DNA of 53,174 nt. It comes from a bacterium. Its GTDB lineage: Bacteria; Armatimonadota; UBA5829. Every line of letters starts with the position of its first letter. The stretch's first letter is position 1. Below the pieces are notes generated by a model. The model was not told the origin of the DNA and searched no databases. It saw nothing but the letters and a program-made list of their open reading frames with translations. The stretch spans positions 1 through 53,174 of the forward strand of contig JAJFTD010000019.1 in NCBI GenBank assembly GCA_021373255.1. Direction: 5' to 3'. The position numbers and the translations under genes were made by a program. Of this stretch, positions 1-53,174 are shown in pieces.

Positions 1-1467
1 GAGGTTTGCAAGACCCACAAACGAGTTCTCGACCCAATTATAACGAGCACCACCCCTATCGTAGTCCAAACCTTTCTCCAGGCAATCACTTATCAGGCAA
101 CTCGCCAATGGGTGGCATCCGCGCTCTTCACGGTCGTGCCAAATCTTGTCCAGCGACACAGCCGCATCTCGAACCGTGCTAGCCAGACGCTCCTTTACGG
201 CTGTACAAAACTCGGCAAAAGTCGCAGGCTCCGGCATTGTATCATCTGCGACCATGTCCATAACATGTAAAATAGCTTCGGGGCAGTTGAAGTAGGGCTG
301 GGTTACCCACATATTTGAAGCGCCAGCGACTTTGATCTCCACACAAGTCGAGTTCATGTAGTTGTATGAATCCGACTCGCTGACTCCGTGTTTTCTGAGA
401 CCGATAATAATCAACTCATCGTTGAAGAATGCTGGGTCCCCCACCCCTGTGGCAATCATCCGGCAAGCATGCTTTGTGAGTTCAATAGGCGTGTCCTCAT
501 GCCAGGCTATACCTATGGTGGGGTAGACCAGATGGGTCGCAAGACGGGCGTCCATGCACATATAAGTGAGGTCGTTCGTAACGTCGCGTCCCTGGGAGTC
601 TCGCCCGCCGACCATCACGGATAACGCCGAGCCAGGGTATAGTATCATATTACATTGAATATACAGGCTGCAGATCAACTCAAAAGCTCTTTCATGGGTG
701 ATCCTGCCGGCAGCGAGGTCAGATTCATAGAACCTCAGCAGGGTCTGGTCCATTCGTCCTGGGGTGGTCAGGAAATGGTCATCACCGAACCATAACGCGA
801 CCATTGTAAGGAACATCAGCTCAATGGCTTCATGGAATGTATCAGGAGGAGCAATGGCAACCTTTCGGCATATATCAGCCATGTTATGCCAGTGATCTGC
901 ATATTCGCCTGCACACCCGGCCTTTGCATCGCATTCATCAGCGACTCTGACGACATAATCCGAAAACCCCTGCATTGCGATCTCACAGGCATTATACATT
1001 GTGCGTGTGTCGCCGGATGCTTGCTCTTTTCTGTTCTTGATTTCGCCGAGAACGCCACCTATACCGCTTCTAAATAGCTTTTCATAGTCGGGATGGAAGT
1101 GACCAGGGTCGCCACCGGGATAGGGCGGGATAGAATCCAGCAAATGCTGCACTGCGGTTATTTGAGCCTGCTCATTCTCGTTTGGATCACGAAGCAGGGG
1201 CCGTCCTACAATCAATTCACCAGATGATATATCCAACGGCATCTCGCGTAAGCGTGTGGCTGACCATCTGCCTCGCCACTCCAGCCAATCTTCACTCGGC
1301 GAATGCAATCGCCACGCTTCAGCGTCGATTAACGCTAGTGTCGGAATGCCATAACCGGAAGTTTTTCTCAGCGCCGCTGTTCGCAGGTCTAGCAAACTCT
1401 GAGGTAAAGCAATATCTTCAGGTGTCTGCATAGGTATTGTGGTGGTATTATCTTTTGTACTACTCAT
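1..1467 (-). CDS. Glycyl radical enzyme, dehydratase-like, C-terminus outside window
   Basis: This is the N-terminal 489 codons of a pyruvate formate-lyase/diol dehydratase family protein, open to the left edge of the window. Seen: the ATG at 1467 has an AGGA site 7 bases upstream. The active-site cysteine lies in NSTCVEIKVAG (Cys375), and the block CLEKGLDYDRGGARYN just before the edge aligns with the same block in the second glycyl radical enzyme of this window (24194-26326). Known: Cys-X-Glu, as opposed to the Cys-Cys of pyruvate formate-lyase, marks the eliminase/dehydratase group. Inference: a C-O or similar lyase acting on an unknown small substrate. The glycyl loop (RVxGY) must lie outside the window and was not checked. 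It is the second gene after a Gfo/Idh/MocA dehydrogenase, with 9 bases between them, so the two are likely one transcript. No activase is visible. Confidence 0.85.
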   Translation of the reverse strand, partial: MSSTKDNTTTIPMQTPEDIALPQSLLDLRTAALRKTSGYGIPTLALIDAEAWRLHSPSEDWLEWRGRWSATRLREMPLDISSGELIVGRPLLRDPNENEQAQITAVQHLLDSIPPYPGGDPGHFHPDYEKLFRSGIGGVLGEIKNRKEQASGDTRTMYNACEIAMQGFSDYVVRVADECDAKAGCAGEYADHWHNMADICRKVAIAPPDTFHEAIELMFLTMVALWFGDDHFLTTPGRMDQTLLRFYESDLAAGRITHERAFELICSLYIQCNMILYPGSALSVMVGGRDSQGRDVTNDLTYMCMDARLATHLVYPTIGIAWHEDTPIELTKHACRMIATGVGDPAFFNDELIIIGLRKHGVSESDSYNYMNSTCVEIKVAGASNMWVTQPYFNCPEAILHVMDMVADDTMPEPATFAEFCTAVKERLASTVRDAAVSLDKIWHDREERGCHPLASCLISDCLEKGLDYDRGGARYNWVENSFVGLANL

Positions 1468-1476
1468 CAATCTATC

Positions 1477-2550
1477 CTATTGGTTGGCGCAGTCTGTGCG
1501 CTCGAATTCTGTGCCTTTTTTGACCAGGTCCATTATTCTCATAACTTCTACTGCTTCATCAAGAGCGATGGGGAATGTTTTGCCGTGCTTTATAGTCTCA
1601 TATAAGCAGTTCCATATGTCGAGTTTGAACAGGCCCGGCGTGGGGTTCACATCGATGGTTTCGCATATCCACTTGAGGTCATCAGGGGAAGCATACCCGC
1701 CATACCATTCGGGTGTCTCCTCATGAATCGTGCGAGATGGGAGTGGAGTGCTGGGGTCTAAATAGCGCAGGTTGATCTGCTTTTTATTACATGTAAGCCC
1801 ACCTCTGGTGCCAAGAACCGTGAATAGAGGCTCATCGATAGCGGCACCCGCACTCATTCTTACATCTATTACACGCCTATTGTTACCTCTCAGCATTATC
1901 CGAAAACTATCCTCGGTATCGCCTAGCGAGACTACCCTTTTAAGATCGCTCCATGTATCGGTAACAGGCGAGTCCAATAGCCGTAGGGCTTGGTCGATCA
2001 GATGCGGGCCCCAATTTAAAAGTTGGCCTCCGCCATATCGCATCAGGGTCTGCCAATCATCACGACGCACATAAGAATGGCAGCGCATTTCAATATCGAA
2101 TACTTCTCCGAGGATACCTGAGCTAATAACTTCGCGAACGTGGCAGAATGGGGCATCGAATCGCCTGTTGTGGTAGACCAGCAGTGGCGAGCCCGTACGT
2201 CGAGAGACATCGGCCATCGCCATCGCTTGTTTATAGGTGAGGGCCATTGGCTTCTCGACCATCACGGATTTGCCCGCTTCGAGTGCGGCAATGGCCTGTG
2301 AGTGGTGATCACAGGACCGTGTGGCTATATCTATCAGCTCGACTTCAGGGTCGGCTATCAAATCTTCTACTTTTGTATATGTTTTACATCCAACACGACT
2401 CGCAGCGGCAGCGGCTCTTTGTTCATCAACATCACATGCAGCTACAATGTTAAACAGCTCAGAGCGGGACTCATAATTTGGCAGATGCTTACGCCACCCC
2501 GTTCTCCCAAGCCCGGCGATCCCTACACGGATCGGATGGTCTTCAGACAT
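1477..2550 (-). CDS. Gfo/Idh/MocA family oxidoreductase
   Basis: A 357-residue NAD(P)-dependent sugar or polyol dehydrogenase-like protein. Seen: an N-terminal Rossmann motif (VGIAGLGRTG, residues about 8-17), the VEKPMA motif (about residue 97) that carries the conserved lysine, and a GPHLIDQALRLL segment near residue 180 with the family histidine. The length is normal for the family. A strong GGAGG site lies 7 bases before the ATG. The family oxidises or epimerises hydroxyls on cyclic sugars and inositols, and the substrate cannot be named from sequence. It is the first gene of the pair with the glycyl radical enzyme downstream, so it may prepare or process that enzyme's substrate (inference). 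A TATAAT-like box on the minus strand at 2624-2629 could belong to its promoter, but no good -35 accompanies it. Confidence 0.9.
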   Translation of the reverse strand: MSEDHPIRVGIAGLGRTGWRKHLPNYESRSELFNIVAACDVDEQRAAAAASRVGCKTYTKVEDLIADPEVELIDIATRSCDHHSQAIAALEAGKSVMVEKPMALTYKQAMAMADVSRRTGSPLLVYHNRRFDAPFCHVREVISSGILGEVFDIEMRCHSYVRRDDWQTLMRYGGGQLLNWGPHLIDQALRLLDSPVTDTWSDLKRVVSLGDTEDSFRIMLRGNNRRVIDVRMSAGAAIDEPLFTVLGTRGGLTCNKKQINLRYLDPSTPLPSRTIHEETPEWYGGYASPDDLKWICETIDVNPTPGLFKLDIWNCLYETIKHGKTFPIALDEAVEVMRIMDLVKKGTEFERTDCANQ

Positions 2551-3065
2551 TACAATACCTCCAATGCTGATCCATCCATAGACTTACTCACTTCTCCCTA
2601 AATCCCTCCCCCTATTGAAATACATTATAGAAAATGGTTTCGATGGGATTTATATATTCTTTACTATCTCATGTTTAGACTCATTTGATTAAGGGAATGA
2701 GCATTAAGACTGGATGAGCTATTATCTTCATAATCATGAGTGATTGTGTTATATGTCTGTTACGTGATGTTAGCTATCTGCTACCTAGCATATAACTTCT
2801 TATCCTCTATATAAACGCAATCCCATTGAATTGGCCATTGCAACATTCTGATTTTGTATAATTATGATGCATAGAGCACATCAATTGGCCCTTTTTGTGC
2901 ATGTTACCGTGCTGTAGCTAGTTGCAAGCAAACTAGTGACGCCATTGTGTTCCGTATGTTCTTAGGTTTGGCTACTATAATATAGTGTCACACATATAGC
3001 AGTATACCGTGTTATGATGTGCAGTTATTAATTGCCATACCATAACATACTGGTAACGGTTACAG
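2551..3065. other. Long AT-rich intergenic region between divergent operons
   Basis: This 0.5 kb stretch separates the minus-strand oxidoreductase from the plus-strand tad operon and holds no convincing coding region. It is AT-rich. An imperfect hairpin (CTAGTT/AACTAG arms) lies near 2918-2936. A short palindrome, GTAAC-G-GTTAC at 3053-3063, sits two bases before the -35 box of the tad promoter and could be an operator. I see no RNA gene here. Confidence 0.5.
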
Positions 3066-3094
3066 TTGACACGTCATATATCGCGTGTTATCCT
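3066..3094 (+). promoter_or_regulatory. Promoter of the tad operon
   Basis: TTGACA at 3066-3071 and TATCCT at 3089-3094 are separated by 17 bases, a good sigma-70 type promoter. Transcription would start near 3101, leaving a leader of about 65 bases before the prepilin peptidase gene. The 11-bp palindrome immediately upstream (3053-3063) is a possible regulator site. Confidence 0.65.
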
Positions 3095-3166
3095 GCTTTA
3101 TTGATTGTTTCCGGTGGCAACAATTCTTAATGATGGGACTGCTAAGTTCAAAGGATTGTCAGATCA

Positions 3167-3670
3167 GTGATAGTTAGCCGAATTGTACTTCTATTTGTCC
3201 TTGGGATAGCCGTTATAACAGATGTTAGATCCGGCAAGATCAAAAATTGGTTGACGCTCCCCGCGATATTGCTGGGACCCATTGTTCATCTCATTGAGGG
3301 CGGGCCTAAGGCGGCCTTATCAAGCCTTGAAGCAATTGGAGTTATGATCCTCGTTTGTGTGGTGTTGGTAGCGCTGCGTATATTCGGAGGCGGGGATATC
3401 AAGCTGCTAGTGGCTGTTGGCTCCCTTGCCGGGATGTCTTTGGTTAAAGATAGTTTGCTATATACAGCGGTTGCCGGTGGAGTGCTGGCTATCGTATATA
3501 TGTTCATTCGACGTAGAGCTGCCTCCGTAGCCAAACAAATGGCGCAGGATGCATTATTCTATGTAGCATTCAAAGTCAAACCCATCAAAGGATCAGGATC
3601 GGGGATCAAGATTCCCTATTCTATAGCTATTGCCGCGGGAACAATCGCGGCGATGATCCTGCCTGCATAG
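3167..3670 (+). CDS. tadV: Prepilin peptidase, A24 family (TadV/CpaA)
   Basis: A 167-residue polytopic membrane aspartic protease that cleaves the leader of the Flp pilin in the inner membrane. Seen: the two catalytic aspartate motifs of the family, TDVRSGKIKNW (about residue 19) and FGGGDIKLL (about residue 74), with hydrophobic segments around them. The length fits the short TadV/CpaA form without an N-methylase domain. It starts at a GTG with a distant AAGGA (11 bases), so the start is less certain than the identity. It is the first gene of the tad operon and is followed by its expected substrate. Confidence 0.92.
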   Translation: MIVSRIVLLFVLGIAVITDVRSGKIKNWLTLPAILLGPIVHLIEGGPKAALSSLEAIGVMILVCVVLVALRIFGGGDIKLLVAVGSLAGMSLVKDSLLYTAVAGGVLAIVYMFIRRRAASVAKQMAQDALFYVAFKVKPIKGSGSGIKIPYSIAIAAGTIAAMILPA

Positions 3671-3715
3671 ACAGGCGGAATCGGCTCAACTAAACAAAGG
3701 AGGAAAGTGGACGAG

Positions 3716-3886
3716 ATGGTTAATAAGATTAAGAGCTTTTTGAAGGACGAAGAGGGCGCAACAATGGTGGAATATGCGCTGATGGTGGCGCTGATCGCCT
3801 GCGCCGCAATGGGAGCAGTATATACTCTTGGTGGTAAAATCAACACCAAATTCGGAGATGTAAACACCCAGATGGATACCCCGTAG
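3716..3886 (+). CDS. flp: Flp-type pilin prepilin
   Basis: A 56-residue Flp/Fap pilin. Seen: a short charged leader (MVNKIKSFLKDEEG), then the cleavage and assembly motif G/ATMVEYALM with Glu at +5 and Tyr after it, and then a hydrophobic helix (about residues 20-40). Known: the prepilin peptidase cleaves after this glycine, and the mature pilin polymerises into Tad pili. A strong AAAGGAGG lies 12 bases upstream of the ATG. An in-frame GTG at 3707 is only 3 bases from it, so the exact start is open. It is the major structural subunit and is expected to be the most abundant product of the operon, which fits the hairpins placed right after it. Confidence 0.92.
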   Translation: MVNKIKSFLKDEEGATMVEYALMVALIACAAMGAVYTLGGKINTKFGDVNTQMDTP

Positions 3887-3896
3887 TAATCCGTGC

Positions 3897-4027
3897 ACAG
3901 TGGCAACAGGTTATTCGCAATTTGTTGCCACTGTCTATCTATATCTGGTTATTTTTGTTGTATCGGGAGACCCCTTTCCCGATACCACCGCACCCACAGA
4001 CGTTTTGGGAAAAGGGTTTTCCAAAAC
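3897..4027 (+). other. Three consecutive hairpins after the pilin gene
   Basis: The 293-base gap between flp and tadE holds no convincing gene but three inverted repeats in 131 bases. A 12-bp perfect stem is formed by 3897-3908 and 3923-3934 (14-base loop). An 8-bp perfect stem is formed by 3961-3968 and 3977-3984. An 11-bp stem with one wobble pair and a four-base loop spans 4002-4027. None is followed by a clean U-run. By analogy with other pilin operons, they may act as attenuator or as 3'-end stabilisers that let pilin mRNA exceed downstream assembly mRNA (inference). Confidence 0.6.
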
Positions 4028-4179
4028 AACGGGTATTATCGTATTTGGCAAGGTTCAGCAGAATCACGCGTACAAGATCATGCAATTATATTTACATCAA
4101 AATCGGATAGTTCAACACGCACAGCAGCTCACATAACGTGAAGTGCTGAATTGTCACGTGTACTCCTACGAGGTTAGCG

Positions 4180-4623
4180 GTGACAGTTACAGGATTAAGT
4201 AAAAGACAATGGGCGCGCAGCAGACGAGGGGCAGCAATGGTGGAGATGGCGCTGGTCATCCCTATGCTGCTTGTGCTCGTATTTGGCATGATAGAAATCG
4301 GACTTATGATAAAAGACTCACATGCCCTAAACGGATTGGCACGTGAAGTCGCTCGCAAGTATGCCGTCGGAGAGATTCCCAGCGATTCGGAGATACAAAC
4401 CGACTTCGGCTTAGACGAGAACGACGATAACAAGGTGAATGTGGACGTAAAAATGGGCTTTGTGGGCGAGGACGGGAATGTGGCCTGGGAGAATTACGAC
4501 CAATCTAAAGCGATTGCATGTAAGAGTGAGATCAAGGTCACGCTTACATATGATCATGAGATCATCGTGTGGGGAAATAGCACTAAGACTTTGAGTGCCT
4601 CAATAGTTATGCTACAAGAATAA
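4180..4623 (+). CDS. tadE: TadE-like pseudopilin
   Basis: A 147-residue TadE-family minor pilin or pseudopilin. Seen: a basic N-terminus (KRQWARSRR), then GAAMVEMALVIPMLLVLVFG, the TadE signature combining a cleavable Gly, Glu at +5 and a transmembrane helix, followed by a soluble domain. It starts at a GTG with GAGG 6 bases upstream. Known: TadE and TadF are processed by the same prepilin peptidase and are needed for Flp pilus assembly. It follows the hairpin-rich gap after flp and precedes the TadG-like gene by 27 bases. Confidence 0.88.
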   Translation: MTVTGLSKRQWARSRRGAAMVEMALVIPMLLVLVFGMIEIGLMIKDSHALNGLAREVARKYAVGEIPSDSEIQTDFGLDENDDNKVNVDVKMGFVGEDGNVAWENYDQSKAIACKSEIKVTLTYDHEIIVWGNSTKTLSASIVMLQE

Positions 4624-4650
4624 ACTAACGGCATCTTCAGGAGAAGCACT

Positions 4651-5769
4651 ATGACATCCATAAAGCTTCATAAGCGACGCGGCAGTGTGTTAATCATCAC
4701 TGCTATATGTCTGGTTGTTCTGCTCGGCATCGCCGCTTTGGTGGTAGATATTGGGCAACTTCGCTTAGCAAAACAAAGGGCGCAGAATGTGGCTGATGCG
4801 GCTGCGATAGGTGGAGCTGATCTGCTGAAGGGATCATTCGATCCAGATGATCCTACAGTAGCTGAAGATGAAGCTACAGCAGCAATAGCTGCTGCCCAGG
4901 CACTAGCGGTCACTAACAATAATGTTTCCCACTGGGCTGTGCTAGATGACAACAATGCCAAAGGCGTAACCGCGACTATTCTTCAAGGCTCACTTACACT
5001 TGGTGATGGTACAAGTGTGACGCTGGGCACCAATCAGGCAATTCAGGTGCATTGCAAGGTTAAAGTTGATTACGCATTTGCCCCAGCTATTTATGCGCTA
5101 CTTGGAGAAAGCGGCAACGCATCAGGCACCGTTGAAGCGACCGCAGTCGCTATGCGAACAGTACCCCCGGAGATTCCAAGCAAGTTGATTCCTATTTATG
5201 TGAACGAAGACTACATATGTGATACGTCAGAACCCCCCCCTGTTGTGAAGTTGCAACCAGGTGATGTAATGGACCACATCCTTTTTAGGGACTTCAGTGA
5301 TATCAGTGGAAATTTTGGCAAGATCAACTTATGGGGTGACAATTCATCTAAGTGGTATGACGAGGCACTTGCCGGTAATCCGGATGTTCCGCTGGTACCC
5401 ATCCCTATAAACGGATTGATTGATTGTAGCATTATCCATGGTGAGATGGTCGGTCAGACAGGGCAGGGATTTGAAACCCGACTAAAATACAAGCAGACAT
5501 ACGAAGATTGGAAAACAAGTGGTTGCCCTGATACTCCTCAAGTGGTTATTCTACCTATTGTCCGCACTGAGGGAGCCGATCCGCACGCCGTCCCAGTGGT
5601 CGGTTATGCTGCCGCATTCGTCGATAGCTACTCGAAAGAGAAAGGTAACGAGATGGTCACAATCCACTTTATCACCGGCACTATTGTAGGTGATAATTGG
5701 AATTGGGATTCTGGATTTTTAAATCCCATGGGTGAGAACTTTGTATCGACAATTCGCCTAGTAAAGTAA
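4651..5769 (+). CDS. tadG: TadG-like Flp pilus assembly protein
   Basis: A 372-residue protein with an N-terminal Tad_N/TadG region: a basic start, SVLIITAICLVVLLGIAALV as membrane helix (about residues 12-31), then VDIGQLRLAKQRAQNVADAAAIGGA, a highly typical TadG signature. The rest is a predicted extracytoplasmic beta-rich domain of unknown fold. The usual von Willebrand factor A domain of some TadG proteins is not evident. AGGAGA lies 8 bases before the ATG. Known: TadG is needed for Tad pilus biogenesis and may act at the cell surface. The C-terminal 250 residues look lineage-specific. Confidence 0.85.
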   Translation: MTSIKLHKRRGSVLIITAICLVVLLGIAALVVDIGQLRLAKQRAQNVADAAAIGGADLLKGSFDPDDPTVAEDEATAAIAAAQALAVTNNNVSHWAVLDDNNAKGVTATILQGSLTLGDGTSVTLGTNQAIQVHCKVKVDYAFAPAIYALLGESGNASGTVEATAVAMRTVPPEIPSKLIPIYVNEDYICDTSEPPPVVKLQPGDVMDHILFRDFSDISGNFGKINLWGDNSSKWYDEALAGNPDVPLVPIPINGLIDCSIIHGEMVGQTGQGFETRLKYKQTYEDWKTSGCPDTPQVVILPIVRTEGADPHAVPVVGYAAAFVDSYSKEKGNEMVTIHFITGTIVGDNWNWDSGFLNPMGENFVSTIRLVK

Positions 5770-5970
5770 CTCATACAGCAAGAAATCACAAGGAAGGGAT
5801 GTGGAGTATACGTAGTAACCTCATCTGGTCAGCTATCGAGTCTTGGCTATTAGTCATGACTCCTTCTCTACCATTATCCGAACTTATAAAATGCACAGTA
5901 TATATGGTTAAAAATGCAGAGTCTGCTGAGCGTTCGACCTTAACGTTTTAGAAGTAATAGGAGAATACCC

Positions 5971-6888
5971 ATGGGTACGAGCACCACAAAGAGAAATGTC
6001 CTCATCGCTGCGGCTGTGCTGGGACTTATCACAAGTCTGTTGATCTACAATTTCCTTTCTAGCAACCGAGCAAAGCAGAATGAAGTGATGGTCGACGTTG
6101 TGACGGCTATCCGGGACATTACGCCACGCACGGTTATCACTGCGCCGATGATCGAGATCCGCAAGATGCCCAGATCCCAAGTTCCAGGCGGCGCATTTAC
6201 TCAGATAGCGCAAGTCACAAACAAAGTCGCTCTCGCGCAGCTAAATCAAGGCATGCCTATCGTGCAGGGCAATGTGGACACGAAAGGGATTATGCTTGGG
6301 TTGTCGTATACTATCCCACCATTCATGCGCGCACTGACAGTCGGAGTCACTCCGATCACCGGTGTGGCAGGCTTTCCCAAGCCAGGTGATCACGTGGATG
6401 TAGTTGCAACATTCAACAGGCAGAACAACACAGTTGCAAAGACGGTGCTGCAGAATGTCGAACTCCTGGCGCTTGGCTCCAGCCTCCAGAACGAGCGTGT
6501 AAAAAAGAATGGCCGCACCCCGGAACTGTCCGGCAACGACACGGCTACACTGCTTGTTACCCCCAGCCAGGCTGAGCAATTGGCGTTGGCTGAAGATGAA
6601 GGCAAGCTGCGGTTGGTCTTAAGGTCGGCAGGCGATCAGTCGATGGTTATGAGTTCGGGCGTAAAGATGCGCAAGGAAGGCGCTCAATCAGCTCCGGCTC
6701 AGCCAGCCGCGCGCGCGCAGGTAACCAATTGGGAGCCGCAGCCGAGGCCCTGGCGTGGAAGCGAACCGGTCGTTGTTCCGAGAGTTGAGCCCCAACCTGC
6801 AAAGCATTCCACAAATGACACGCAATCGAAAATCGAAGTAATACGCGGCACCGATGTAGAACAAGTCGACGTCGAACAGAAGAACTAA
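5971..6888 (+). CDS. cpaB: Flp pilus assembly protein CpaB/RcpC
   Basis: A 305-residue CpaB/RcpC protein. Seen: an N-terminal membrane anchor (VLIAAAVLGLITSLLIYNFL), a SAF domain at about residues 40-105 (VVTAIRDITPRTVI, then NQGMPIVQGNV) and the CpaB C-terminal half with the PKPGDHVDVVATF motif. The tail past residue 235 is rich in Pro, Ala and Gln and looks disordered. Known: CpaB is a periplasmic partner of the secretin, probably bridging inner and outer membranes or binding peptidoglycan. A run of GGAG precedes the ATG. A 200-base gap lies between tadG and this gene, and an internal promoter is possible but not clear. Confidence 0.9.
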   Translation: MGTSTTKRNVLIAAAVLGLITSLLIYNFLSSNRAKQNEVMVDVVTAIRDITPRTVITAPMIEIRKMPRSQVPGGAFTQIAQVTNKVALAQLNQGMPIVQGNVDTKGIMLGLSYTIPPFMRALTVGVTPITGVAGFPKPGDHVDVVATFNRQNNTVAKTVLQNVELLALGSSLQNERVKKNGRTPELSGNDTATLLVTPSQAEQLALAEDEGKLRLVLRSAGDQSMVMSSGVKMRKEGAQSAPAQPAARAQVTNWEPQPRPWRGSEPVVVPRVEPQPAKHSTNDTQSKIEVIRGTDVEQVDVEQKN

Positions 6889-6938
6889 GTGTGCATATCG
6901 CTGGATGGATTCCAGCAATGGGCGAGAGGGAGAGAAGG

Positions 6939-8642
6939 ATGACTGACAAGAAGTATTTATTCAAGCAAACATATACACTTATAGCAGGCTTATACTTGGT
7001 GTTGGCTATTATTGCCCCTTCTTTGAGTGCGGAACAGACACCACCGACTCCAACCGGCACAGGCAATAGCCCGAAAGTCGTAGCGCAAGCGCCTAGCGAG
7101 GCAGTGCCCGAAAAGGCCACTCAGGCAAACACTGATCTTGTTCTAGTTCCGGGTGGATCGGATATCATCAAAGGTAACGGTATTACTCGTGCCGCCGTAA
7201 CGAACCCGGCTATAGCTGATATCGTGCCTGTATCTACTACGGAAGTATTGGTAAATGCCAAGGGTGAAGGCGCTACCACCATAAGAATTTGGGACAAAAG
7301 CGGTGTCACCACATACAAGCTCACCGTATCTAAACCATCGATATCCGACGATGAGATAGCTGCCACAATAGCCAAACAAATTGGCGTTGACTCGATAAAG
7401 GTGAAAGTCGCGGGAAGTGCCGTTATACTCGATGGTATCGCAACCAGCACTGAGATCGCAGCCAAGGCAGCAAGTATTGCCGCGGCGTCCGGAAAGACCG
7501 TCCTCAACCTCATCTCCATCGAATCCATCACATCCGACAAACTTGTGGCTTCACTCAAAGCCGCAATGCCTGATGAGCAGCTTAGTTACAGTGAACTGCC
7601 GGATGGGACTGTTATGATCCGGGGATCGGTCGCGTCACCTGACGAAGCAAAGAAGATTCAGGATATAGTCCAGACATGGGTCGGCAATATCCAGCAGGAG
7701 TCGAACAAAAACCAGACCACAATCAATTTTTCAGGACAGCAGGAAACCAATGCTGACACAGTTGAGATGGATCGCGTGCAGGCGCGTGAAGTTCAGGCTG
7801 GGGATGTGACGGTCAAGGAAGAGTTCACATTCAACCGCAAAGTATTTGGGGGGCAGGTTCCAAATGGCCCGCGTATAGTCGCCATTCTGGATATTAATCC
7901 TGCGATTGCCAAGCAGGTATTGGTTACCGCACAGATATTGGAGATCGACCGTGGTAAGCTCAAGCAGCTTGGCGTCGACTGGGGATCGTTCGGGAGCGGA
8001 GTTGCAACGCCACTCTTTGGTGTGATTGAGAATCGAGTTGCACCGATTCCATTTGACAAGTTCGGTCCAATGGCTCGCAGTAACGGTCTAAGCGCGGAAG
8101 TGCGAGCATTAATAGATGAGAATGCCGCTCGTATTCTTTCAGAGCCGAAAATTCTGATTGCCGATGGGCATACCGCGAATATATTGGTTGGCGGAGAGTT
8201 CCCTATTCCCGTTGCTCAGCAGGCTAACGGAGGCGGAACCACTATTACCGTTATGTTCAAGACTTTTGGTATCCAGCTCGCAGTCAGACCACGGATCGCA
8301 CCGGATGGGCGCGTGCTTATGACACTCACTCCTGAAGTCAGCTCGCTCGACCCAGATAATGGCGTGCGGACTGCAGATATCACAATCCCTGCAATATCGA
8401 CCAGACGGGCCACCTCCACAGTACATATTGCAAACAAGCAGACACTAGCAATAGGTGGACTGGTTTCTAAAGAAGACATAAAGGGCGTTTCTCGCATTCC
8501 GCTCATCAGCAAGATACCTATTATCGGTGAACTGTTCAAGAGCCACCGGTTCCAAAGAAGTGAGACTGAGCTTGTGATTCTCGTGACCCCTGAGATCGTT
8601 GAAAACGATTCGCAGACTGCAATTCAGACGCCAAAGCAGTAG
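6939..8642 (+). CDS. cpaC: Tad pilus outer-membrane secretin CpaC/RcpA
   Basis: A 567-residue secretin that forms the outer-membrane channel of the Tad machine. Seen: a signal peptide (about residues 9-32), a pilus-formation N-terminal domain at about 60-130 (LVPGGSDIIKGN, NAKGEGATTIRIW), BON-like repeats to about residue 250, and a secretin domain with SEPKILIADGHTANILVGGE and the C-terminal gate region RIPLISKIPIIGELFKS. The start is set at the ATG at 6939 because it begins a proper signal peptide and has AGGGAG upstream; a GTG at 6891 is in frame but less likely. Presence of a secretin implies an outer membrane. Confidence 0.93.
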   Translation: MTDKKYLFKQTYTLIAGLYLVLAIIAPSLSAEQTPPTPTGTGNSPKVVAQAPSEAVPEKATQANTDLVLVPGGSDIIKGNGITRAAVTNPAIADIVPVSTTEVLVNAKGEGATTIRIWDKSGVTTYKLTVSKPSISDDEIAATIAKQIGVDSIKVKVAGSAVILDGIATSTEIAAKAASIAAASGKTVLNLISIESITSDKLVASLKAAMPDEQLSYSELPDGTVMIRGSVASPDEAKKIQDIVQTWVGNIQQESNKNQTTINFSGQQETNADTVEMDRVQAREVQAGDVTVKEEFTFNRKVFGGQVPNGPRIVAILDINPAIAKQVLVTAQILEIDRGKLKQLGVDWGSFGSGVATPLFGVIENRVAPIPFDKFGPMARSNGLSAEVRALIDENAARILSEPKILIADGHTANILVGGEFPIPVAQQANGGGTTITVMFKTFGIQLAVRPRIAPDGRVLMTLTPEVSSLDPDNGVRTADITIPAISTRRATSTVHIANKQTLAIGGLVSKEDIKGVSRIPLISKIPIIGELFKSHRFQRSETELVILVTPEIVENDSQTAIQTPKQ

Positions 8643-8651
8643 GAGTAATTA

Positions 8652-9836
8652 ATGTTGACTCGCAGTAGCACCATCCGTGTGTTGATAGCGGCACGGGAAC
8701 GAGAATTGCGCGATCACCTTCGCCTCATCCTGTTGGATAATGAGGGTTATGAAGTCGTGGGGACGGCTGTCGACGGCCAGGAGGCTGTTCAATTGGCCGT
8801 ATTGCTCAAACCCGACATTGCTCTGTTAGGCGCAGACCTGCCCATATTTGGAGGGTTGGATGTCGGTGAGATGATCGGGCTTTCTGTGCCTGATGTGCGA
8901 TGTATACTCCTGCTAAACGAGCAGCCTGATCAGCAGACTCTCAAGCAGGCGATGAAGTCAGGAGTGCGGGCATGTTTGTGCGCGCCATATGATAAAAAGG
9001 ACGTCATCAATACAGTCAGTTCGCTTGCAGGCATCAGCAGCCGACGGTACACACAGGAATATATCAATGCGACCGATCCTACTCGCATTCCCAAAGTAAT
9101 CGTTGTAACAGGTGGCAAAGGCGGCATTGGAAAGACAACGATGACAGCGAGCATTGCATCGTGCCTGGCGGAGTCTAATCCAGGGAAAGTGGCGATTCTC
9201 GATTTATATACGCAGTTCGGAGATGTAGCCACGATGCTGGATCTTCAGCCGCAGAGAACGCTTTCCGATATTGTGGCCGTTTCAGACAACATTGATCTTG
9301 AAATGCTTGAGAGCTGCATGCTCGAGCATAAGTCTACAGGAGTGAAGGTGCTGACATCTTCGATAACGCCTCAGCCTATAGACGCTATCGGAGTTGCGCA
9401 TGCTGAAGCTACTCTACATGCACTCAAGCGTGGATATACTTACATAGTGATCGATTTGCCTGCGATATTACATGCCACGACCTTGTATGTGCTGGCTAAT
9501 TGTTACCGCTTGCTGATAATCACCAATATGTTCGATATGCCAAATGTAAAGAACGCCAAAGAGCTTCTTGATAAAGTAGCAGGCACCTATTTGCCCGATG
9601 ATAAGATATCAATCATCGCTAACCGCGTCTCCAAGCACGATCGCCTCCGGCAGAAAGATGTAGAAACAGTGCTGGGTCGCCGTGTGGCTGCATCGGTACC
9701 TAATGATCGCAGGCTGGTTGTGGCGGTAAACCAGGGAGTGCCGTTTATGAGTGCATATGCAAAGAGCCCAATGGTAGAGGCAGTAAAGCGAATTGCTAAC
9801 GACATTATTCACGAGAACCCTGTTCAGAAGGATTAA
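8652..9836 (+). CDS. cpaE: CpaE/TadZ: degenerate receiver plus ParA-like ATPase
   Basis: A 394-residue localisation factor of the Tad system. Seen: a receiver-like domain at residues 7-125 and a MinD/ParA ATPase from about residue 147, with the deviant Walker A motif GGKGGIGKTT. The receiver is degenerate. The acidic pair is replaced (LIAARERE), the phospho-acceptor site reads LLGADLP with Gly where Asp is expected, and the conserved lysine position reads CAPYD. It therefore probably cannot be phosphorylated, as is known for TadZ proteins. It sits between the secretin and the motor ATPase and ends 1 base before the next start. It probably directs the pilus machine to its place in the cell. 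Confidence 0.92.
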   Translation: MLTRSSTIRVLIAARERELRDHLRLILLDNEGYEVVGTAVDGQEAVQLAVLLKPDIALLGADLPIFGGLDVGEMIGLSVPDVRCILLLNEQPDQQTLKQAMKSGVRACLCAPYDKKDVINTVSSLAGISSRRYTQEYINATDPTRIPKVIVVTGGKGGIGKTTMTASIASCLAESNPGKVAILDLYTQFGDVATMLDLQPQRTLSDIVAVSDNIDLEMLESCMLEHKSTGVKVLTSSITPQPIDAIGVAHAEATLHALKRGYTYIVIDLPAILHATTLYVLANCYRLLIITNMFDMPNVKNAKELLDKVAGTYLPDDKISIIANRVSKHDRLRQKDVETVLGRRVAASVPNDRRLVVAVNQGVPFMSAYAKSPMVEAVKRIANDIIHENPVQKD

Positions 9837-9837
9837 T

Positions 9838-11190
9838 ATGGATTACAGTGCTCGCGCATCAGACGCAACTTACGCTCTCGAATCGACCGCATGTGGTGAA
9901 TTAGGGCTGTCGGCTAAAGAAATCGTGCAGCTTGTAGTACGGGTGCATGAGGGGATATTGGAACAGATTGATGCGGCTGACCTCCAAAAGCTAAGCGATC
10001 AGCAGAAGCTGCACTATGCGCGAGAAGTTCTAGCCAGAATACTTGACCAGGATAAGCTGTTTATTTCATCAGCTGTTCGGCAGCAGATTGCCGAAGAAGC
10101 TGTTGCTGAAATATCCGGGTATGGTCCCATACAGCCACTGCTCGATGATCCGACTGTAACCGAGATCATGGTTAATGGACCGGATCATTTGTATACCGAG
10201 CGCAACGGAAGAATATCTATCGAGAACCGCGCGTTTCTCGATAATTCGCATGTAATGCGGATCATCGAACGAATTGTACTGCCACTTGGACGCCGGATTG
10301 ATGAGAGCAACCCATTGGTCGATGCAAGACTGCCTGATGGCTCAAGAGTTAATGCCATCATTCCTCCGCTTGCGGTAGATGGCCCCACACTCACTGTCCG
10401 CAAGTTCGCCCGAATGCCACTGGGGATTGAAGCTTTGGTTGATTTCGGCACGCTCACGCCTTGGATGGCAAAGTTCCTGGATGCGTGCGTCAAAGCTAAG
10501 CTGAACATATTGATTTCCGGTGGAACCGGCAGTGGCAAGACTACAACACTAAATGCGTTGAGTTCGTTCATCCCTCACGACGAACGAATAATCACCATTG
10601 AGGATGCGGCGGAGCTTCAGTTACAGCAGGAACATGTGGTAAGACTGGAAAGCAGGCCATCTAGCCCGGAGGGGCGGGGTGAGGTTGCCATCAGGCAGCT
10701 AGTACGCAATTCACTGCGAATGCGACCGGACCGGATTATCGTCGGCGAAGTCAGAGGCGGCGAGGCGCTTGATATGCTTCAAGCGATGAACACTGGGCAC
10801 GAAGGGTCTATGTGCACTGTCCACTCCAACAGCCCTCGCGACGGTATTGCGCGACTTGAGACAATGGTCTTGATGGCGGGAATGGATCTACCGTCAAAGG
10901 CTATCAGGGAGCAGATTGCATCAGCGATGGATATTGTTGTCCATCAGGCAAGACTGCGTGATGGTTCTCGAAAGATAACGCAAGTATCCGAGATTCAGGG
11001 CATGGAAGGCGACGTTGTTTTGCTTCAGGATATTTTCCTGTATGAGCAGCGTGGCGTAGAGAGTAATGGTAAAACAATCGGAGAGCATAAACCCACCGGA
11101 TTGAGACCGCAATGCGTCAAGAGGTTCGCCAGTGAAGGTATTGAACTGCCCGTGGATATGTTTCGCGTGCCGAGTGTTGGTGGGAGGTAG
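9838..11190 (+). CDS. cpaF: Tad secretion motor ATPase CpaF/TadA
   Basis: A 450-residue type II/IV secretion ATPase that powers Flp pilus assembly at the inner membrane. Seen: the CpaF N-domain (GYGPIQPLLDDPTVTEIMVN), Walker A GGTGSGKTTTLNAL (about residue 227), an aspartate-box region (DAAELQLQQEHVVRLESRP), Walker B IIVGEVRGGEALDML and the histidine box HEGSMCTVHSNS. The start is taken at 9838, with AAGGA 6 bases upstream and one base after the previous stop; an in-frame upstream start would overlap cpaE needlessly. Confidence 0.95.
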   Translation: MDYSARASDATYALESTACGELGLSAKEIVQLVVRVHEGILEQIDAADLQKLSDQQKLHYAREVLARILDQDKLFISSAVRQQIAEEAVAEISGYGPIQPLLDDPTVTEIMVNGPDHLYTERNGRISIENRAFLDNSHVMRIIERIVLPLGRRIDESNPLVDARLPDGSRVNAIIPPLAVDGPTLTVRKFARMPLGIEALVDFGTLTPWMAKFLDACVKAKLNILISGGTGSGKTTTLNALSSFIPHDERIITIEDAAELQLQQEHVVRLESRPSSPEGRGEVAIRQLVRNSLRMRPDRIIVGEVRGGEALDMLQAMNTGHEGSMCTVHSNSPRDGIARLETMVLMAGMDLPSKAIREQIASAMDIVVHQARLRDGSRKITQVSEIQGMEGDVVLLQDIFLYEQRGVESNGKTIGEHKPTGLRPQCVKRFASEGIELPVDMFRVPSVGGR

Positions 11191-11193
11191 CAT

Positions 11194-12159
11194 ATGTTAC
11201 TCATACTACTACTCATAACGACAGGCTTCATCCTGACCGCATACTTGGGTTATACCGCCATTGAGTTGACTTACTTGCGTAGATCGCGCATCAAACAGCG
11301 CGTAAAGAACCTCATCGAAGAAAACGGCGAGCAAGTGGTTGCGGAGCCTTTGATTGAAGAACCTCTAAAGGACAGTAGATTTCCTACCATAGCGAGGTTC
11401 ATCGCAGGGCATGATGTGGCAGACAAACTGCTCCTTATGCTAACTCGGGCAGGTTTGAAGCTGCGCCCCAGTGAGTTCATAGGCCTTGTATCTGCGCTGG
11501 CTTTGATTCTAGCACTGATGATGTCGGTTGTTGCAAAGACTGTTTTTGCAGAAGTGTTGGGAATATTTATCGGATGTGTGGGGCCGTTCGTCTATGTAAA
11601 AGGGCTGGAAGCCCAAAGGGTCACTGCGTTTAGTCGGCAGATTCCTGATGCTCTTTCCCTGATTTCATCTGCTGTGCGCAGCGGTTTCAGCTTCCAGAGA
11701 GCTATGCAGATGGTCTCGGAAGAGTTGCCGAACCCACTGGCTGAAGAGTTCCGCCGTGTGATCGATGAACTCAATGTCGGTGTTTCTGTTGAAGCGGCGT
11801 TAACCAGGTTAGCTAACCGAATATCGAGTTACGATCTGCAACTGGTGGTAACCGCAATTATTATTCAGCAGCAAATTGGGGGCAATCTGGCTGAAATAAT
11901 AGATAACATCGCCGAGACAATTCGCGAGCGGGTTCGTGTTGAGGGCGAGATGGCTGCCCTAACTGCTGAAGGCAAGATTTCAGGCGTAGTGCTGGTCTTG
12001 CTACCTATTGTTCTCGCGGCGTTGATCTCTATTGTGAACCCTGGATATTTAGCACCTCTAATAGCCGACCCTGTTGGACGAATAATCATTTCGGCTGCTG
12101 TGATTCTGCAGATATTTGGTGCACTTATTATAAAGGCAATGTTGGTTGTGGATTATTAG
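11194..12159 (+). CDS. tadB: Tad inner-membrane platform protein TadB
   Basis: A 321-residue TadB. Seen: an N-terminal membrane helix (residues 2-25), a pair of helices near residues 95-130, a type II secretion F domain at about 150-275 (FSRQIPDALSLISSAVRSG, SFQRAMQMVSEELPNPLAEE) and C-terminal helices. Known: TadB and TadC form the platform on which the ATPase acts. A GGGAGG ribosome site precedes the ATG, 3 bases after the cpaF stop. Confidence 0.93.
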   Translation: MLLILLLITTGFILTAYLGYTAIELTYLRRSRIKQRVKNLIEENGEQVVAEPLIEEPLKDSRFPTIARFIAGHDVADKLLLMLTRAGLKLRPSEFIGLVSALALILALMMSVVAKTVFAEVLGIFIGCVGPFVYVKGLEAQRVTAFSRQIPDALSLISSAVRSGFSFQRAMQMVSEELPNPLAEEFRRVIDELNVGVSVEAALTRLANRISSYDLQLVVTAIIIQQQIGGNLAEIIDNIAETIRERVRVEGEMAALTAEGKISGVVLVLLPIVLAALISIVNPGYLAPLIADPVGRIIISAAVILQIFGALIIKAMLVVDY

Positions 12160-12207
12160 GCCTCAGTTGGATTGCTTACTTTTCGGCAAATGATTTAGGG
12201 AGATGTT

Positions 12208-13128
12208 ATGTTAGCCGCAATTTGCATATTGGTATGGATAACGGTTTGTTTGTTAGTCATCGGATTAGCGATGAAGGGCGAACGGGCTATAATCGCGTCC
12301 AGAATTAAATCGCTCAATCTATCCTGGGCCGAAGATATCGAAAAGGTTGTTCCTGAGCTGGCTACGCCTTTCAGCGAACGTGTTTTACGAACAGCTATAC
12401 GTAAATTCACCACAAGTCTCTCCAAATTGATGCCTACGAATACGTCCTCGATTGCCGGTAAACTCGAGCAGGCTGGCAATCCATGGAAACTTCAGCCACT
12501 CGAGTTCATGGGACTTAAAACGTTATCGATTATCATATTTGTTGCAATGGGCCTATGCATGGCAATCCTGGTCGATATGACCCCCACCCTCAAAATCTGC
12601 ATAGTTATATGCACAACGATAGTCGGTTATGCAATTCCAGATACGCTGCTGGAACAGAAAATCCGCAGCCGCCACACCAGTATTCGCAAATCTTTGCCCA
12701 ATAGTCTAGACCTGCTGGTTGTGAGTGCTGAGGCGGGGCTTGGGTTTGATGCCGCTCTTGCGGGAGTTGCAGAACGCACCACCGGGCCTTTAGCTGAAGA
12801 GTTCAGCCGTGTGCTTCAGGATATGACAATCGGGCGAAGCAGAACTGAGGCATTGAAGGCAATGTCTGTCCGTGTTGGGCTTTCTGAACTGACCACATTT
12901 GTAGCCGCAATCCGTCAGGCTGATATGCTTGGCACAAGCATTGTCGGTGTTCTTCGCGTTCAGGCTGCCAGCTTGCGAACCAAGCGAAACCTGCACGCGC
13001 GTGAAGTAGCGGCGAAACTGCCTGTCAAGCTGCTCTTTCCGCTGGTCTTCTGCATATTCCCGGCGATTTTTGCGGTAGTACTAGGGCCTGCTGTAATCCG
13101 CATCCTAAAGGCTTTTGCTCCAATGTAG
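12208..13128 (+). CDS. tadC: Tad inner-membrane platform protein TadC
   Basis: A 306-residue TadC, the second platform protein. Seen: an N-terminal membrane helix, helices near residues 105-145, and a type II secretion F domain (RKSLPNSLDLLVVSAEAGLGFDAAL) followed by GPLAEEFSRVLQDM and a C-terminal LPVKLLFPLVFCIFPAIF helix pair. GGGAGA lies 5 bases from the ATG. It is the last gene of the tad operon; the next gene points the other way 10 bases later. No TadD/CpaD-like gene follows, so those parts are missing here or elsewhere. Confidence 0.92.
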   Translation: MLAAICILVWITVCLLVIGLAMKGERAIIASRIKSLNLSWAEDIEKVVPELATPFSERVLRTAIRKFTTSLSKLMPTNTSSIAGKLEQAGNPWKLQPLEFMGLKTLSIIIFVAMGLCMAILVDMTPTLKICIVICTTIVGYAIPDTLLEQKIRSRHTSIRKSLPNSLDLLVVSAEAGLGFDAALAGVAERTTGPLAEEFSRVLQDMTIGRSRTEALKAMSVRVGLSELTTFVAAIRQADMLGTSIVGVLRVQAASLRTKRNLHAREVAAKLPVKLLFPLVFCIFPAIFAVVLGPAVIRILKAFAPM

Positions 13129-13138
13129 ATCAAACATT

Positions 13139-13966
13139 CTATCTGCAGATAAGTTGCAGTTTAGAACTAATCCCCGCAGCGCGCGCTGCTTCGGTTACTA
13201 CTACTACAAGTCTATCCGCATAAGCATCGTATTCCTGCTGGTTTTGATACAGGGATCGATACATCGGGGTCAGAGCCGGGTAGAAGCGCTGAAGCAAATC
13301 CATTACTGATTCGAAAACTCCACTCCTGAAGTTGAGCTTATCTATCAGAATCTGATCCAGTTCCAGGGTAGAAAGTGCGGCGAAGAGTTGTTCGATGTTC
13401 TCAGGTGTGTCGGTAAGGCCGGGCATCAGGGGACCGCAGAATGCCCAGGTGGCTATTCCCATTTTGCGTGCGCGGGTCAGAGTTTGAATTCTGCTCTCGG
13501 ATGATGACGCAGCGGGCTCGATCTTTCTCCTGATGGATTCATTCACGGTTGTGATCGTGCATCCAAGAGATACATTCGGGGATGCTGAGAGTATATCGAA
13601 GTCACGAGTTACCAGGCTGCTTTTTGTGAGCGCAGAGATACTAAAACCGGCGTCAATGGCTATCTTCAAGCACTGCCGGGTAAGCTCATATTTACGCTCG
13701 GCAGGCTGCCAGGCATCGCACGCACTGCTGAAGAATATCTTTCCCGGAGCCTTTCGAGTAACCTCACGTGCAAGAACTTCGGGAGCATTGATCTTTGCAT
13801 CCAGATACTGGCCCCAGGGCTCGGTGTGGTTGTTGAATTTGCGCATGTAGCGAGCGTAGCAGTAGACGCAATTGTGCAAACACCCATAATAACAGTTTAC
13901 GGCGTAGTCTGATATTCCCGACTTTGTCAGGACTGATTTTGCACACACTTCACTCTGTACAGCCAT
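13139..13966 (-). CDS. Radical SAM protein, spore photoproduct lyase-like (SPL/Rv2578c) family
   Basis: A 275-residue radical SAM protein. Seen: the cluster motif CLHNCVYC near residue 29, inside NCYYGCLHNCVYCYARYM, which is the pattern of the SPL/Rv2578c group, followed by conserved ALTKSSLVTRDFDIL and WAFCGPLMPGLTD segments. Members of this group are widely present and mostly uncharacterised. True spore photoproduct lyase repairs thymine dimers in spores, and this protein lacks its larger N-terminal region, so that role is not claimed. It is convergent with the tad operon (10-base gap) and divergent from the PHP gene. It is not an activase for the glycyl radical enzymes: it lacks the CxxxCxxC context and ferredoxin insert usual for those. 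Confidence 0.85.
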   Translation of the reverse strand: MAVQSEVCAKSVLTKSGISDYAVNCYYGCLHNCVYCYARYMRKFNNHTEPWGQYLDAKINAPEVLAREVTRKAPGKIFFSSACDAWQPAERKYELTRQCLKIAIDAGFSISALTKSSLVTRDFDILSASPNVSLGCTITTVNESIRRKIEPAASSSESRIQTLTRARKMGIATWAFCGPLMPGLTDTPENIEQLFAALSTLELDQILIDKLNFRSGVFESVMDLLQRFYPALTPMYRSLYQNQQEYDAYADRLVVVVTEAARAAGISSKLQLICR

Positions 13967-14027
13967 AGTTCAATTATATCACGAGTGGCTGCGCCGGATT
14001 ATATGGAAAAACCGATTGGTGATATGC

Positions 14028-14999
14028 ATGTCTGATATATTCGAGCTTGAAGAACAACTCAACAGCCCGGATGCAATCGAGCGTTCCGAAGTATTATGCT
14101 CGTTGGCATTTCGTATCGAGGCGGGAATGATCCCATCGCCGCCGGTGGGAAATGAAGTAAACTTACGCCTGCGCACGTCATTATCAATGATTACAGGCGG
14201 GCTCACCCCCACGGCGTTGGCTTGGAATGCTCGAAAGCAAGGGCTGCTTATTGCCGGGATGGTCGATCATGACACGCTTGAGGGCGTTGTTGAGTTCCTT
14301 GCTTCAGGAGACATTCTTAACCAGCAAACCGTTGCCGGAATAGAGGTCGATACATCCTTGCGCGAGTATAGCCAGGTGATTCACATGATCGCGGGTGGGT
14401 GCTGCAAACCACCGGATATTGGAAGCCGGGCGGCAATGCTAGCCGAATACATCTGCGATAATGCTCAGCATGGCGGCGAGCCATGTATTGTAGAACATGT
14501 AATTGAGATGTCCACCGGTATGGGCGCGGTGCCTACGTGGGTCTGGCCAAAAGGATTTTCATCTCTACACGATGCGCGTGAGATGGCTATCACTCTTGAA
14601 GAACTTGGAGTAGCAGCGCTCGCTATAACAATTTCGGACAGTAATGACATCAGCGATGCGGTCGAATTGGCCTGTGAATTCAACTTCCCTCTCCTAACAG
14701 GCTTTGAAGCAGGCCAACGGAGTATGTCGGACCCGTCACTAGAACCTTACATCGATGCTATCGCTAACGGAGCATCGTTCTTCTGGGGCCACACGTTTAT
14801 GGAGCGCAACGCCGGAATGGGCTTCTCCAGCGAATGGGCACGCTCGCACTTCGCCGGTGATCGCATCAGGAAAAATGAGTTTTATATCAAGGTTGGACGT
14901 CTGCTCAAACCCGGCGACGGACGCAGGATAGCCAGCGGCGCCAACTTCAGATCCGCCTCACCGAACCAACTGCTGAAAGCATTGGGGATTGGTCAATAA
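14028..14999 (+). CDS. PHP-domain-like protein with degraded metal site
   Basis: A 323-residue protein whose first half resembles the PHP phosphoesterase domain of DNA polymerase and histidinol-phosphatase relatives. Seen: NLRLRTSLSMITGGLTPTAL stands where NLHxHTxxSDG...S is expected, followed by MVDHDTLEGVVEF and AGIEVDTS, which match motifs two and three. The two histidines of the first motif are replaced (LRLR), so part of the metal centre is lost. Inference: either a binding or structural protein or an altered hydrolase. The ATG at 14028 is preferred over a TTG at 14016. The 3' end overlaps the convergent lipoprotein gene by 7 bases. Confidence 0.7.
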   Translation: MSDIFELEEQLNSPDAIERSEVLCSLAFRIEAGMIPSPPVGNEVNLRLRTSLSMITGGLTPTALAWNARKQGLLIAGMVDHDTLEGVVEFLASGDILNQQTVAGIEVDTSLREYSQVIHMIAGGCCKPPDIGSRAAMLAEYICDNAQHGGEPCIVEHVIEMSTGMGAVPTWVWPKGFSSLHDAREMAITLEELGVAALAITISDSNDISDAVELACEFNFPLLTGFEAGQRSMSDPSLEPYIDAIANGASFFWGHTFMERNAGMGFSSEWARSHFAGDRIRKNEFYIKVGRLLKPGDGRRIASGANFRSASPNQLLKALGIGQ

Positions 15000-15793
15000 T
15001 AGCGAACTGACTTCACGCTCACATTTACCGGAATCACGCCTGTGTTGATCTCGAATGCAGCCTCGCGAGCCTGGGCCATAGTGCGAAAACCGGTAAGGAA
15101 TGCTCTACCGCCCTTGATTGGACCATCCACTTGTGCAGCAGAGACCAAAGCTCCGTTATAGAACACTGCAAGATATTCTCCACGATTATCTCTGGTGAAC
15201 TCGTAGAAAGTCTCAGAGCCACGCTCGTTAAAACTGACCAACACTACCCACCCTGATTTCGTCTGATTGTAGGTTGCATTGCGTAGGATGTCCTCTCCGG
15301 TAAGGATAGGTTTCTCACCTACCTTCACTATCTGCTCCATCAACTCGTGCTGCTGGCTGCTGCTATTGATACGGTGGGAATTATGATCAGCAAAGATATA
15401 TGCGTTATTCTCACCAGACGCGCTCACCAGCTTCCAGGGTCTGCCGGGATGCTTTTTGGTAGCCACAGCACTGAGGTGGTAGAAGTCGATGCTGGTCTTT
15501 TCGATGAGGCGATTAACGTTTCGGCGGGATACTCTTTTGCCTGGAAGCAGAAGGACCAGTGAGTCATCGCTTACGGAATCCACTCGCGGCTTGTCTACAG
15601 CCGCTACTCCCTTGCTTCTATCAACCAGATATCCGCACAACTCCGCCAGTTTCTCGCGTGGTACATCTGTGCCTTGTTGAAAGGCCAGCGTGACCTTTGT
15701 ACCGGTTTTAGGTTCAAATCCCGAACAACCGGCAATGACTGCGATTATCACAGCAACAAGCACGAGACAAGCGGCTCGAATTGTGGAAGACAT
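14993..15793 (-). CDS. Lipoprotein with SecD first periplasmic (P1) domain-like fold
   Basis: A 266-residue predicted lipoprotein. Seen: a signal peptide ending in the lipobox VIAGC (about residue 23), then a region strikingly like the head subdomain of SecD: KPILTGEDI, SFNERGSETFYEFTRDN, LAVFYNGALVSAAQVDGPI, GGRAFLTGF and a final INTGVIPVNV. In SecD these motifs sit between membrane helices 1 and 2. Here there are no export-channel helices, only the lipid anchor. The start at 15793 has GGGGTG 7 bases upstream and begins the signal peptide cleanly. The role is unknown; it could be a stand-alone periplasmic chaperone-like factor (inference). It is divergent from the glycosidase-like gene. Confidence 0.7.
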   Translation of the reverse strand: MSSTIRAACLVLVAVIIAVIAGCSGFEPKTGTKVTLAFQQGTDVPREKLAELCGYLVDRSKGVAAVDKPRVDSVSDDSLVLLLPGKRVSRRNVNRLIEKTSIDFYHLSAVATKKHPGRPWKLVSASGENNAYIFADHNSHRINSSSQQHELMEQIVKVGEKPILTGEDILRNATYNQTKSGWVVLVSFNERGSETFYEFTRDNRGEYLAVFYNGALVSAAQVDGPIKGGRAFLTGFRTMAQAREAAFEINTGVIPVNVSVKSVRYY

Positions 15794-15864
15794 ATAATAG
15801 CACCCCAACATTTGTTCGTGAATGCGAGGCCGAATTCCTGCCGATAATGTGCGAAGAGGAATAC

Positions 15865-17256
15865 ATGCTGAAACTGTTTAAGAACCCGCCATCGCAGTAC
15901 CGGCCTGTTGTGCTAACCGGAGGAGATGGACCTATTGTATCATTTGAACGGATGAAACAAGAGGTCGATAATTTGGCGTGTACCGGATCGAGCACATGTA
16001 TGCCCCAACAAAGAAGAGTAGATTCCACCATCGGGCCGCAATCTCACAGGATATTCTCAGACTACGCCGCGCGGTTGGGGTATGTCTTTTCTCAAGGACG
16101 GCGGAGGGCTCAAGTAGCGGTGCTCCAGCCATATGGTAAATATAGTAGTCCACATATATCTAAGTTTGCTGATGAATATTTGCAAATGTTATACACTTCA
16201 CTGGCAAGAGAGCATATATCTTATCAATGTATAGATGAAGCAACTCTTAGTGAGGCGACTGCGTTGGACCAAGCCCTTATGACACCGGACGAGAATTACG
16301 AGTTGCTAATTGTGCCGCCAGTCACTTCAATGGGATATGAGGCAGCATTAAAGATAGAAGAGTTTATTGACGATGGCGGACGGGTGATGTGCTGTACGCT
16401 GCTGCCTGTGGAAGATGCGACAGGCTACAAGCATGAGGAAGTGCAGTCTATCTTTGCACAACTATATAATTATAATCCTATACAGTTGCTGACTGACTTC
16501 GACTCAGGCAAGCGGGTAAATGCTGGCCAGGTCAACTTTCCAGAAAATGGCGCTATATTCGTCGATTCACTGTGGCCAGAAAATATTTCTCCCATACTGC
16601 GAAAAATCATATCTCGTGCGATTAAGCCGGAAGTATCAATAAAATGGCAGGGGGCGGAGTGCGGGGACATCCAATACACTCATATATCGGTAGATGGAGG
16701 AGAACTGTTCTTCTTTGCCAACGGGTCGGACGCTCCCAGGGAAGTTCAGTTATCTGTAAGATGTGAAGGCGCACCTTGTGTAATGGACCTGGAAACCGGT
16801 GAACGCACCGCTCTTCTCAACTGCACACAACGGGGCAGCCGCACCATTCTTCTTCACCGGTTCGAGAGATACACATCGCTTCTCGTCGCATTTACCGATG
16901 AACCAGTAATGACCATCCCCTCACCAATTCTGGATGATGGCAATGCATTCCCCATTCCAGGAGCTTGGCAATGCACCAATAGGCAATACAGCCACACAGC
17001 CATATATGCCGGAGTCGCCCAGATTCCCGATTTCCTACGAGGACAGCGTATTTTCATCAAAGTCGCCCACCCCATTGGCTTGACAGAGTTTACTGTGAAC
17101 GGTGTTCTGGTGGGGATTCGTCCTTGGGCGCCTTTTGAGATGGATGTAAGCGCCCTGGTGAAACCGGGCCCTAACGAGATCAAGATTAAGATAATAAGCA
17201 ATTCTTCGGAGCCGTGCCAGGAATCCAACTGTAAAGCATGCATTTATATATGCTAG
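15865..17256 (+). CDS. Glycosidase-like protein lacking its catalytic barrel
   Basis: A 463-residue protein resembling the C-terminal part of large glycosidases of the GH2/GH106-like type. Seen: IFSDYAARLGYVFSQGRRRA (about residues 62-81) is the linker that follows the TIM barrel in such enzymes; then come a flavodoxin-like region (LIVPPVTSMGYEAA, FIDDGGRVM) and, at the C-terminus, a galactose-binding-like sandwich (FLRGQRIFIKVAH, GPNEIKIKI). Only about 60 residues precede the linker, so the catalytic barrel is absent. AGAGGA lies 5 bases before the ATG at 15865, so it may still be translated. Nothing upstream encodes the missing part, because the divergent lipoprotein gene occupies that DNA. 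It is either a decayed gene or a non-catalytic derivative. Confidence 0.6.
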   Translation: MLKLFKNPPSQYRPVVLTGGDGPIVSFERMKQEVDNLACTGSSTCMPQQRRVDSTIGPQSHRIFSDYAARLGYVFSQGRRRAQVAVLQPYGKYSSPHISKFADEYLQMLYTSLAREHISYQCIDEATLSEATALDQALMTPDENYELLIVPPVTSMGYEAALKIEEFIDDGGRVMCCTLLPVEDATGYKHEEVQSIFAQLYNYNPIQLLTDFDSGKRVNAGQVNFPENGAIFVDSLWPENISPILRKIISRAIKPEVSIKWQGAECGDIQYTHISVDGGELFFFANGSDAPREVQLSVRCEGAPCVMDLETGERTALLNCTQRGSRTILLHRFERYTSLLVAFTDEPVMTIPSPILDDGNAFPIPGAWQCTNRQYSHTAIYAGVAQIPDFLRGQRIFIKVAHPIGLTEFTVNGVLVGIRPWAPFEMDVSALVKPGPNEIKIKIISNSSEPCQESNCKACIYIC

Positions 17257-17371
17257 TGTAATGCTTCTCATAAAGAGGTGTTTTGAGTAGAGGTTGGTGG
17301 GTAGTACATGAATGATACCTCGGGATTTTCCCAGGGTTGCACATTCCTTCAAGTTCAGGAGGAGCGCGGAG

Positions 17372-17797
17372 ATGAAACCGTTGATTCCGATTAAACGGTA
17401 CCCGGCTCTTGTGCTGTTTGCAGCAGCTTTGATGCTCTTGGCCTTGATTCCAGCCGCTTACGCTCAAGACGAACCGGTTGGAATCTTGACCATATCAATC
17501 ACGAATGATGGGCTGGTTCCCAGCGTTCAAAACCCTGTCGGCGGGCTTTACACCGTAGTGGTGCGCAACGACTCATCCAATCCACGAGGCATAGTAATGA
17601 GAGGTATTGATCTTTGCTGCGCCCCGTATACTAGACTAGTCAAGCTTATAAGCCCAGGCGAGCAGGTAACTTTCAGATGGTTCTTCCCATCCAACAGATC
17701 GGTGGAGATCAGGGACCTGGTCAGGTGCGAGCCGGCCGCAAGGACGTGCTCACCGTGGGTACCTGGTGGGATGATGACCAGAGTCAATTTCCTATAA
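17372..17797 (+). CDS. Small secreted protein with CC-type cupredoxin-like domain
   Basis: A 141-residue exported protein of unknown function. Seen: a signal peptide (residues 1-31, ending AAYAQ) followed by a single beta-rich domain with NPVGGLYTVVVRNDSS, RGIVMRGIDLCC, a PGEQVTFRWFF strand and two further cysteines (RC and TC). The same pattern of four cysteines recurs at the C-terminus of the gene at 18012-19106. The fold may be cupredoxin-like, but no copper His/Cys/Met set is visible. The ATG at 17372 has AGGAGG 8 bases upstream; longer in-frame starts lack one. It is followed by its own terminator, so it is probably a separate transcript. Confidence 0.7.
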   Translation: MKPLIPIKRYPALVLFAAALMLLALIPAAYAQDEPVGILTISITNDGLVPSVQNPVGGLYTVVVRNDSSNPRGIVMRGIDLCCAPYTRLVKLISPGEQVTFRWFFPSNRSVEIRDLVRCEPAARTCSPWVPGGMMTRVNFL

Positions 17798-17822
17798 CTT
17801 GCATTGACTCGCAATCAGTGAC

Positions 17823-17858
17823 AACAAGTAGGGTGCGATTTTGCGCCCTACTTGTTTA
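17823..17858 (+). terminator. Rho-independent terminator after the small secreted protein
   Basis: Arms ACAAGTAGGG (17824-17833) and CCCTACTTGT (17846-17855) pair perfectly. The stem can extend inward by four pairs, two of them wobble, around a four-base loop, and it is followed by TT and an AT-rich stretch. Confidence 0.75.
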
Positions 17859-18011
17859 TAACATTCTACGTGCATGTATGAGTACGCTCGCCACATTTAA
17901 CATCTGATAGCTTCACTAATACACCGTTTGCTTCATTCTGTCATCGGGTAGTATTCTTCCAGAAGTAAATAGCTTTGACACCAAACAAGGTGCAGGAGGG
18001 GGATACCCGAG

Positions 18012-19106
18012 ATGAACAGAAATTGTGTTGCTCTGATACTGGCCCTTTGCCTTATTCCAGCAATAGCACTAGCTAACGGCTACCAACAGAACACTGGATC
18101 GGCGATGGGCATACAGACTTCACAGCCTGCGGCATTCGGTGCAGGCCAGCAATCGGTTTTTCGCGCATCCAGTGTCAGTAACCAGGCCTACCTCGTGCCA
18201 CTCGACACGTCCGGCACAATCACGCCTCAACCGATTACAGGTGCAATTAGTATGGTAGGCACACTACGCTCAGCAACTGCAGGAGTGGACACGGGCAACG
18301 TAGCGGCTAGCTTCAACTACAACAGCCAGCCCTTTACAGTTCGTTTTACGAACATAGGGCCGATTTCGGGCGCACCGCAGGGATTCAGTGGTGTGGGGAT
18401 AATGAGCCCTGTGTTCGGCAACAATATGAGCATCAGCGGAGTGAATCTACCGCCCACAAACGCTTATGGCGCAATATCCGGCCAGGTCACCATATCCAGT
18501 GGTGCGCAGACTATTGCAACGAATCAAAATGCCATAGCTCTGGTAACACCCGCACTTCACGATGCGGCTAATCAACCACTTAGCACAGCGGACAACAGCT
18601 CTCAGGAGATCTACCTGATAGTGCCCGGTCCAATAGTAACCAGCGCGGCGTCTTCTCTGCCGTCCAATGGCTTCTATGCTTATTGGCCTGGGGCATCTTA
18701 CAGCATCGGAAATACCAGCACGGTTCTGAGCGCTCCGCCCATTGTCGGTTCAACACCCGCTATGGTTGGAAGGGGCCCGGCAGCAGAGGTAACGCCGCTC
18801 AGAATCAGCATCACAAACAATTCAATTAACATGTCACAACGAACTGTTCCTTATGGCCTGTATGAGATCACTATTGTGAATAATTCATCGAAGCCAAGAG
18901 GGCTTTATATGACCGGCAGAGACCTGTGCTGCACGCAGTTCAACAGGTATTCGAGGGTTTTGAAGCCCGGTGGAACGCAGACGTTCCGGTTCTTCTTTGC
19001 TCCCGGCACCGTCCAATTCAGGGACTTGACCGAGTGCACGCACGGGCAGAGGACTTGCGAGTTAGCGCACTTCGGTAAACTGAGATCATCAGTCACCTTC
19101 CAGTAG
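18012..19106 (+). CDS. Secreted protein with C-terminal CC-type domain
   Basis: A 364-residue exported protein. Seen: a signal peptide (residues 1-22), a Gly/Ser/Thr/Asn-rich middle that looks like beta strands and low-complexity surface sequence, and a C-terminal 100-residue domain paralogous to the gene at 17372-17797. Shared positions include PRGLYMTGRDLCC, a PG...TFRFFF strand, RDLTEC, RTC and the terminal V.F. The middle contains a GAISMVGTLRSATAG...VAASFNYNSQPFTVRF stretch reminiscent of CHRD-type beta domains, but that is weak. A strong AGGAGGGG lies 10 bases upstream of the ATG. The function is unknown; it is likely anchored or assembled at the surface. Confidence 0.7.
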   Translation: MNRNCVALILALCLIPAIALANGYQQNTGSAMGIQTSQPAAFGAGQQSVFRASSVSNQAYLVPLDTSGTITPQPITGAISMVGTLRSATAGVDTGNVAASFNYNSQPFTVRFTNIGPISGAPQGFSGVGIMSPVFGNNMSISGVNLPPTNAYGAISGQVTISSGAQTIATNQNAIALVTPALHDAANQPLSTADNSSQEIYLIVPGPIVTSAASSLPSNGFYAYWPGASYSIGNTSTVLSAPPIVGSTPAMVGRGPAAEVTPLRISITNNSINMSQRTVPYGLYEITIVNNSSKPRGLYMTGRDLCCTQFNRYSRVLKPGGTQTFRFFFAPGTVQFRDLTECTHGQRTCELAHFGKLRSSVTFQ

Positions 19107-19116
19107 GCATACAAAC

Positions 19117-19149
19117 ATCTGGGGCGCTTTGGTGAGCGCCCCAGATTTT
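19117..19149. terminator. Bidirectional terminator between convergent genes
   Basis: A 12-bp perfect stem is formed by 19117-19128 and 19135-19146 (core TCTGGGGCGCT), with a six-base loop and TTTTA after it on the plus strand. It separates the secreted-protein gene from the convergent small gene at 19148. Confidence 0.85.
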
Positions 19150-19516
19150 ACTTTCGATTATCTATCGACTGTAAACCCCTGAGCAGTTCAACCTCACCGT
19201 TTGTCATTCCCTTGACTTCAGCAATTGCCGGTGGGGCTTTATCTAGCGCCACCACCTGCGGGGTTTCCAGTATATTTATGCGTGCTTCTGCTTCGGCACA
19301 GGCCGCTTGGATTCGTGCTACACATTCATCCGTAACCATCCTCATATCCGCCATAAGCCGTGCTGCAGTCTCTTCCAGCACTTTAAGATCAGTAGAGGAA
19401 AGCGGCTGATCATTGCGCGCCTGTATCTGCCCGGCGTGAAGCATCCACTTGAATGCGCGATACGCACCATAACCCATTCCCAGCACTGCCAGGACAGAAA
19501 AAGCAACATCCATCAT
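19148..19516 (-). CDS. Small membrane-anchored coiled-coil protein
   Basis: A 122-residue protein of unknown function. Seen: one N-terminal membrane helix (AFSVLAVLGMGYGAYRAF), then a charged alpha-helical region with likely coiled coil (about residues 43-85: LKVLEETAARLMADM, CAEAEARINIL) and a short C-terminal tail. The start codon follows the stop of the upstream gene by 3 bases, and its GGTGG site lies inside that gene's end, so the two are translationally coupled. The pairing suggests one small complex at the membrane. I do not recognise the family. Confidence 0.6.
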   Translation of the reverse strand: MMDVAFSVLAVLGMGYGAYRAFKWMLHAGQIQARNDQPLSSTDLKVLEETAARLMADMRMVTDECVARIQAACAEAEARINILETPQVVALDKAPPAIAEVKGMTNGEVELLRGLQSIDNRK

Positions 19517-19519
19517 CTT

Positions 19520-19810
19520 TTAAGCCACCAAGTCTATGTGCGATTCGCCCTCGTCTTGATCTGCGTCATCATCACGGTCTGAATTGGCGTGGCGTTCCAT
19601 ATCATGGCGTCTCCGCTCACGCTCCTGCCTGATCTTGTCTCTGCGCATCTGCTCAAGGGCGTCTGTCTTCTTAGTTTTAATAACAGCGGTCGACTCGCCC
19701 GTTATTTGATCCTGGGCGACATCACTTGCTCTTTGTGTTGCACCGGGTGACCGATCCACTTCAAGCGACTTCGACAACGATGCCACAATATGCGAAACTT
19801 CTGGTCCCAC
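19520..19810 (-). CDS. Small highly charged protein, coupled to the coiled-coil gene
   Basis: A 96-residue protein of unknown function. Seen: it begins GPEVSHIVASLSKSLEVDRS after a GTG start preceded by GGGGAGG at 8 bases. That is far better than the in-frame start at 19873, so the shorter form is chosen. The second half is strongly charged (KIRQERERRRHDMERH, then DRDDDADQDEG), probably helical and then disordered. It lies 3 bases upstream of the membrane coiled-coil gene. An 8-bp inverted repeat (CATTATTC/GAATAATG, 19871-19897) lies in its leader and may be a regulatory site. Confidence 0.55.
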   Translation of the reverse strand: MGPEVSHIVASLSKSLEVDRSPGATQRASDVAQDQITGESTAVIKTKKTDALEQMRRDKIRQERERRRHDMERHANSDRDDDADQDEGESHIDLVA

Positions 19811-19963
19811 CGGCCTCACCTCCCCTGCAATGTCTTGTACTGCGGGCTCGTTTATACACGAGCTAGCCCACATTATTCTTGATCATACTGAATAATGCGA
19901 GCGAGATGAGACAAACTGCTATTCCATTCTTGATTATCGGCAGATAATCCTTCTGACTACAGA

Positions 19964-21109
19964 TTAGCCTACCATCAGGGCGTGGAGGTCATGGTCATCT
20001 ACCACTTTCTTCGCATCCGCCATGTGCAAAAATCTTGTGTGTAGATGCTCAAGATCATCGGTTGTAACCCGGTATCCGAGCGACTCCAGCCTGTATTTCA
20101 ACGCATGACGGCCTGAGCGGGCAGTGAGCACTATCGTGGTGCCATTTGCGCCTACATCCTCAGGACTGAATATTTCATAGTTATCACGGCTCTTCAGAAC
20201 GCCGTCCTGGTGGATGCCCGAGGAGTGTGCAAAGGCGTTATCACCAACAATAGCTTTGTTTCTCGCCACCGCGAGGCCGGTCAGGCGGCTGACCATCTGG
20301 CTGGTGGGGCACAACTCGCTGGTAACGATATCTGTGTGTGCCCTGTAATACGGCTGTCTTACCTTGATGCCCATCACAACCTCTTCCAAAGAGGCATTGC
20401 CCGCGCGTTCTCCCAAGCCATTAACCGCGCACTCCACCTGCTGAGCCCCTGCTTTAACCGCCGCCAACGAATTAGCAACAGCCATCCCCAGATCATTGTG
20501 ACAATGAACACTCAAAATAGCTTTATCAATATTTGGCACGTTGCGGCGAAGGTCACTTATCAACCTACCCCACTGTGCGGGAACGGACCAGCCCACCGTG
20601 TCAGGTATGTTCACCACCGTTGCGCCTGCGTCGATCACCGCTTCAACCACCTGGAATAGATATTGGCGATTGCTGCGGGAGGCGTCTTCGGTGGAATATT
20701 CAACGTCGGGGCACAGCGTCCGAGCGTATCTGACGGCTTGCACGCCCATTTCTAAAAGTTCTTCACGGCTGCGTCTGAACTTGCTGCGGGCGTGGATATC
20801 CGAACTGCCCAGAACCATATGAATACGCGGCCGCTCGGCATAACGAACGGACTCCCAAACGGCGTCTATATCACTCCTAACGGCACGTGCAAGTGCAGTG
20901 ATAACCGGTCCTTTTACACTTTTTGCTATCTCACATACAGCATTGAAATCACCAGGAGACGAAGCGGGGAAACCTGCCTCGATAACATCTACTCCCAGCC
21001 GTGCAAGCTGGTGTGCAATCTCAATCTTTTCAGATGCGGTCAAACTCGCGCCGGGAGACTGCTCGCCGTCGCGCAGTGTGGTGTCAAAGATGAAAACCTT
21101 TCGTTCCAT
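19964..21109 (-). CDS. leuA: 2-isopropylmalate synthase, short form without regulatory domain
   Basis: A 381-residue enzyme that condenses acetyl-CoA with 2-oxoisovalerate, the first step of leucine synthesis. Seen: the DTTLRDGEQSPGASL motif at the N-terminus, the metal-ligand motif SVHCHNDLGMA (about residue 200), NGLGERAGNASLEEV and HSSGIHQDGVLK, then SGRHALKYRLESLGY. The protein ends about where the catalytic and accessory domains end, and the C-terminal allosteric dimer domain of usual LeuA (about 500 residues) is absent. Known: that domain mediates leucine feedback inhibition. Homocitrate synthase-like enzymes are also this short, but the leucine-type T-box upstream favours LeuA. AAGGAG lies 6 bases before the ATG. 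Confidence 0.88.
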   Translation of the reverse strand: MERKVFIFDTTLRDGEQSPGASLTASEKIEIAHQLARLGVDVIEAGFPASSPGDFNAVCEIAKSVKGPVITALARAVRSDIDAVWESVRYAERPRIHMVLGSSDIHARSKFRRSREELLEMGVQAVRYARTLCPDVEYSTEDASRSNRQYLFQVVEAVIDAGATVVNIPDTVGWSVPAQWGRLISDLRRNVPNIDKAILSVHCHNDLGMAVANSLAAVKAGAQQVECAVNGLGERAGNASLEEVVMGIKVRQPYYRAHTDIVTSELCPTSQMVSRLTGLAVARNKAIVGDNAFAHSSGIHQDGVLKSRDNYEIFSPEDVGANGTTIVLTARSGRHALKYRLESLGYRVTTDDLEHLHTRFLHMADAKKVVDDHDLHALMVG

Positions 21110-21189
21110 AGTATTCTCCTTTTCTCACGCTTAATCATGTCTGTAAGGTCATCAAGATCATCAAGGTCACTAAGATCACTAAGGTCCAT
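21040..21189 (-). CDS. Candidate leucine-codon leader peptide overlapping leuA
   Basis: A 49-codon ORF lies between the T-box terminator and leuA and ends 70 bases inside leuA in another frame. Seen: it begins MDLSDLSDLDDLDDL, with a CTT leucine codon at every third position (residues 3, 6, 9, 12, 15), and has a G-rich GGGTGG site about 6 bases before its ATG. It runs through the leuA ribosome-binding site. Inference: leucine shortage would stall ribosomes in the CTT run and leave the leuA start open, a second control layer below the T-box. The ORF is produced by a 9-base tandem repeat and could be chance, so this is a hypothesis. Confidence 0.35.
   Translation of the reverse strand: MDLSDLSDLDDLDDLTDMIKREKRRILWNERFSSLTPHCATASSLPARV
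21145..21189. repeat. Tandem 9-base repeat in the leuA leader
   Basis: Five imperfect units of 9 bases (AAGGTCATC, AAGATCATC, AAGGTCACT, AAGATCACT, AAGGTCCAT on the plus strand) run head to tail. On the minus strand they read as a Leu-Asp/Ser-Asp triplet repeat and begin with the ATG of the leader ORF. Confidence 0.85.
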
Positions 21190-21212
21190 CTACACCACCC
21201 CCAATCTACGAT

Positions 21213-21253
21213 AAAAAAAGCCCTCGTCTCTGTATTAATGCAGAGACGAGGGC
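21213..21253 (-). terminator. T-box intrinsic terminator
   Basis: A 13-bp perfect stem (CAGAGACGAGGGC at 21241-21253 with its complement at 21220-21232) has an eight-base loop and is followed on the minus strand by seven T at 21219-21213. The antiterminator uses the T-box core just upstream. Confidence 0.93.
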
Positions 21254-21535
21254 CTTGATCCTCGCGGTACCACTCTGGTTGACCGGCGCTCACGCGTCCA
21301 GTCCGCTTAGCCGCTGCGGCCCCGGCAATGTGCCTGGGCGATAGCGTCTTCCTTTTAACGGTGGAAGTTTCCGTCCCAGTCTACTCCCGGCCCGTAATCC
21401 GGTTTGGGTGGGCGACTCAAGAGGGAGTTCAGGCAGACCCCGACGACGCCGGTTTCCAGCGACCCGGCTCTCTGGCAGTCCGGTCTTCCGCCTTACTGAT
21501 CTCTATCATAGTCTTTGGCTATATTTAGTTGCTTA
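21213..21535 (-). promoter_or_regulatory. T-box riboswitch upstream of leuA
   Basis: This is an RNA leader that senses uncharged tRNA and controls transcription of leuA. Seen on the minus strand: a Stem I type segment with AGAGAGCC (about 21470-21462), a candidate specifier GAA-CTC (21430-21425) giving a leucine codon, the T-box core AGAGTGGTACCGCG (21276-21263) that pairs with the tRNA acceptor end, and a terminator helix followed by seven T (21253-21213). Known: T-box leaders of this order act by terminator/antiterminator switching. The specifier choice is by eye and fits the downstream leucine gene. Confidence 0.9.
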
Positions 21536-21540
21536 CTTGT

Positions 21541-21569
21541 ATTATGGGCAGGATACCCGCTATTGTCAA
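21541..21569 (-). promoter_or_regulatory. Promoter of the T-box/leuA transcript
   Basis: On the minus strand TTGACA (21569-21564) and CATAAT (21546-21541) are 17 bases apart. Transcription would begin near 21534, at the 5' end of the T-box leader. Confidence 0.8.
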
Positions 21570-21658
21570 TAGGCTAATCTAAATTGATTCTTAAAGTCAA
21601 AAGGTTTAAAGCTCTGATGGGCACAGGATACCATTCCCTAATCCCGATCCGCTATCCC

Positions 21659-22579
21659 CTAGATGAACCCCATTCTTCTGTCTGCTTCACTAAACATTGC
21701 GCCTGCAATTTCGGCGGCTGTGCGGGCGTTGTTCTTTAGGAGAGCAATGTTGGCCTGGATGGATTTTCCACCGGTGAGTTCCCCTACTCTGTTGAGCAGG
21801 TATGGGGTCAGGTCTTTGCCCATGATTTTATTTTTGGCAGCTTCAGCGGCGGCTTCGTCGATTTGTGTGGAAACATCGATTTCATCAGCCTTAGGGATAG
21901 GCACGCCTATTAATGCAGCACGGGTGCCTACAGCCGTTGCCGATAACTTTAATATATTCACAAGATCGGATGCATCGGTTACATTGGGCACTTTTATACC
22001 AGTAGAACGTGAATAGAACGCTGGCATCTCACCTGTGCCGAAGCCGTAGACGGGAATTGAGTGGCTTTCCAGCCATTCCATTGTGGCAAGAATATCAAGC
22101 ACGGATTTTATACCTGAGCAGACGATGATGACAGGGGTGCGGGTAAGCTCCCAAAGGTCAGCGGAGACATCGAATGTCTCAGATGCGCCCCGGTGAACAC
22201 CGCCAATACCGCCGGTAGCCATAACAGGAATCCCTGCGACCGCCGCCACACGAGCCGTGGCAGACACTGTGGTTCCGCCATTAAGCCCATGCGCGAGAAT
22301 GTAGGGAATATCACGGACAGCAGCCTTTGCAGCAGTACCATCAGCCAGCTTGCGAATCTCCTCCTCTGAAAGCCCCACTTTCACTCTGCCATCAATTAGC
22401 CCAATAGTGGCTGGAACTGCTCCGGCGTCTTTCACAGCCTGCTCCATAGCAAGAGCGGCATCCACATTCACCGGCGACGGCAGCCCCTGGGCAATTACTG
22501 ACGACTCAAGCGCAACCACGGGCTTGTTGCAATTCAATGCGCTGGAGATTTCATGAGATATATCAAGCGGATTCTGCAT
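21659..22579 (-). CDS. psuG: Pseudouridine-5'-phosphate glycosidase
   Basis: A 306-residue PsuG (YeiN, Indigoidine synthase A-like family). It splits pseudouridine 5'-phosphate into uracil and ribose 5-phosphate in the cytosol. Seen: conserved blocks VVALESSVIAQGLPSP, GAVPATIGLIDGRVKVGL, HGLNGGTTVSATA, MATGGIGGVHRGASETFDVS and VYGFGTGEMPAFYSR, with the usual length. The start at 22579 follows GAGGA by 8 bases. The kinase partner PsuK is not beside it here; the upstream gene on the same strand is an outer-membrane protein. Confidence 0.93.
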   Translation of the reverse strand: MQNPLDISHEISSALNCNKPVVALESSVIAQGLPSPVNVDAALAMEQAVKDAGAVPATIGLIDGRVKVGLSEEEIRKLADGTAAKAAVRDIPYILAHGLNGGTTVSATARVAAVAGIPVMATGGIGGVHRGASETFDVSADLWELTRTPVIIVCSGIKSVLDILATMEWLESHSIPVYGFGTGEMPAFYSRSTGIKVPNVTDASDLVNILKLSATAVGTRAALIGVPIPKADEIDVSTQIDEAAAEAAKNKIMGKDLTPYLLNRVGELTGGKSIQANIALLKNNARTAAEIAGAMFSEADRRMGFI

Positions 22580-22646
22580 TGGGTAGATCCTCACATAGTG
22601 GTATTGTTTTAACGCCTATATTGTACCACTGTAGCGTGCACTTCGG

Positions 22647-23960
22647 CTAGTGAGCCATGCGTTTTGGATGGATGCGAAGATAAATCAGCCAGCCTGTCGG
22701 GTTGTCACCGTAGACGGATTTAAGATTGCCTGGGATAGTATTGAGCAGAAACTCGCCACCGATTGCCCAGGACAGGCTGCCGGTGGTGAAGATGTCCCGC
22801 GTAGCGCCAAGGGTAAGCTGCTGGAGGTTGAACACCTGGCTGAGTGGGAAATTACTGGGGAGGACCAATTCCTCAGCGCTTTTCTTTATGTATTCATAAC
22901 GCAGAAACGGGGTCCAGCCTTGATCGTGTTTTAACTGTGCCTCTACCAGATATGCATCTAGGTTCTGATGACTTATTCGATTACGCGCCCATAGGAATGT
23001 GGTCTGGAAGTTACTCCTTGGACTTAATGGATGGTTATACATAACAGATACATCACTACGATGTGTATCCTCTTCAGGGTGAAGCGACTCGGGACTGTGC
23101 AGGTATGCATAAGATCCCTCCAAGGCCCAGTTGGGATTGGGATTGAATGAGATGCGGCCGCTGAACGAATCGAATTTAGGGCTTTGAAACGCAATGCGGT
23201 TCTCGCCGGGCTCGCGACCATTGAAGCTGGAAGCATCTAGTTTCCACTTTTGCGTATTGTAACCCAGAGTTGCAACCCAGAACGAGATATGGGTCGCGTC
23301 CTGCCAGTGGTGGCCGATTGGAGCAAGGGGATCATCAAGCCCAAATGTACGGTGGAGATAAGTTACCGGGCCAAATGCAGGTTCACCTACTGGTCCGAAA
23401 TAGGCAAATGCCGCCGAGTTTCTTGTAAGTGAGTGAGTGTAATATGCCGAAAGCTCGGAGATGTAGTTGTGGGGATGCTGGTGATCTTTTAACGGTTCAT
23501 CATTCCAGGTTTCGCCGGTCTGCAGCAGCAGTGGGTAACCTGCGCCTCCGACGGTAAGCGGCTCAATGGATATCATGGTCGAGAGGCGTATAGCGCTCTG
23601 TTCATTCAGACGACGGTAAGCCATCGCCATCTCCCAGTTGGTCAGGATTACCTTGTCGTCGCCCCGGGGGCCGTTCATTTTATCATACGCAAGGAACGCC
23701 GCTCCGTGGTACATCAATCGCCACTCACCCGCTTGCTGCATAACCCCATACATAGGTGTGCTATCAGGCAGCCATGATGTCCCGGAACCATGCCTCGAAA
23801 ATGGAATACCGATAGGCTCTTCACCCATCGGCATACCGGTCATACCCCCCATTGACTCACCGGGCATATTCATATCGCCATGATCAGACATGCCCTGGCA
23901 ATGAGTATTTACTGTCGTCAAGAAAATCAGGATGATTATTGCAATAGTATACGAGGGCAT
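22647..23960 (-). CDS. Outer-membrane barrel protein with Met/His-rich N-terminus
   Basis: A 437-residue predicted outer-membrane protein. Seen: a signal peptide (about residues 1-22), then a segment rich in Met, His, Asp and Gly (SDHGDMNMPGESMGGMTGMP), then many alternating amphipathic strands with aromatic ends (WRLMYHGAAFLAY, LYQ-like repeats) through to a C-terminal WLIYLRIH strand. The Met/His segment resembles copper-binding stretches in copper-resistance proteins, which suggests metal handling (inference). The start at 23960 is chosen because it begins the signal peptide; the ribosome site is weak. It is divergent from the glycyl radical operon and shares that control region. Confidence 0.65.
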   Translation of the reverse strand: MPSYTIAIIILIFLTTVNTHCQGMSDHGDMNMPGESMGGMTGMPMGEEPIGIPFSRHGSGTSWLPDSTPMYGVMQQAGEWRLMYHGAAFLAYDKMNGPRGDDKVILTNWEMAMAYRRLNEQSAIRLSTMISIEPLTVGGAGYPLLLQTGETWNDEPLKDHQHPHNYISELSAYYTHSLTRNSAAFAYFGPVGEPAFGPVTYLHRTFGLDDPLAPIGHHWQDATHISFWVATLGYNTQKWKLDASSFNGREPGENRIAFQSPKFDSFSGRISFNPNPNWALEGSYAYLHSPESLHPEEDTHRSDVSVMYNHPLSPRSNFQTTFLWARNRISHQNLDAYLVEAQLKHDQGWTPFLRYEYIKKSAEELVLPSNFPLSQVFNLQQLTLGATRDIFTTGSLSWAIGGEFLLNTIPGNLKSVYGDNPTGWLIYLRIHPKRMAH

Positions 23961-24099
23961 AACAGTATCCAGCCTCACTATACGTTAATTCGGTAGATGC
24001 ATATATTATGCTCAGTTTCCTGTTGAGCTAAACTCTTATTGATCTACTTTAATGTCTGCAGCTTGTATCGCCAAGATGATTTTATTAATTATATAACTC

Positions 24100-24130
24100 T
24101 TGACAAAGCGGTCTTGCTTGAGCATATAAT
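24100..24130 (+). promoter_or_regulatory. Promoter of the glycyl radical enzyme operon
   Basis: TTGACA (24100-24105) and TATAAT (24125-24130) both match consensus. The 19-base spacing is long, so the promoter may be intrinsically weak or activator-adjusted. Confidence 0.65.
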
Positions 24131-24145
24131 ACTTGTATTACAAGT
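24131..24145 (+). promoter_or_regulatory. FadR-subfamily (GntR) operator
   Basis: A perfect palindrome with 7-base arms around one central base, ACTTGTA-T-TACAAGT, starts at the base after the -10 box and covers the expected transcription start. Its core fits TNGTNNNACNA, the published consensus for FadR-type GntR regulators. The FadR-type regulator gene is the second gene of the operon, so autorepression is likely. Confidence 0.7.
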
Positions 24146-24193
24146 TGTGACTGAACAAACTTGTTGTTCCAGGCTAAAATAGGAGTTTTAGTA

Positions 24194-26326
24194 ATGCAGT
24201 CAGCCGATACGCAAGCTAAATCATTAGATATTTCGGCATTATATGAAGCGGGTGAATATCTTGCCGCTGGATACTTCGAGATGCCCGAAGCAGTTAAGAT
24301 AGTGAGAATGTCCCGTGCGTTCAGGCGTCACTTTGAGCTGTTGCCTATGCCGAGTTGGAGCGGCGAGCCTGTTTATCCTGCAGGATGTGCTGGTTTCATT
24401 TCCTGTGACTGTGCCTTTGTATACCAATTCTCACCAGGGCTGGTGCTTCGCCAGGATGTTTTGCACGAAAAGATTAAGAAATGGGACGGGACTCCGGTCG
24501 CTGAGGCGTTGGTTTTAGCAGGCGAGGAGCTTAAGACGCTATACATAGCAGGCAGTTGCTTTCCCCCGAAGTACTGCCTTGGTGGAGGCGGTTACACTCA
24601 CAGCATATTGAACTACGGCCGCATTCTGAAAGAAGGCTTTGCCGGATATGCAAACCTTATAGAGCAATATTCCGAAGATCGCGACGATGAGTTTTATCAA
24701 GCGATGGCTGACCTGATCGAAGGGCTTCGCACGCTTGCCCATCGTGCTGCAGAAACAGTACGTGCTCACGCAGACTCAACCATTGCTGCTCGCCTGGCAA
24801 CTGCTTTGGATAACGTTCCCGAAAAACCTGCAAGCAGTTTCTACGAAGCGATTGTGGCCGCAAACTTTATGTGGTATGTAGATGGCTGTGATAACTATGG
24901 CAGGTTCGATCAGGATCTTGGCTCGTATCTCGATGCTGATCTTGCGTCAGGAGCTATCAGCAGATCAGAGGCGCTTGATCTGGTTAAGCTGCTGTGGCGA
25001 AACATAAATGCGAACAACGGCTGGAATGTCACTATCGGTGGCAGCGACAGGCAGGGTAATTCAGCTTACAATACGCTTACTGAGCTTTGTCTGGAAGCCG
25101 CTAAAGGCTCGCGGCGTCCTAACCTTGCCCTGCGCGTTCGGCGTGATATGCCTGATCGAATATTCGACCTTACGATCGACTCGATTGCAAGTGGCTGCGG
25201 GTTACCGGCTATGTATAACGAGGAAACCTATACTAGCGGCGTGCGTCAAGCCTACTCGTGCAAAAATGGCGACGAGTTCAGCGTGGCATTCGGCGGTTGC
25301 ACCGAAACAATGATCCACGGCTGTTCTAATGTCGGTTCAATCGATGGCGGAATAAGCCTGCTTACCGTCCTATCGGATTCAATTGATAAGCATCTGGCAA
25401 GTGCTCAGAGTTATTCAGAGTTTGAAGAACACTTCATTGAGGACATGCGCTCGGTGATTGCAACTGCGGTCGATTATGTTAATCGCGATCAACAGCTCAG
25501 AGCCGCTTCACAGCCACATCCGATACGGAGCCTGTTCATTGACGACTGCCTCGAAAATGGTGTTGATTACAACTCCGGTGGCGCTCGATATAACGGCGGC
25601 GTGTTTAACCTTGGTGGGCTTGCTAATGTAGCCGATTCATTGGTTGTTATAAAGGATCTTATCTTCGGCGGCAAGGTTGGAGTTGATCGTATGCTCGCGG
25701 CTCTGAAGTCGAACTTTAGCGATGACGTCGAACTTCTGCAGCTAATCCGGTCTTGTCCGAAATTCGGAAATGATGATGACCGTGCCGACAGTATCGCCGC
25801 GCGCATCGCGCAGGAAGCATTCGCAGCGGTTAAAAGCCACGCCTCCTGGCGCGGAAATACGCCGTTTTTACCTGCATGCATAATGTTCGTAACATACGAT
25901 ATAGCCGGGAAGGAAGCAGGCGCCACACCAGATGGAAGACTTGCATTCGAGCCTGTCGCGGATTCTATAGGCCCGGTCCAGGGGCGTGACGGCTCTGGGC
26001 CAACGGCAATGCTGCGTTCCACAAGCAAGCTGCCTCTCAGCGAGGCAATCGGTACACCCGTGCTTAATGTCCGATTCTCCGCGGACATGTTCAACTCGCC
26101 CGATACTCGCGAGAAAGTGAAATCACTCATAAAGACCTATTTTGAAATGGGTGGCATGCAATTGCAGATATCGGTTGTGGATCAAGCAGTCCTGAAAGAT
26201 GCAATCGCGCATCCAGATAAGCATCAGGATCTGATTGTGCGCATTGGCGGATATTCAGAATACTTCAACAATTTATCTACCGAGCTTAAATATGCAGTTC
26301 TTGAGCGCACTGAGCATAAAGGATGA
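24194..26326 (+). CDS. Glycyl radical enzyme of the dehydratase type
   Basis: A full-length 710-residue glycyl radical enzyme. Seen: the active-site cysteine and following acid in FGGCTETMIHG (Cys369, Glu371), DYNSGGARYNGG, and the glycyl loop RIGGYSEYF (radical Gly686) near the C-terminus. The protein ends 24 residues after that glycine. Known: Cys-X-Glu with this loop is typical of eliminating lyases such as glycerol, diol and hydroxyproline dehydratases, and not of pyruvate formate-lyase. The start at 24194 has TAGGAG 8 bases upstream. It is the first gene of an operon with FadR-type regulator, hydroxyacid dehydrogenase, aldehyde dehydrogenase and FAH hydrolase. No radical SAM activase is present within the operon. 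The substrate is not known; a diol or hydroxyacid is likely. Confidence 0.9.
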   Translation: MQSADTQAKSLDISALYEAGEYLAAGYFEMPEAVKIVRMSRAFRRHFELLPMPSWSGEPVYPAGCAGFISCDCAFVYQFSPGLVLRQDVLHEKIKKWDGTPVAEALVLAGEELKTLYIAGSCFPPKYCLGGGGYTHSILNYGRILKEGFAGYANLIEQYSEDRDDEFYQAMADLIEGLRTLAHRAAETVRAHADSTIAARLATALDNVPEKPASSFYEAIVAANFMWYVDGCDNYGRFDQDLGSYLDADLASGAISRSEALDLVKLLWRNINANNGWNVTIGGSDRQGNSAYNTLTELCLEAAKGSRRPNLALRVRRDMPDRIFDLTIDSIASGCGLPAMYNEETYTSGVRQAYSCKNGDEFSVAFGGCTETMIHGCSNVGSIDGGISLLTVLSDSIDKHLASAQSYSEFEEHFIEDMRSVIATAVDYVNRDQQLRAASQPHPIRSLFIDDCLENGVDYNSGGARYNGGVFNLGGLANVADSLVVIKDLIFGGKVGVDRMLAALKSNFSDDVELLQLIRSCPKFGNDDDRADSIAARIAQEAFAAVKSHASWRGNTPFLPACIMFVTYDIAGKEAGATPDGRLAFEPVADSIGPVQGRDGSGPTAMLRSTSKLPLSEAIGTPVLNVRFSADMFNSPDTREKVKSLIKTYFEMGGMQLQISVVDQAVLKDAIAHPDKHQDLIVRIGGYSEYFNNLSTELKYAVLERTEHKG

Positions 26327-26333
26327 TCGACCT

Positions 26334-27050
26334 ATGAGTGTTACCGACTTATCCAATCTAAACGTTGCCGAGAGAATCACACTTACAGACGATATCGTCG
26401 AAAAGCTGATACAGCATATTGCCGATAACAATCTTCGAGTGGGAGACATGCTCCCATCCGAGAGCCAGTTAACTGAAGCTCTCGGGGTGAGCAGGTTGCC
26501 TCTCAGGGAAGCACTTTCGAGGTTGAAAGCTCTGGGAGTGATCACGGTTCGCCAAGGCAAGGGCGCAATTATTCAGAGCGTAAATGTATCGAATCTTTTC
26601 AGGCAGTTATCGCCAATAATGCGCAGCCAGGGAAATCTCAATGTGCAGCACATGGTGGAGGTCAGGCAGTCGATTGAACCATCTGTCGCCAGGCTTGCTG
26701 CAGTCAGAAGAAACGATGCATCCCTTGCACCAATGAGGGAGTGTATCGCTTGTATGGAAGCCAATTTGACGGACATAGTTGAGTTTATCCGCTGCGACAT
26801 GGAGTTTCACAACGCAATTGCTCTCGCCACCGGCAACCCTGCGCTCGACATACTCATGAGCACAATTCACGACATAATGTCCGCCACTCAGTGGAGCTAC
26901 CCTGATGATATCAGGTCCAGGGAAGTTTCACTCGAGCACCACAAAAAGATTTATGCCGCTATTCTCAGACATGACGCAGATGGCGCGGCATCGGCAATTG
27001 AAGCCCACATCAGCGACATTGAGCAAGGTATAAGCAAGGAGCAGAGGTAA
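26334..27050 (+). CDS. FadR-type GntR transcriptional regulator
   Basis: A 238-residue regulator. Seen: a winged-helix N-domain (DDIVEKLIQHIADN, LPSESQLTEALGVSRLPLREAL, residues about 15-70) and a C-terminal FCD ligand domain with its metal residues (DMEFHNAIALATGN, then HHKKIYAAIL and IEAHISDIEQ). The start at 26334 is chosen for AAAGGA upstream and the 7-base gap after the enzyme gene. The likely target is the palindrome at 24131-24145. The effector is probably the operon's substrate or a carboxylic intermediate, as is usual for FCD domains that hold a metal and a carboxylate. Confidence 0.92.
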   Translation: MSVTDLSNLNVAERITLTDDIVEKLIQHIADNNLRVGDMLPSESQLTEALGVSRLPLREALSRLKALGVITVRQGKGAIIQSVNVSNLFRQLSPIMRSQGNLNVQHMVEVRQSIEPSVARLAAVRRNDASLAPMRECIACMEANLTDIVEFIRCDMEFHNAIALATGNPALDILMSTIHDIMSATQWSYPDDIRSREVSLEHHKKIYAAILRHDADGAASAIEAHISDIEQGISKEQR

Positions 27051-27051
27051 T

Positions 27052-28026
27052 ATGGCGAAGTATAAAGTCGCTGTCACCGATTATGTGTTCCCAAATCTGG
27101 AACCTGAACGGGAAATACTCAACGAACTCGACGTTGAACTGATCGCAGGCCAGGCAAAAAGCCGTGAAGAAGTGATTGAGCTTGTACGCGGTGCAGACGC
27201 CGTGCTTAACTGCTATTACAAGCCGATAGATGGCGTTGTGATGGATGCCATGCCTGATTGTAAAATCATCGTGCGTTACGGAATAGGTTTCGACAGCATA
27301 GACGTACCGGCTGCGACCGCTCGCGGGATAATGGTTGCGAATGTTCCTGATTACTGTGTAGTCGAAGTATCGGATCAAGCTGTCGCTATGATGCTTGCAC
27401 TTTTAAGGAAACTTTCTGTCGCCGATGCCGGGGTAAGGTCGGGCGATTGGCAGCTTGTGCGGCTTAAACCTATGAGAAGAATAGACGCGCTTACCGTGGG
27501 GATTATCGGAATGGGCCGAATTGGCCGAGCTATAGCGTTAAAAGCCGCAGTGTTCGGCCCAAAGATAGTTTTCTTTGATCCGTATCAAAAGGATGCAGGC
27601 ATTGATGCTCAGTCTGTTGATTTAGATACACTATATGCCGAATCTGACGCGATAATTGTGCAGGCTCCGGCAACGGCGGCTACTGAACACCTGCTTGATG
27701 ACCGTGCATTTTCAATGATGACGAAGAAGCCTATCATAGTAAACTGTGCCAGGGGTGAGCTTATCGATACTTCGGCGCTCATTAGAGCATTTGAGGATGG
27801 ACGTGTTTCAGGCGCGGGACTGGATGTGATAGAGGGAACACCGCCTATTCCCGAAGATAGCCCTCTTTTGAAGTTTGATAATGTTATCCTGGCGCCACAT
27901 TCAGCATGGTTTTCTGAAGAGGCGCTTGTGTCTCTGCAAAGATTCGCAGCGATGGAAGTCGCACGGGCACTTCGAGGCGAGCGGGTCAAATCACTTGTCA
28001 ACCCCCATGTAGGAGGACAGAATTGA
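27052..28026 (+). CDS. D-isomer 2-hydroxyacid dehydrogenase (SerA/CtBP-like)
   Basis: A 324-residue NAD-dependent dehydrogenase. Seen: the nucleotide site VGIIGMGRIGRAIAL (about residues 146-160), VNCARGELIDT with the substrate arginine, AGLDVIEGTPP, and the catalytic histidine in LAPHSAWFS. No ACT or regulatory domain is present, so it is not a biosynthetic PGDH. Start and stop are tightly packed in the operon (1 base after the regulator; it overlaps the aldehyde dehydrogenase start). It reduces 2-oxoacids or oxidises 2-hydroxyacids, probably an intermediate of the pathway that the glycyl radical enzyme opens. Confidence 0.9.
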   Translation: MAKYKVAVTDYVFPNLEPEREILNELDVELIAGQAKSREEVIELVRGADAVLNCYYKPIDGVVMDAMPDCKIIVRYGIGFDSIDVPAATARGIMVANVPDYCVVEVSDQAVAMMLALLRKLSVADAGVRSGDWQLVRLKPMRRIDALTVGIIGMGRIGRAIALKAAVFGPKIVFFDPYQKDAGIDAQSVDLDTLYAESDAIIVQAPATAATEHLLDDRAFSMMTKKPIIVNCARGELIDTSALIRAFEDGRVSGAGLDVIEGTPPIPEDSPLLKFDNVILAPHSAWFSEEALVSLQRFAAMEVARALRGERVKSLVNPHVGGQN

Positions 28027-29480
28027 AAGATTACGGCCTTTTTATAGATAACCATTGGGTAGAAACTTCCGGCACTTTTCTAAGCATTAATCCCGCCACT
28101 GAGCAGCCTATTGCGAAATTTGCGATGGCAAACAAGGCAGATGTAGACCGTGCTGTTAAGGCGGCTCGCAAGGCGTTTGACAGCGGTGTATGGTCTGAGA
28201 TGCCTGCTGCTGAGCGTGGAAGAATACTGCGGCGTGTAGCCGATCTTCTGCGCGAAAGATCAGAGATGTTTTCCGTCGCGGAGACCCTCGATACCGGCAA
28301 GCCCATCTTTGAGAGCCGCAATATAGATATTCCGACTGCAATTGACTCAATCGAATATTACGCGTCGCTCACAGTCGATATCAACGGTAAATGTATTCCC
28401 GTTGGTGACACGGCACTTGACTACACCGTGCGCGAGCCGATTTGTGTAGTTGCAGCCATCACTCCCTGGAATTTCCCACTCGCTCTTGCATTTAGAAAAC
28501 TCGCTCCGGCGCTTGCTGCGGGAAACACAGTTGTTGTAAAACCCGCGAGCGTCACACCACTGACTACGGTTATGCTCGGTGAGATTTTTACAGCCGCAGG
28601 CATGCCCGAGGGTGTGGTGAATATCATTACAGGCTCAGGGAGCACTGCAGGAAATGCACTAATACACCATCCATTGGTCGACAAGCTCAGTTTTACTGGC
28701 TCGACTGAGATAGGCCGCGACGTCATTGATGCATCAAAAGATCACATCTGCGAATTCTGCCTCGAACTTGGCGGAAAATCGCCTGCGGTTGTTCTCGCTG
28801 ATGCGAATTTGGACGCTGCGGTTGATGGAATTCTATTCGGAGCGTTTTTGAACCAGGGCGAATGCTGCTGTGCCGCGACTCGCGTGCTTGTTGATAGTAG
28901 CATACACAAGGAATTTGTTGATTTGCTGGTGGAGAAGACTTCGAAGATAGTAGTCGGAGACGGTATGGACGAATCCGTGCGGATGGGGCCACTCGTGTCC
29001 GATTCTCATCGAAATAGCGTTATGGATTACATCGAAATCGGCAAATCAGAAGCGGGAGAACCGGTCATTGGCGGCGGACTGCCTGCAGGTCTTGATCGTG
29101 GCTACTTTGTGGAGCCGACGATATTCGATAACGTCCCAGAAAGCAGCCGAATATACCGCGAGGAAATATTCGGCCCAGTTTTGACTGTTACTGCATTTGA
29201 TGGTGCCGATGAGCTGGTAAGGGCAGCCAACGACACTGCTTACGGTCTTGCTGCAAGCATCTGGACGGGTGACACGGCAGTCGGGCAGCGATTAAGTCGA
29301 CGAATCAAGGCTGGAACGGTGTGGGTAAATCTCCATAACTTCCTTTATAGCCAAGCTCCTTACGGAGGATTCAAGCAAAGCGGCATCGGCCGCGAGCTTG
29401 GGCGAGAAGGCTTGGAAGCGTATACTGAAGTAAAAAACGTTATAACATGGCTTGGCCAGGGAGCATTCAGGTGGTATTGA
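28023..29480 (+). CDS. NAD(P)-dependent aldehyde dehydrogenase
   Basis: A 485-residue aldehyde dehydrogenase. Seen: TPWNFPLALAFRKLAPALAAGN, the FTGSTEIGR nucleotide loop, ELGGKSPAVV with catalytic Glu, and the NQGECCCAATRV block with the nucleophilic cysteine. The length is normal. The TTG start overlaps the previous stop and has GGAGG at 6 bases. It would oxidise the aldehyde that a dehydratase of the glycyl radical type yields. Sequence does not tell the aldehyde; relatives include betaine, lactaldehyde and other aldehyde enzymes. Confidence 0.92.
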   Translation: MKDYGLFIDNHWVETSGTFLSINPATEQPIAKFAMANKADVDRAVKAARKAFDSGVWSEMPAAERGRILRRVADLLRERSEMFSVAETLDTGKPIFESRNIDIPTAIDSIEYYASLTVDINGKCIPVGDTALDYTVREPICVVAAITPWNFPLALAFRKLAPALAAGNTVVVKPASVTPLTTVMLGEIFTAAGMPEGVVNIITGSGSTAGNALIHHPLVDKLSFTGSTEIGRDVIDASKDHICEFCLELGGKSPAVVLADANLDAAVDGILFGAFLNQGECCCAATRVLVDSSIHKEFVDLLVEKTSKIVVGDGMDESVRMGPLVSDSHRNSVMDYIEIGKSEAGEPVIGGGLPAGLDRGYFVEPTIFDNVPESSRIYREEIFGPVLTVTAFDGADELVRAANDTAYGLAASIWTGDTAVGQRLSRRIKAGTVWVNLHNFLYSQAPYGGFKQSGIGRELGREGLEAYTEVKNVITWLGQGAFRWY

Positions 29481-29481
29481 T

Positions 29482-30264
29482 ATGAAAATAGCAAGATTTT
29501 TAGAAGATGGGACCGAGAAATACGGTCTGATAGAACGTGATAAAGTAAAGGCTATAAGTGGGTTTCCGTGGGAGGGCCTTGAAGTTACCGGAAAAGAATA
29601 TTCATTGGAAAGTGTCAAACTGCTTGCGCCTGTGCAGCCGCAGGATGTTTTCGCTATTGGGTTGAACTATCGCTCTCATGCTGATGAAACCGGCATGAAA
29701 TATCCCACTGCGCCAGTTATTTTCATCAAGGCCTCAAGTTCAGTTATTGGCCCAGGTGATGATATCGTCCTACCTAAGATGGCACCCAATGAAGTGGACT
29801 ATGAAGCAGAACTTGTGATTGTAATTGGCCGCACATGTAAAAATGTTTCTGAGGCTGATGCGTTGAACTATGTTCTCGGCTACACCTGTGGAAACGATGT
29901 GAGCGCAAGAGACTGCCAGCTCAAACTGGATGCGCAGTGGGCAAGGGGCAAGAGCTTTGACACATTCTGTCCGATTGGACCGTGGATAGAGACCGATATC
30001 GACCCCGACAATCAACCGATCAGCCTGAAGCTCAACGGCGAGGTCATGCAGTCCTCAAACACGAGCGATATGATCTTCAACTGTTCGCAGATTGTTAGTT
30101 ACTGCTCACAGGTAGCAACGATGAAGCCCGGCACTATTATAATGACAGGCACGCCCCTTGGAGTGGGTTTTGCTCGAAAAGAGCCGGTATTCTTGAAAGC
30201 CGGAGATAAAGTAGAAGTGATTATTGACGGTATTGGCACTCTCAGCAATGGAGTGGTGAAGTAA
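29482..30264 (+). CDS. Fumarylacetoacetate hydrolase (FAH) family protein
   Basis: A 260-residue FAH-family hydrolase/isomerase. Seen: VFAIGLNYRSHADETG, the metal ligands in NEVDYEAELVIVIG (acidic pair), GYTCGNDVSARD, KSFDTFCPIGPW and PGTIIMTGTPLGVG. Known: FAH relatives cleave 2,4-dioxoacids or decarboxylate/isomerise oxo-dicarboxylates; one type hydrolyses 2,4-diketo-3-deoxy sugar acids to pyruvate and a hydroxyacid. This would fit with the hydroxyacid dehydrogenase next door (inference). It is the last gene of the operon and is followed by a hairpin terminator. The start at 29482 lies 1 base after the previous stop, with AGGTGG upstream. Confidence 0.9.
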   Translation: MKIARFLEDGTEKYGLIERDKVKAISGFPWEGLEVTGKEYSLESVKLLAPVQPQDVFAIGLNYRSHADETGMKYPTAPVIFIKASSSVIGPGDDIVLPKMAPNEVDYEAELVIVIGRTCKNVSEADALNYVLGYTCGNDVSARDCQLKLDAQWARGKSFDTFCPIGPWIETDIDPDNQPISLKLNGEVMQSSNTSDMIFNCSQIVSYCSQVATMKPGTIIMTGTPLGVGFARKEPVFLKAGDKVEVIIDGIGTLSNGVVK

Positions 30265-30277
30265 TACTCGTTTTAAA

Positions 30278-30317
30278 GCATGTCGCAGCCTGCACTTATG
30301 TATCGGCTGCGGCATGC
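30278..30317. terminator. Bidirectional hairpin after the GRE operon
   Basis: Arms GCATGTCGCAGCC (30278-30290) and GGCTGCGGCATGC (30305-30317) pair over 13 positions with one wobble, around a 14-base loop, between convergent genes. T-rich flanks are short. Confidence 0.7.
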
Positions 30318-30351
30318 TGAGCTATAATCTCAGGCAGATTGGCCGTTCATT

Positions 30352-31095
30352 CTATTTGAGTGGCTTGCGTTCTTTTACTTCACCTTCAAGGCTGATCACA
30401 ACCGACTCCAGCGGTATATTCTTTCTGCTTTCAGTAACAGCCATTTGAGCTAATCTCAACAATCCTGAGCAGCATGGGACTTCCATTTGTACCACAGTGA
30501 TACTCTTAATACTGTTATAAGCCAGGATATCTGTCAGCTTGTCCAGATACCCCGAGACATCATCGAACTTAGGACACCCCGTAACCAGAGTGCGATCGCG
30601 AAGGAAGTCAGCGTGGAATGAGCCGAGTGTGAATGCCGTGCAGTCTGCCGCCAGCAGCAGGTCAGCATCCTGGAAATAAGAAGCATGTGGGTTTACCAGG
30701 TATAGCTTCACCGGCCATTGCCGTAGTTCACTTGGAGTAGACTCAGCAGCAGGTGACTTTTTGGGGGCATCTTGATGTGTCCTGTCTAAGATTTTGGCAG
30801 AAGGGCATACAAACCCGCCACCTTTGTGCTCGTGATTATGCACTTGGACTGGTGCAAGGTGTTTAGCTACAGCAGCTTCGTCGAATTCATCGGCTTCCCT
30901 GCTCTCGAATGTCAGCGCACCCTGCGGGCACTCGCCCAGACACGCACCTAGACCGTCACAATATGTCTCCGACACCAACTTCGCTTTGCCATCGATTATT
31001 TGCAACGCTCCCTCGTGACACGCAGAGACACACAGCCCACAGCCATTACACTTCTCTTCGTCAATTTTGATTATCTGCCTGATTCTTTTAGCCAT
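30352..31095 (-). CDS. Ferredoxin-domain protein, two 4Fe-4S clusters
   Basis: A 247-residue iron-sulfur protein. Seen: N-terminal paired motifs CNGCGLCVSAC (residues about 16-26) and CDGLGACLGECPQGAL, fitting two 4Fe-4S clusters. After a variable linker with a His pair comes a long C-terminal part with isolated cysteines (ADCTAF, TGCPKF, VPCCSGL) that may bind a further cofactor. Known relatives occur in anaerobes and facultative bacteria as electron-transfer or hydrogenase/oxidoreductase accessory proteins; none is certain. The start at 31095 follows AGGGAGAG by 9 bases. A 28-base palindromic hairpin (31145-31172) lies in its leader. Confidence 0.75.
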   Translation of the reverse strand: MAKRIRQIIKIDEEKCNGCGLCVSACHEGALQIIDGKAKLVSETYCDGLGACLGECPQGALTFESREADEFDEAAVAKHLAPVQVHNHEHKGGGFVCPSAKILDRTHQDAPKKSPAAESTPSELRQWPVKLYLVNPHASYFQDADLLLAADCTAFTLGSFHADFLRDRTLVTGCPKFDDVSGYLDKLTDILAYNSIKSITVVQMEVPCCSGLLRLAQMAVTESRKNIPLESVVISLEGEVKERKPLK

Positions 31096-31144
31096 CAGTG
31101 TATACTCTCCCTGGGTGTAGACCCGCATTATTCATGATGAGATT

Positions 31145-31172
31145 GAATACCGCAGGTAGTAATGCGGTATTC
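31145..31172 (-). promoter_or_regulatory. Palindrome in the leader of the ferredoxin gene
   Basis: A perfect inverted repeat has 10-base arms GAATACCGCA (31145-31154) and TGCGGTATTC (31163-31172) around 8 bases, 50 bases upstream of the ferredoxin-like gene. It is an operator or RNA hairpin of unknown target. Confidence 0.45.
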
Positions 31173-31244
31173 TGTTGTGTTGAATAATACGAGTATATTC
31201 TACCTCCAGGTTAATCAGACTTCTTTGATGCAGGTCAAAGATAG

Positions 31245-31275
31245 AAAAAGGGTGGAGGAAATATATCCCCCACCC
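31245..31275 (-). terminator. Terminator of the pyrophosphatase gene
   Basis: On the minus strand, arms GGGTGGGGGA and TCCTCCACCC (31275-31266 and 31259-31250; one mismatch) with a six-base loop are followed by five T at 31249-31245, just after the hppA stop. Confidence 0.8.
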
Positions 31276-31306
31276 CTATTTGCTTTTCAATTGTTTCCGA
31301 AGAGGA

Positions 31307-33787
31307 TTATACCGTTACAGCTTCCTTCTCTTCGGACTTACCACTCGGATTCGATGGACCACTGGTGTCGACATCAAGCGAACCACGCTTGCTCCACATA
31401 GTAGCACCAGCGAGAGCGAGAACAGCGATCACCGCAACAGTAGCACGCACGACATCAGACATAGGCTGAATGACGATCGGCGCTAGCAGAACCGCGACCA
31501 GGTTCATAACCTTGAGCATCGGGTTCAAAGCCGGACCAGCAGTGTCCTTGAACGGGTCACCAACGGTGTCACCAACGACGGCAGCTTTGTGCTCAGGAGT
31601 ACCCTTGCCACCGAACAAACCATCTTCAATCTTCTTCTTAGCGTTGTCCCAAAGGCCACCAGCGTTAGAAAGAAGAACAGCCATCAACTGGCCGGAGACG
31701 ATTGTTCCAGCAAGGAATCCACCCAGAGCGGCAGCGCCGTTCATTTCACCAAAGCCAAGGCCGAAGCCGACTAGAATCGGGGCGCTTATCGCCAGAACCG
31801 CAGGGCTCATAAGTTCTTTCTGAGCGGCGGCGGTGGAAATAGCAACGCACTTCTGATAGTCAGGCTTGCCCTTATCGGAACCGCTTCGAGGGTCGTAATC
31901 CATAATACCGACGATCTCTCGGAACTGTCTGCGAACTTCCTGAACCAGGTCGAACGCCGCGCGGGTAACCGCGTTGATCGCGAACGAGCAGAACAGGAAC
32001 GGCACAGCGCCACCAATCAACAGACCGATGAAGACGTTGGTATAATCAATGCGGATACCAGTCTCAAGCAGGTTCACATCCGCCATATATGAGCGGAACA
32101 GAGCTGTAGCAGCGATAACAGCGGTAGCAATCGCAAGACCCTTTGTGAGAGCCTTGGTAGTGTTACCAACAGCGTCGAGCTTGGCAACGATCTTGTTAGC
32201 GTTACTGTCTTCACCGGCATCCTTAAGCGCGCCGGACATCTCGAAGATGCCGTTTGCGTTATCGGAAATCGGGCCGTAGGTGTCCAGAGCCAGCATAAAA
32301 CCGGTGGTAGACAAAAGGCCGAGACCGGAAAGTGCAATACCGTAAGCAGCCATCGCCGGGTCACCCTTGAAGAGAAGAGCGCTTGCGAGGATTGCAAGAC
32401 AAATCGCGACGACGCTCCATACACTCGATTCCAGACCGGAAGCGAAACCGGAAAGAATGATCGTGGCGGGACCGGTCTTTGCGGACTTAGCGCACTCAGT
32501 AACCGGCTTTGCATCGATGGCGGTATAATGCTCGGTCAGCTTATCGATTATAACCGATAAGATAATACCACTGAGGTTAGCAGCGGCGAACGTCCACCAA
32601 GGAAAGTCAAAGGATGCAGTGCTCGGTAGAGCCTTAGGAACAACTATATCGAACACATAATAGGAAAGGCCGAAGAAACCTATGGTCGCGAAGATCGACG
32701 AAATGATGAAACCCTTGTTGATCGGAACCATCGGGTTCATGTTCATGTCGTCGGAGCCCTTGACGCTGTAGATACCAATAATGGAAGCGAGAACGCCCCA
32801 AGCTCTGATAAGGAGCGGATATACAACCAGCGCAAGTCCGGCAGCACCAAGACCAAGTGAGGTCGAAGCGGCGGCACCAAGGATAATGGCAGCAACCAGA
32901 GTAACTTCGTAGCTCTCGAAAACGTCAGCGGCCATACCAGCGCAGTCACCAACATTGTCACCAACGTTGTCGGCGATAGTAGCGGCATTGCGAGGATCGT
33001 CCTCAGGTATGCTCTGCTCGACCTTACCAACAAGGTCGGCGCCCACATCAGCGGCCTTGGTGTAGATACCACCACCAATCCTCATAAAGAGGGCTGCGAG
33101 ACATCCACCGAAACCGAAACCAATGAGAACCTTCATCGACTCATTGCCGAAAAGGAAGAACACAAGGCAAGCGCCTAGAAGACCAAGACCTACTGTCGCC
33201 ATACCGGAAACGCCACCAGCGCGGAACGCCACATAAAGGGCACGCTTGAAACTGGAGAGAGCGGCGTTGGCAACACGAACGTTAGCCCTGACAGCCATCA
33301 TCATACCGATGAAACCGGCCAGATATGAGGCGGCTACACCCAGGATGAACGCGATGCTCACACCGACATAGATCGGAATAACACCGAACCTGGCGTCCTT
33401 GCCATCAAAGCCTGGTACGTTCTTGTAAAGGAATGTAAGGCCAATAGCAATGATGATAACAAATACGATCATCGTCGAGACTTGCTTCTTGAGGTATGCG
33501 AGAGCGCCCTCTTCTACAGCCTTGGCGACGCTGACCATACCCTTGGAACCCGGATCTTCCTTGCTGATCGTTCTAAACCACATGAGTCCGAACGCAAGAC
33601 CGACAATAGCGCAGATAAATACAGCCAGAACCGAGGGCCACATAACGGGCAATTCCTCGAACTTAGGTAGAGTTATCGCTTCGCCGGCGAAGGCAGCACC
33701 CGGGAGCACGACGGCCAGCAAACCCATAGCGGCAACCGCCACGGACCACATGCTGAGCCTGCTGTGAGTCTTTGACTCGCAGTGCAT
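31307..33787 (-). CDS. hppA: K+-independent proton-pumping pyrophosphatase
   Basis: An 826-residue membrane pyrophosphatase that couples PPi hydrolysis to ion pumping across the cytoplasmic membrane. Seen: about 16 membrane helices, the substrate motif region GADLVGKVEQSIPEDDPRN (about residue 263), DNVGDNVGDCAGMAADVFES and the C-terminal GDTVGDPFKDTAGPALN. The position that sets potassium use reads GNTTKALTKG (Lys and Thr), the pattern of K+-independent H+ pumps. The N-terminus carries an added signal-like helix (about residues 12-34). GGGGGAAG lies 8 bases from the start, and a full-consensus promoter lies 140 bases upstream. Confidence 0.95.
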   Translation of the reverse strand: MHCESKTHSRLSMWSVAVAAMGLLAVVLPGAAFAGEAITLPKFEELPVMWPSVLAVFICAIVGLAFGLMWFRTISKEDPGSKGMVSVAKAVEEGALAYLKKQVSTMIVFVIIIAIGLTFLYKNVPGFDGKDARFGVIPIYVGVSIAFILGVAASYLAGFIGMMMAVRANVRVANAALSSFKRALYVAFRAGGVSGMATVGLGLLGACLVFFLFGNESMKVLIGFGFGGCLAALFMRIGGGIYTKAADVGADLVGKVEQSIPEDDPRNAATIADNVGDNVGDCAGMAADVFESYEVTLVAAIILGAAASTSLGLGAAGLALVVYPLLIRAWGVLASIIGIYSVKGSDDMNMNPMVPINKGFIISSIFATIGFFGLSYYVFDIVVPKALPSTASFDFPWWTFAAANLSGIILSVIIDKLTEHYTAIDAKPVTECAKSAKTGPATIILSGFASGLESSVWSVVAICLAILASALLFKGDPAMAAYGIALSGLGLLSTTGFMLALDTYGPISDNANGIFEMSGALKDAGEDSNANKIVAKLDAVGNTTKALTKGLAIATAVIAATALFRSYMADVNLLETGIRIDYTNVFIGLLIGGAVPFLFCSFAINAVTRAAFDLVQEVRRQFREIVGIMDYDPRSGSDKGKPDYQKCVAISTAAAQKELMSPAVLAISAPILVGFGLGFGEMNGAAALGGFLAGTIVSGQLMAVLLSNAGGLWDNAKKKIEDGLFGGKGTPEHKAAVVGDTVGDPFKDTAGPALNPMLKVMNLVAVLLAPIVIQPMSDVVRATVAVIAVLALAGATMWSKRGSLDVDTSGPSNPSGKSEEKEAVTV

Positions 33788-33921
33788 TGTTTTGACTTCC
33801 CCCTTTGAGATTGATTAGACAAACAAAACGCCGCTTCCCACTGCTCTTGAGCGAGATTGCGGCGGCGGTAAAGGGCCACATAAACCAACCGCGGCCCGGC
33901 TACTGTGACGTAGCCAAAGAG

Positions 33922-33950
33922 ATTATAAGCAAACACTGCCGTTGTGTCAA
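33922..33950 (-). promoter_or_regulatory. Full-consensus promoter of hppA
   Basis: On the minus strand TTGACA (33950-33945) and TATAAT (33927-33922) are 17 bases apart, an exact sigma-70 consensus. This predicts high constitutive expression, with a leader of about 130 bases before the hppA start. Confidence 0.88.
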
Positions 33951-34049
33951 GGAACCAGGCGGTTGCTTGCAGCATATCCAGAGTAAATTGTCGGCATTTG
34001 CTCGCGGTCCGGCTCGTATATTAGAATAGTAATGGAGGCTGGAGTTATT

Positions 34050-34553
34050 ATGCAAAACTATTGCGTGGTGGAAACACGTATCGGATTCGTGGCGCTTGTC
34101 GGCAGTGGTGGTAAGCTGGTTCGCTCAACATTGCCCAAGGCTTCTCGTGAAGAAGCTATTACAGCACTCGGGGCAGGATTAACCGAGAGTGCAGTAGAAG
34201 ATGAATGTGCGTTTGGCAGCCTACCGGGCATGCTTAGAGATTATGGCGAGGGAAAGCAAGTAGATTTCTCAAATGTGCCTGTGGATTTGAGCGCATTTGG
34301 AAAATTCCACGCAGCAGCACTGTCGGCCTGCCAAAAGATACCTTACGGTCAGCTTATCACTTATGCTGACCTCGCACGAGCGGCGGGGGTAGAGAGAGCA
34401 TGCAGGGCAGCGGGGAGCGCAATGGCGGCGAACCGTACGCCTATTATCATACCGTGTCACCGGGTGGTGGCATCGGGCGGGCGGATCGGTGGGTTTTCAT
34501 CCGGTCTGGAATGGAAACGATCACTACTCAAGCTTGAGGGAGTGGATATATAG
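34050..34553 (+). CDS. ogt: Methylated-DNA-protein-cysteine methyltransferase
   Basis: A 167-residue O6-alkylguanine DNA alkyltransferase. It transfers alkyl groups from guanine to its own cysteine in a one-time repair reaction. Seen: the acceptor motif IIPCHRVV (about residue 141), YGQLITYADLARAAG (the wing of the DNA-binding helix) and GGFSSGLEWKRSLLKLE at the end. The N-terminal domain is short. The ATG at 34050 has GGAG 5 bases upstream and is preferred over the ATG at 34032. It overlaps the next gene by one base. Confidence 0.92.
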   Translation: MQNYCVVETRIGFVALVGSGGKLVRSTLPKASREEAITALGAGLTESAVEDECAFGSLPGMLRDYGEGKQVDFSNVPVDLSAFGKFHAAALSACQKIPYGQLITYADLARAAGVERACRAAGSAMAANRTPIIIPCHRVVASGGRIGGFSSGLEWKRSLLKLEGVDI

Positions 34554-34909
34554 TGAGCTTTGTCAGAAAATGGTTGGTTGGAATTGCAGCTATCTTGATC
34601 ACCGTATATATATTGCACTTCTTGCCGCCCACATTTAGAATCAGTTGGAGCGTCTGGTGGGGGGCGGTGGTGTTTGTGCCGATACTCGCTATCACAAATG
34701 CGCTCATAGGGACGATACTCAGGCTTGCATCTGCACCGATATCGTGCCTTACCCTGGGGCTGTTTGGGTTCGTCATCAATGCCCTCGTGTTCTGGATTGC
34801 GGGGGTAGAGACTGGAGCCAAGATGGGCTTTCTCGCAGCGATGGTCGGGTCTGTGCTGTATACGGTCGTATCGACCCCGCTGAACTCGCTGCTCAAAGAG
34901 AGGAAATAG
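34553..34909 (+). CDS. Small four-helix membrane protein (holin superfamily IV-like)
   Basis: A 118-residue integral membrane protein. Seen: four hydrophobic helices (residues 8-25, 34-55, 58-80, 90-112) with GLFGFVINALVFWIAG in the third. This matches the length and pattern of the phage holin family 4-type proteins found singly on bacterial chromosomes. The function is unknown and no lysis role is implied. The GTG start shares a base with the ogt stop, so translation is coupled. It precedes rapZ by one base. Confidence 0.65.
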   Translation: MSFVRKWLVGIAAILITVYILHFLPPTFRISWSVWWGAVVFVPILAITNALIGTILRLASAPISCLTLGLFGFVINALVFWIAGVETGAKMGFLAAMVGSVLYTVVSTPLNSLLKERK

Positions 34910-34910
34910 G

Positions 34911-35813
34911 TTGGACAACCGCAAGCGACTGGTTATTATCACGGGTCTCTCCGGCGCGGGCAAATCACTTGCCACGGCTACATTCGAAGACTTGGACTAC
35001 TTCTGCCTGGACAACCTGCCACCAAACCTGCTCCCGGCGGCAGTAGAGCTGTGGCAGCCTCCAAGAGATGCGCAAGACGTTGCTATTACCGTGGATGTGC
35101 GAGCAGGGCAATTCTTTGAGGATTTGCTCCCCATCATTCAGCAGCTACGACAATCAGAGCTTCCACAATTCTCTCGGCCAATGCTTCTATTCCTCAATGC
35201 AAGCGATGCTGAGCTGGTCAAGAGATTCAAAGAGACGCGGCGAAAACACCCACTGGTGAAAAAGGAGCACGGAATACTTGAAGCTATCAAGATTGAGCGT
35301 GAGGCATTAGCCGACCTCCAGGAGCAGGCGGATAAGATCATCGACACAACTAATCTTGAGCCTGAAGGCCTCAGACGTCTCCTTAGAGAATTTTTCAGCC
35401 CCACAAAGCCGCAGGAGCGGCTGATGGTGGCAATAGTATCGTTCGGATTCAAGCATGGAGTGCCGCTGGATGCTGATGTAGTATTTGATGTTCGGTTCTT
35501 GGCAAATCCATTCTGGGTACCTGAGCTTAAAGAAAAGGACGGCACCACAGAAGAAGCGCAGCAATACATCCTCTCGGACCCGCTTACCGAACCGCTGCTT
35601 GAAAAACTGTTTGATTTAGTCGAGTTCAGCATTCCACAATATATCAAAGAGGGTAAAGCCTACTTGACAATAGCCATCGGATGCACTGGTGGGAAACAGC
35701 GCTCCGTAGTAGTGGCAAATGAGCTTGCAAAGTTCCTGGCAAGCGCGAACTATGTAGTCCGAGTTGAGCATAGGGACTTGCACCAGGTACGGGGGCAAAC
35801 AGATGCGCGTTAG
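34911..35813 (+). CDS. rapZ: RapZ/YvcJ family nucleotide-binding RNase adapter
   Basis: A 300-residue P-loop protein of the RapZ/YvcJ family. Seen: Walker A GLSGAGKS (about residue 12), DLDYFCLDNLPPNLL, a kinase-like middle, and the C-terminal block FGFKHGVPLDADVVFDVRFLANPFW, then IGCTGGKQRSVVVANELAKFL. Known: in some bacteria it binds the sRNA controlling GlmS or influences UDP-GlcNAc metabolism; YvcJ binds and hydrolyses nucleotides. The TTG start follows GAGAGG. It overlaps the next gene, as rapZ-glmR commonly does. Confidence 0.95.
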   Translation: MDNRKRLVIITGLSGAGKSLATATFEDLDYFCLDNLPPNLLPAAVELWQPPRDAQDVAITVDVRAGQFFEDLLPIIQQLRQSELPQFSRPMLLFLNASDAELVKRFKETRRKHPLVKKEHGILEAIKIEREALADLQEQADKIIDTTNLEPEGLRRLLREFFSPTKPQERLMVAIVSFGFKHGVPLDADVVFDVRFLANPFWVPELKEKDGTTEEAQQYILSDPLTEPLLEKLFDLVEFSIPQYIKEGKAYLTIAIGCTGGKQRSVVVANELAKFLASANYVVRVEHRDLHQVRGQTDAR

Positions 35814-37104
35814 CACTTTGCTAAGCAGCTTGAAGTGGCTCTACCCTGGTATGAGGGTTAAACGATGGCTATTGCTGATTCCGGTAGGGGTTGCGGCAGT
35901 TATTGCGGGAGTGGTGCTGCTTCTCAACATGCATATTGTCGACGTGCTGGGGATGGTGGGTACGGAGGCATTTCGCCGGTTCGGCATGAGGCTTGATAAG
36001 CCGGCCACTCAAGTCCCGCTCGGAATAGGAATGGTAGGGCTTGGGCTTCTTCTCATATTCGTAAGTCTGAGGCAGGTTGTGCGGTCCATCACCAGCGTTG
36101 TGAGCCCGGAGGCGCAGGGAAAACTGGCGGATATGGTCTTCCAGAGGCGCTACCTGGCTGGTGGGCAGCGGATAGTGGTTATCGGCGGCGGCACTGGTCT
36201 CTCCACGATGCTCCGTGGTCTTAAGCAATATTCCAGTAACATTGTAGCAATAGTCACAGTAACTGACGATGGCGGTAGCTCGGGCAGAAGTCAGCGTGAA
36301 ATGGGTATGCTCCCACCCGGCGATATACGCAACTGCCTCGTGGCTCTAGCAGACGCGGAACCGATGATGACCGAGCTGTTTCAGTATCGATTCGATGAAG
36401 GAATCGAGAACCTGGACGGGCACTCATTCGGCAATCTGTTGATAGCAGCAATGACTCGAATTACCGGTGATTTCGAGTTAGCTGTTAAAGAAACGAGCCA
36501 TATCTTAGCCATACGTGGACTGGTTTTGCCATCGACCCTCGAGCAGGTGACGCTGCAAGCTGAATTTGAGGATGGGATGTTTGTTGAAGGCGAAACCACC
36601 ATTACAAAGACACCCGGCGCAATTAAATACATGATGCTCCACCCATCAAACGTGCGCCCCCTGGAAGAAGCTCTGCGGTCTATTGAACTGGCTGATTGCA
36701 TAGTGCTCGGGCCGGGAAGCGTTTATACCAGCGTGGTTCCAAACCTGCTCGTAAACGGGATACCGGAGGCTATAGAAGCATCAGAGGCTGCAAAGGTATA
36801 TGTGTGCAATGTCATGACCCAGCCCGGCGAAACCGATGGCTACGCGGCATCTCATCACATCCACGCGCTTACCAAGCATACTGAACACAGGGTATTCAAC
36901 CACGTCCTCGTAAACCAAAAACGCCCTAGCAAGGATCTTCTCGCTAAATATGCACAACAGAACCAGTTCTTCGTGGAGCCCGATCTTGCGACAATTAGAG
37001 ATATGGGGTTCAAGCCCATTGTTGGAGATTACATAAGCCAGACTGATGTGGTTCGTCACGATCCCGCAAAGTTGGCCGAAGCTATTATAAAGTTGATCTA
37101 CTAA
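35803..37104 (+). CDS. glmR: GlmR/YvcK family UDP-GlcNAc-binding protein
   Basis: A 433-residue YvcK/GlmR protein. Seen: an N-terminal pair of membrane helices (about residues 20-40 and 65-85), an extension common in clades outside Bacillus, then the CofD-like nucleotide domain: IVVIGGGTGLSTMLRGLK (about 126-143), TVTDDGGSSGRSQREMGMLPPGDIRNCL, DGHSFGNLLIAAM and LGPGSVYTSVVPNLL. Known: it binds UDP-sugars and supports cell-wall synthesis, with RapZ as neighbour. The start at 35803 overlaps rapZ by 11 bases. Confidence 0.94.
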   Translation: MRVSTLLSSLKWLYPGMRVKRWLLLIPVGVAAVIAGVVLLLNMHIVDVLGMVGTEAFRRFGMRLDKPATQVPLGIGMVGLGLLLIFVSLRQVVRSITSVVSPEAQGKLADMVFQRRYLAGGQRIVVIGGGTGLSTMLRGLKQYSSNIVAIVTVTDDGGSSGRSQREMGMLPPGDIRNCLVALADAEPMMTELFQYRFDEGIENLDGHSFGNLLIAAMTRITGDFELAVKETSHILAIRGLVLPSTLEQVTLQAEFEDGMFVEGETTITKTPGAIKYMMLHPSNVRPLEEALRSIELADCIVLGPGSVYTSVVPNLLVNGIPEAIEASEAAKVYVCNVMTQPGETDGYAASHHIHALTKHTEHRVFNHVLVNQKRPSKDLLAKYAQQNQFFVEPDLATIRDMGFKPIVGDYISQTDVVRHDPAKLAEAIIKLIY

Positions 37105-37225
37105 GGTGCATTCTCTGAATCACTGAAGAACTAACGCCGAGCGCGTGTAATTCCTTGTTCAGCGCATTCATATCCATTCAGTATCTCAGCGATTCTGCGT
37201 ACAGACCTGTAGCCATTACGTTGTG

Positions 37226-37257
37226 CCCTCACCCTGGCCCTCTCCCCCAGGAGAGGG
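37226..37257. repeat. REP-like palindromic element
   Basis: The segment begins CCCTCACCCTGG and continues into an 8-bp perfect stem, CCCTCTCC (37238-37245) and GGAGAGGG (37250-37257), with a four-base loop. Such CCCTCACCC-plus-hairpin units are dispersed in many bacterial genomes. It lies between the convergent glmR and htpX genes, where it may also act as terminator. The adjoining 37270-37320 has short CCATCAAA repeats. Confidence 0.55.
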
Positions 37258-37322
37258 AATGCGTTAGCTATCCCTTCCCAACCATCAAACCATCAGACTA
37301 TTCAGCCATCAAACTTTTAGGC

Positions 37323-38210
37323 CTACATCTCTCGCAAGCGTTGGATACGGTCTTCGATTGGTGGGTGGGTGCTGAAGTTGAAAATGCTGCTCAGGGCGCG
37401 GCCGCCTTTGAATGGGTTGGATATGAACAGATGCGCGGTTGCGCTGTTGGCAGTAGTGAGTACGTGGTGATCGTTTTCTATCTTCTCAAGAGCGCTGGCG
37501 AGACCCTCGGGGTAGCGTGTCAACATCGCTCCGCTGGCATCTGCGAGATATTCTCTGCGTCTGGATATTGCCGCTTGCACTAAGGCTGTCGAAATCGGAG
37601 CAAGTATTGCGAGAGCTATTCCGATGAAGAAGAATATTACCTGCCCCTGCCCGCCTTGATTGTTACGGCTGCGATAGCCACCGAAACGGCCGGTCCACCA
37701 GAACCAGTGCGCAAGCATTGCTATAGAACCCACCAGCACAGCCACAAGCGTCATGAATCGGACGTCATAGTTGCGGATGTGGGACATCTCGTGCGCGACT
37801 ACTCCCTCTAGCTCGACCCGGTTCATCATCCCTAGCAGACCTGTGGTGGCGCATACAATGGCATGGTCGGGGTCACGGCCTGTGGCGAAAGCATTTGGAG
37901 CGGGATCGTCCATTACATAGGCGCGCGGCACCGGCAGACCTGCGCCTAACGCCAGACCCTCTACCACATTTACAAACTGCGGAAACTCTTCTTTAGTAGC
38001 CGGACGGGCGTGCACTGAGGCCAGCACAATTTGGTCTGAGTAATAATAACTACCTATACTGCTAACAAACGCGAATAGCAGCGCGGCGATCAATGCGATC
38101 GGATTGTTATATGCAAGATAAAACCCATAACCGATCGCACCGACCACAATTATAAAGAACACCACCAGCAGGCGCGAACGCCAGATGTTGCCGGATATCT
38201 GCTCATACAT
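37323..38210 (-). CDS. htpX: Membrane zinc metalloprotease HtpX (M48)
   Basis: A 295-residue membrane protease for quality control of membrane proteins. Seen: two N-terminal helices (about residues 14-55), the zinc motif HEMSHIRNYD (about residue 139), another helix pair near 160-215 and RREYLADASGAMLTRYPEGL, which supplies the third ligand. The length is normal. The start lies 3 bases after the lemA stop, and the pair forms one transcript; htpX-lemA neighbourhoods are common. Confidence 0.95.
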   Translation of the reverse strand: MYEQISGNIWRSRLLVVFFIIVVGAIGYGFYLAYNNPIALIAALLFAFVSSIGSYYYSDQIVLASVHARPATKEEFPQFVNVVEGLALGAGLPVPRAYVMDDPAPNAFATGRDPDHAIVCATTGLLGMMNRVELEGVVAHEMSHIRNYDVRFMTLVAVLVGSIAMLAHWFWWTGRFGGYRSRNNQGGQGQVIFFFIGIALAILAPISTALVQAAISRRREYLADASGAMLTRYPEGLASALEKIENDHHVLTTANSATAHLFISNPFKGGRALSSIFNFSTHPPIEDRIQRLREM

Positions 38211-38213
38211 CGC

Positions 38214-38777
38214 TTATGTGAAGTCGACTTTCACATTCTCGCGCGCTTCATCGTCCATCGGGAAGTACTCGTGCTCACGGAAACCAAAGTTGCTCGCTAT
38301 CATATTCGCGGGGAAGCTCTGGATCAAGGTGTTGAAAAGCATAACCTGATCGTTATAGAACTGCCGCGCATAGCGGATCTTGTCTTCGGTGCCCGTGATT
38401 TCTTCCTGAAGCATCAGGAAGTTCTGGTTCGCTTTAAGCTCGGGATAGGCCTCAGCCACAGCGAACAGGCTCTTAAGAGCGCCGGTGATCTGGTTCTCAG
38501 CCGCCCCCTGCTCCTGTGGTGTGCTGGCATTGATCGCCATGTTCCGGGCCTTGGTCACGTTCTCAAAGACCTCGCTCTCGTGCTTGGCATAGCCCTTAAC
38601 GGTTTCCACAAGGTTGGGGATAAGGTCATAACGCCGTTTTAGCTGCACATCTATCTGCGACCACGCGTTCTCTATCCTGTTCTTGAGACTCACCAACTGA
38701 TTGTATTTCGCGATAACCCAAATCACTATCAGGATAGCTATACCCACAACTATCCCGACTGTCAATCCAAATCCCAT
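38214..38777 (-). CDS. lemA: LemA family protein
   Basis: A 187-residue LemA protein. Seen: an N-terminal helix ([20 protein letters not shown]), then the family core [35 protein letters not shown] and [10 protein letters not shown], and the C-terminal [16 protein letters not shown]-like block. The start is set at 38777 because an upstream in-frame start would overlap the neighbouring regulator gene without reason. It pairs with HtpX; LemA is widely found with membrane proteases, and its mechanism is unclear. Confidence 0.93.
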
Positions 38778-38877
38778 AGTCTCACCATCCAACGGATGTA
38801 ATCGATCATCAGTGTATAGTATTCTACGCCAATATGCAAAGTTCCCGCTTGGATTTTTATACTGTTTAGGAAGTAGA

Positions 38878-39561
38878 CTATTCCGTCTCAATTATGATTG
38901 ATGAAACGGCTGAACCGTCCATGTGCATCTTGATCAGCGCGTGAGTTCGTGCCTTGTCACCTGCAGCGAGTGCTTCGATGATCTCACTGTGGATATCTGC
39001 TCCCTTTAGCCGAACGGGGTTTTTCTCATTGCCAAGTGCTGCAAAGAGCAGCATTTTCATTTGACTCTTCAGACAGTTCCAAATGTGCAGCGACCGGCTG
39101 TTACCACATGCTCGCACTATGATCTCGTGGAAATCCAGGTCCGCCTCCATCAGCGCTCGTGTATCACTCCCCGCTTCATTGAACTTACTCAATTGTTCCT
39201 TGAGGGCATCCAGAGGAACGATCCCCTGCTCTATACACTTTTCGCTGCTCACAAATTCAATGGCATACCTGAGAACAAGTATCTCGTTAATGTCTTGTTT
39301 ACTGAATGTGGCAACGATTGTATGCTTGTTCCTCACTCGCCTGACAAGACCCTCAGCCTCAAGAAGCATGAACGCCTCCCTGACGCAAGCCCTGCTGACA
39401 CCCATACCATCGGCAAAGATCTCTTCGGCAAGCCGTGTTCCGGGAGGATATTCACCACTGATGATCCTGTCCCGGATAATATCCGCAGCTTTGTCCCCCA
39501 GCGACTGGTATCTCAGTTCTTGAACGTCCAAGTTGGTTGATTTCACGCGTTTTGTCCTCAT
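38878..39561 (-). CDS. FCD-domain GntR transcriptional regulator
   Basis: A 227-residue regulator. Seen: a winged helix ([38 protein letters not shown]) and an FCD C-domain with metal residues [14 protein letters not shown] and [12 protein letters not shown]. It is the last gene of a minus-strand operon with an HpaI-type aldolase and a 2-hydroxyacid dehydrogenase, and the likely controller of that operon. The palindrome at 41433-41448 is a candidate target. Confidence 0.92.
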
Positions 39562-39570
39562 TTATATTGG

Positions 39571-40368
39571 TTAATGATTTATTGCCTGCCGGTCTCTCAC
39601 GGCGTTAACTTCACTCTGGCAGATTCTGTAAAGCCAGGCAATATCGCAGCCGAACCAGAACGCTTTCATGCCTTTGTCCATCCAGCGCAAGGTTGTCTCG
39701 GAATCACCCACTGCTATGCCCGGCATTACTCCGTATTTGTTGCATACTTCGATGATGTGCTCAACGGCTGCTATATACTCGGGATTCTGCAATTGTCCTG
39801 GTATACCCATTCCCAGCGAAAGGTCGTCGTTGCCCACGACAGCGATATCAATACCTTCTACTGATAGAATATCGTCGAGATTAGCAAGCGCTTCTGCGGT
39901 TTCAATCTGAATGCCGATCACAGTGTTGTCATTGACCGTCTCAATCTGCTCATCAACTGAGTTCCAGCCAATGTATTTTCCAATTGGGCAACACGATCCA
40001 GCCAGACCCCGGTTGCCTATTGGTCTGTATCGAACGGTATCTACTAGCTTTTCCACCTGCTCTCGTGACCTTATTCGGGGCACAAAAACGCCATCCGCTC
40101 CCTGGTCAAGAGCACGGTTGAGTTCGTGGTAACAGTCCTCTGCAACACGCACCATGCAGGGCAGTCCTAGGCATCGGGCTACTCTTATATGATCAGCTAT
40201 GGTTTCTTCCGTAAGGGGAGAGTGCTCACGGTCAATTAATACACCGTCATAACCGGTCGCGTGAAATACCTCAACCACCGAGGCCGATCTGCTATCCAGG
40301 ATGCATCCAAACAGGAGCACATCGTTGTTCTTCACTTTTCGCTTCAGGGTACCTTCACAAACTCGCAT
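39571..40368 (-). CDS. HpcH/HpaI family aldolase
   Basis: A 265-residue class II aldolase that splits 2-oxo-3-deoxy acids into pyruvate (or hydroxypyruvate) and an aldehyde. Seen: VLIDREHSPLTEETI with the catalytic His, PCMVRVAEDCY (the conserved Arg), IGIQIETAEAL with the Glu metal ligand and GNDDLSLGMGIPGQ with the Asp ligand. Middle of the operon, 1 base from the dehydrogenase stop. The substrate is unknown; relatives act on 2-keto-3-deoxy-rhamnonate, -glucarate or homoprotocatechuate products. Confidence 0.92.
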   Translation of the reverse strand: MRVCEGTLKRKVKNNDVLLFGCILDSRSASVVEVFHATGYDGVLIDREHSPLTEETIADHIRVARCLGLPCMVRVAEDCYHELNRALDQGADGVFVPRIRSREQVEKLVDTVRYRPIGNRGLAGSCCPIGKYIGWNSVDEQIETVNDNTVIGIQIETAEALANLDDILSVEGIDIAVVGNDDLSLGMGIPGQLQNPEYIAAVEHIIEVCNKYGVMPGIAVGDSETTLRWMDKGMKAFWFGCDIAWLYRICQSEVNAVRDRQAINH

Positions 40369-41358
40369 TTATACACCTTTATTTTTTGATGCCAAATAAT
40401 CTGCATTCAATATACCTGAGGGAATCTTGCCGGAAAAGAATTCAATTAAGCTGGTTGTGCAGGTTGTAAGCGTATCATTCATCGACTCAGCGCTGCCTGC
40501 CGAACAATGGGGTGTAAGCACAACATCGTCCATCCCACACAGGGGATGGCTGCCATCTATAGGCGCGTTTGCGAACACATCCAGGCAGGCACCGGATATT
40601 ATGCCATCTTGCAGTGCCCGGATTAATTCATCTTCGCGCACAAGCTTTCCGCGAGCTGTGTTGACAAAAAAGGCGCTCTGCTTCATTTTCTGGAAAAATT
40701 CTATCCCGATACTGTTCTCTGTCTGCGGGGTGAGAGGGATATGCAGGCTTACGAAATCCGATTGGCTCAACAAATCATCCATATCAGTGACCTTCGCACC
40801 CTCAGGCGCATCGTCACCTACATTCCATCGTAGATCGTAGGCAAGTATCTCACAATCAAATCCTCTCAAGAGTTTGGCAAGCCATTGGCCAATTGCCCCA
40901 TAGCCGATAATCCCAATTGTCTTGCCATATAATTCACGTGAGAACGCTGGACACCAGTTACCTTTGCGCAATTCACGATCACACAGTGCGATCTTGCGAG
41001 TCAGCGCCAGCATCATCCCAAGGGCGTGCTCCGCGACTGCTCGCGCATTCTTGCCCGCCGTGTTGGTCACGGCTATGCCAAGATCCGAAGCTGTGGCAAG
41101 ATCAATGTTATCTATCCCGGTCCCATGGCGGACTATGATTCTTAGGCTGTCGCTAAGTTGCTCCAGCGCCCAGCGGTCATACTTCTCACCACCCGCAATA
41201 ATGGCTTCATAACCATGAGCAGTAGACACAGCATCCTGTGGGGCATAGCTGGCAGGTATTATCCAGTCAATGTCATATCCTTTTTTACTCATATCTTCAA
41301 TGTAATCTCTGTATTGCTGCCCGTGGTTAAGATTAGTTAAAACAACTCTAATACTCAT
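40369..41358 (-). CDS. D-isomer 2-hydroxyacid dehydrogenase
   Basis: A 329-residue NAD-dependent dehydrogenase, a distant paralog of 27052-28026. Seen: TIGIIGYGAIGQWLAKLL as nucleotide site, NTARGKLVREDEL with the substrate Arg, ACLDVFANAP and TPHCSAGS with the catalytic His. First gene of the operon: its ATG follows AAAGG by 6 bases and lies about 38 bases after the predicted transcription start. It probably reduces or oxidises a product or precursor of the aldolase reaction, for example a tartronate/glycerate-type acid (inference). Confidence 0.92.
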   Translation of the reverse strand: MSIRVVLTNLNHGQQYRDYIEDMSKKGYDIDWIIPASYAPQDAVSTAHGYEAIIAGGEKYDRWALEQLSDSLRIIVRHGTGIDNIDLATASDLGIAVTNTAGKNARAVAEHALGMMLALTRKIALCDRELRKGNWCPAFSRELYGKTIGIIGYGAIGQWLAKLLRGFDCEILAYDLRWNVGDDAPEGAKVTDMDDLLSQSDFVSLHIPLTPQTENSIGIEFFQKMKQSAFFVNTARGKLVREDELIRALQDGIISGACLDVFANAPIDGSHPLCGMDDVVLTPHCSAGSAESMNDTLTTCTTSLIEFFSGKIPSGILNADYLASKNKGV

Positions 41359-41402
41359 TTCCGGCCTTTCGTGCACGTATGCTTACTTCTTATTACAGGC
41401 GA

Positions 41403-41431
41403 ATTATAGCATTCCAAGAGGTCGTTGTCTA
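41403..41431 (-). promoter_or_regulatory. Promoter of the dehydrogenase-aldolase operon
   Basis: On the minus strand TAGACA (41431-41426) and TATAAT (41408-41403) are 17 bases apart, giving a start near 41396. Confidence 0.75.
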
Positions 41432-41432
41432 C

Positions 41433-41448
41433 TGTCGACATGTCGACA
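41433..41448. promoter_or_regulatory. Palindromic operator between divergent genes
   Basis: Two adjacent TGTCGACA octamers form a perfect 16-base palindrome one base upstream of the operon's -35 box. GT-N-AC half-sites are usual for GntR regulators. The divergent SGNH hydrolase starts about 100 bases away on the other side, so it may be under the same control. Confidence 0.6.
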
Positions 41449-41550
41449 TTTGCATTATACTTAAAAACATGCTGATCAAGTAGGAATCCGAGATGCTGTC
41501 GGACAAGTTTCTAATAGCAAATGTAGTAGACAGTGAGGAGGATCACTGGA

Positions 41551-42867
41551 ATGGTAGTTGTACCTTTGGTCACTTTGTGCCTCTTAGCGACACCACCGGC
41601 TGTGGATGTCACAGGCGATTGGGGCGTCAAAGTCCCAGCACAAACAGTAAAAATCGACGGCAAGACGTTATACATCAAGAAGATGGCGGAGTTTAGGGTC
41701 AGCCCACCGACATCTGTTGTTGTACGTAATGAAAAACACATACGCGTTGCTGAATACACACCGGATAGAAAATGGGGATGCGGCGACAGATGTTATCAGA
41801 CTATCGCCATGGAGTGCTCGGTGCCCGGCGCGGTGAAGGCTGATTCGCTGCGGCTTAAAGCGAGCCCGGATGGCCCTGCATTTATACTCGGGAAAGACTA
41901 CCAGGTTGACGCGGACTGGGGAAGCGCTGGGCGGCTCAACGGCGGCGCCATCGGCCCCGATACAACGGTATGGTTTGATTATACTTACACAATGAGCAGA
42001 ATCGACTCAATTATTATGGATGATGCGGGAGTTGTGCGCATTGTGCAGGGTGATGATGCTGTGCTCAACGTAAAGGTCCCACCCATTCCTAAAGGAGAGC
42101 ATAGACTCGCTAACATCTGGATTCCAGGTTATTTGACGTCGCTTTCTCAGGATTTCATATACCCTATTGTCGAATCGAAATTCCAAGCCAGCACGGGATC
42201 GGCACTTGCCGTGAGGAAGTTCATTCCCAACACTTGGCGAAAGATCAAAAACGGCGAAGAGGTTACTATACTTGCCTGGGGCGACAGTGTGACTGAGGGT
42301 GATTACCTGCAGAACACCGCTTGCCGGTGGCAGGAGAAGTTCATAGATAAACTGCGCAGTGAGTTTCCGAAAGCAAAGATCAATCTTATTACAGAAGCGT
42401 GGGGAGGCAGGTCAACCGGAAGTTATCTGGCAGAGCCTGCAGGCAGCCCGAGGAACTTCAAAGATAAAATTCTGGACCGCCAGCCGGACTTGGTGATATC
42501 CGAATTCGTGAACGATGTGGTGGGCTATCCTACACAGGAGAGCACAGACAAGATGTACTCCACGATCCGCGATATGTTCAAAGAGAAGGGTATCGAGTGG
42601 ATTATTATGACACCGCATTATGACACATGGCAGCATCAGCCCAGCTTCGGCGACAGAGTCCAGAAGGACACACGTCCTCATATAGAGGCGCTCCGTAACT
42701 TTGCGAGAAACAATAACATTGCACTGGTCGATGTATCAAAGAGGTGGGACCATCTAGCCCTGGAGGGCATACCCTACCCGACTCTCTTACTGAACGGCAT
42801 CAACCACCCATGCCCACAGGGGCTTGAGCTTTACGTGAATGCGCTAATGGATGCATTCCGCAAATAA
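41551..42867 (+). CDS. Secreted SGNH/GDSL hydrolase with beta-rich N-domain
   Basis: A 438-residue exported esterase-like protein. Seen: a signal peptide (residues 1-20), an N-terminal beta-rich domain (about 25-225) and an SGNH domain: block I WGDSVTEGDYL (Ser nucleophile), FVNDVVG as block III, and LNGINHPCPQG carrying the catalytic His. Such architectures remove acetyl or other ester groups from polysaccharides (inference). GAGGAGGA lies 8 bases before the ATG at 41551. It is divergent from the dehydrogenase-aldolase operon and followed by a strong terminator. Confidence 0.83.
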   Translation: MVVVPLVTLCLLATPPAVDVTGDWGVKVPAQTVKIDGKTLYIKKMAEFRVSPPTSVVVRNEKHIRVAEYTPDRKWGCGDRCYQTIAMECSVPGAVKADSLRLKASPDGPAFILGKDYQVDADWGSAGRLNGGAIGPDTTVWFDYTYTMSRIDSIIMDDAGVVRIVQGDDAVLNVKVPPIPKGEHRLANIWIPGYLTSLSQDFIYPIVESKFQASTGSALAVRKFIPNTWRKIKNGEEVTILAWGDSVTEGDYLQNTACRWQEKFIDKLRSEFPKAKINLITEAWGGRSTGSYLAEPAGSPRNFKDKILDRQPDLVISEFVNDVVGYPTQESTDKMYSTIRDMFKEKGIEWIIMTPHYDTWQHQPSFGDRVQKDTRPHIEALRNFARNNNIALVDVSKRWDHLALEGIPYPTLLLNGINHPCPQGLELYVNALMDAFRK

Positions 42868-42874
42868 CAATTCT

Positions 42875-42919
42875 TTGGCTCAGAGTGTTTGGTGATTGCA
42901 TCATAACACTCTGAGCCAA
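42875..42919. terminator. Bidirectional terminator between convergent genes
   Basis: A 15-bp perfect stem (TTGGCTCAGAGTGTT at 42875-42889 and its complement at 42905-42919) has a 15-base loop. Confidence 0.85.
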
Positions 42920-42930
42920 TAGCTTTAGCG

Positions 42931-44952
42931 TTATGGCTTTATAGTCTTCACAGCACGGAGCACACAGACACCGGACCCACTGTTTGCCTCCATGCCCATA
43001 GCTCCCGTTACAACCACATAATCACCCCTGGTAACACCTGTTCCGTACACTTTGAGGTTCTTGCTGCTGCCGTCGTTGACCCAGTAGTAGTTTGATCCTG
43101 TGGACTTCACCGTGCCCCATGTTGTCACATAGAGCCCCACTGCAGATAAACCACGAAAAGCAGCGGCATTATTCATACCAAGAGGAGCAGGGACTTTTGA
43201 ACCGGGAAACCGGCTGATGGCTGAACTCACGAGCGTTGGTTCGCCACTGGCGGCTGATAACACACCCGAAACGTCCACCATATCTCCCGGATCAGCAGTG
43301 CCTGTCACACGAATTCCCGAAGCACGATCCGGGTCCTCAATATAGAAATATCCATCAAACGAAGCGGTCACGATCTTGTTCCGCACTGTGGCCAGTGCAC
43401 CATCACCCAGTTTCCGAGCCTCTGAAATGCTCGGGATAATATGGGGTGAACGCAGGCCCATATACGGGAAATCTGCAATCACGTTGCTCATTTCAGCATC
43501 TGTAAGCAGGTATTGCTTGCCGCTGGGGTTTTGCAAGAGGAAATCGGCATCGTCTGCATAGCCGTATCGGGTGAAATTGTGTATCCAGTAGACCGATCCT
43601 CCGCTTTGCGCTCTGACGTTTAGGCCCTCAAGGTAATATGGCCCTGTTGGCATAGCTTCGATGTAACTGTCGTCGGTTACCTGTCGCCAGTCTGATTCTC
43701 GACCTGGGTTTAGCGCGCAGTAGACTTCCCAGTTGCAGTAGAGATGTGTGCTGTGGTTGAGAATCTTGAGAATGCCGCCGCCGGAGTTACGGATGTTCAG
43801 GCCCTCCGGGAAAGATAATGGACTGCCCGGCAGGCTGTCCATTTTGATCAGTGCGCAGTAAAGGTCCCAGGTGTTACATAGCGAATTGATGTCCGGGCTG
43901 CCCATCTGGCCCTTGGTATAGTTGACTTGAAAAGTTGAACCCTCAAGCTGCCCGAGACCATTACACGCGAGATATGGCGCGGATTTGAGCAGGTTTGTGG
44001 CGTCGGCATCTATCGTGGCGCTCACGTTATGCGCCTCATCGGCAAGGTTCCAAATTGCGGAAGTGGTGGCAGCCCACTGCTTGCCGTTGGCATCAAGTGA
44101 CGTAACAAGATATATCTCCATCCCAGGTGCACCGGGAGGGCTTAGCAGCGAGTTATTAAGAAAGAAAGTCATAACGCAGCGGCTGAGCTGGATGCTGTAT
44201 TTAACATCACCCACATTGCCGTACATCGTGATCAAGTGATTGCGAACATCGGGCTGCCAGGTGCCTGCGACAGATCCCCAATGAATGCCATCATACGACT
44301 CAGCCCGGCGCATTTTGTTTGGGCCATCGCAGTCCTCGACATAATTGATGACGAACTTGCCGTCTTTATAATAGACACTGGGCAGCCCCACCCCGTAGTG
44401 CGCGGGACTCGCTGGGTCTGGGGTGCGATTATAACCCTCAATTACTGGGCGCGGATCGGAATTGCTTGGCCATTTATTCCAACTCACGCCATCGGTTGAG
44501 GTTGCGAGGTAGATGTTTCCATCCAGCCCATCATAGCGCATGGGGGACTCGTAGAACATATAATACTTGCTGCCTGAGCCTGCATCGACATAAACCACAG
44601 TCGGATGCCCTACATGGGTAGTCTCCCAACCGTTGTTTACCGGTTCCATTACCTGCTGCTTATGATAATAGTGGATGCTGTCCAGACTGTCAGCATACCA
44701 TATCTTGTCGCCGTGGTTAACGCCGCGCACCCACCACATCCGGTATGTATTGCCGATCTTGAGGATGCTTGGACCCCAATCGTAGGAGATGTCGTTTGGA
44801 GGAGGATTGAACCCATCGATACTTAGCGGCCCCAGAAAGTATCTTTCCTGAATGGAATCAGCCTGCAATGTTCCGCAGATAATAAAGGAAAGGACGACGC
44901 CCGCAAGGAGTGCCACTAATTTCGTGTTTATATGAGCATATAGCAGTTTCAC
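42931..44952 (-). CDS. Large secreted propeller and OB-like protein, paralog A
   Basis: A 673-residue exported protein. Seen: a signal peptide after a GTG start with GGAGG at 5 bases, then a GH43/GH32-like beta-propeller region with repeated DGVSWNKWPSNSDPRPVIEGYN, ESYDGIHWGS and FVINYVEDC blades (about residues 30-300). After that come two copies of a unit with a WxxYCAL core (about 370 and 410) and, C-terminally, two OB-like domains (VRNKIVTASFDGYFYIEDPD; TWGTVKSTGSNYYWVNDG). No clear catalytic acid triad of GH43 was identified. Paralog B at 50421-52412 shares the full order. Probably a carbohydrate-binding or -cleaving surface protein. Confidence 0.7.
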   Translation of the reverse strand: MKLLYAHINTKLVALLAGVVLSFIICGTLQADSIQERYFLGPLSIDGFNPPPNDISYDWGPSILKIGNTYRMWWVRGVNHGDKIWYADSLDSIHYYHKQQVMEPVNNGWETTHVGHPTVVYVDAGSGSKYYMFYESPMRYDGLDGNIYLATSTDGVSWNKWPSNSDPRPVIEGYNRTPDPASPAHYGVGLPSVYYKDGKFVINYVEDCDGPNKMRRAESYDGIHWGSVAGTWQPDVRNHLITMYGNVGDVKYSIQLSRCVMTFFLNNSLLSPPGAPGMEIYLVTSLDANGKQWAATTSAIWNLADEAHNVSATIDADATNLLKSAPYLACNGLGQLEGSTFQVNYTKGQMGSPDINSLCNTWDLYCALIKMDSLPGSPLSFPEGLNIRNSGGGILKILNHSTHLYCNWEVYCALNPGRESDWRQVTDDSYIEAMPTGPYYLEGLNVRAQSGGSVYWIHNFTRYGYADDADFLLQNPSGKQYLLTDAEMSNVIADFPYMGLRSPHIIPSISEARKLGDGALATVRNKIVTASFDGYFYIEDPDRASGIRVTGTADPGDMVDVSGVLSAASGEPTLVSSAISRFPGSKVPAPLGMNNAAAFRGLSAVGLYVTTWGTVKSTGSNYYWVNDGSSKNLKVYGTGVTRGDYVVVTGAMGMEANSGSGVCVLRAVKTIKP

Positions 44953-45021
44953 ATGATCCTCCGCATTCGGCTGACCGAACGACAGTGCCACGTTAACTAG
45001 CTATCAGGGTAATATGGCAGG

Positions 45022-46143
45022 CTATCGTCCTTCCATCATTGGAGCTCTTAATTTTACCGGCACCGGCAATACATAAGTAACCGGCTCTGTAACCCTACCC
45101 TCCAGTTGCTGGACGGCGAGGTTAACAGCAACCTCTCCCGCTAACACCATATCCGGGCTGGTGGTCGGGAAAGTGGCGCCGAGCCTGTTTGCAAGGTCTA
45201 AATCATCAAAACCTGTAACTCTCAGGTCGTTGGGTATCGATATATTCAAGTCACGAGCCAGCAGGGTAATCTGCATCGCCACCAGGTCTTCAAGCGCAAT
45301 GATAGCAGTCGGACGATCCTTGCTTTTCTTCCATTTGCGCAAGTAATCACCCATTTCGGCAGTGATCACGTCTTCTTTCTGAGAGTACCACGCAGTGGAG
45401 CACCAACGGTCCTCGGGACGCGGCACGATTCCTGCCGATCTCAACGCTTTCAAATAACCTTCGCAACGCTCTCGGTTAGATTTATGCATAATCTCGCCAT
45501 GCGCGCTGCTGGTTTCCATGAATGCTATTCTCTGATGGCCCTCCCTGATCAACATCTTGGTCATCTCATAGCCGGCTCGGAAGTTGTCCATTATCACCTG
45601 AGTATGTTTTTGTTCAGGATAGGCAACATCAACCAGCACAATCGGATAACTGTTGGGTATTTGTTTTAGATAATCCTGGCGCAACTGCTTTCTGGTGCGT
45701 ATGATAGGCGTGATGATTATGGCCTCACATCCCGCATCCATCAGACGGGTTACCTGCTGCTCCTCTATTTCATAGTCCTGGTTCGCGCTTGCGCTTATCA
45801 GTTGATAATCGAACTCCTGGCAAGCCCGTTCAATACCCGTGTGTATTCGCATTACGAAACTTGGCTCAGTCATCGCAGGCAGCACGTGGCCAATCATCCT
45901 TGGAGGACGCTTCTCCAAGGGCTGAGAATCCTCCGCCACATAACACCCGCCATCAGGGCCCTTATAAATCACCCGTCTGCTTTCGAGCAACCCCAGCGCG
46001 TGCACTATGATGCTGTTAGACCTGCCATACTGCTTCTGAAACTCTCGCACGGTCGGGAGCCTGTCCCCCGGGCTCAGAAGTCCAGTTTCTATGTAATCTG
46101 CGCTGATTGAGTTCGCGATTTTCTCGGGTAGTGACTTGTTCAA
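45022..46143 (-). CDS. GntR-LacI hybrid transcriptional regulator (AraR-like)
   Basis: A 373-residue regulator. Seen: a GntR-type winged helix (SLPEKIANSISADYIET, LPTVREFQKQYGRSNSI) and a LacI-type sugar-binding C-domain (RMIGHVLPAM, HQRIAFMETSS, TAIIALEDLVAMQ, VTGFDDLDLANRL). Known: this join is the AraR pattern, with a sugar effector. The TTG start at 46143 is chosen because the in-frame GTG at 46206 lies upstream of the predicted transcription start, inside the promoter and operator. It probably controls the adjoining galactosidase genes and itself. Confidence 0.9.
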   Translation of the reverse strand: MNKSLPEKIANSISADYIETGLLSPGDRLPTVREFQKQYGRSNSIIVHALGLLESRRVIYKGPDGGCYVAEDSQPLEKRPPRMIGHVLPAMTEPSFVMRIHTGIERACQEFDYQLISASANQDYEIEEQQVTRLMDAGCEAIIITPIIRTRKQLRQDYLKQIPNSYPIVLVDVAYPEQKHTQVIMDNFRAGYEMTKMLIREGHQRIAFMETSSAHGEIMHKSNRERCEGYLKALRSAGIVPRPEDRWCSTAWYSQKEDVITAEMGDYLRKWKKSKDRPTAIIALEDLVAMQITLLARDLNISIPNDLRVTGFDDLDLANRLGATFPTTSPDMVLAGEVAVNLAVQQLEGRVTEPVTYVLPVPVKLRAPMMEGR

Positions 46144-46180
46144 GTTCGTATCGCTCCGGTGATGTCGACTGTCTGAACAC

Positions 46181-46225
46181 GACAATATTCTGACATATTG
46201 TCCCACTACGCTCAGCTACTGTCAA
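46181..46225 (-). promoter_or_regulatory. Promoter and operator of the GntR-LacI regulator
   Basis: On the minus strand TTGACA (46225-46220) and GACAAT (46202-46197) are 17 bases apart. The -10 overlaps a palindrome, GACAATAT-N6-ATATTGTC (46181-46202), with perfect 8-base arms, which is well placed for repression by the encoded regulator. Confidence 0.65.
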
Positions 46226-46233
46226 GCGATCTA

Positions 46234-48288
46234 TTACTTTGCGAACCGCAGCGACCAGTTCACGCTTCCTCCCGATGTACTTGTAAGGGTCAATTTCAAA
46301 ACGTTTCCGTCAACACTTATCTGGGCGTCACTTGGAGCGGATTCATCCAGCCGGTAGCCATCGGGAACGTATACGAAAAGGCTGAAAGCACGATTTGGCG
46401 GAAGTATCATCTTACCGGAGAGCGTTTTGTTCTGCCAGCAGACGTCTTCAAGCTCGTGCGCACCCTGGCCGATGTGGCGGTTTGTGGAGAGAACCTGCGG
46501 GCGATCCAGCGATGGACGAATGCCATATACACGGCAGCTTGCCTCAGGCAAGGCTTGTGCAATAAACCCACCCGAAAACTCGCCAACCAGCTCTTCATTC
46601 CAGAAATCGAATACCAGATAACGATCATCAGGCGCCAGACCGAGTTCTGCAAAAGTTATATCACGTTTAGACAGGCCATCCGGCTGCCAGGCGATTCTTC
46701 CGAGGACTACCCACGATTCATCGGGCTTGTTCACTTCTAACAACCACAACTCGCAATCCGGTGAGAGCGGGCGAAGTGTTGTCGGTCTCACGAAGAGCGG
46801 CGGGCCGACCTTACGCAGGATATCCAACCGGGGCTCATCATAGGTTTCTACAGGATCGCTTATCATAAGCTGCATCCCTGACAGCGCGGTAATAGTAGCC
46901 CAAGCGCGGCACTGCTCCAGCGGGACTCGGAAACACATGTAATCAGGGTCGTTTAGCCAGAGTATGTTGTTGATGTAGTAGAACTGGCACCCATACTTCG
47001 CGGCAGCCTGGATGCTGTCCCAATTGGCATCCACATCCTCACCGATTCGGCAGCCGTCTACAACTCCCGCCAGCTCAGGGATAGTCCCCCAGCAGGACTG
47101 CATAACAATCGACTGCCCGATCTCGTCTTTTATACCACTGAAAATGCGCCGAAACGCCTCGTCAACGTTTTCACCTCGCGACTCCCAGTAATGCGCCGCA
47201 TTCCTGTAGGAATCGTAGAGGACGTGACGGATGCTGTCTACTTTGAAGTAGCGCCAGCCTTTCTCCTTGAGGCCGCGAATCGTCTGCTTATACGCCACCT
47301 CGACTGCTTCGTCGATCATACCATCAATCGAACACTTTACAGTCTCACACGCAAACGGCTTGCCCTGCTCATCGGTTATATACCACTTCTTCGGAAGCCC
47401 TGGAGGGACTGCAGAACTCATCCAGATACCAGGCATAAGACCGCGAGCCGAGATTTGCTCGGCAAGCCAGCCGAGTCCGTGGGGAAACTTATCTAAAGGC
47501 TTGTTCCAGATGTCTGATACATTCTGGCCGGGCGCGAGAGGTTTTGGGTTAACGCAGTCGAAATCCTGGTAGCCATCATCCATAAGGATGATATTGTAGC
47601 CGTAATCTTTGAGTTCTTTATCTATCAGATCAGCGGCGGTAATGATCGTGTCTTCTGTGATCTTGTTCCAATACGCAGCCCACGAGCACCAGCCCGAGAT
47701 CGGCTTCTCCCATAACGTCTTTTCGGGATTCCAGAAGAAGTATCCACGGTGGATTTTATAGAAGTCAACGTAGAGAACCAGCTTGATTTCATCTCCTGCT
47801 GCCGACAGTGTGAACTTTTCACCAGTGTTGTTGATGCTCATTTCAGCAGCTTCGTCAACTGACAGCACCCAGTCCCCTGCCCTGTCAAATACGCCACAAT
47901 CCAGGCTACTATCGCCTGTCCCGAACCGCCCACGAACCATCTCCGGTCCTTTTTCCGGTATGCAGGTGAACGCATCACTGCCAGTGTTAATGGTTCCAGT
48001 CAAACTAGCTCCAGCCCCGGATATAGTGACGACAATCGATCTCGCCATCAGGCCATCGGGAACACATCCGGCTCTCTCGGGGCCATGTGGATAGCCAAGA
48101 TATACCGCCTCCGCAGGGCGTGCAATTTCTTCCCAACCGACACTGCTCTCGATCGCATCACCGGGCCATTTTACTGTTCCTGAAAATATTATCTCGCCTC
48201 GATGCTCTATATTGAGCCGATTTGATTCATGGTCCCATTTTATTGAAGTGTTGCTAAATGCCTTTAACACTCTAAATCCTCCGGTCAT
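46234..48288 (-). CDS. Clan GH-D glycosidase (raffinose synthase/GH36-like)
   Basis: A 684-residue alpha-galactosidase-like enzyme. Seen: the barrel motifs WCSWAAYWNKITED, IILMDDGYQDF, RYFKVDSIRHVL (nucleophile Asp in KVD) and GCRIGEDVDANW (acid/base Asp region), flanked by beta domains at both ends. No signal peptide is evident, so it is likely cytoplasmic. The start at 48288 lies 1 base after the previous stop, with only a weak GGGGC site, so the two glycosidase genes are translated together. Sugar specificity is not clear. Confidence 0.85.
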   Translation of the reverse strand: MTGGFRVLKAFSNTSIKWDHESNRLNIEHRGEIIFSGTVKWPGDAIESSVGWEEIARPAEAVYLGYPHGPERAGCVPDGLMARSIVVTISGAGASLTGTINTGSDAFTCIPEKGPEMVRGRFGTGDSSLDCGVFDRAGDWVLSVDEAAEMSINNTGEKFTLSAAGDEIKLVLYVDFYKIHRGYFFWNPEKTLWEKPISGWCSWAAYWNKITEDTIITAADLIDKELKDYGYNIILMDDGYQDFDCVNPKPLAPGQNVSDIWNKPLDKFPHGLGWLAEQISARGLMPGIWMSSAVPPGLPKKWYITDEQGKPFACETVKCSIDGMIDEAVEVAYKQTIRGLKEKGWRYFKVDSIRHVLYDSYRNAAHYWESRGENVDEAFRRIFSGIKDEIGQSIVMQSCWGTIPELAGVVDGCRIGEDVDANWDSIQAAAKYGCQFYYINNILWLNDPDYMCFRVPLEQCRAWATITALSGMQLMISDPVETYDEPRLDILRKVGPPLFVRPTTLRPLSPDCELWLLEVNKPDESWVVLGRIAWQPDGLSKRDITFAELGLAPDDRYLVFDFWNEELVGEFSGGFIAQALPEASCRVYGIRPSLDRPQVLSTNRHIGQGAHELEDVCWQNKTLSGKMILPPNRAFSLFVYVPDGYRLDESAPSDAQISVDGNVLKLTLTSTSGGSVNWSLRFAK

Positions 48289-48289
48289 A

Positions 48290-50374
48290 TTACTGCCCCA
48301 GGAAGAATACAGAACGCGCGCCCTGTTTCTCCAGACGAAGCACAAGTTTGATCCTGCCATCAGGCAGTGCCTCCCACGAATCAGCTCCTATCACCGTTCG
48401 CAGCTTATCAGTGTCGATTGGCTGGGTGACATGGGTGATTTCTCCGTCGGTGACGGTGAAAAAGGCTACCATTCCTGACGCGCTCTCGGGGTCGAGCTTT
48501 TCATATATCTCAGGGCTTGATCCTGGAAAACCGGATGTTCTGGGATATGAGCGTGTGACCGCATCGGCGGTCTGTTTATAGTTGCTGATGTGCTCAGCGA
48601 GCAGGTCGATGTCCTCAGGGCTCAGCGAGAGTAAGTCTCCCCATATACCATTGCCTCCCAGCATCATTGAGGTAAGGCTGTTCATCTGAGATAGCGCCGG
48701 GGTGTCGGGCAGATAGTGGGTCAGGAACAGGATCGACGGAATGAACTTATCGAATTTTATACCTTGGCGGCACACCCTCGGGCGCGCGGCTCCTGGGTGG
48801 AAAAAGACATTGATCGTGTTTGGATCGATCTTGATTGTGGGCGGAATATCGAAGTCGTGGTAATATGGACCATTGTTCACGAGGAAATACTTGCCGACGG
48901 ACAAGAACCCAAGCCCCATGAAACGCTGCCACTCAGTGATATCGAAGTCAACAATCACATCCGGACGCCTGTTTGTGACCTCATCGACTATCCGAATCAT
49001 ACTCCGGCCCATCTCGTAGGCATAACAAGCCTTTCGCTCTTCCACGGAGTTTACCGAAGTGCCGTGATCGTGCAGATGCGAATCGCACCCGAACTGGGAG
49101 ACACCGTCCCACTTGAAATAGGTAACACCGAGTTCATCGCGAAGCCGGACCATTGTCTCTATGAAGCTGTCCGCATATCCTGAGGCCAAGCACATGCCAT
49201 AGCTTTCTTCAGTTTCCCATATCTCACCCCAATACCATGGAGTGCCATTTATGCAGATCGCATACTCAGGGTGTTCCGAAAACACTTTTGACGTCCGTGC
49301 AGCCACAATTGGGTTGAACCATAGACCCAAGCGCATATTGTATTCATCGAGCTTGCGTTTCACATCTTGGAGCGCGTCTGGGAAGCGTTTTAGGTTCACC
49401 AACCAATCGCCGGTCTTGTTGTACCATCCGGTATCAATGACAAAGACGTCAATGCCGATCTTATGCGCAACCTCTATCTCAGCCAGGATGTGCTCAAGGT
49501 TCATAGACTCGAGGTACGGCCTGCCGTTGTAATAACGGTTTCGTTCTTGATAATTCCATGTGTTGTAGAATATGTATGGCTTTCTGGACTCAGTGTTCTC
49601 ACTTATCTCATTGAGGAAGAATTGCCGGTATCTTTGCCAAAGCGCCTCACGGCTACCGGGAACGACTCCCAACTCGAACCATACTGACTCAAAGAAATGG
49701 CTGCTGTCAACCACCATCCCTGTGTAGTAGTTTCCTTCAGTTGCACTTAATGTGAGATCAGGTGCCGATCCAAGGTCCAGTGAATACTTTAGGAATGAGT
49801 TCGGGTAATCAGCTCCGTGCTCGTAGGCGATTAACAGCGACACGTCTTGATCATGAAGCACAGCCACCGGGCCTGCGAAATTTTGGCCGTCATAGATATC
49901 CTGTGGGCCAAATGTCACCTCATCAGGTAAATAGCTGTGAGCGACTGTATCGAAGTGGCTGAGCTGGACTTCAGTTAGCTGCACAGTATCACGGCTCCAG
50001 CCTCGCGCAGAAAGATAACGAATAGCATCTTGGCCGGATGATTTCGTCAGCATAACTTGCGTATCAGACGAGAGTTTATACTTAAAGCGGATGAAAGGTG
50101 ATCCCGGGAATGTCCTTACGACAACATCGAGCTTCAGCCCTTCGAGCGCAATTGACCCGTACGAGAGAACGCACTCCTCTCCGCCATTACGAGTAGCTCT
50201 CATGCTGGAAGTGCCGGTATAAGTAAACCCGCCTATGCTGTTGTTATCAATCTCAAACTCAGGAGATGTTATTATGTATGAGCAATCTGAGACATCGACA
50301 TTTGAGACTGTAAACAATGTCCCTGAATTGCCAATCTCAAGCACAAGTTTACCTGCGCGAATACTATCAACCAA
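48290..50374 (-). CDS. Alpha-galactosidase, GH36 family
   Basis: A 694-residue GH36-type enzyme that releases terminal alpha-linked galactose or related sugars. Seen: an N-terminal beta-supersandwich, then the barrel with YIFYNTWNYQERNRYY, FVIDTGWYNKTGDWLVN, LRLGLWFNP-type and TYFKWDGVSQ (nucleophile Asp), and VIVDFDITEWQRF. The acid/base is not assigned. A TTG start with AAAGGA at 8 bases is used. It is not obviously secreted. Runs in one unit with the second glycosidase gene downstream. Confidence 0.88.
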   Translation of the reverse strand: MVDSIRAGKLVLEIGNSGTLFTVSNVDVSDCSYIITSPEFEIDNNSIGGFTYTGTSSMRATRNGGEECVLSYGSIALEGLKLDVVVRTFPGSPFIRFKYKLSSDTQVMLTKSSGQDAIRYLSARGWSRDTVQLTEVQLSHFDTVAHSYLPDEVTFGPQDIYDGQNFAGPVAVLHDQDVSLLIAYEHGADYPNSFLKYSLDLGSAPDLTLSATEGNYYTGMVVDSSHFFESVWFELGVVPGSREALWQRYRQFFLNEISENTESRKPYIFYNTWNYQERNRYYNGRPYLESMNLEHILAEIEVAHKIGIDVFVIDTGWYNKTGDWLVNLKRFPDALQDVKRKLDEYNMRLGLWFNPIVAARTSKVFSEHPEYAICINGTPWYWGEIWETEESYGMCLASGYADSFIETMVRLRDELGVTYFKWDGVSQFGCDSHLHDHGTSVNSVEERKACYAYEMGRSMIRIVDEVTNRRPDVIVDFDITEWQRFMGLGFLSVGKYFLVNNGPYYHDFDIPPTIKIDPNTINVFFHPGAARPRVCRQGIKFDKFIPSILFLTHYLPDTPALSQMNSLTSMMLGGNGIWGDLLSLSPEDIDLLAEHISNYKQTADAVTRSYPRTSGFPGSSPEIYEKLDPESASGMVAFFTVTDGEITHVTQPIDTDKLRTVIGADSWEALPDGRIKLVLRLEKQGARSVFFLGQ

Positions 50375-50420
50375 TGAATGGATCCTTTCTAGGTGGTAAG
50401 CAGAAAAATGTGGTACATAA

Positions 50421-52412
50421 TCAGCCCAATGTGGTTACGGAGATTGCACGAACAATCGGCACGGTCGAGGTTCCGCGAATCTCTGCACCCATTACACCGA
50501 GCACTGACACATAGCTGTTCCTGGTGGCTTTTCCGTAGACCCGAAGATACCGGGTGCTGCCGTCGTTTAGTGTGAAATAGGTTGTCATCGCACTTGTAAC
50601 TTTACCCCAAACAACGACATAAAGCCCAACCGTGGATAATCCATTTAGAGTAGAAGCGCAGCTTACACCCAACGGAGCAAGCATTGGGCCACCTGGAAAG
50701 CGGTTGATGGTGGTGCTGGCGATAGTCCTCTCACCATTGAGAGTGACCAATGAACCCAGCACATCTACCAACTCACCTGGACTCGCATTGCCTGTAATAC
50801 GAATGCCGGATGATCTATCCGGCTCCTCAGCGTAGAAATAGTCTCCCAACGCAGCCGTAACTACCTTACCGCGTAATGTAACTGATTCGCCATCCCCAGC
50901 AGCTTTTATGCTTCCCAGGCTGGGAGCCGACTTCGGTGAGCGTAGACCCATGTATGGAAAATCACGTATTACCGCGTTTAGCTGGGCGTCATCAAGAGTG
51001 TATGTCTTGCTGTCCGGGTTCTGTGAGAGGAAGTCCTGCTGGTCGGCATAACCGTACCTGGAGAAGTTGTATATCCAGTATATCGGCTGACCGCTGGAAC
51101 CAGTGATGTTTAGTCCCTCTAAATAGAACAAACCTGTCGGGATGGCTGAAATATTTGTGTCAGGAACCCTGTCATAGTCGTTCTCGCGACCTGGATTGAG
51201 AGCGCAATATGTCTCCCAATTGCAGTATGAATGCTTTGTATTACCGGACATTCGGAATACTGTGCCGGAAGAGTCCAGCATATCGAATCCCTCTGGAAAC
51301 ATAATCGGATCAGCAGAAAATGCGTCCAGATTGACTAACACCGAGTACATGTCCCAAGTAGAACAATATATTTTCCAGTCCTCGCTAAGTGTCGCTTGCT
51401 TTCCTTTCATATAATTTACTTGGAAAGTCTTGGTGTCTATCTGCCCGAGCGGATTAGTTACGAATGTCGGGAAAGAGCGGAGCCGGTATGTCATATCCGG
51501 GTCTGCAGTTGCGGTGACATTTCGGGCTGGTGTTGCCATGCTCACAGTATTCGGAGTGGTCGTTGCCCACTGCTTACCATCAGCGTCCAGCGACACCGCA
51601 ACATATATATCATGAGCAAAATTATCTGCAGTCTGCCCTACCAGGGTGCCATTCATACTGAATGTCATCACACACTTGCCAAGCAGAGGGCTGTATTTTA
51701 TATCGCCGGGAGCACCGTATAGCACCACAGGATGATCGGTCGGCGGCTGAGTCAGCCCGGCAGTGGTTCCCCAGTGAATGCCGTCATAGGATTCCGCCCG
51801 ACGGGTCAGGTTACCCGTACCCTGGCAATCATCAACATAATATATTACAAACTTCCCGTCTTTGTAGAACACCGTCGGTAGTCCGCAGCCGTAGTGCGAC
51901 TGGTGTTTGTTATAACCCTCGATTACCGGACGCGGGTCCGAGTTCGACGGGTACTTGTTCCAGTGAATACCGTCGGTAGATGTAGCCATAAAGATGCTAC
52001 CGTCAGGACCGTCGCTGTATTCACTTCCAGCCGGGGCTTCATAAAATATGTAGTATGTACCGCTGGGGAGCAAAATTACGCACGGGCTCCCAACGTGCAT
52101 CTTTTCCACGTCGTTCTCAGCCGGAGCAAGCACCTGCTGCGTATTGTAATAGTGAATGCCATCCGTGCTTTCCGCATAATAAACTCTATCATGAGGGGCG
52201 CCGCGAACCCACCACATCTTGTAAGCGCCGTTCACGCGCATTGTGTTCGCCCACCAATCATAGGTGTTATCATTGGGAGGCGGATTGATACCACTAATCG
52301 CAAACGGCCCCAGATAATAGCTCTTGCTGATGCTGTCAGCTATGGCAGCAGACATCACTGCCATACATAAACACACCACAATCAAAACAAAAGACAAGCT
52401 GCACATACGCAT
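50421..52412 (-). CDS. Large secreted propeller and OB-like protein, paralog B
   Basis: A 663-residue exported protein, closely similar to 42931-44952 along its full length. Seen: a signal peptide (residues 1-25), the same propeller blades (DGIHWNKYPSNSDPRPVIEGYN, ESYDGIHWGTTAG), the repeated WxxYCALNPGREND unit and two C-terminal OB-like domains (LRGKVVTAALGDYFYAEEPD, VVVWGKVTSAMTTYFTLNDG). GGTGA lies 6 bases before the ATG. It lies upstream of the two glycosidases on the same strand and may form one unit with them. The duplicate pair flanking two glycosidases and a sugar regulator points to a shared substrate. Confidence 0.72.
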   Translation of the reverse strand: MRMCSLSFVLIVVCLCMAVMSAAIADSISKSYYLGPFAISGINPPPNDNTYDWWANTMRVNGAYKMWWVRGAPHDRVYYAESTDGIHYYNTQQVLAPAENDVEKMHVGSPCVILLPSGTYYIFYEAPAGSEYSDGPDGSIFMATSTDGIHWNKYPSNSDPRPVIEGYNKHQSHYGCGLPTVFYKDGKFVIYYVDDCQGTGNLTRRAESYDGIHWGTTAGLTQPPTDHPVVLYGAPGDIKYSPLLGKCVMTFSMNGTLVGQTADNFAHDIYVAVSLDADGKQWATTTPNTVSMATPARNVTATADPDMTYRLRSFPTFVTNPLGQIDTKTFQVNYMKGKQATLSEDWKIYCSTWDMYSVLVNLDAFSADPIMFPEGFDMLDSSGTVFRMSGNTKHSYCNWETYCALNPGRENDYDRVPDTNISAIPTGLFYLEGLNITGSSGQPIYWIYNFSRYGYADQQDFLSQNPDSKTYTLDDAQLNAVIRDFPYMGLRSPKSAPSLGSIKAAGDGESVTLRGKVVTAALGDYFYAEEPDRSSGIRITGNASPGELVDVLGSLVTLNGERTIASTTINRFPGGPMLAPLGVSCASTLNGLSTVGLYVVVWGKVTSAMTTYFTLNDGSTRYLRVYGKATRNSYVSVLGVMGAEIRGTSTVPIVRAISVTTLG

Positions 52413-52469
52413 ATATTCACCATTTCACACTATGTAAGGTTGTATCTGGCGTTGTTTCAAGCATAATAA

Positions 52470-53174
52470 CTAGTGCACAGTCAATCTCAAATAATCGTAA
52501 TAGATTGTCTTGTCTACTTCGACACTCTTTTTCATCTTTTCAGGATCCATGCCCTTCACGTGACCATCCAGGAAGAGGTAGTTCACTACTGCCGCATTCT
52601 GGTGCACGCCCAATTTGGGCTGCTGTCCACCCAGCGTGCAGCACGACGGCCAGCCGAAGTCGTTATAAGCATATGCACTTGCATTAACAACACCTGGGTT
52701 CTCTATATCTTCACCCATGGCTCCGTGGAACTCTGTCAAGCTAACACATTTCGATCTCGAATAACGGATCTCACCTTCTGTCCAGGTGTCAGGATGCGAC
52801 GAAACTTTGCGTGTTGCCCATGTATTGTAGCAAACCGGATCGTTGTAGGAGTAACTCCGCGCGTGCGGGATGATGTTCCTGAGAACATATCTGTGCTTCG
52901 GACGAGCCTTGCCATCTGAAGGGCACTTAAGCACGCCTATTGACTTCACATACTTGAATATGGCAATATCCCACGTTACATTATTGGGATACTGCTCAGC
53001 GTTCAACTTAACAGCGGACGGCACAACTCTCGTTGCGCAGGGATATCTTCCTGCATTGTCGCCGACATACAAATCTATGGCGGTACCAATTTGCTTCAAA
53101 TTGCCCTGGCACGAAGCGAGCTTTCCCTGCTCTTTTGCCGCGCCAAATACAGGAAAGAGTATCGCCGCAAGAAT
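52470..53174 (-). CDS. H-X9-DG type pseudopilin (type II secretion-like), N-terminus outside window
   Basis: The C-terminal 234 residues of a prepilin-like protein, open at the right edge. Seen at the edge: ILAAILFPVFGAAKEQGK followed by LASCQGNLKQIGTAIDLYV, the end of the type IV pilin-like helix plus the conserved block of this family. Near the C-terminus comes HQNAAVVNYLFLDGHVKG, the H-X9-DG signature (His, nine residues, Asp-Gly). Known: genomes of Armatimonadota, Planctomycetes and Lentisphaerae carry many such genes; their roles are mostly unknown. The upstream Gly cleavage site lies outside the window. Confidence 0.9.
   Translation of the reverse strand: MLAAILFPVFGAAKEQGKLASCQGNLKQIGTAIDLYVGDNAGRYPCATRVVPSAVKLNAEQYPNNVTWDIAIFKYVKSIGVLKCPSDGKARPKHRYVLRNIIPHARSYSYNDPVCYNTWATRKVSSHPDTWTEGEIRYSRSKCVSLTEFHGAMGEDIENPGVVNASAYAYNDFGWPSCCTLGGQQPKLGVHQNAAVVNYLFLDGHVKGMDPEKMKKSVEVDKTIYYDYLRLTVH

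Follow-up and report, generated by a model that had tools for sequence, protein, structure and literature searches.

Two adjacent genes and their exported-looking products

The window, i.e. the whole stretch of 53,174 nucleotides of Armatimonadota DNA that was analysed, carries two adjacent genes, P0001 and P0002. Both products are probably exported, judging by eye from their signal-peptide-like starts, and a ribosome-binding site of GGAGG type is seen by eye before the start of P0001. A strong hairpin follows each gene, so the two may be transcribed separately. The locus comprises the following features:

17372..17797, + strand: P0001, single-domain exported-looking protein, 141 aa (ORF list, translation)
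17372..17464, + strand: likely signal peptide of P0001 (PAAYA|QDE; by eye)
17486..17791, + strand: predicted copper-free cupredoxin-fold domain of P0001 (pairwise alignment, model, fold search)
17585..17587, + strand: Arg of P0001 at the place of the first copper His (alignment with a cupredoxin keeping the copper residues)
17609..17620, + strand: DLCC motif of P0001, in the loop between predicted domain strands 44-51 and 57-65 (sequence, model)
17714..17716, + strand: Asp of P0001 at the place of the copper Cys (alignment)
17726..17749, + strand: C-x6-C hairpin of P0001 (sequence, model)
17823..17856, + strand: strong hairpin 3' of P0001, probable terminator, -24.1 kcal/mol, z -8.0
18012..19106, + strand: P0002, two-domain exported-looking protein, 364 aa (ORF list, translation)
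18012..18074, + strand: likely signal peptide of P0002 (AIALA|NG; by eye)
18162..18725, + strand: conserved N-terminal domain of P0002, predicted all-beta, about 190 aa (alignment, model, profile search, entropy)
18798..19100, + strand: predicted copper-free cupredoxin-fold domain of P0002 (pairwise alignment, model, fold and profile search)
18897..18899, + strand: Arg of P0002 at the place of the first copper His (alignment)
18921..18932, + strand: DLCC motif of P0002 (sequence, alignment)
19023..19025, + strand: Asp of P0002 at the place of the copper Cys (alignment)
19035..19058, + strand: C-x6-C hairpin of P0002 (sequence)
19117..19146, + strand: terminator-like hairpin separating P0002 from the convergent gene, -25.6 kcal/mol, z -6.1

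The original prediction that two neighbouring exported proteins share a domain of about 100 residues is borne out: in a BLASTP alignment 41 of 102 positions are identical and 57 of 102 similar (E 7e-23 for the pair). The motif blocks ISITN, GLY, SSxPRGxxMxGxDLCC, PG...TFRxFF, RDLxxC and RTC and the closing VxF align as described, and the four cysteines of each domain fall into one-to-one columns. The proposed layout holds in part. P0001 consists of one such domain and P0002 carries it at the C-terminus, but the long region ahead of it, taken for low-complexity sequence, is nothing of the kind: no 25-residue stretch falls below 3.0 bits of entropy, and residues 51-238 are conserved. S, A, G, T and P abound in the stretch before the shared domain, whose mean 25-residue entropy is 3.33 bits versus 3.58 in the C-terminal part, and residues 51-238 align with 11 relatives at 22-36% identity. 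This region is a second conserved domain that the earlier description had missed. A profile of it alone retrieves the same 12 of 291 genomes as the two-domain protein, the frames being 352-435 residues long. For this domain no model of Pfam or NCBIfam scores above its cut-off, and the single match of the profile to the PDB, a ubiquitin ligase at E 0.052, was taken as chance. The AlphaFold2 model of the whole of P0002 is weak (pLDDT 67.7); in it the N-terminal domain is predicted to be all beta, with ten-residue pLDDT means of 51 to 88 over residues 51-230.

Among 291 Armatimonadota genomes, the two-domain profile A2 matches 14, and 12 of these encode the two-domain protein; G015 and G017, of the family-level group f2, have two tandem cupredoxin-like domains without the N-terminal one. 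Profile A8 matches 19 of 291 genomes and the family is present in 14 of them, the matches in G029, G074, G106, G163 and G245 having been rejected as non-members. In group f1, which includes the genome of the window (G000), the single-domain gene occurs, among genomes with the family, only there and in G003, both times directly before the two-domain gene. No third copy was seen in the window's genome (4.19 Mb), where A8 returns only P0001 and P0002 at E <= 0.01; a search with the P0002 domain up to E 10 gives one further match, on G000:C157 (L008, E 0.034), which contains an internal stop and was dropped. The first genome scan stands at 12 of 101 genomes after the removal of G057 and G077 (14 before), whose matches (L021, L022) are interrupted in frame by five and three stops and lie antisense to a long gene, presumably thioredoxin-domain-like. 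As to taxonomic labels, relatives L058, L059 and L061 come from Armatimonadetes metagenome-assembled genomes and L060 is labelled "bacterium" only. Beyond the phylum, reach was gauged by two scans of genome contigs with narrow patterns, the first of which gave 0 of 100 stretches; scans of viral contigs returned no relatives and tblastn no match in plasmids.

Predicted fold of the shared domain and its lost copper site

The AlphaFold2 model of the P0001 domain (pLDDT 88.6, pTM 0.79) is a beta sandwich of eight strands. Foldseek places auracyanin 6KOL first (E 2.9e-4, the sole match below 0.001), and nearly all of the 50 matches listed are cupredoxins or copper enzymes by title. With VIA-align, titles naming a copper protein, a cupredoxin, EfeO or FtrB account for 49 of the 50 matches listed, and coagulation factor VIII is the remaining one; the N-terminal domain of EfeO leads (Z 10.6, 2.6 A, 89 aligned), and FtrB (Z 9.7, 2.7 A, 88 aligned) and 4HCF (Z 9.7, 2.5 A, 86 aligned) are also among the matches. 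The P0002 domain, for which the fold-search rows span residues 257-364, likewise finds EfeO (Z 11.9, 2.6 A, 88 aligned). Structure prediction, one of the checks proposed at the outset, gave no differing folds for the two domains. On the sequence side, a PDB search with P0001 alone yielded nothing useful, profile A8 finds EfeO (E 0.0053) and nothing else below 0.01 in the PDB, and the same profile matches a protein of genome G042 (E 9.8e-7) in which the copper-site H, C, H and M are kept, as seen by eye. The cupredoxin-like strand pattern proposed earlier agrees with structure prediction, fold search, a weak EfeO profile match and the alignment to this copper-type G042 protein, which belongs to the same phylum. 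By its model, the shared domain is a Greek-key beta sandwich of about 8 strands with the cupredoxin fold.

It is very improbable that the domain is instead an Ig-like sandwich of HYDIN type, a plain surface-protein module. PF22544 (Ig-like HYDIN_VesB_CFA65-like) does touch three of ten A2 members at 12.2-18.1 bits (best E 0.0033) and P0003 at 14.1 bits, and profile A8 also reaches a long G163 frame that resembles Ig-type repeats by eye. Every PF22544 match, however, stays below the 25.5-bit cut-off, cupredoxins top the fold searches throughout, and EfeO comes first in the PDB profile search. Since the single-sequence Ig-like matches rival the EfeO profile match, it is the fold search, not sequence, that carries the weight in favour of the cupredoxin fold. 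Further weak Pfam matches (mucin, auxin-repressed, NOMO1-like, DUF1416 and others), below their cut-offs where scores are given, were discarded.

The absence of copper ligands, also proposed from the outset, holds for the first His and the Cys in every family domain aligned. Copper-site columns were set by alignment with the G042 protein, and the column tally covers these two ligands. Both tallied columns are replaced in all 18 family domains: the first His by R (12), Q (5) or K (1), the Cys by D (9), P (4), E (2) or S (3). Arg and Asp occur together in nine rows, five from f1 and four from f2, and Q is combined with P in the two-domain proteins encoded by the four congeners of the window's genome. 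L089, L090 and L091 were kept out of this alignment; L087, L088 and the second G042 match (L095) were aligned but are outside the 18, L087 keeping the first His with Asp instead of Cys and L088 having Arg and Ser. The His-Cys-His-Met set of type-1 blue copper sites is accordingly incomplete in 18 of 18 domains, which lack the first His and the Cys, and the family domain, on its sequence and predicted fold, is one without a type-1 copper site. The emptied site would be filled by other side chains, namely Arg and Asp in half of the aligned domains, and these two probably touch each other there.

Several characterised proteins resemble the family in fold and differ from it in their attributes. 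EfeO is described as combining a cupredoxin domain with an M75 domain (PMC9174327). The likeness to its N-terminal domain (Cup-I, 7WGU; Z 10.6 and 11.9 for the two shared domains) is accompanied by weak NCBIfam EfeO matches in two of ten members (best E 0.015). P0001 and P0002, in contrast, reach only 10.6-13 bits against the EfeO model NF041757, whose cut-off is 270; no M75 domain was found in them, the copper His and Cys positions are replaced in the family, and a DxCC loop is present. FtrB (Cup-II, 8VUK; Z 9.7 and 10.8) has a single cupredoxin domain, as does P0001, and is presented as a copper-binding part of an iron transporter (PMC11966278), whereas no iron transport family appears among the ten scanned neighbours of P0001 and P0002. 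The same paper recounts that azurin with its Cys replaced by Asp still binds copper (PMC11966278), which, along with EfeO and FtrB being the nearest folds, would suit a retained non-classical binding of iron or copper with Asp in place of Cys. Such retention is nonetheless scarcely probable, as Arg, Gln or Lys takes the place of the first His in all 18 domains and P0001 and P0002 show no M75 domain. The P0001 domain is also alike in fold to Cupredoxin_1 (PF13473; 4HCF) and auracyanin 6KOL; unlike Cupredoxin_1, P0001 and P0002 have the first His and Cys replaced, and they show no match to that model up to E 10.

PF13473 does match at two other places in the window's genome. A Cupredoxin_1 domain there heads a long frame (L099 from 1459; G000:C60:6588-6914), the remainder of which we take to be P-type ATPase-like by its motifs.

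No Pfam or NCBIfam model, and hence no characterised family with known function represented there, matched the proteins above its cut-off, in keeping with the original suggestion of an uncharacterised family, and a literature search found no publication on it. P0002 and its relatives make up an unnamed family, of a predicted fold that is itself well known, consisting of two-domain, probably exported proteins in Armatimonadota.

The cysteine pair and the possible role of the family

The motif D[LIY]CC is present in 9 of 9 aligned domains of f1 and in 0 of 9 of f2, f3 and f6. Domains of f2 and f3 have the loop with other residues in it; those of f6 and the copper-type protein of G042 are without the loop. 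The tree unites all nine DLCC domains in a single clade (ultrafast bootstrap 100, SH-aLRT 99) and joins the two single-domain proteins to each other at 100/99; deeper forks were not used, because 10 of its 18 internal branches stay open and there was a warning of long branches meeting. The cysteine pair is a gain, limited among the aligned domains to this one family-level group. A second pair is more variable: it is C-x6-C in P0001, P0002, the single-domain protein of G003 and the G005 protein, a further CC in the two-domain proteins that the four congeners encode, and missing in G007. The sole cysteine of the G007 protein besides the CC pair is residue 19, in the signal peptide. With no other cysteine in the mature G007 protein, the only partners available to the two are one another, a separate molecule or a metal, and this speaks for either a vicinal disulfide or a dithiol left unpaired.

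In the standard cupredoxin topology, the loop between strands 4 and 5 and the copper loop lie at opposite poles. The D-[LIY]-C-C motif of f1 would sit in the strand 4-5 loop, at the pole opposite the old copper site, and its cysteines most likely form a vicinal disulfide stiffening a protruding turn. The second pair, where it is C-x6-C, may close the hairpin of the old copper loop. The proteins would have a structural or ligand-binding, non-redox role outside the cytoplasm, the module acting alone or at the C-terminus behind the conserved all-beta domain. To the whole of this account, a copper-free cupredoxin-fold domain serving as a non-redox extracytoplasmic structural or ligand-binding module, with a CC turn (vicinal disulfide) in one lineage, we assign a probability of roughly 50%.

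Part of its support comes from the disulfide-making enzyme VKOR (PF07884), which also figures in one of the alternatives and was searched for in 15 f1 genomes. It passes its cut-off in six of them (G001-G005, G007), i.e. six of the seven f1 genomes with the DLCC family (G000-G005, G007) versus none of the eight without. A calculation by hand gives 7/5005 = 0.0014 for this co-occurrence, ignoring the kinship of the genomes. G007 has both the family and VKOR, and its congener G011 has neither. Some f1 genomes are incomplete, namely G013 (67%) and G014 (84%), which have neither, and G002 (80%), which has both. Against the link, the window's genome is the only f1 genome with the family and no VKOR over the cut-off (best E 0.22), VKOR is also found in three of four f2 and f3 genomes, whose domains are without CC, and DsbB has no match in 21 genomes. 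COX1, among f1, is present in G000, G007 and G011 and absent from the four congeners of G000, a pattern different from that of VKOR, so aerobic respiration via that oxidase offers no explanation.

A first alternative, in which the CC cysteines pair with the two later ones in two normal intradomain disulfides, is unlikely. P0001, P0002, the G003 single-domain protein and the G005 protein have exactly four domain cysteines, and the second CC of the four congeners' two-domain proteins keeps the count even; yet G007 retains its CC without any later cysteine, and the standard topology puts the two loops at opposite poles. The CC of all nine f1 domains and its co-occurrence with VKOR would also fit a redox-active or sensing dithiol, loaded by VKOR and reporting or passing on the extracytoplasmic redox state. 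This reading is rather doubtful, given that VKOR stays below its cut-off in G000 itself and that no thioredoxin-type family appears among the ten neighbouring proteins scanned against Pfam. Distinctly improbable, too, is a relocated metal site, with a soft metal such as Cu(I) bound by the cysteines and a scavenging or chaperone role in metal handling for the protein: the fold search does list the Cu(I) chaperone CupA (4f2e), of cupredoxin fold (Z 8.7, 2.9 A, 87 aligned), but the second cysteine pair shifts or vanishes among relatives, and no metal transport family was detected among the ten scanned neighbours. It is tempting to speculate, with little confidence, that a cupredoxin which lost its copper was rebuilt as a vicinal-disulfide device, the VKOR-oxidised CC loop being a redox-controlled turn that grips an extracytoplasmic ligand or the second domain.

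With these proteins a poorly studied phylum gains an unnamed two-domain family that is probably exported. Armatimonadota contain a cupredoxin with copper residues, relatives that lack these, and others that lack them yet carry the CC loop, so that loss of the metal site and gain of the cysteine pair can be traced within one phylum. Real interest would arise only if the CC pair proves functional; otherwise it is modest.

Genomic surroundings

In six of the seven f1 genomes with the family, a PHP-like and a GH106-like gene lie upstream on the same strand; they are not within the 17 kb compared in G001. The PHP-like gene scores 22.4 bits in the window (cut-off 26.4), and its G005 copy has no Pfam match; the GH106-like gene scores 57.6 bits in G005 and 27.9 in the window, with a cut-off of 29. 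Six of the seven genomes also have, after the family genes and tail to tail with them, one or both of two small genes, one of which shows a very weak DUF2802 match (17.9 vs 33.5 bits). Beyond these small genes lies, in G005 and G007, what we take from the gene sequences to be a flagellar cluster.

A flagellar function was considered and set aside: in G005 and G007 the cluster faces the family genes tail to tail and therefore shares no transcript with them. A sugar-related function suggested by the PHP-like and GH106-like neighbours was likewise rejected, the link being weak because the exported protein keeps its length although the window has a truncated PHP-like gene and its genus a shortened GH106-like one. 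Altogether the neighbours, ten of which were scanned against Pfam, give no proof of a role.

The surroundings show some changes of their own. The PHP-like gene of the window (14016-14999) encodes 327 aa, compared with 449-476 in five relatives, and in place of the HFH in their N-terminal motif it reads RLR, so the metal site looks lost. The GH106-like product (window 15781-17256) measures 422-491 aa in the window and three congeners and 749-776 in G005 and G007, the short copies being without the N-terminal part and an inner stretch. Further along, at 22647-23978, the window encodes an exported-looking protein with a start rich in Met, Gly and His, for which the compared loci have no counterpart. 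Antisense between the PHP-like and GH106-like genes, at 14993-15811, lies a gene whose product looks by eye like a lipoprotein and carries a SecDF P1 head domain (E 1.1e-18); among the compared loci, only G007 also has it, in the same place.
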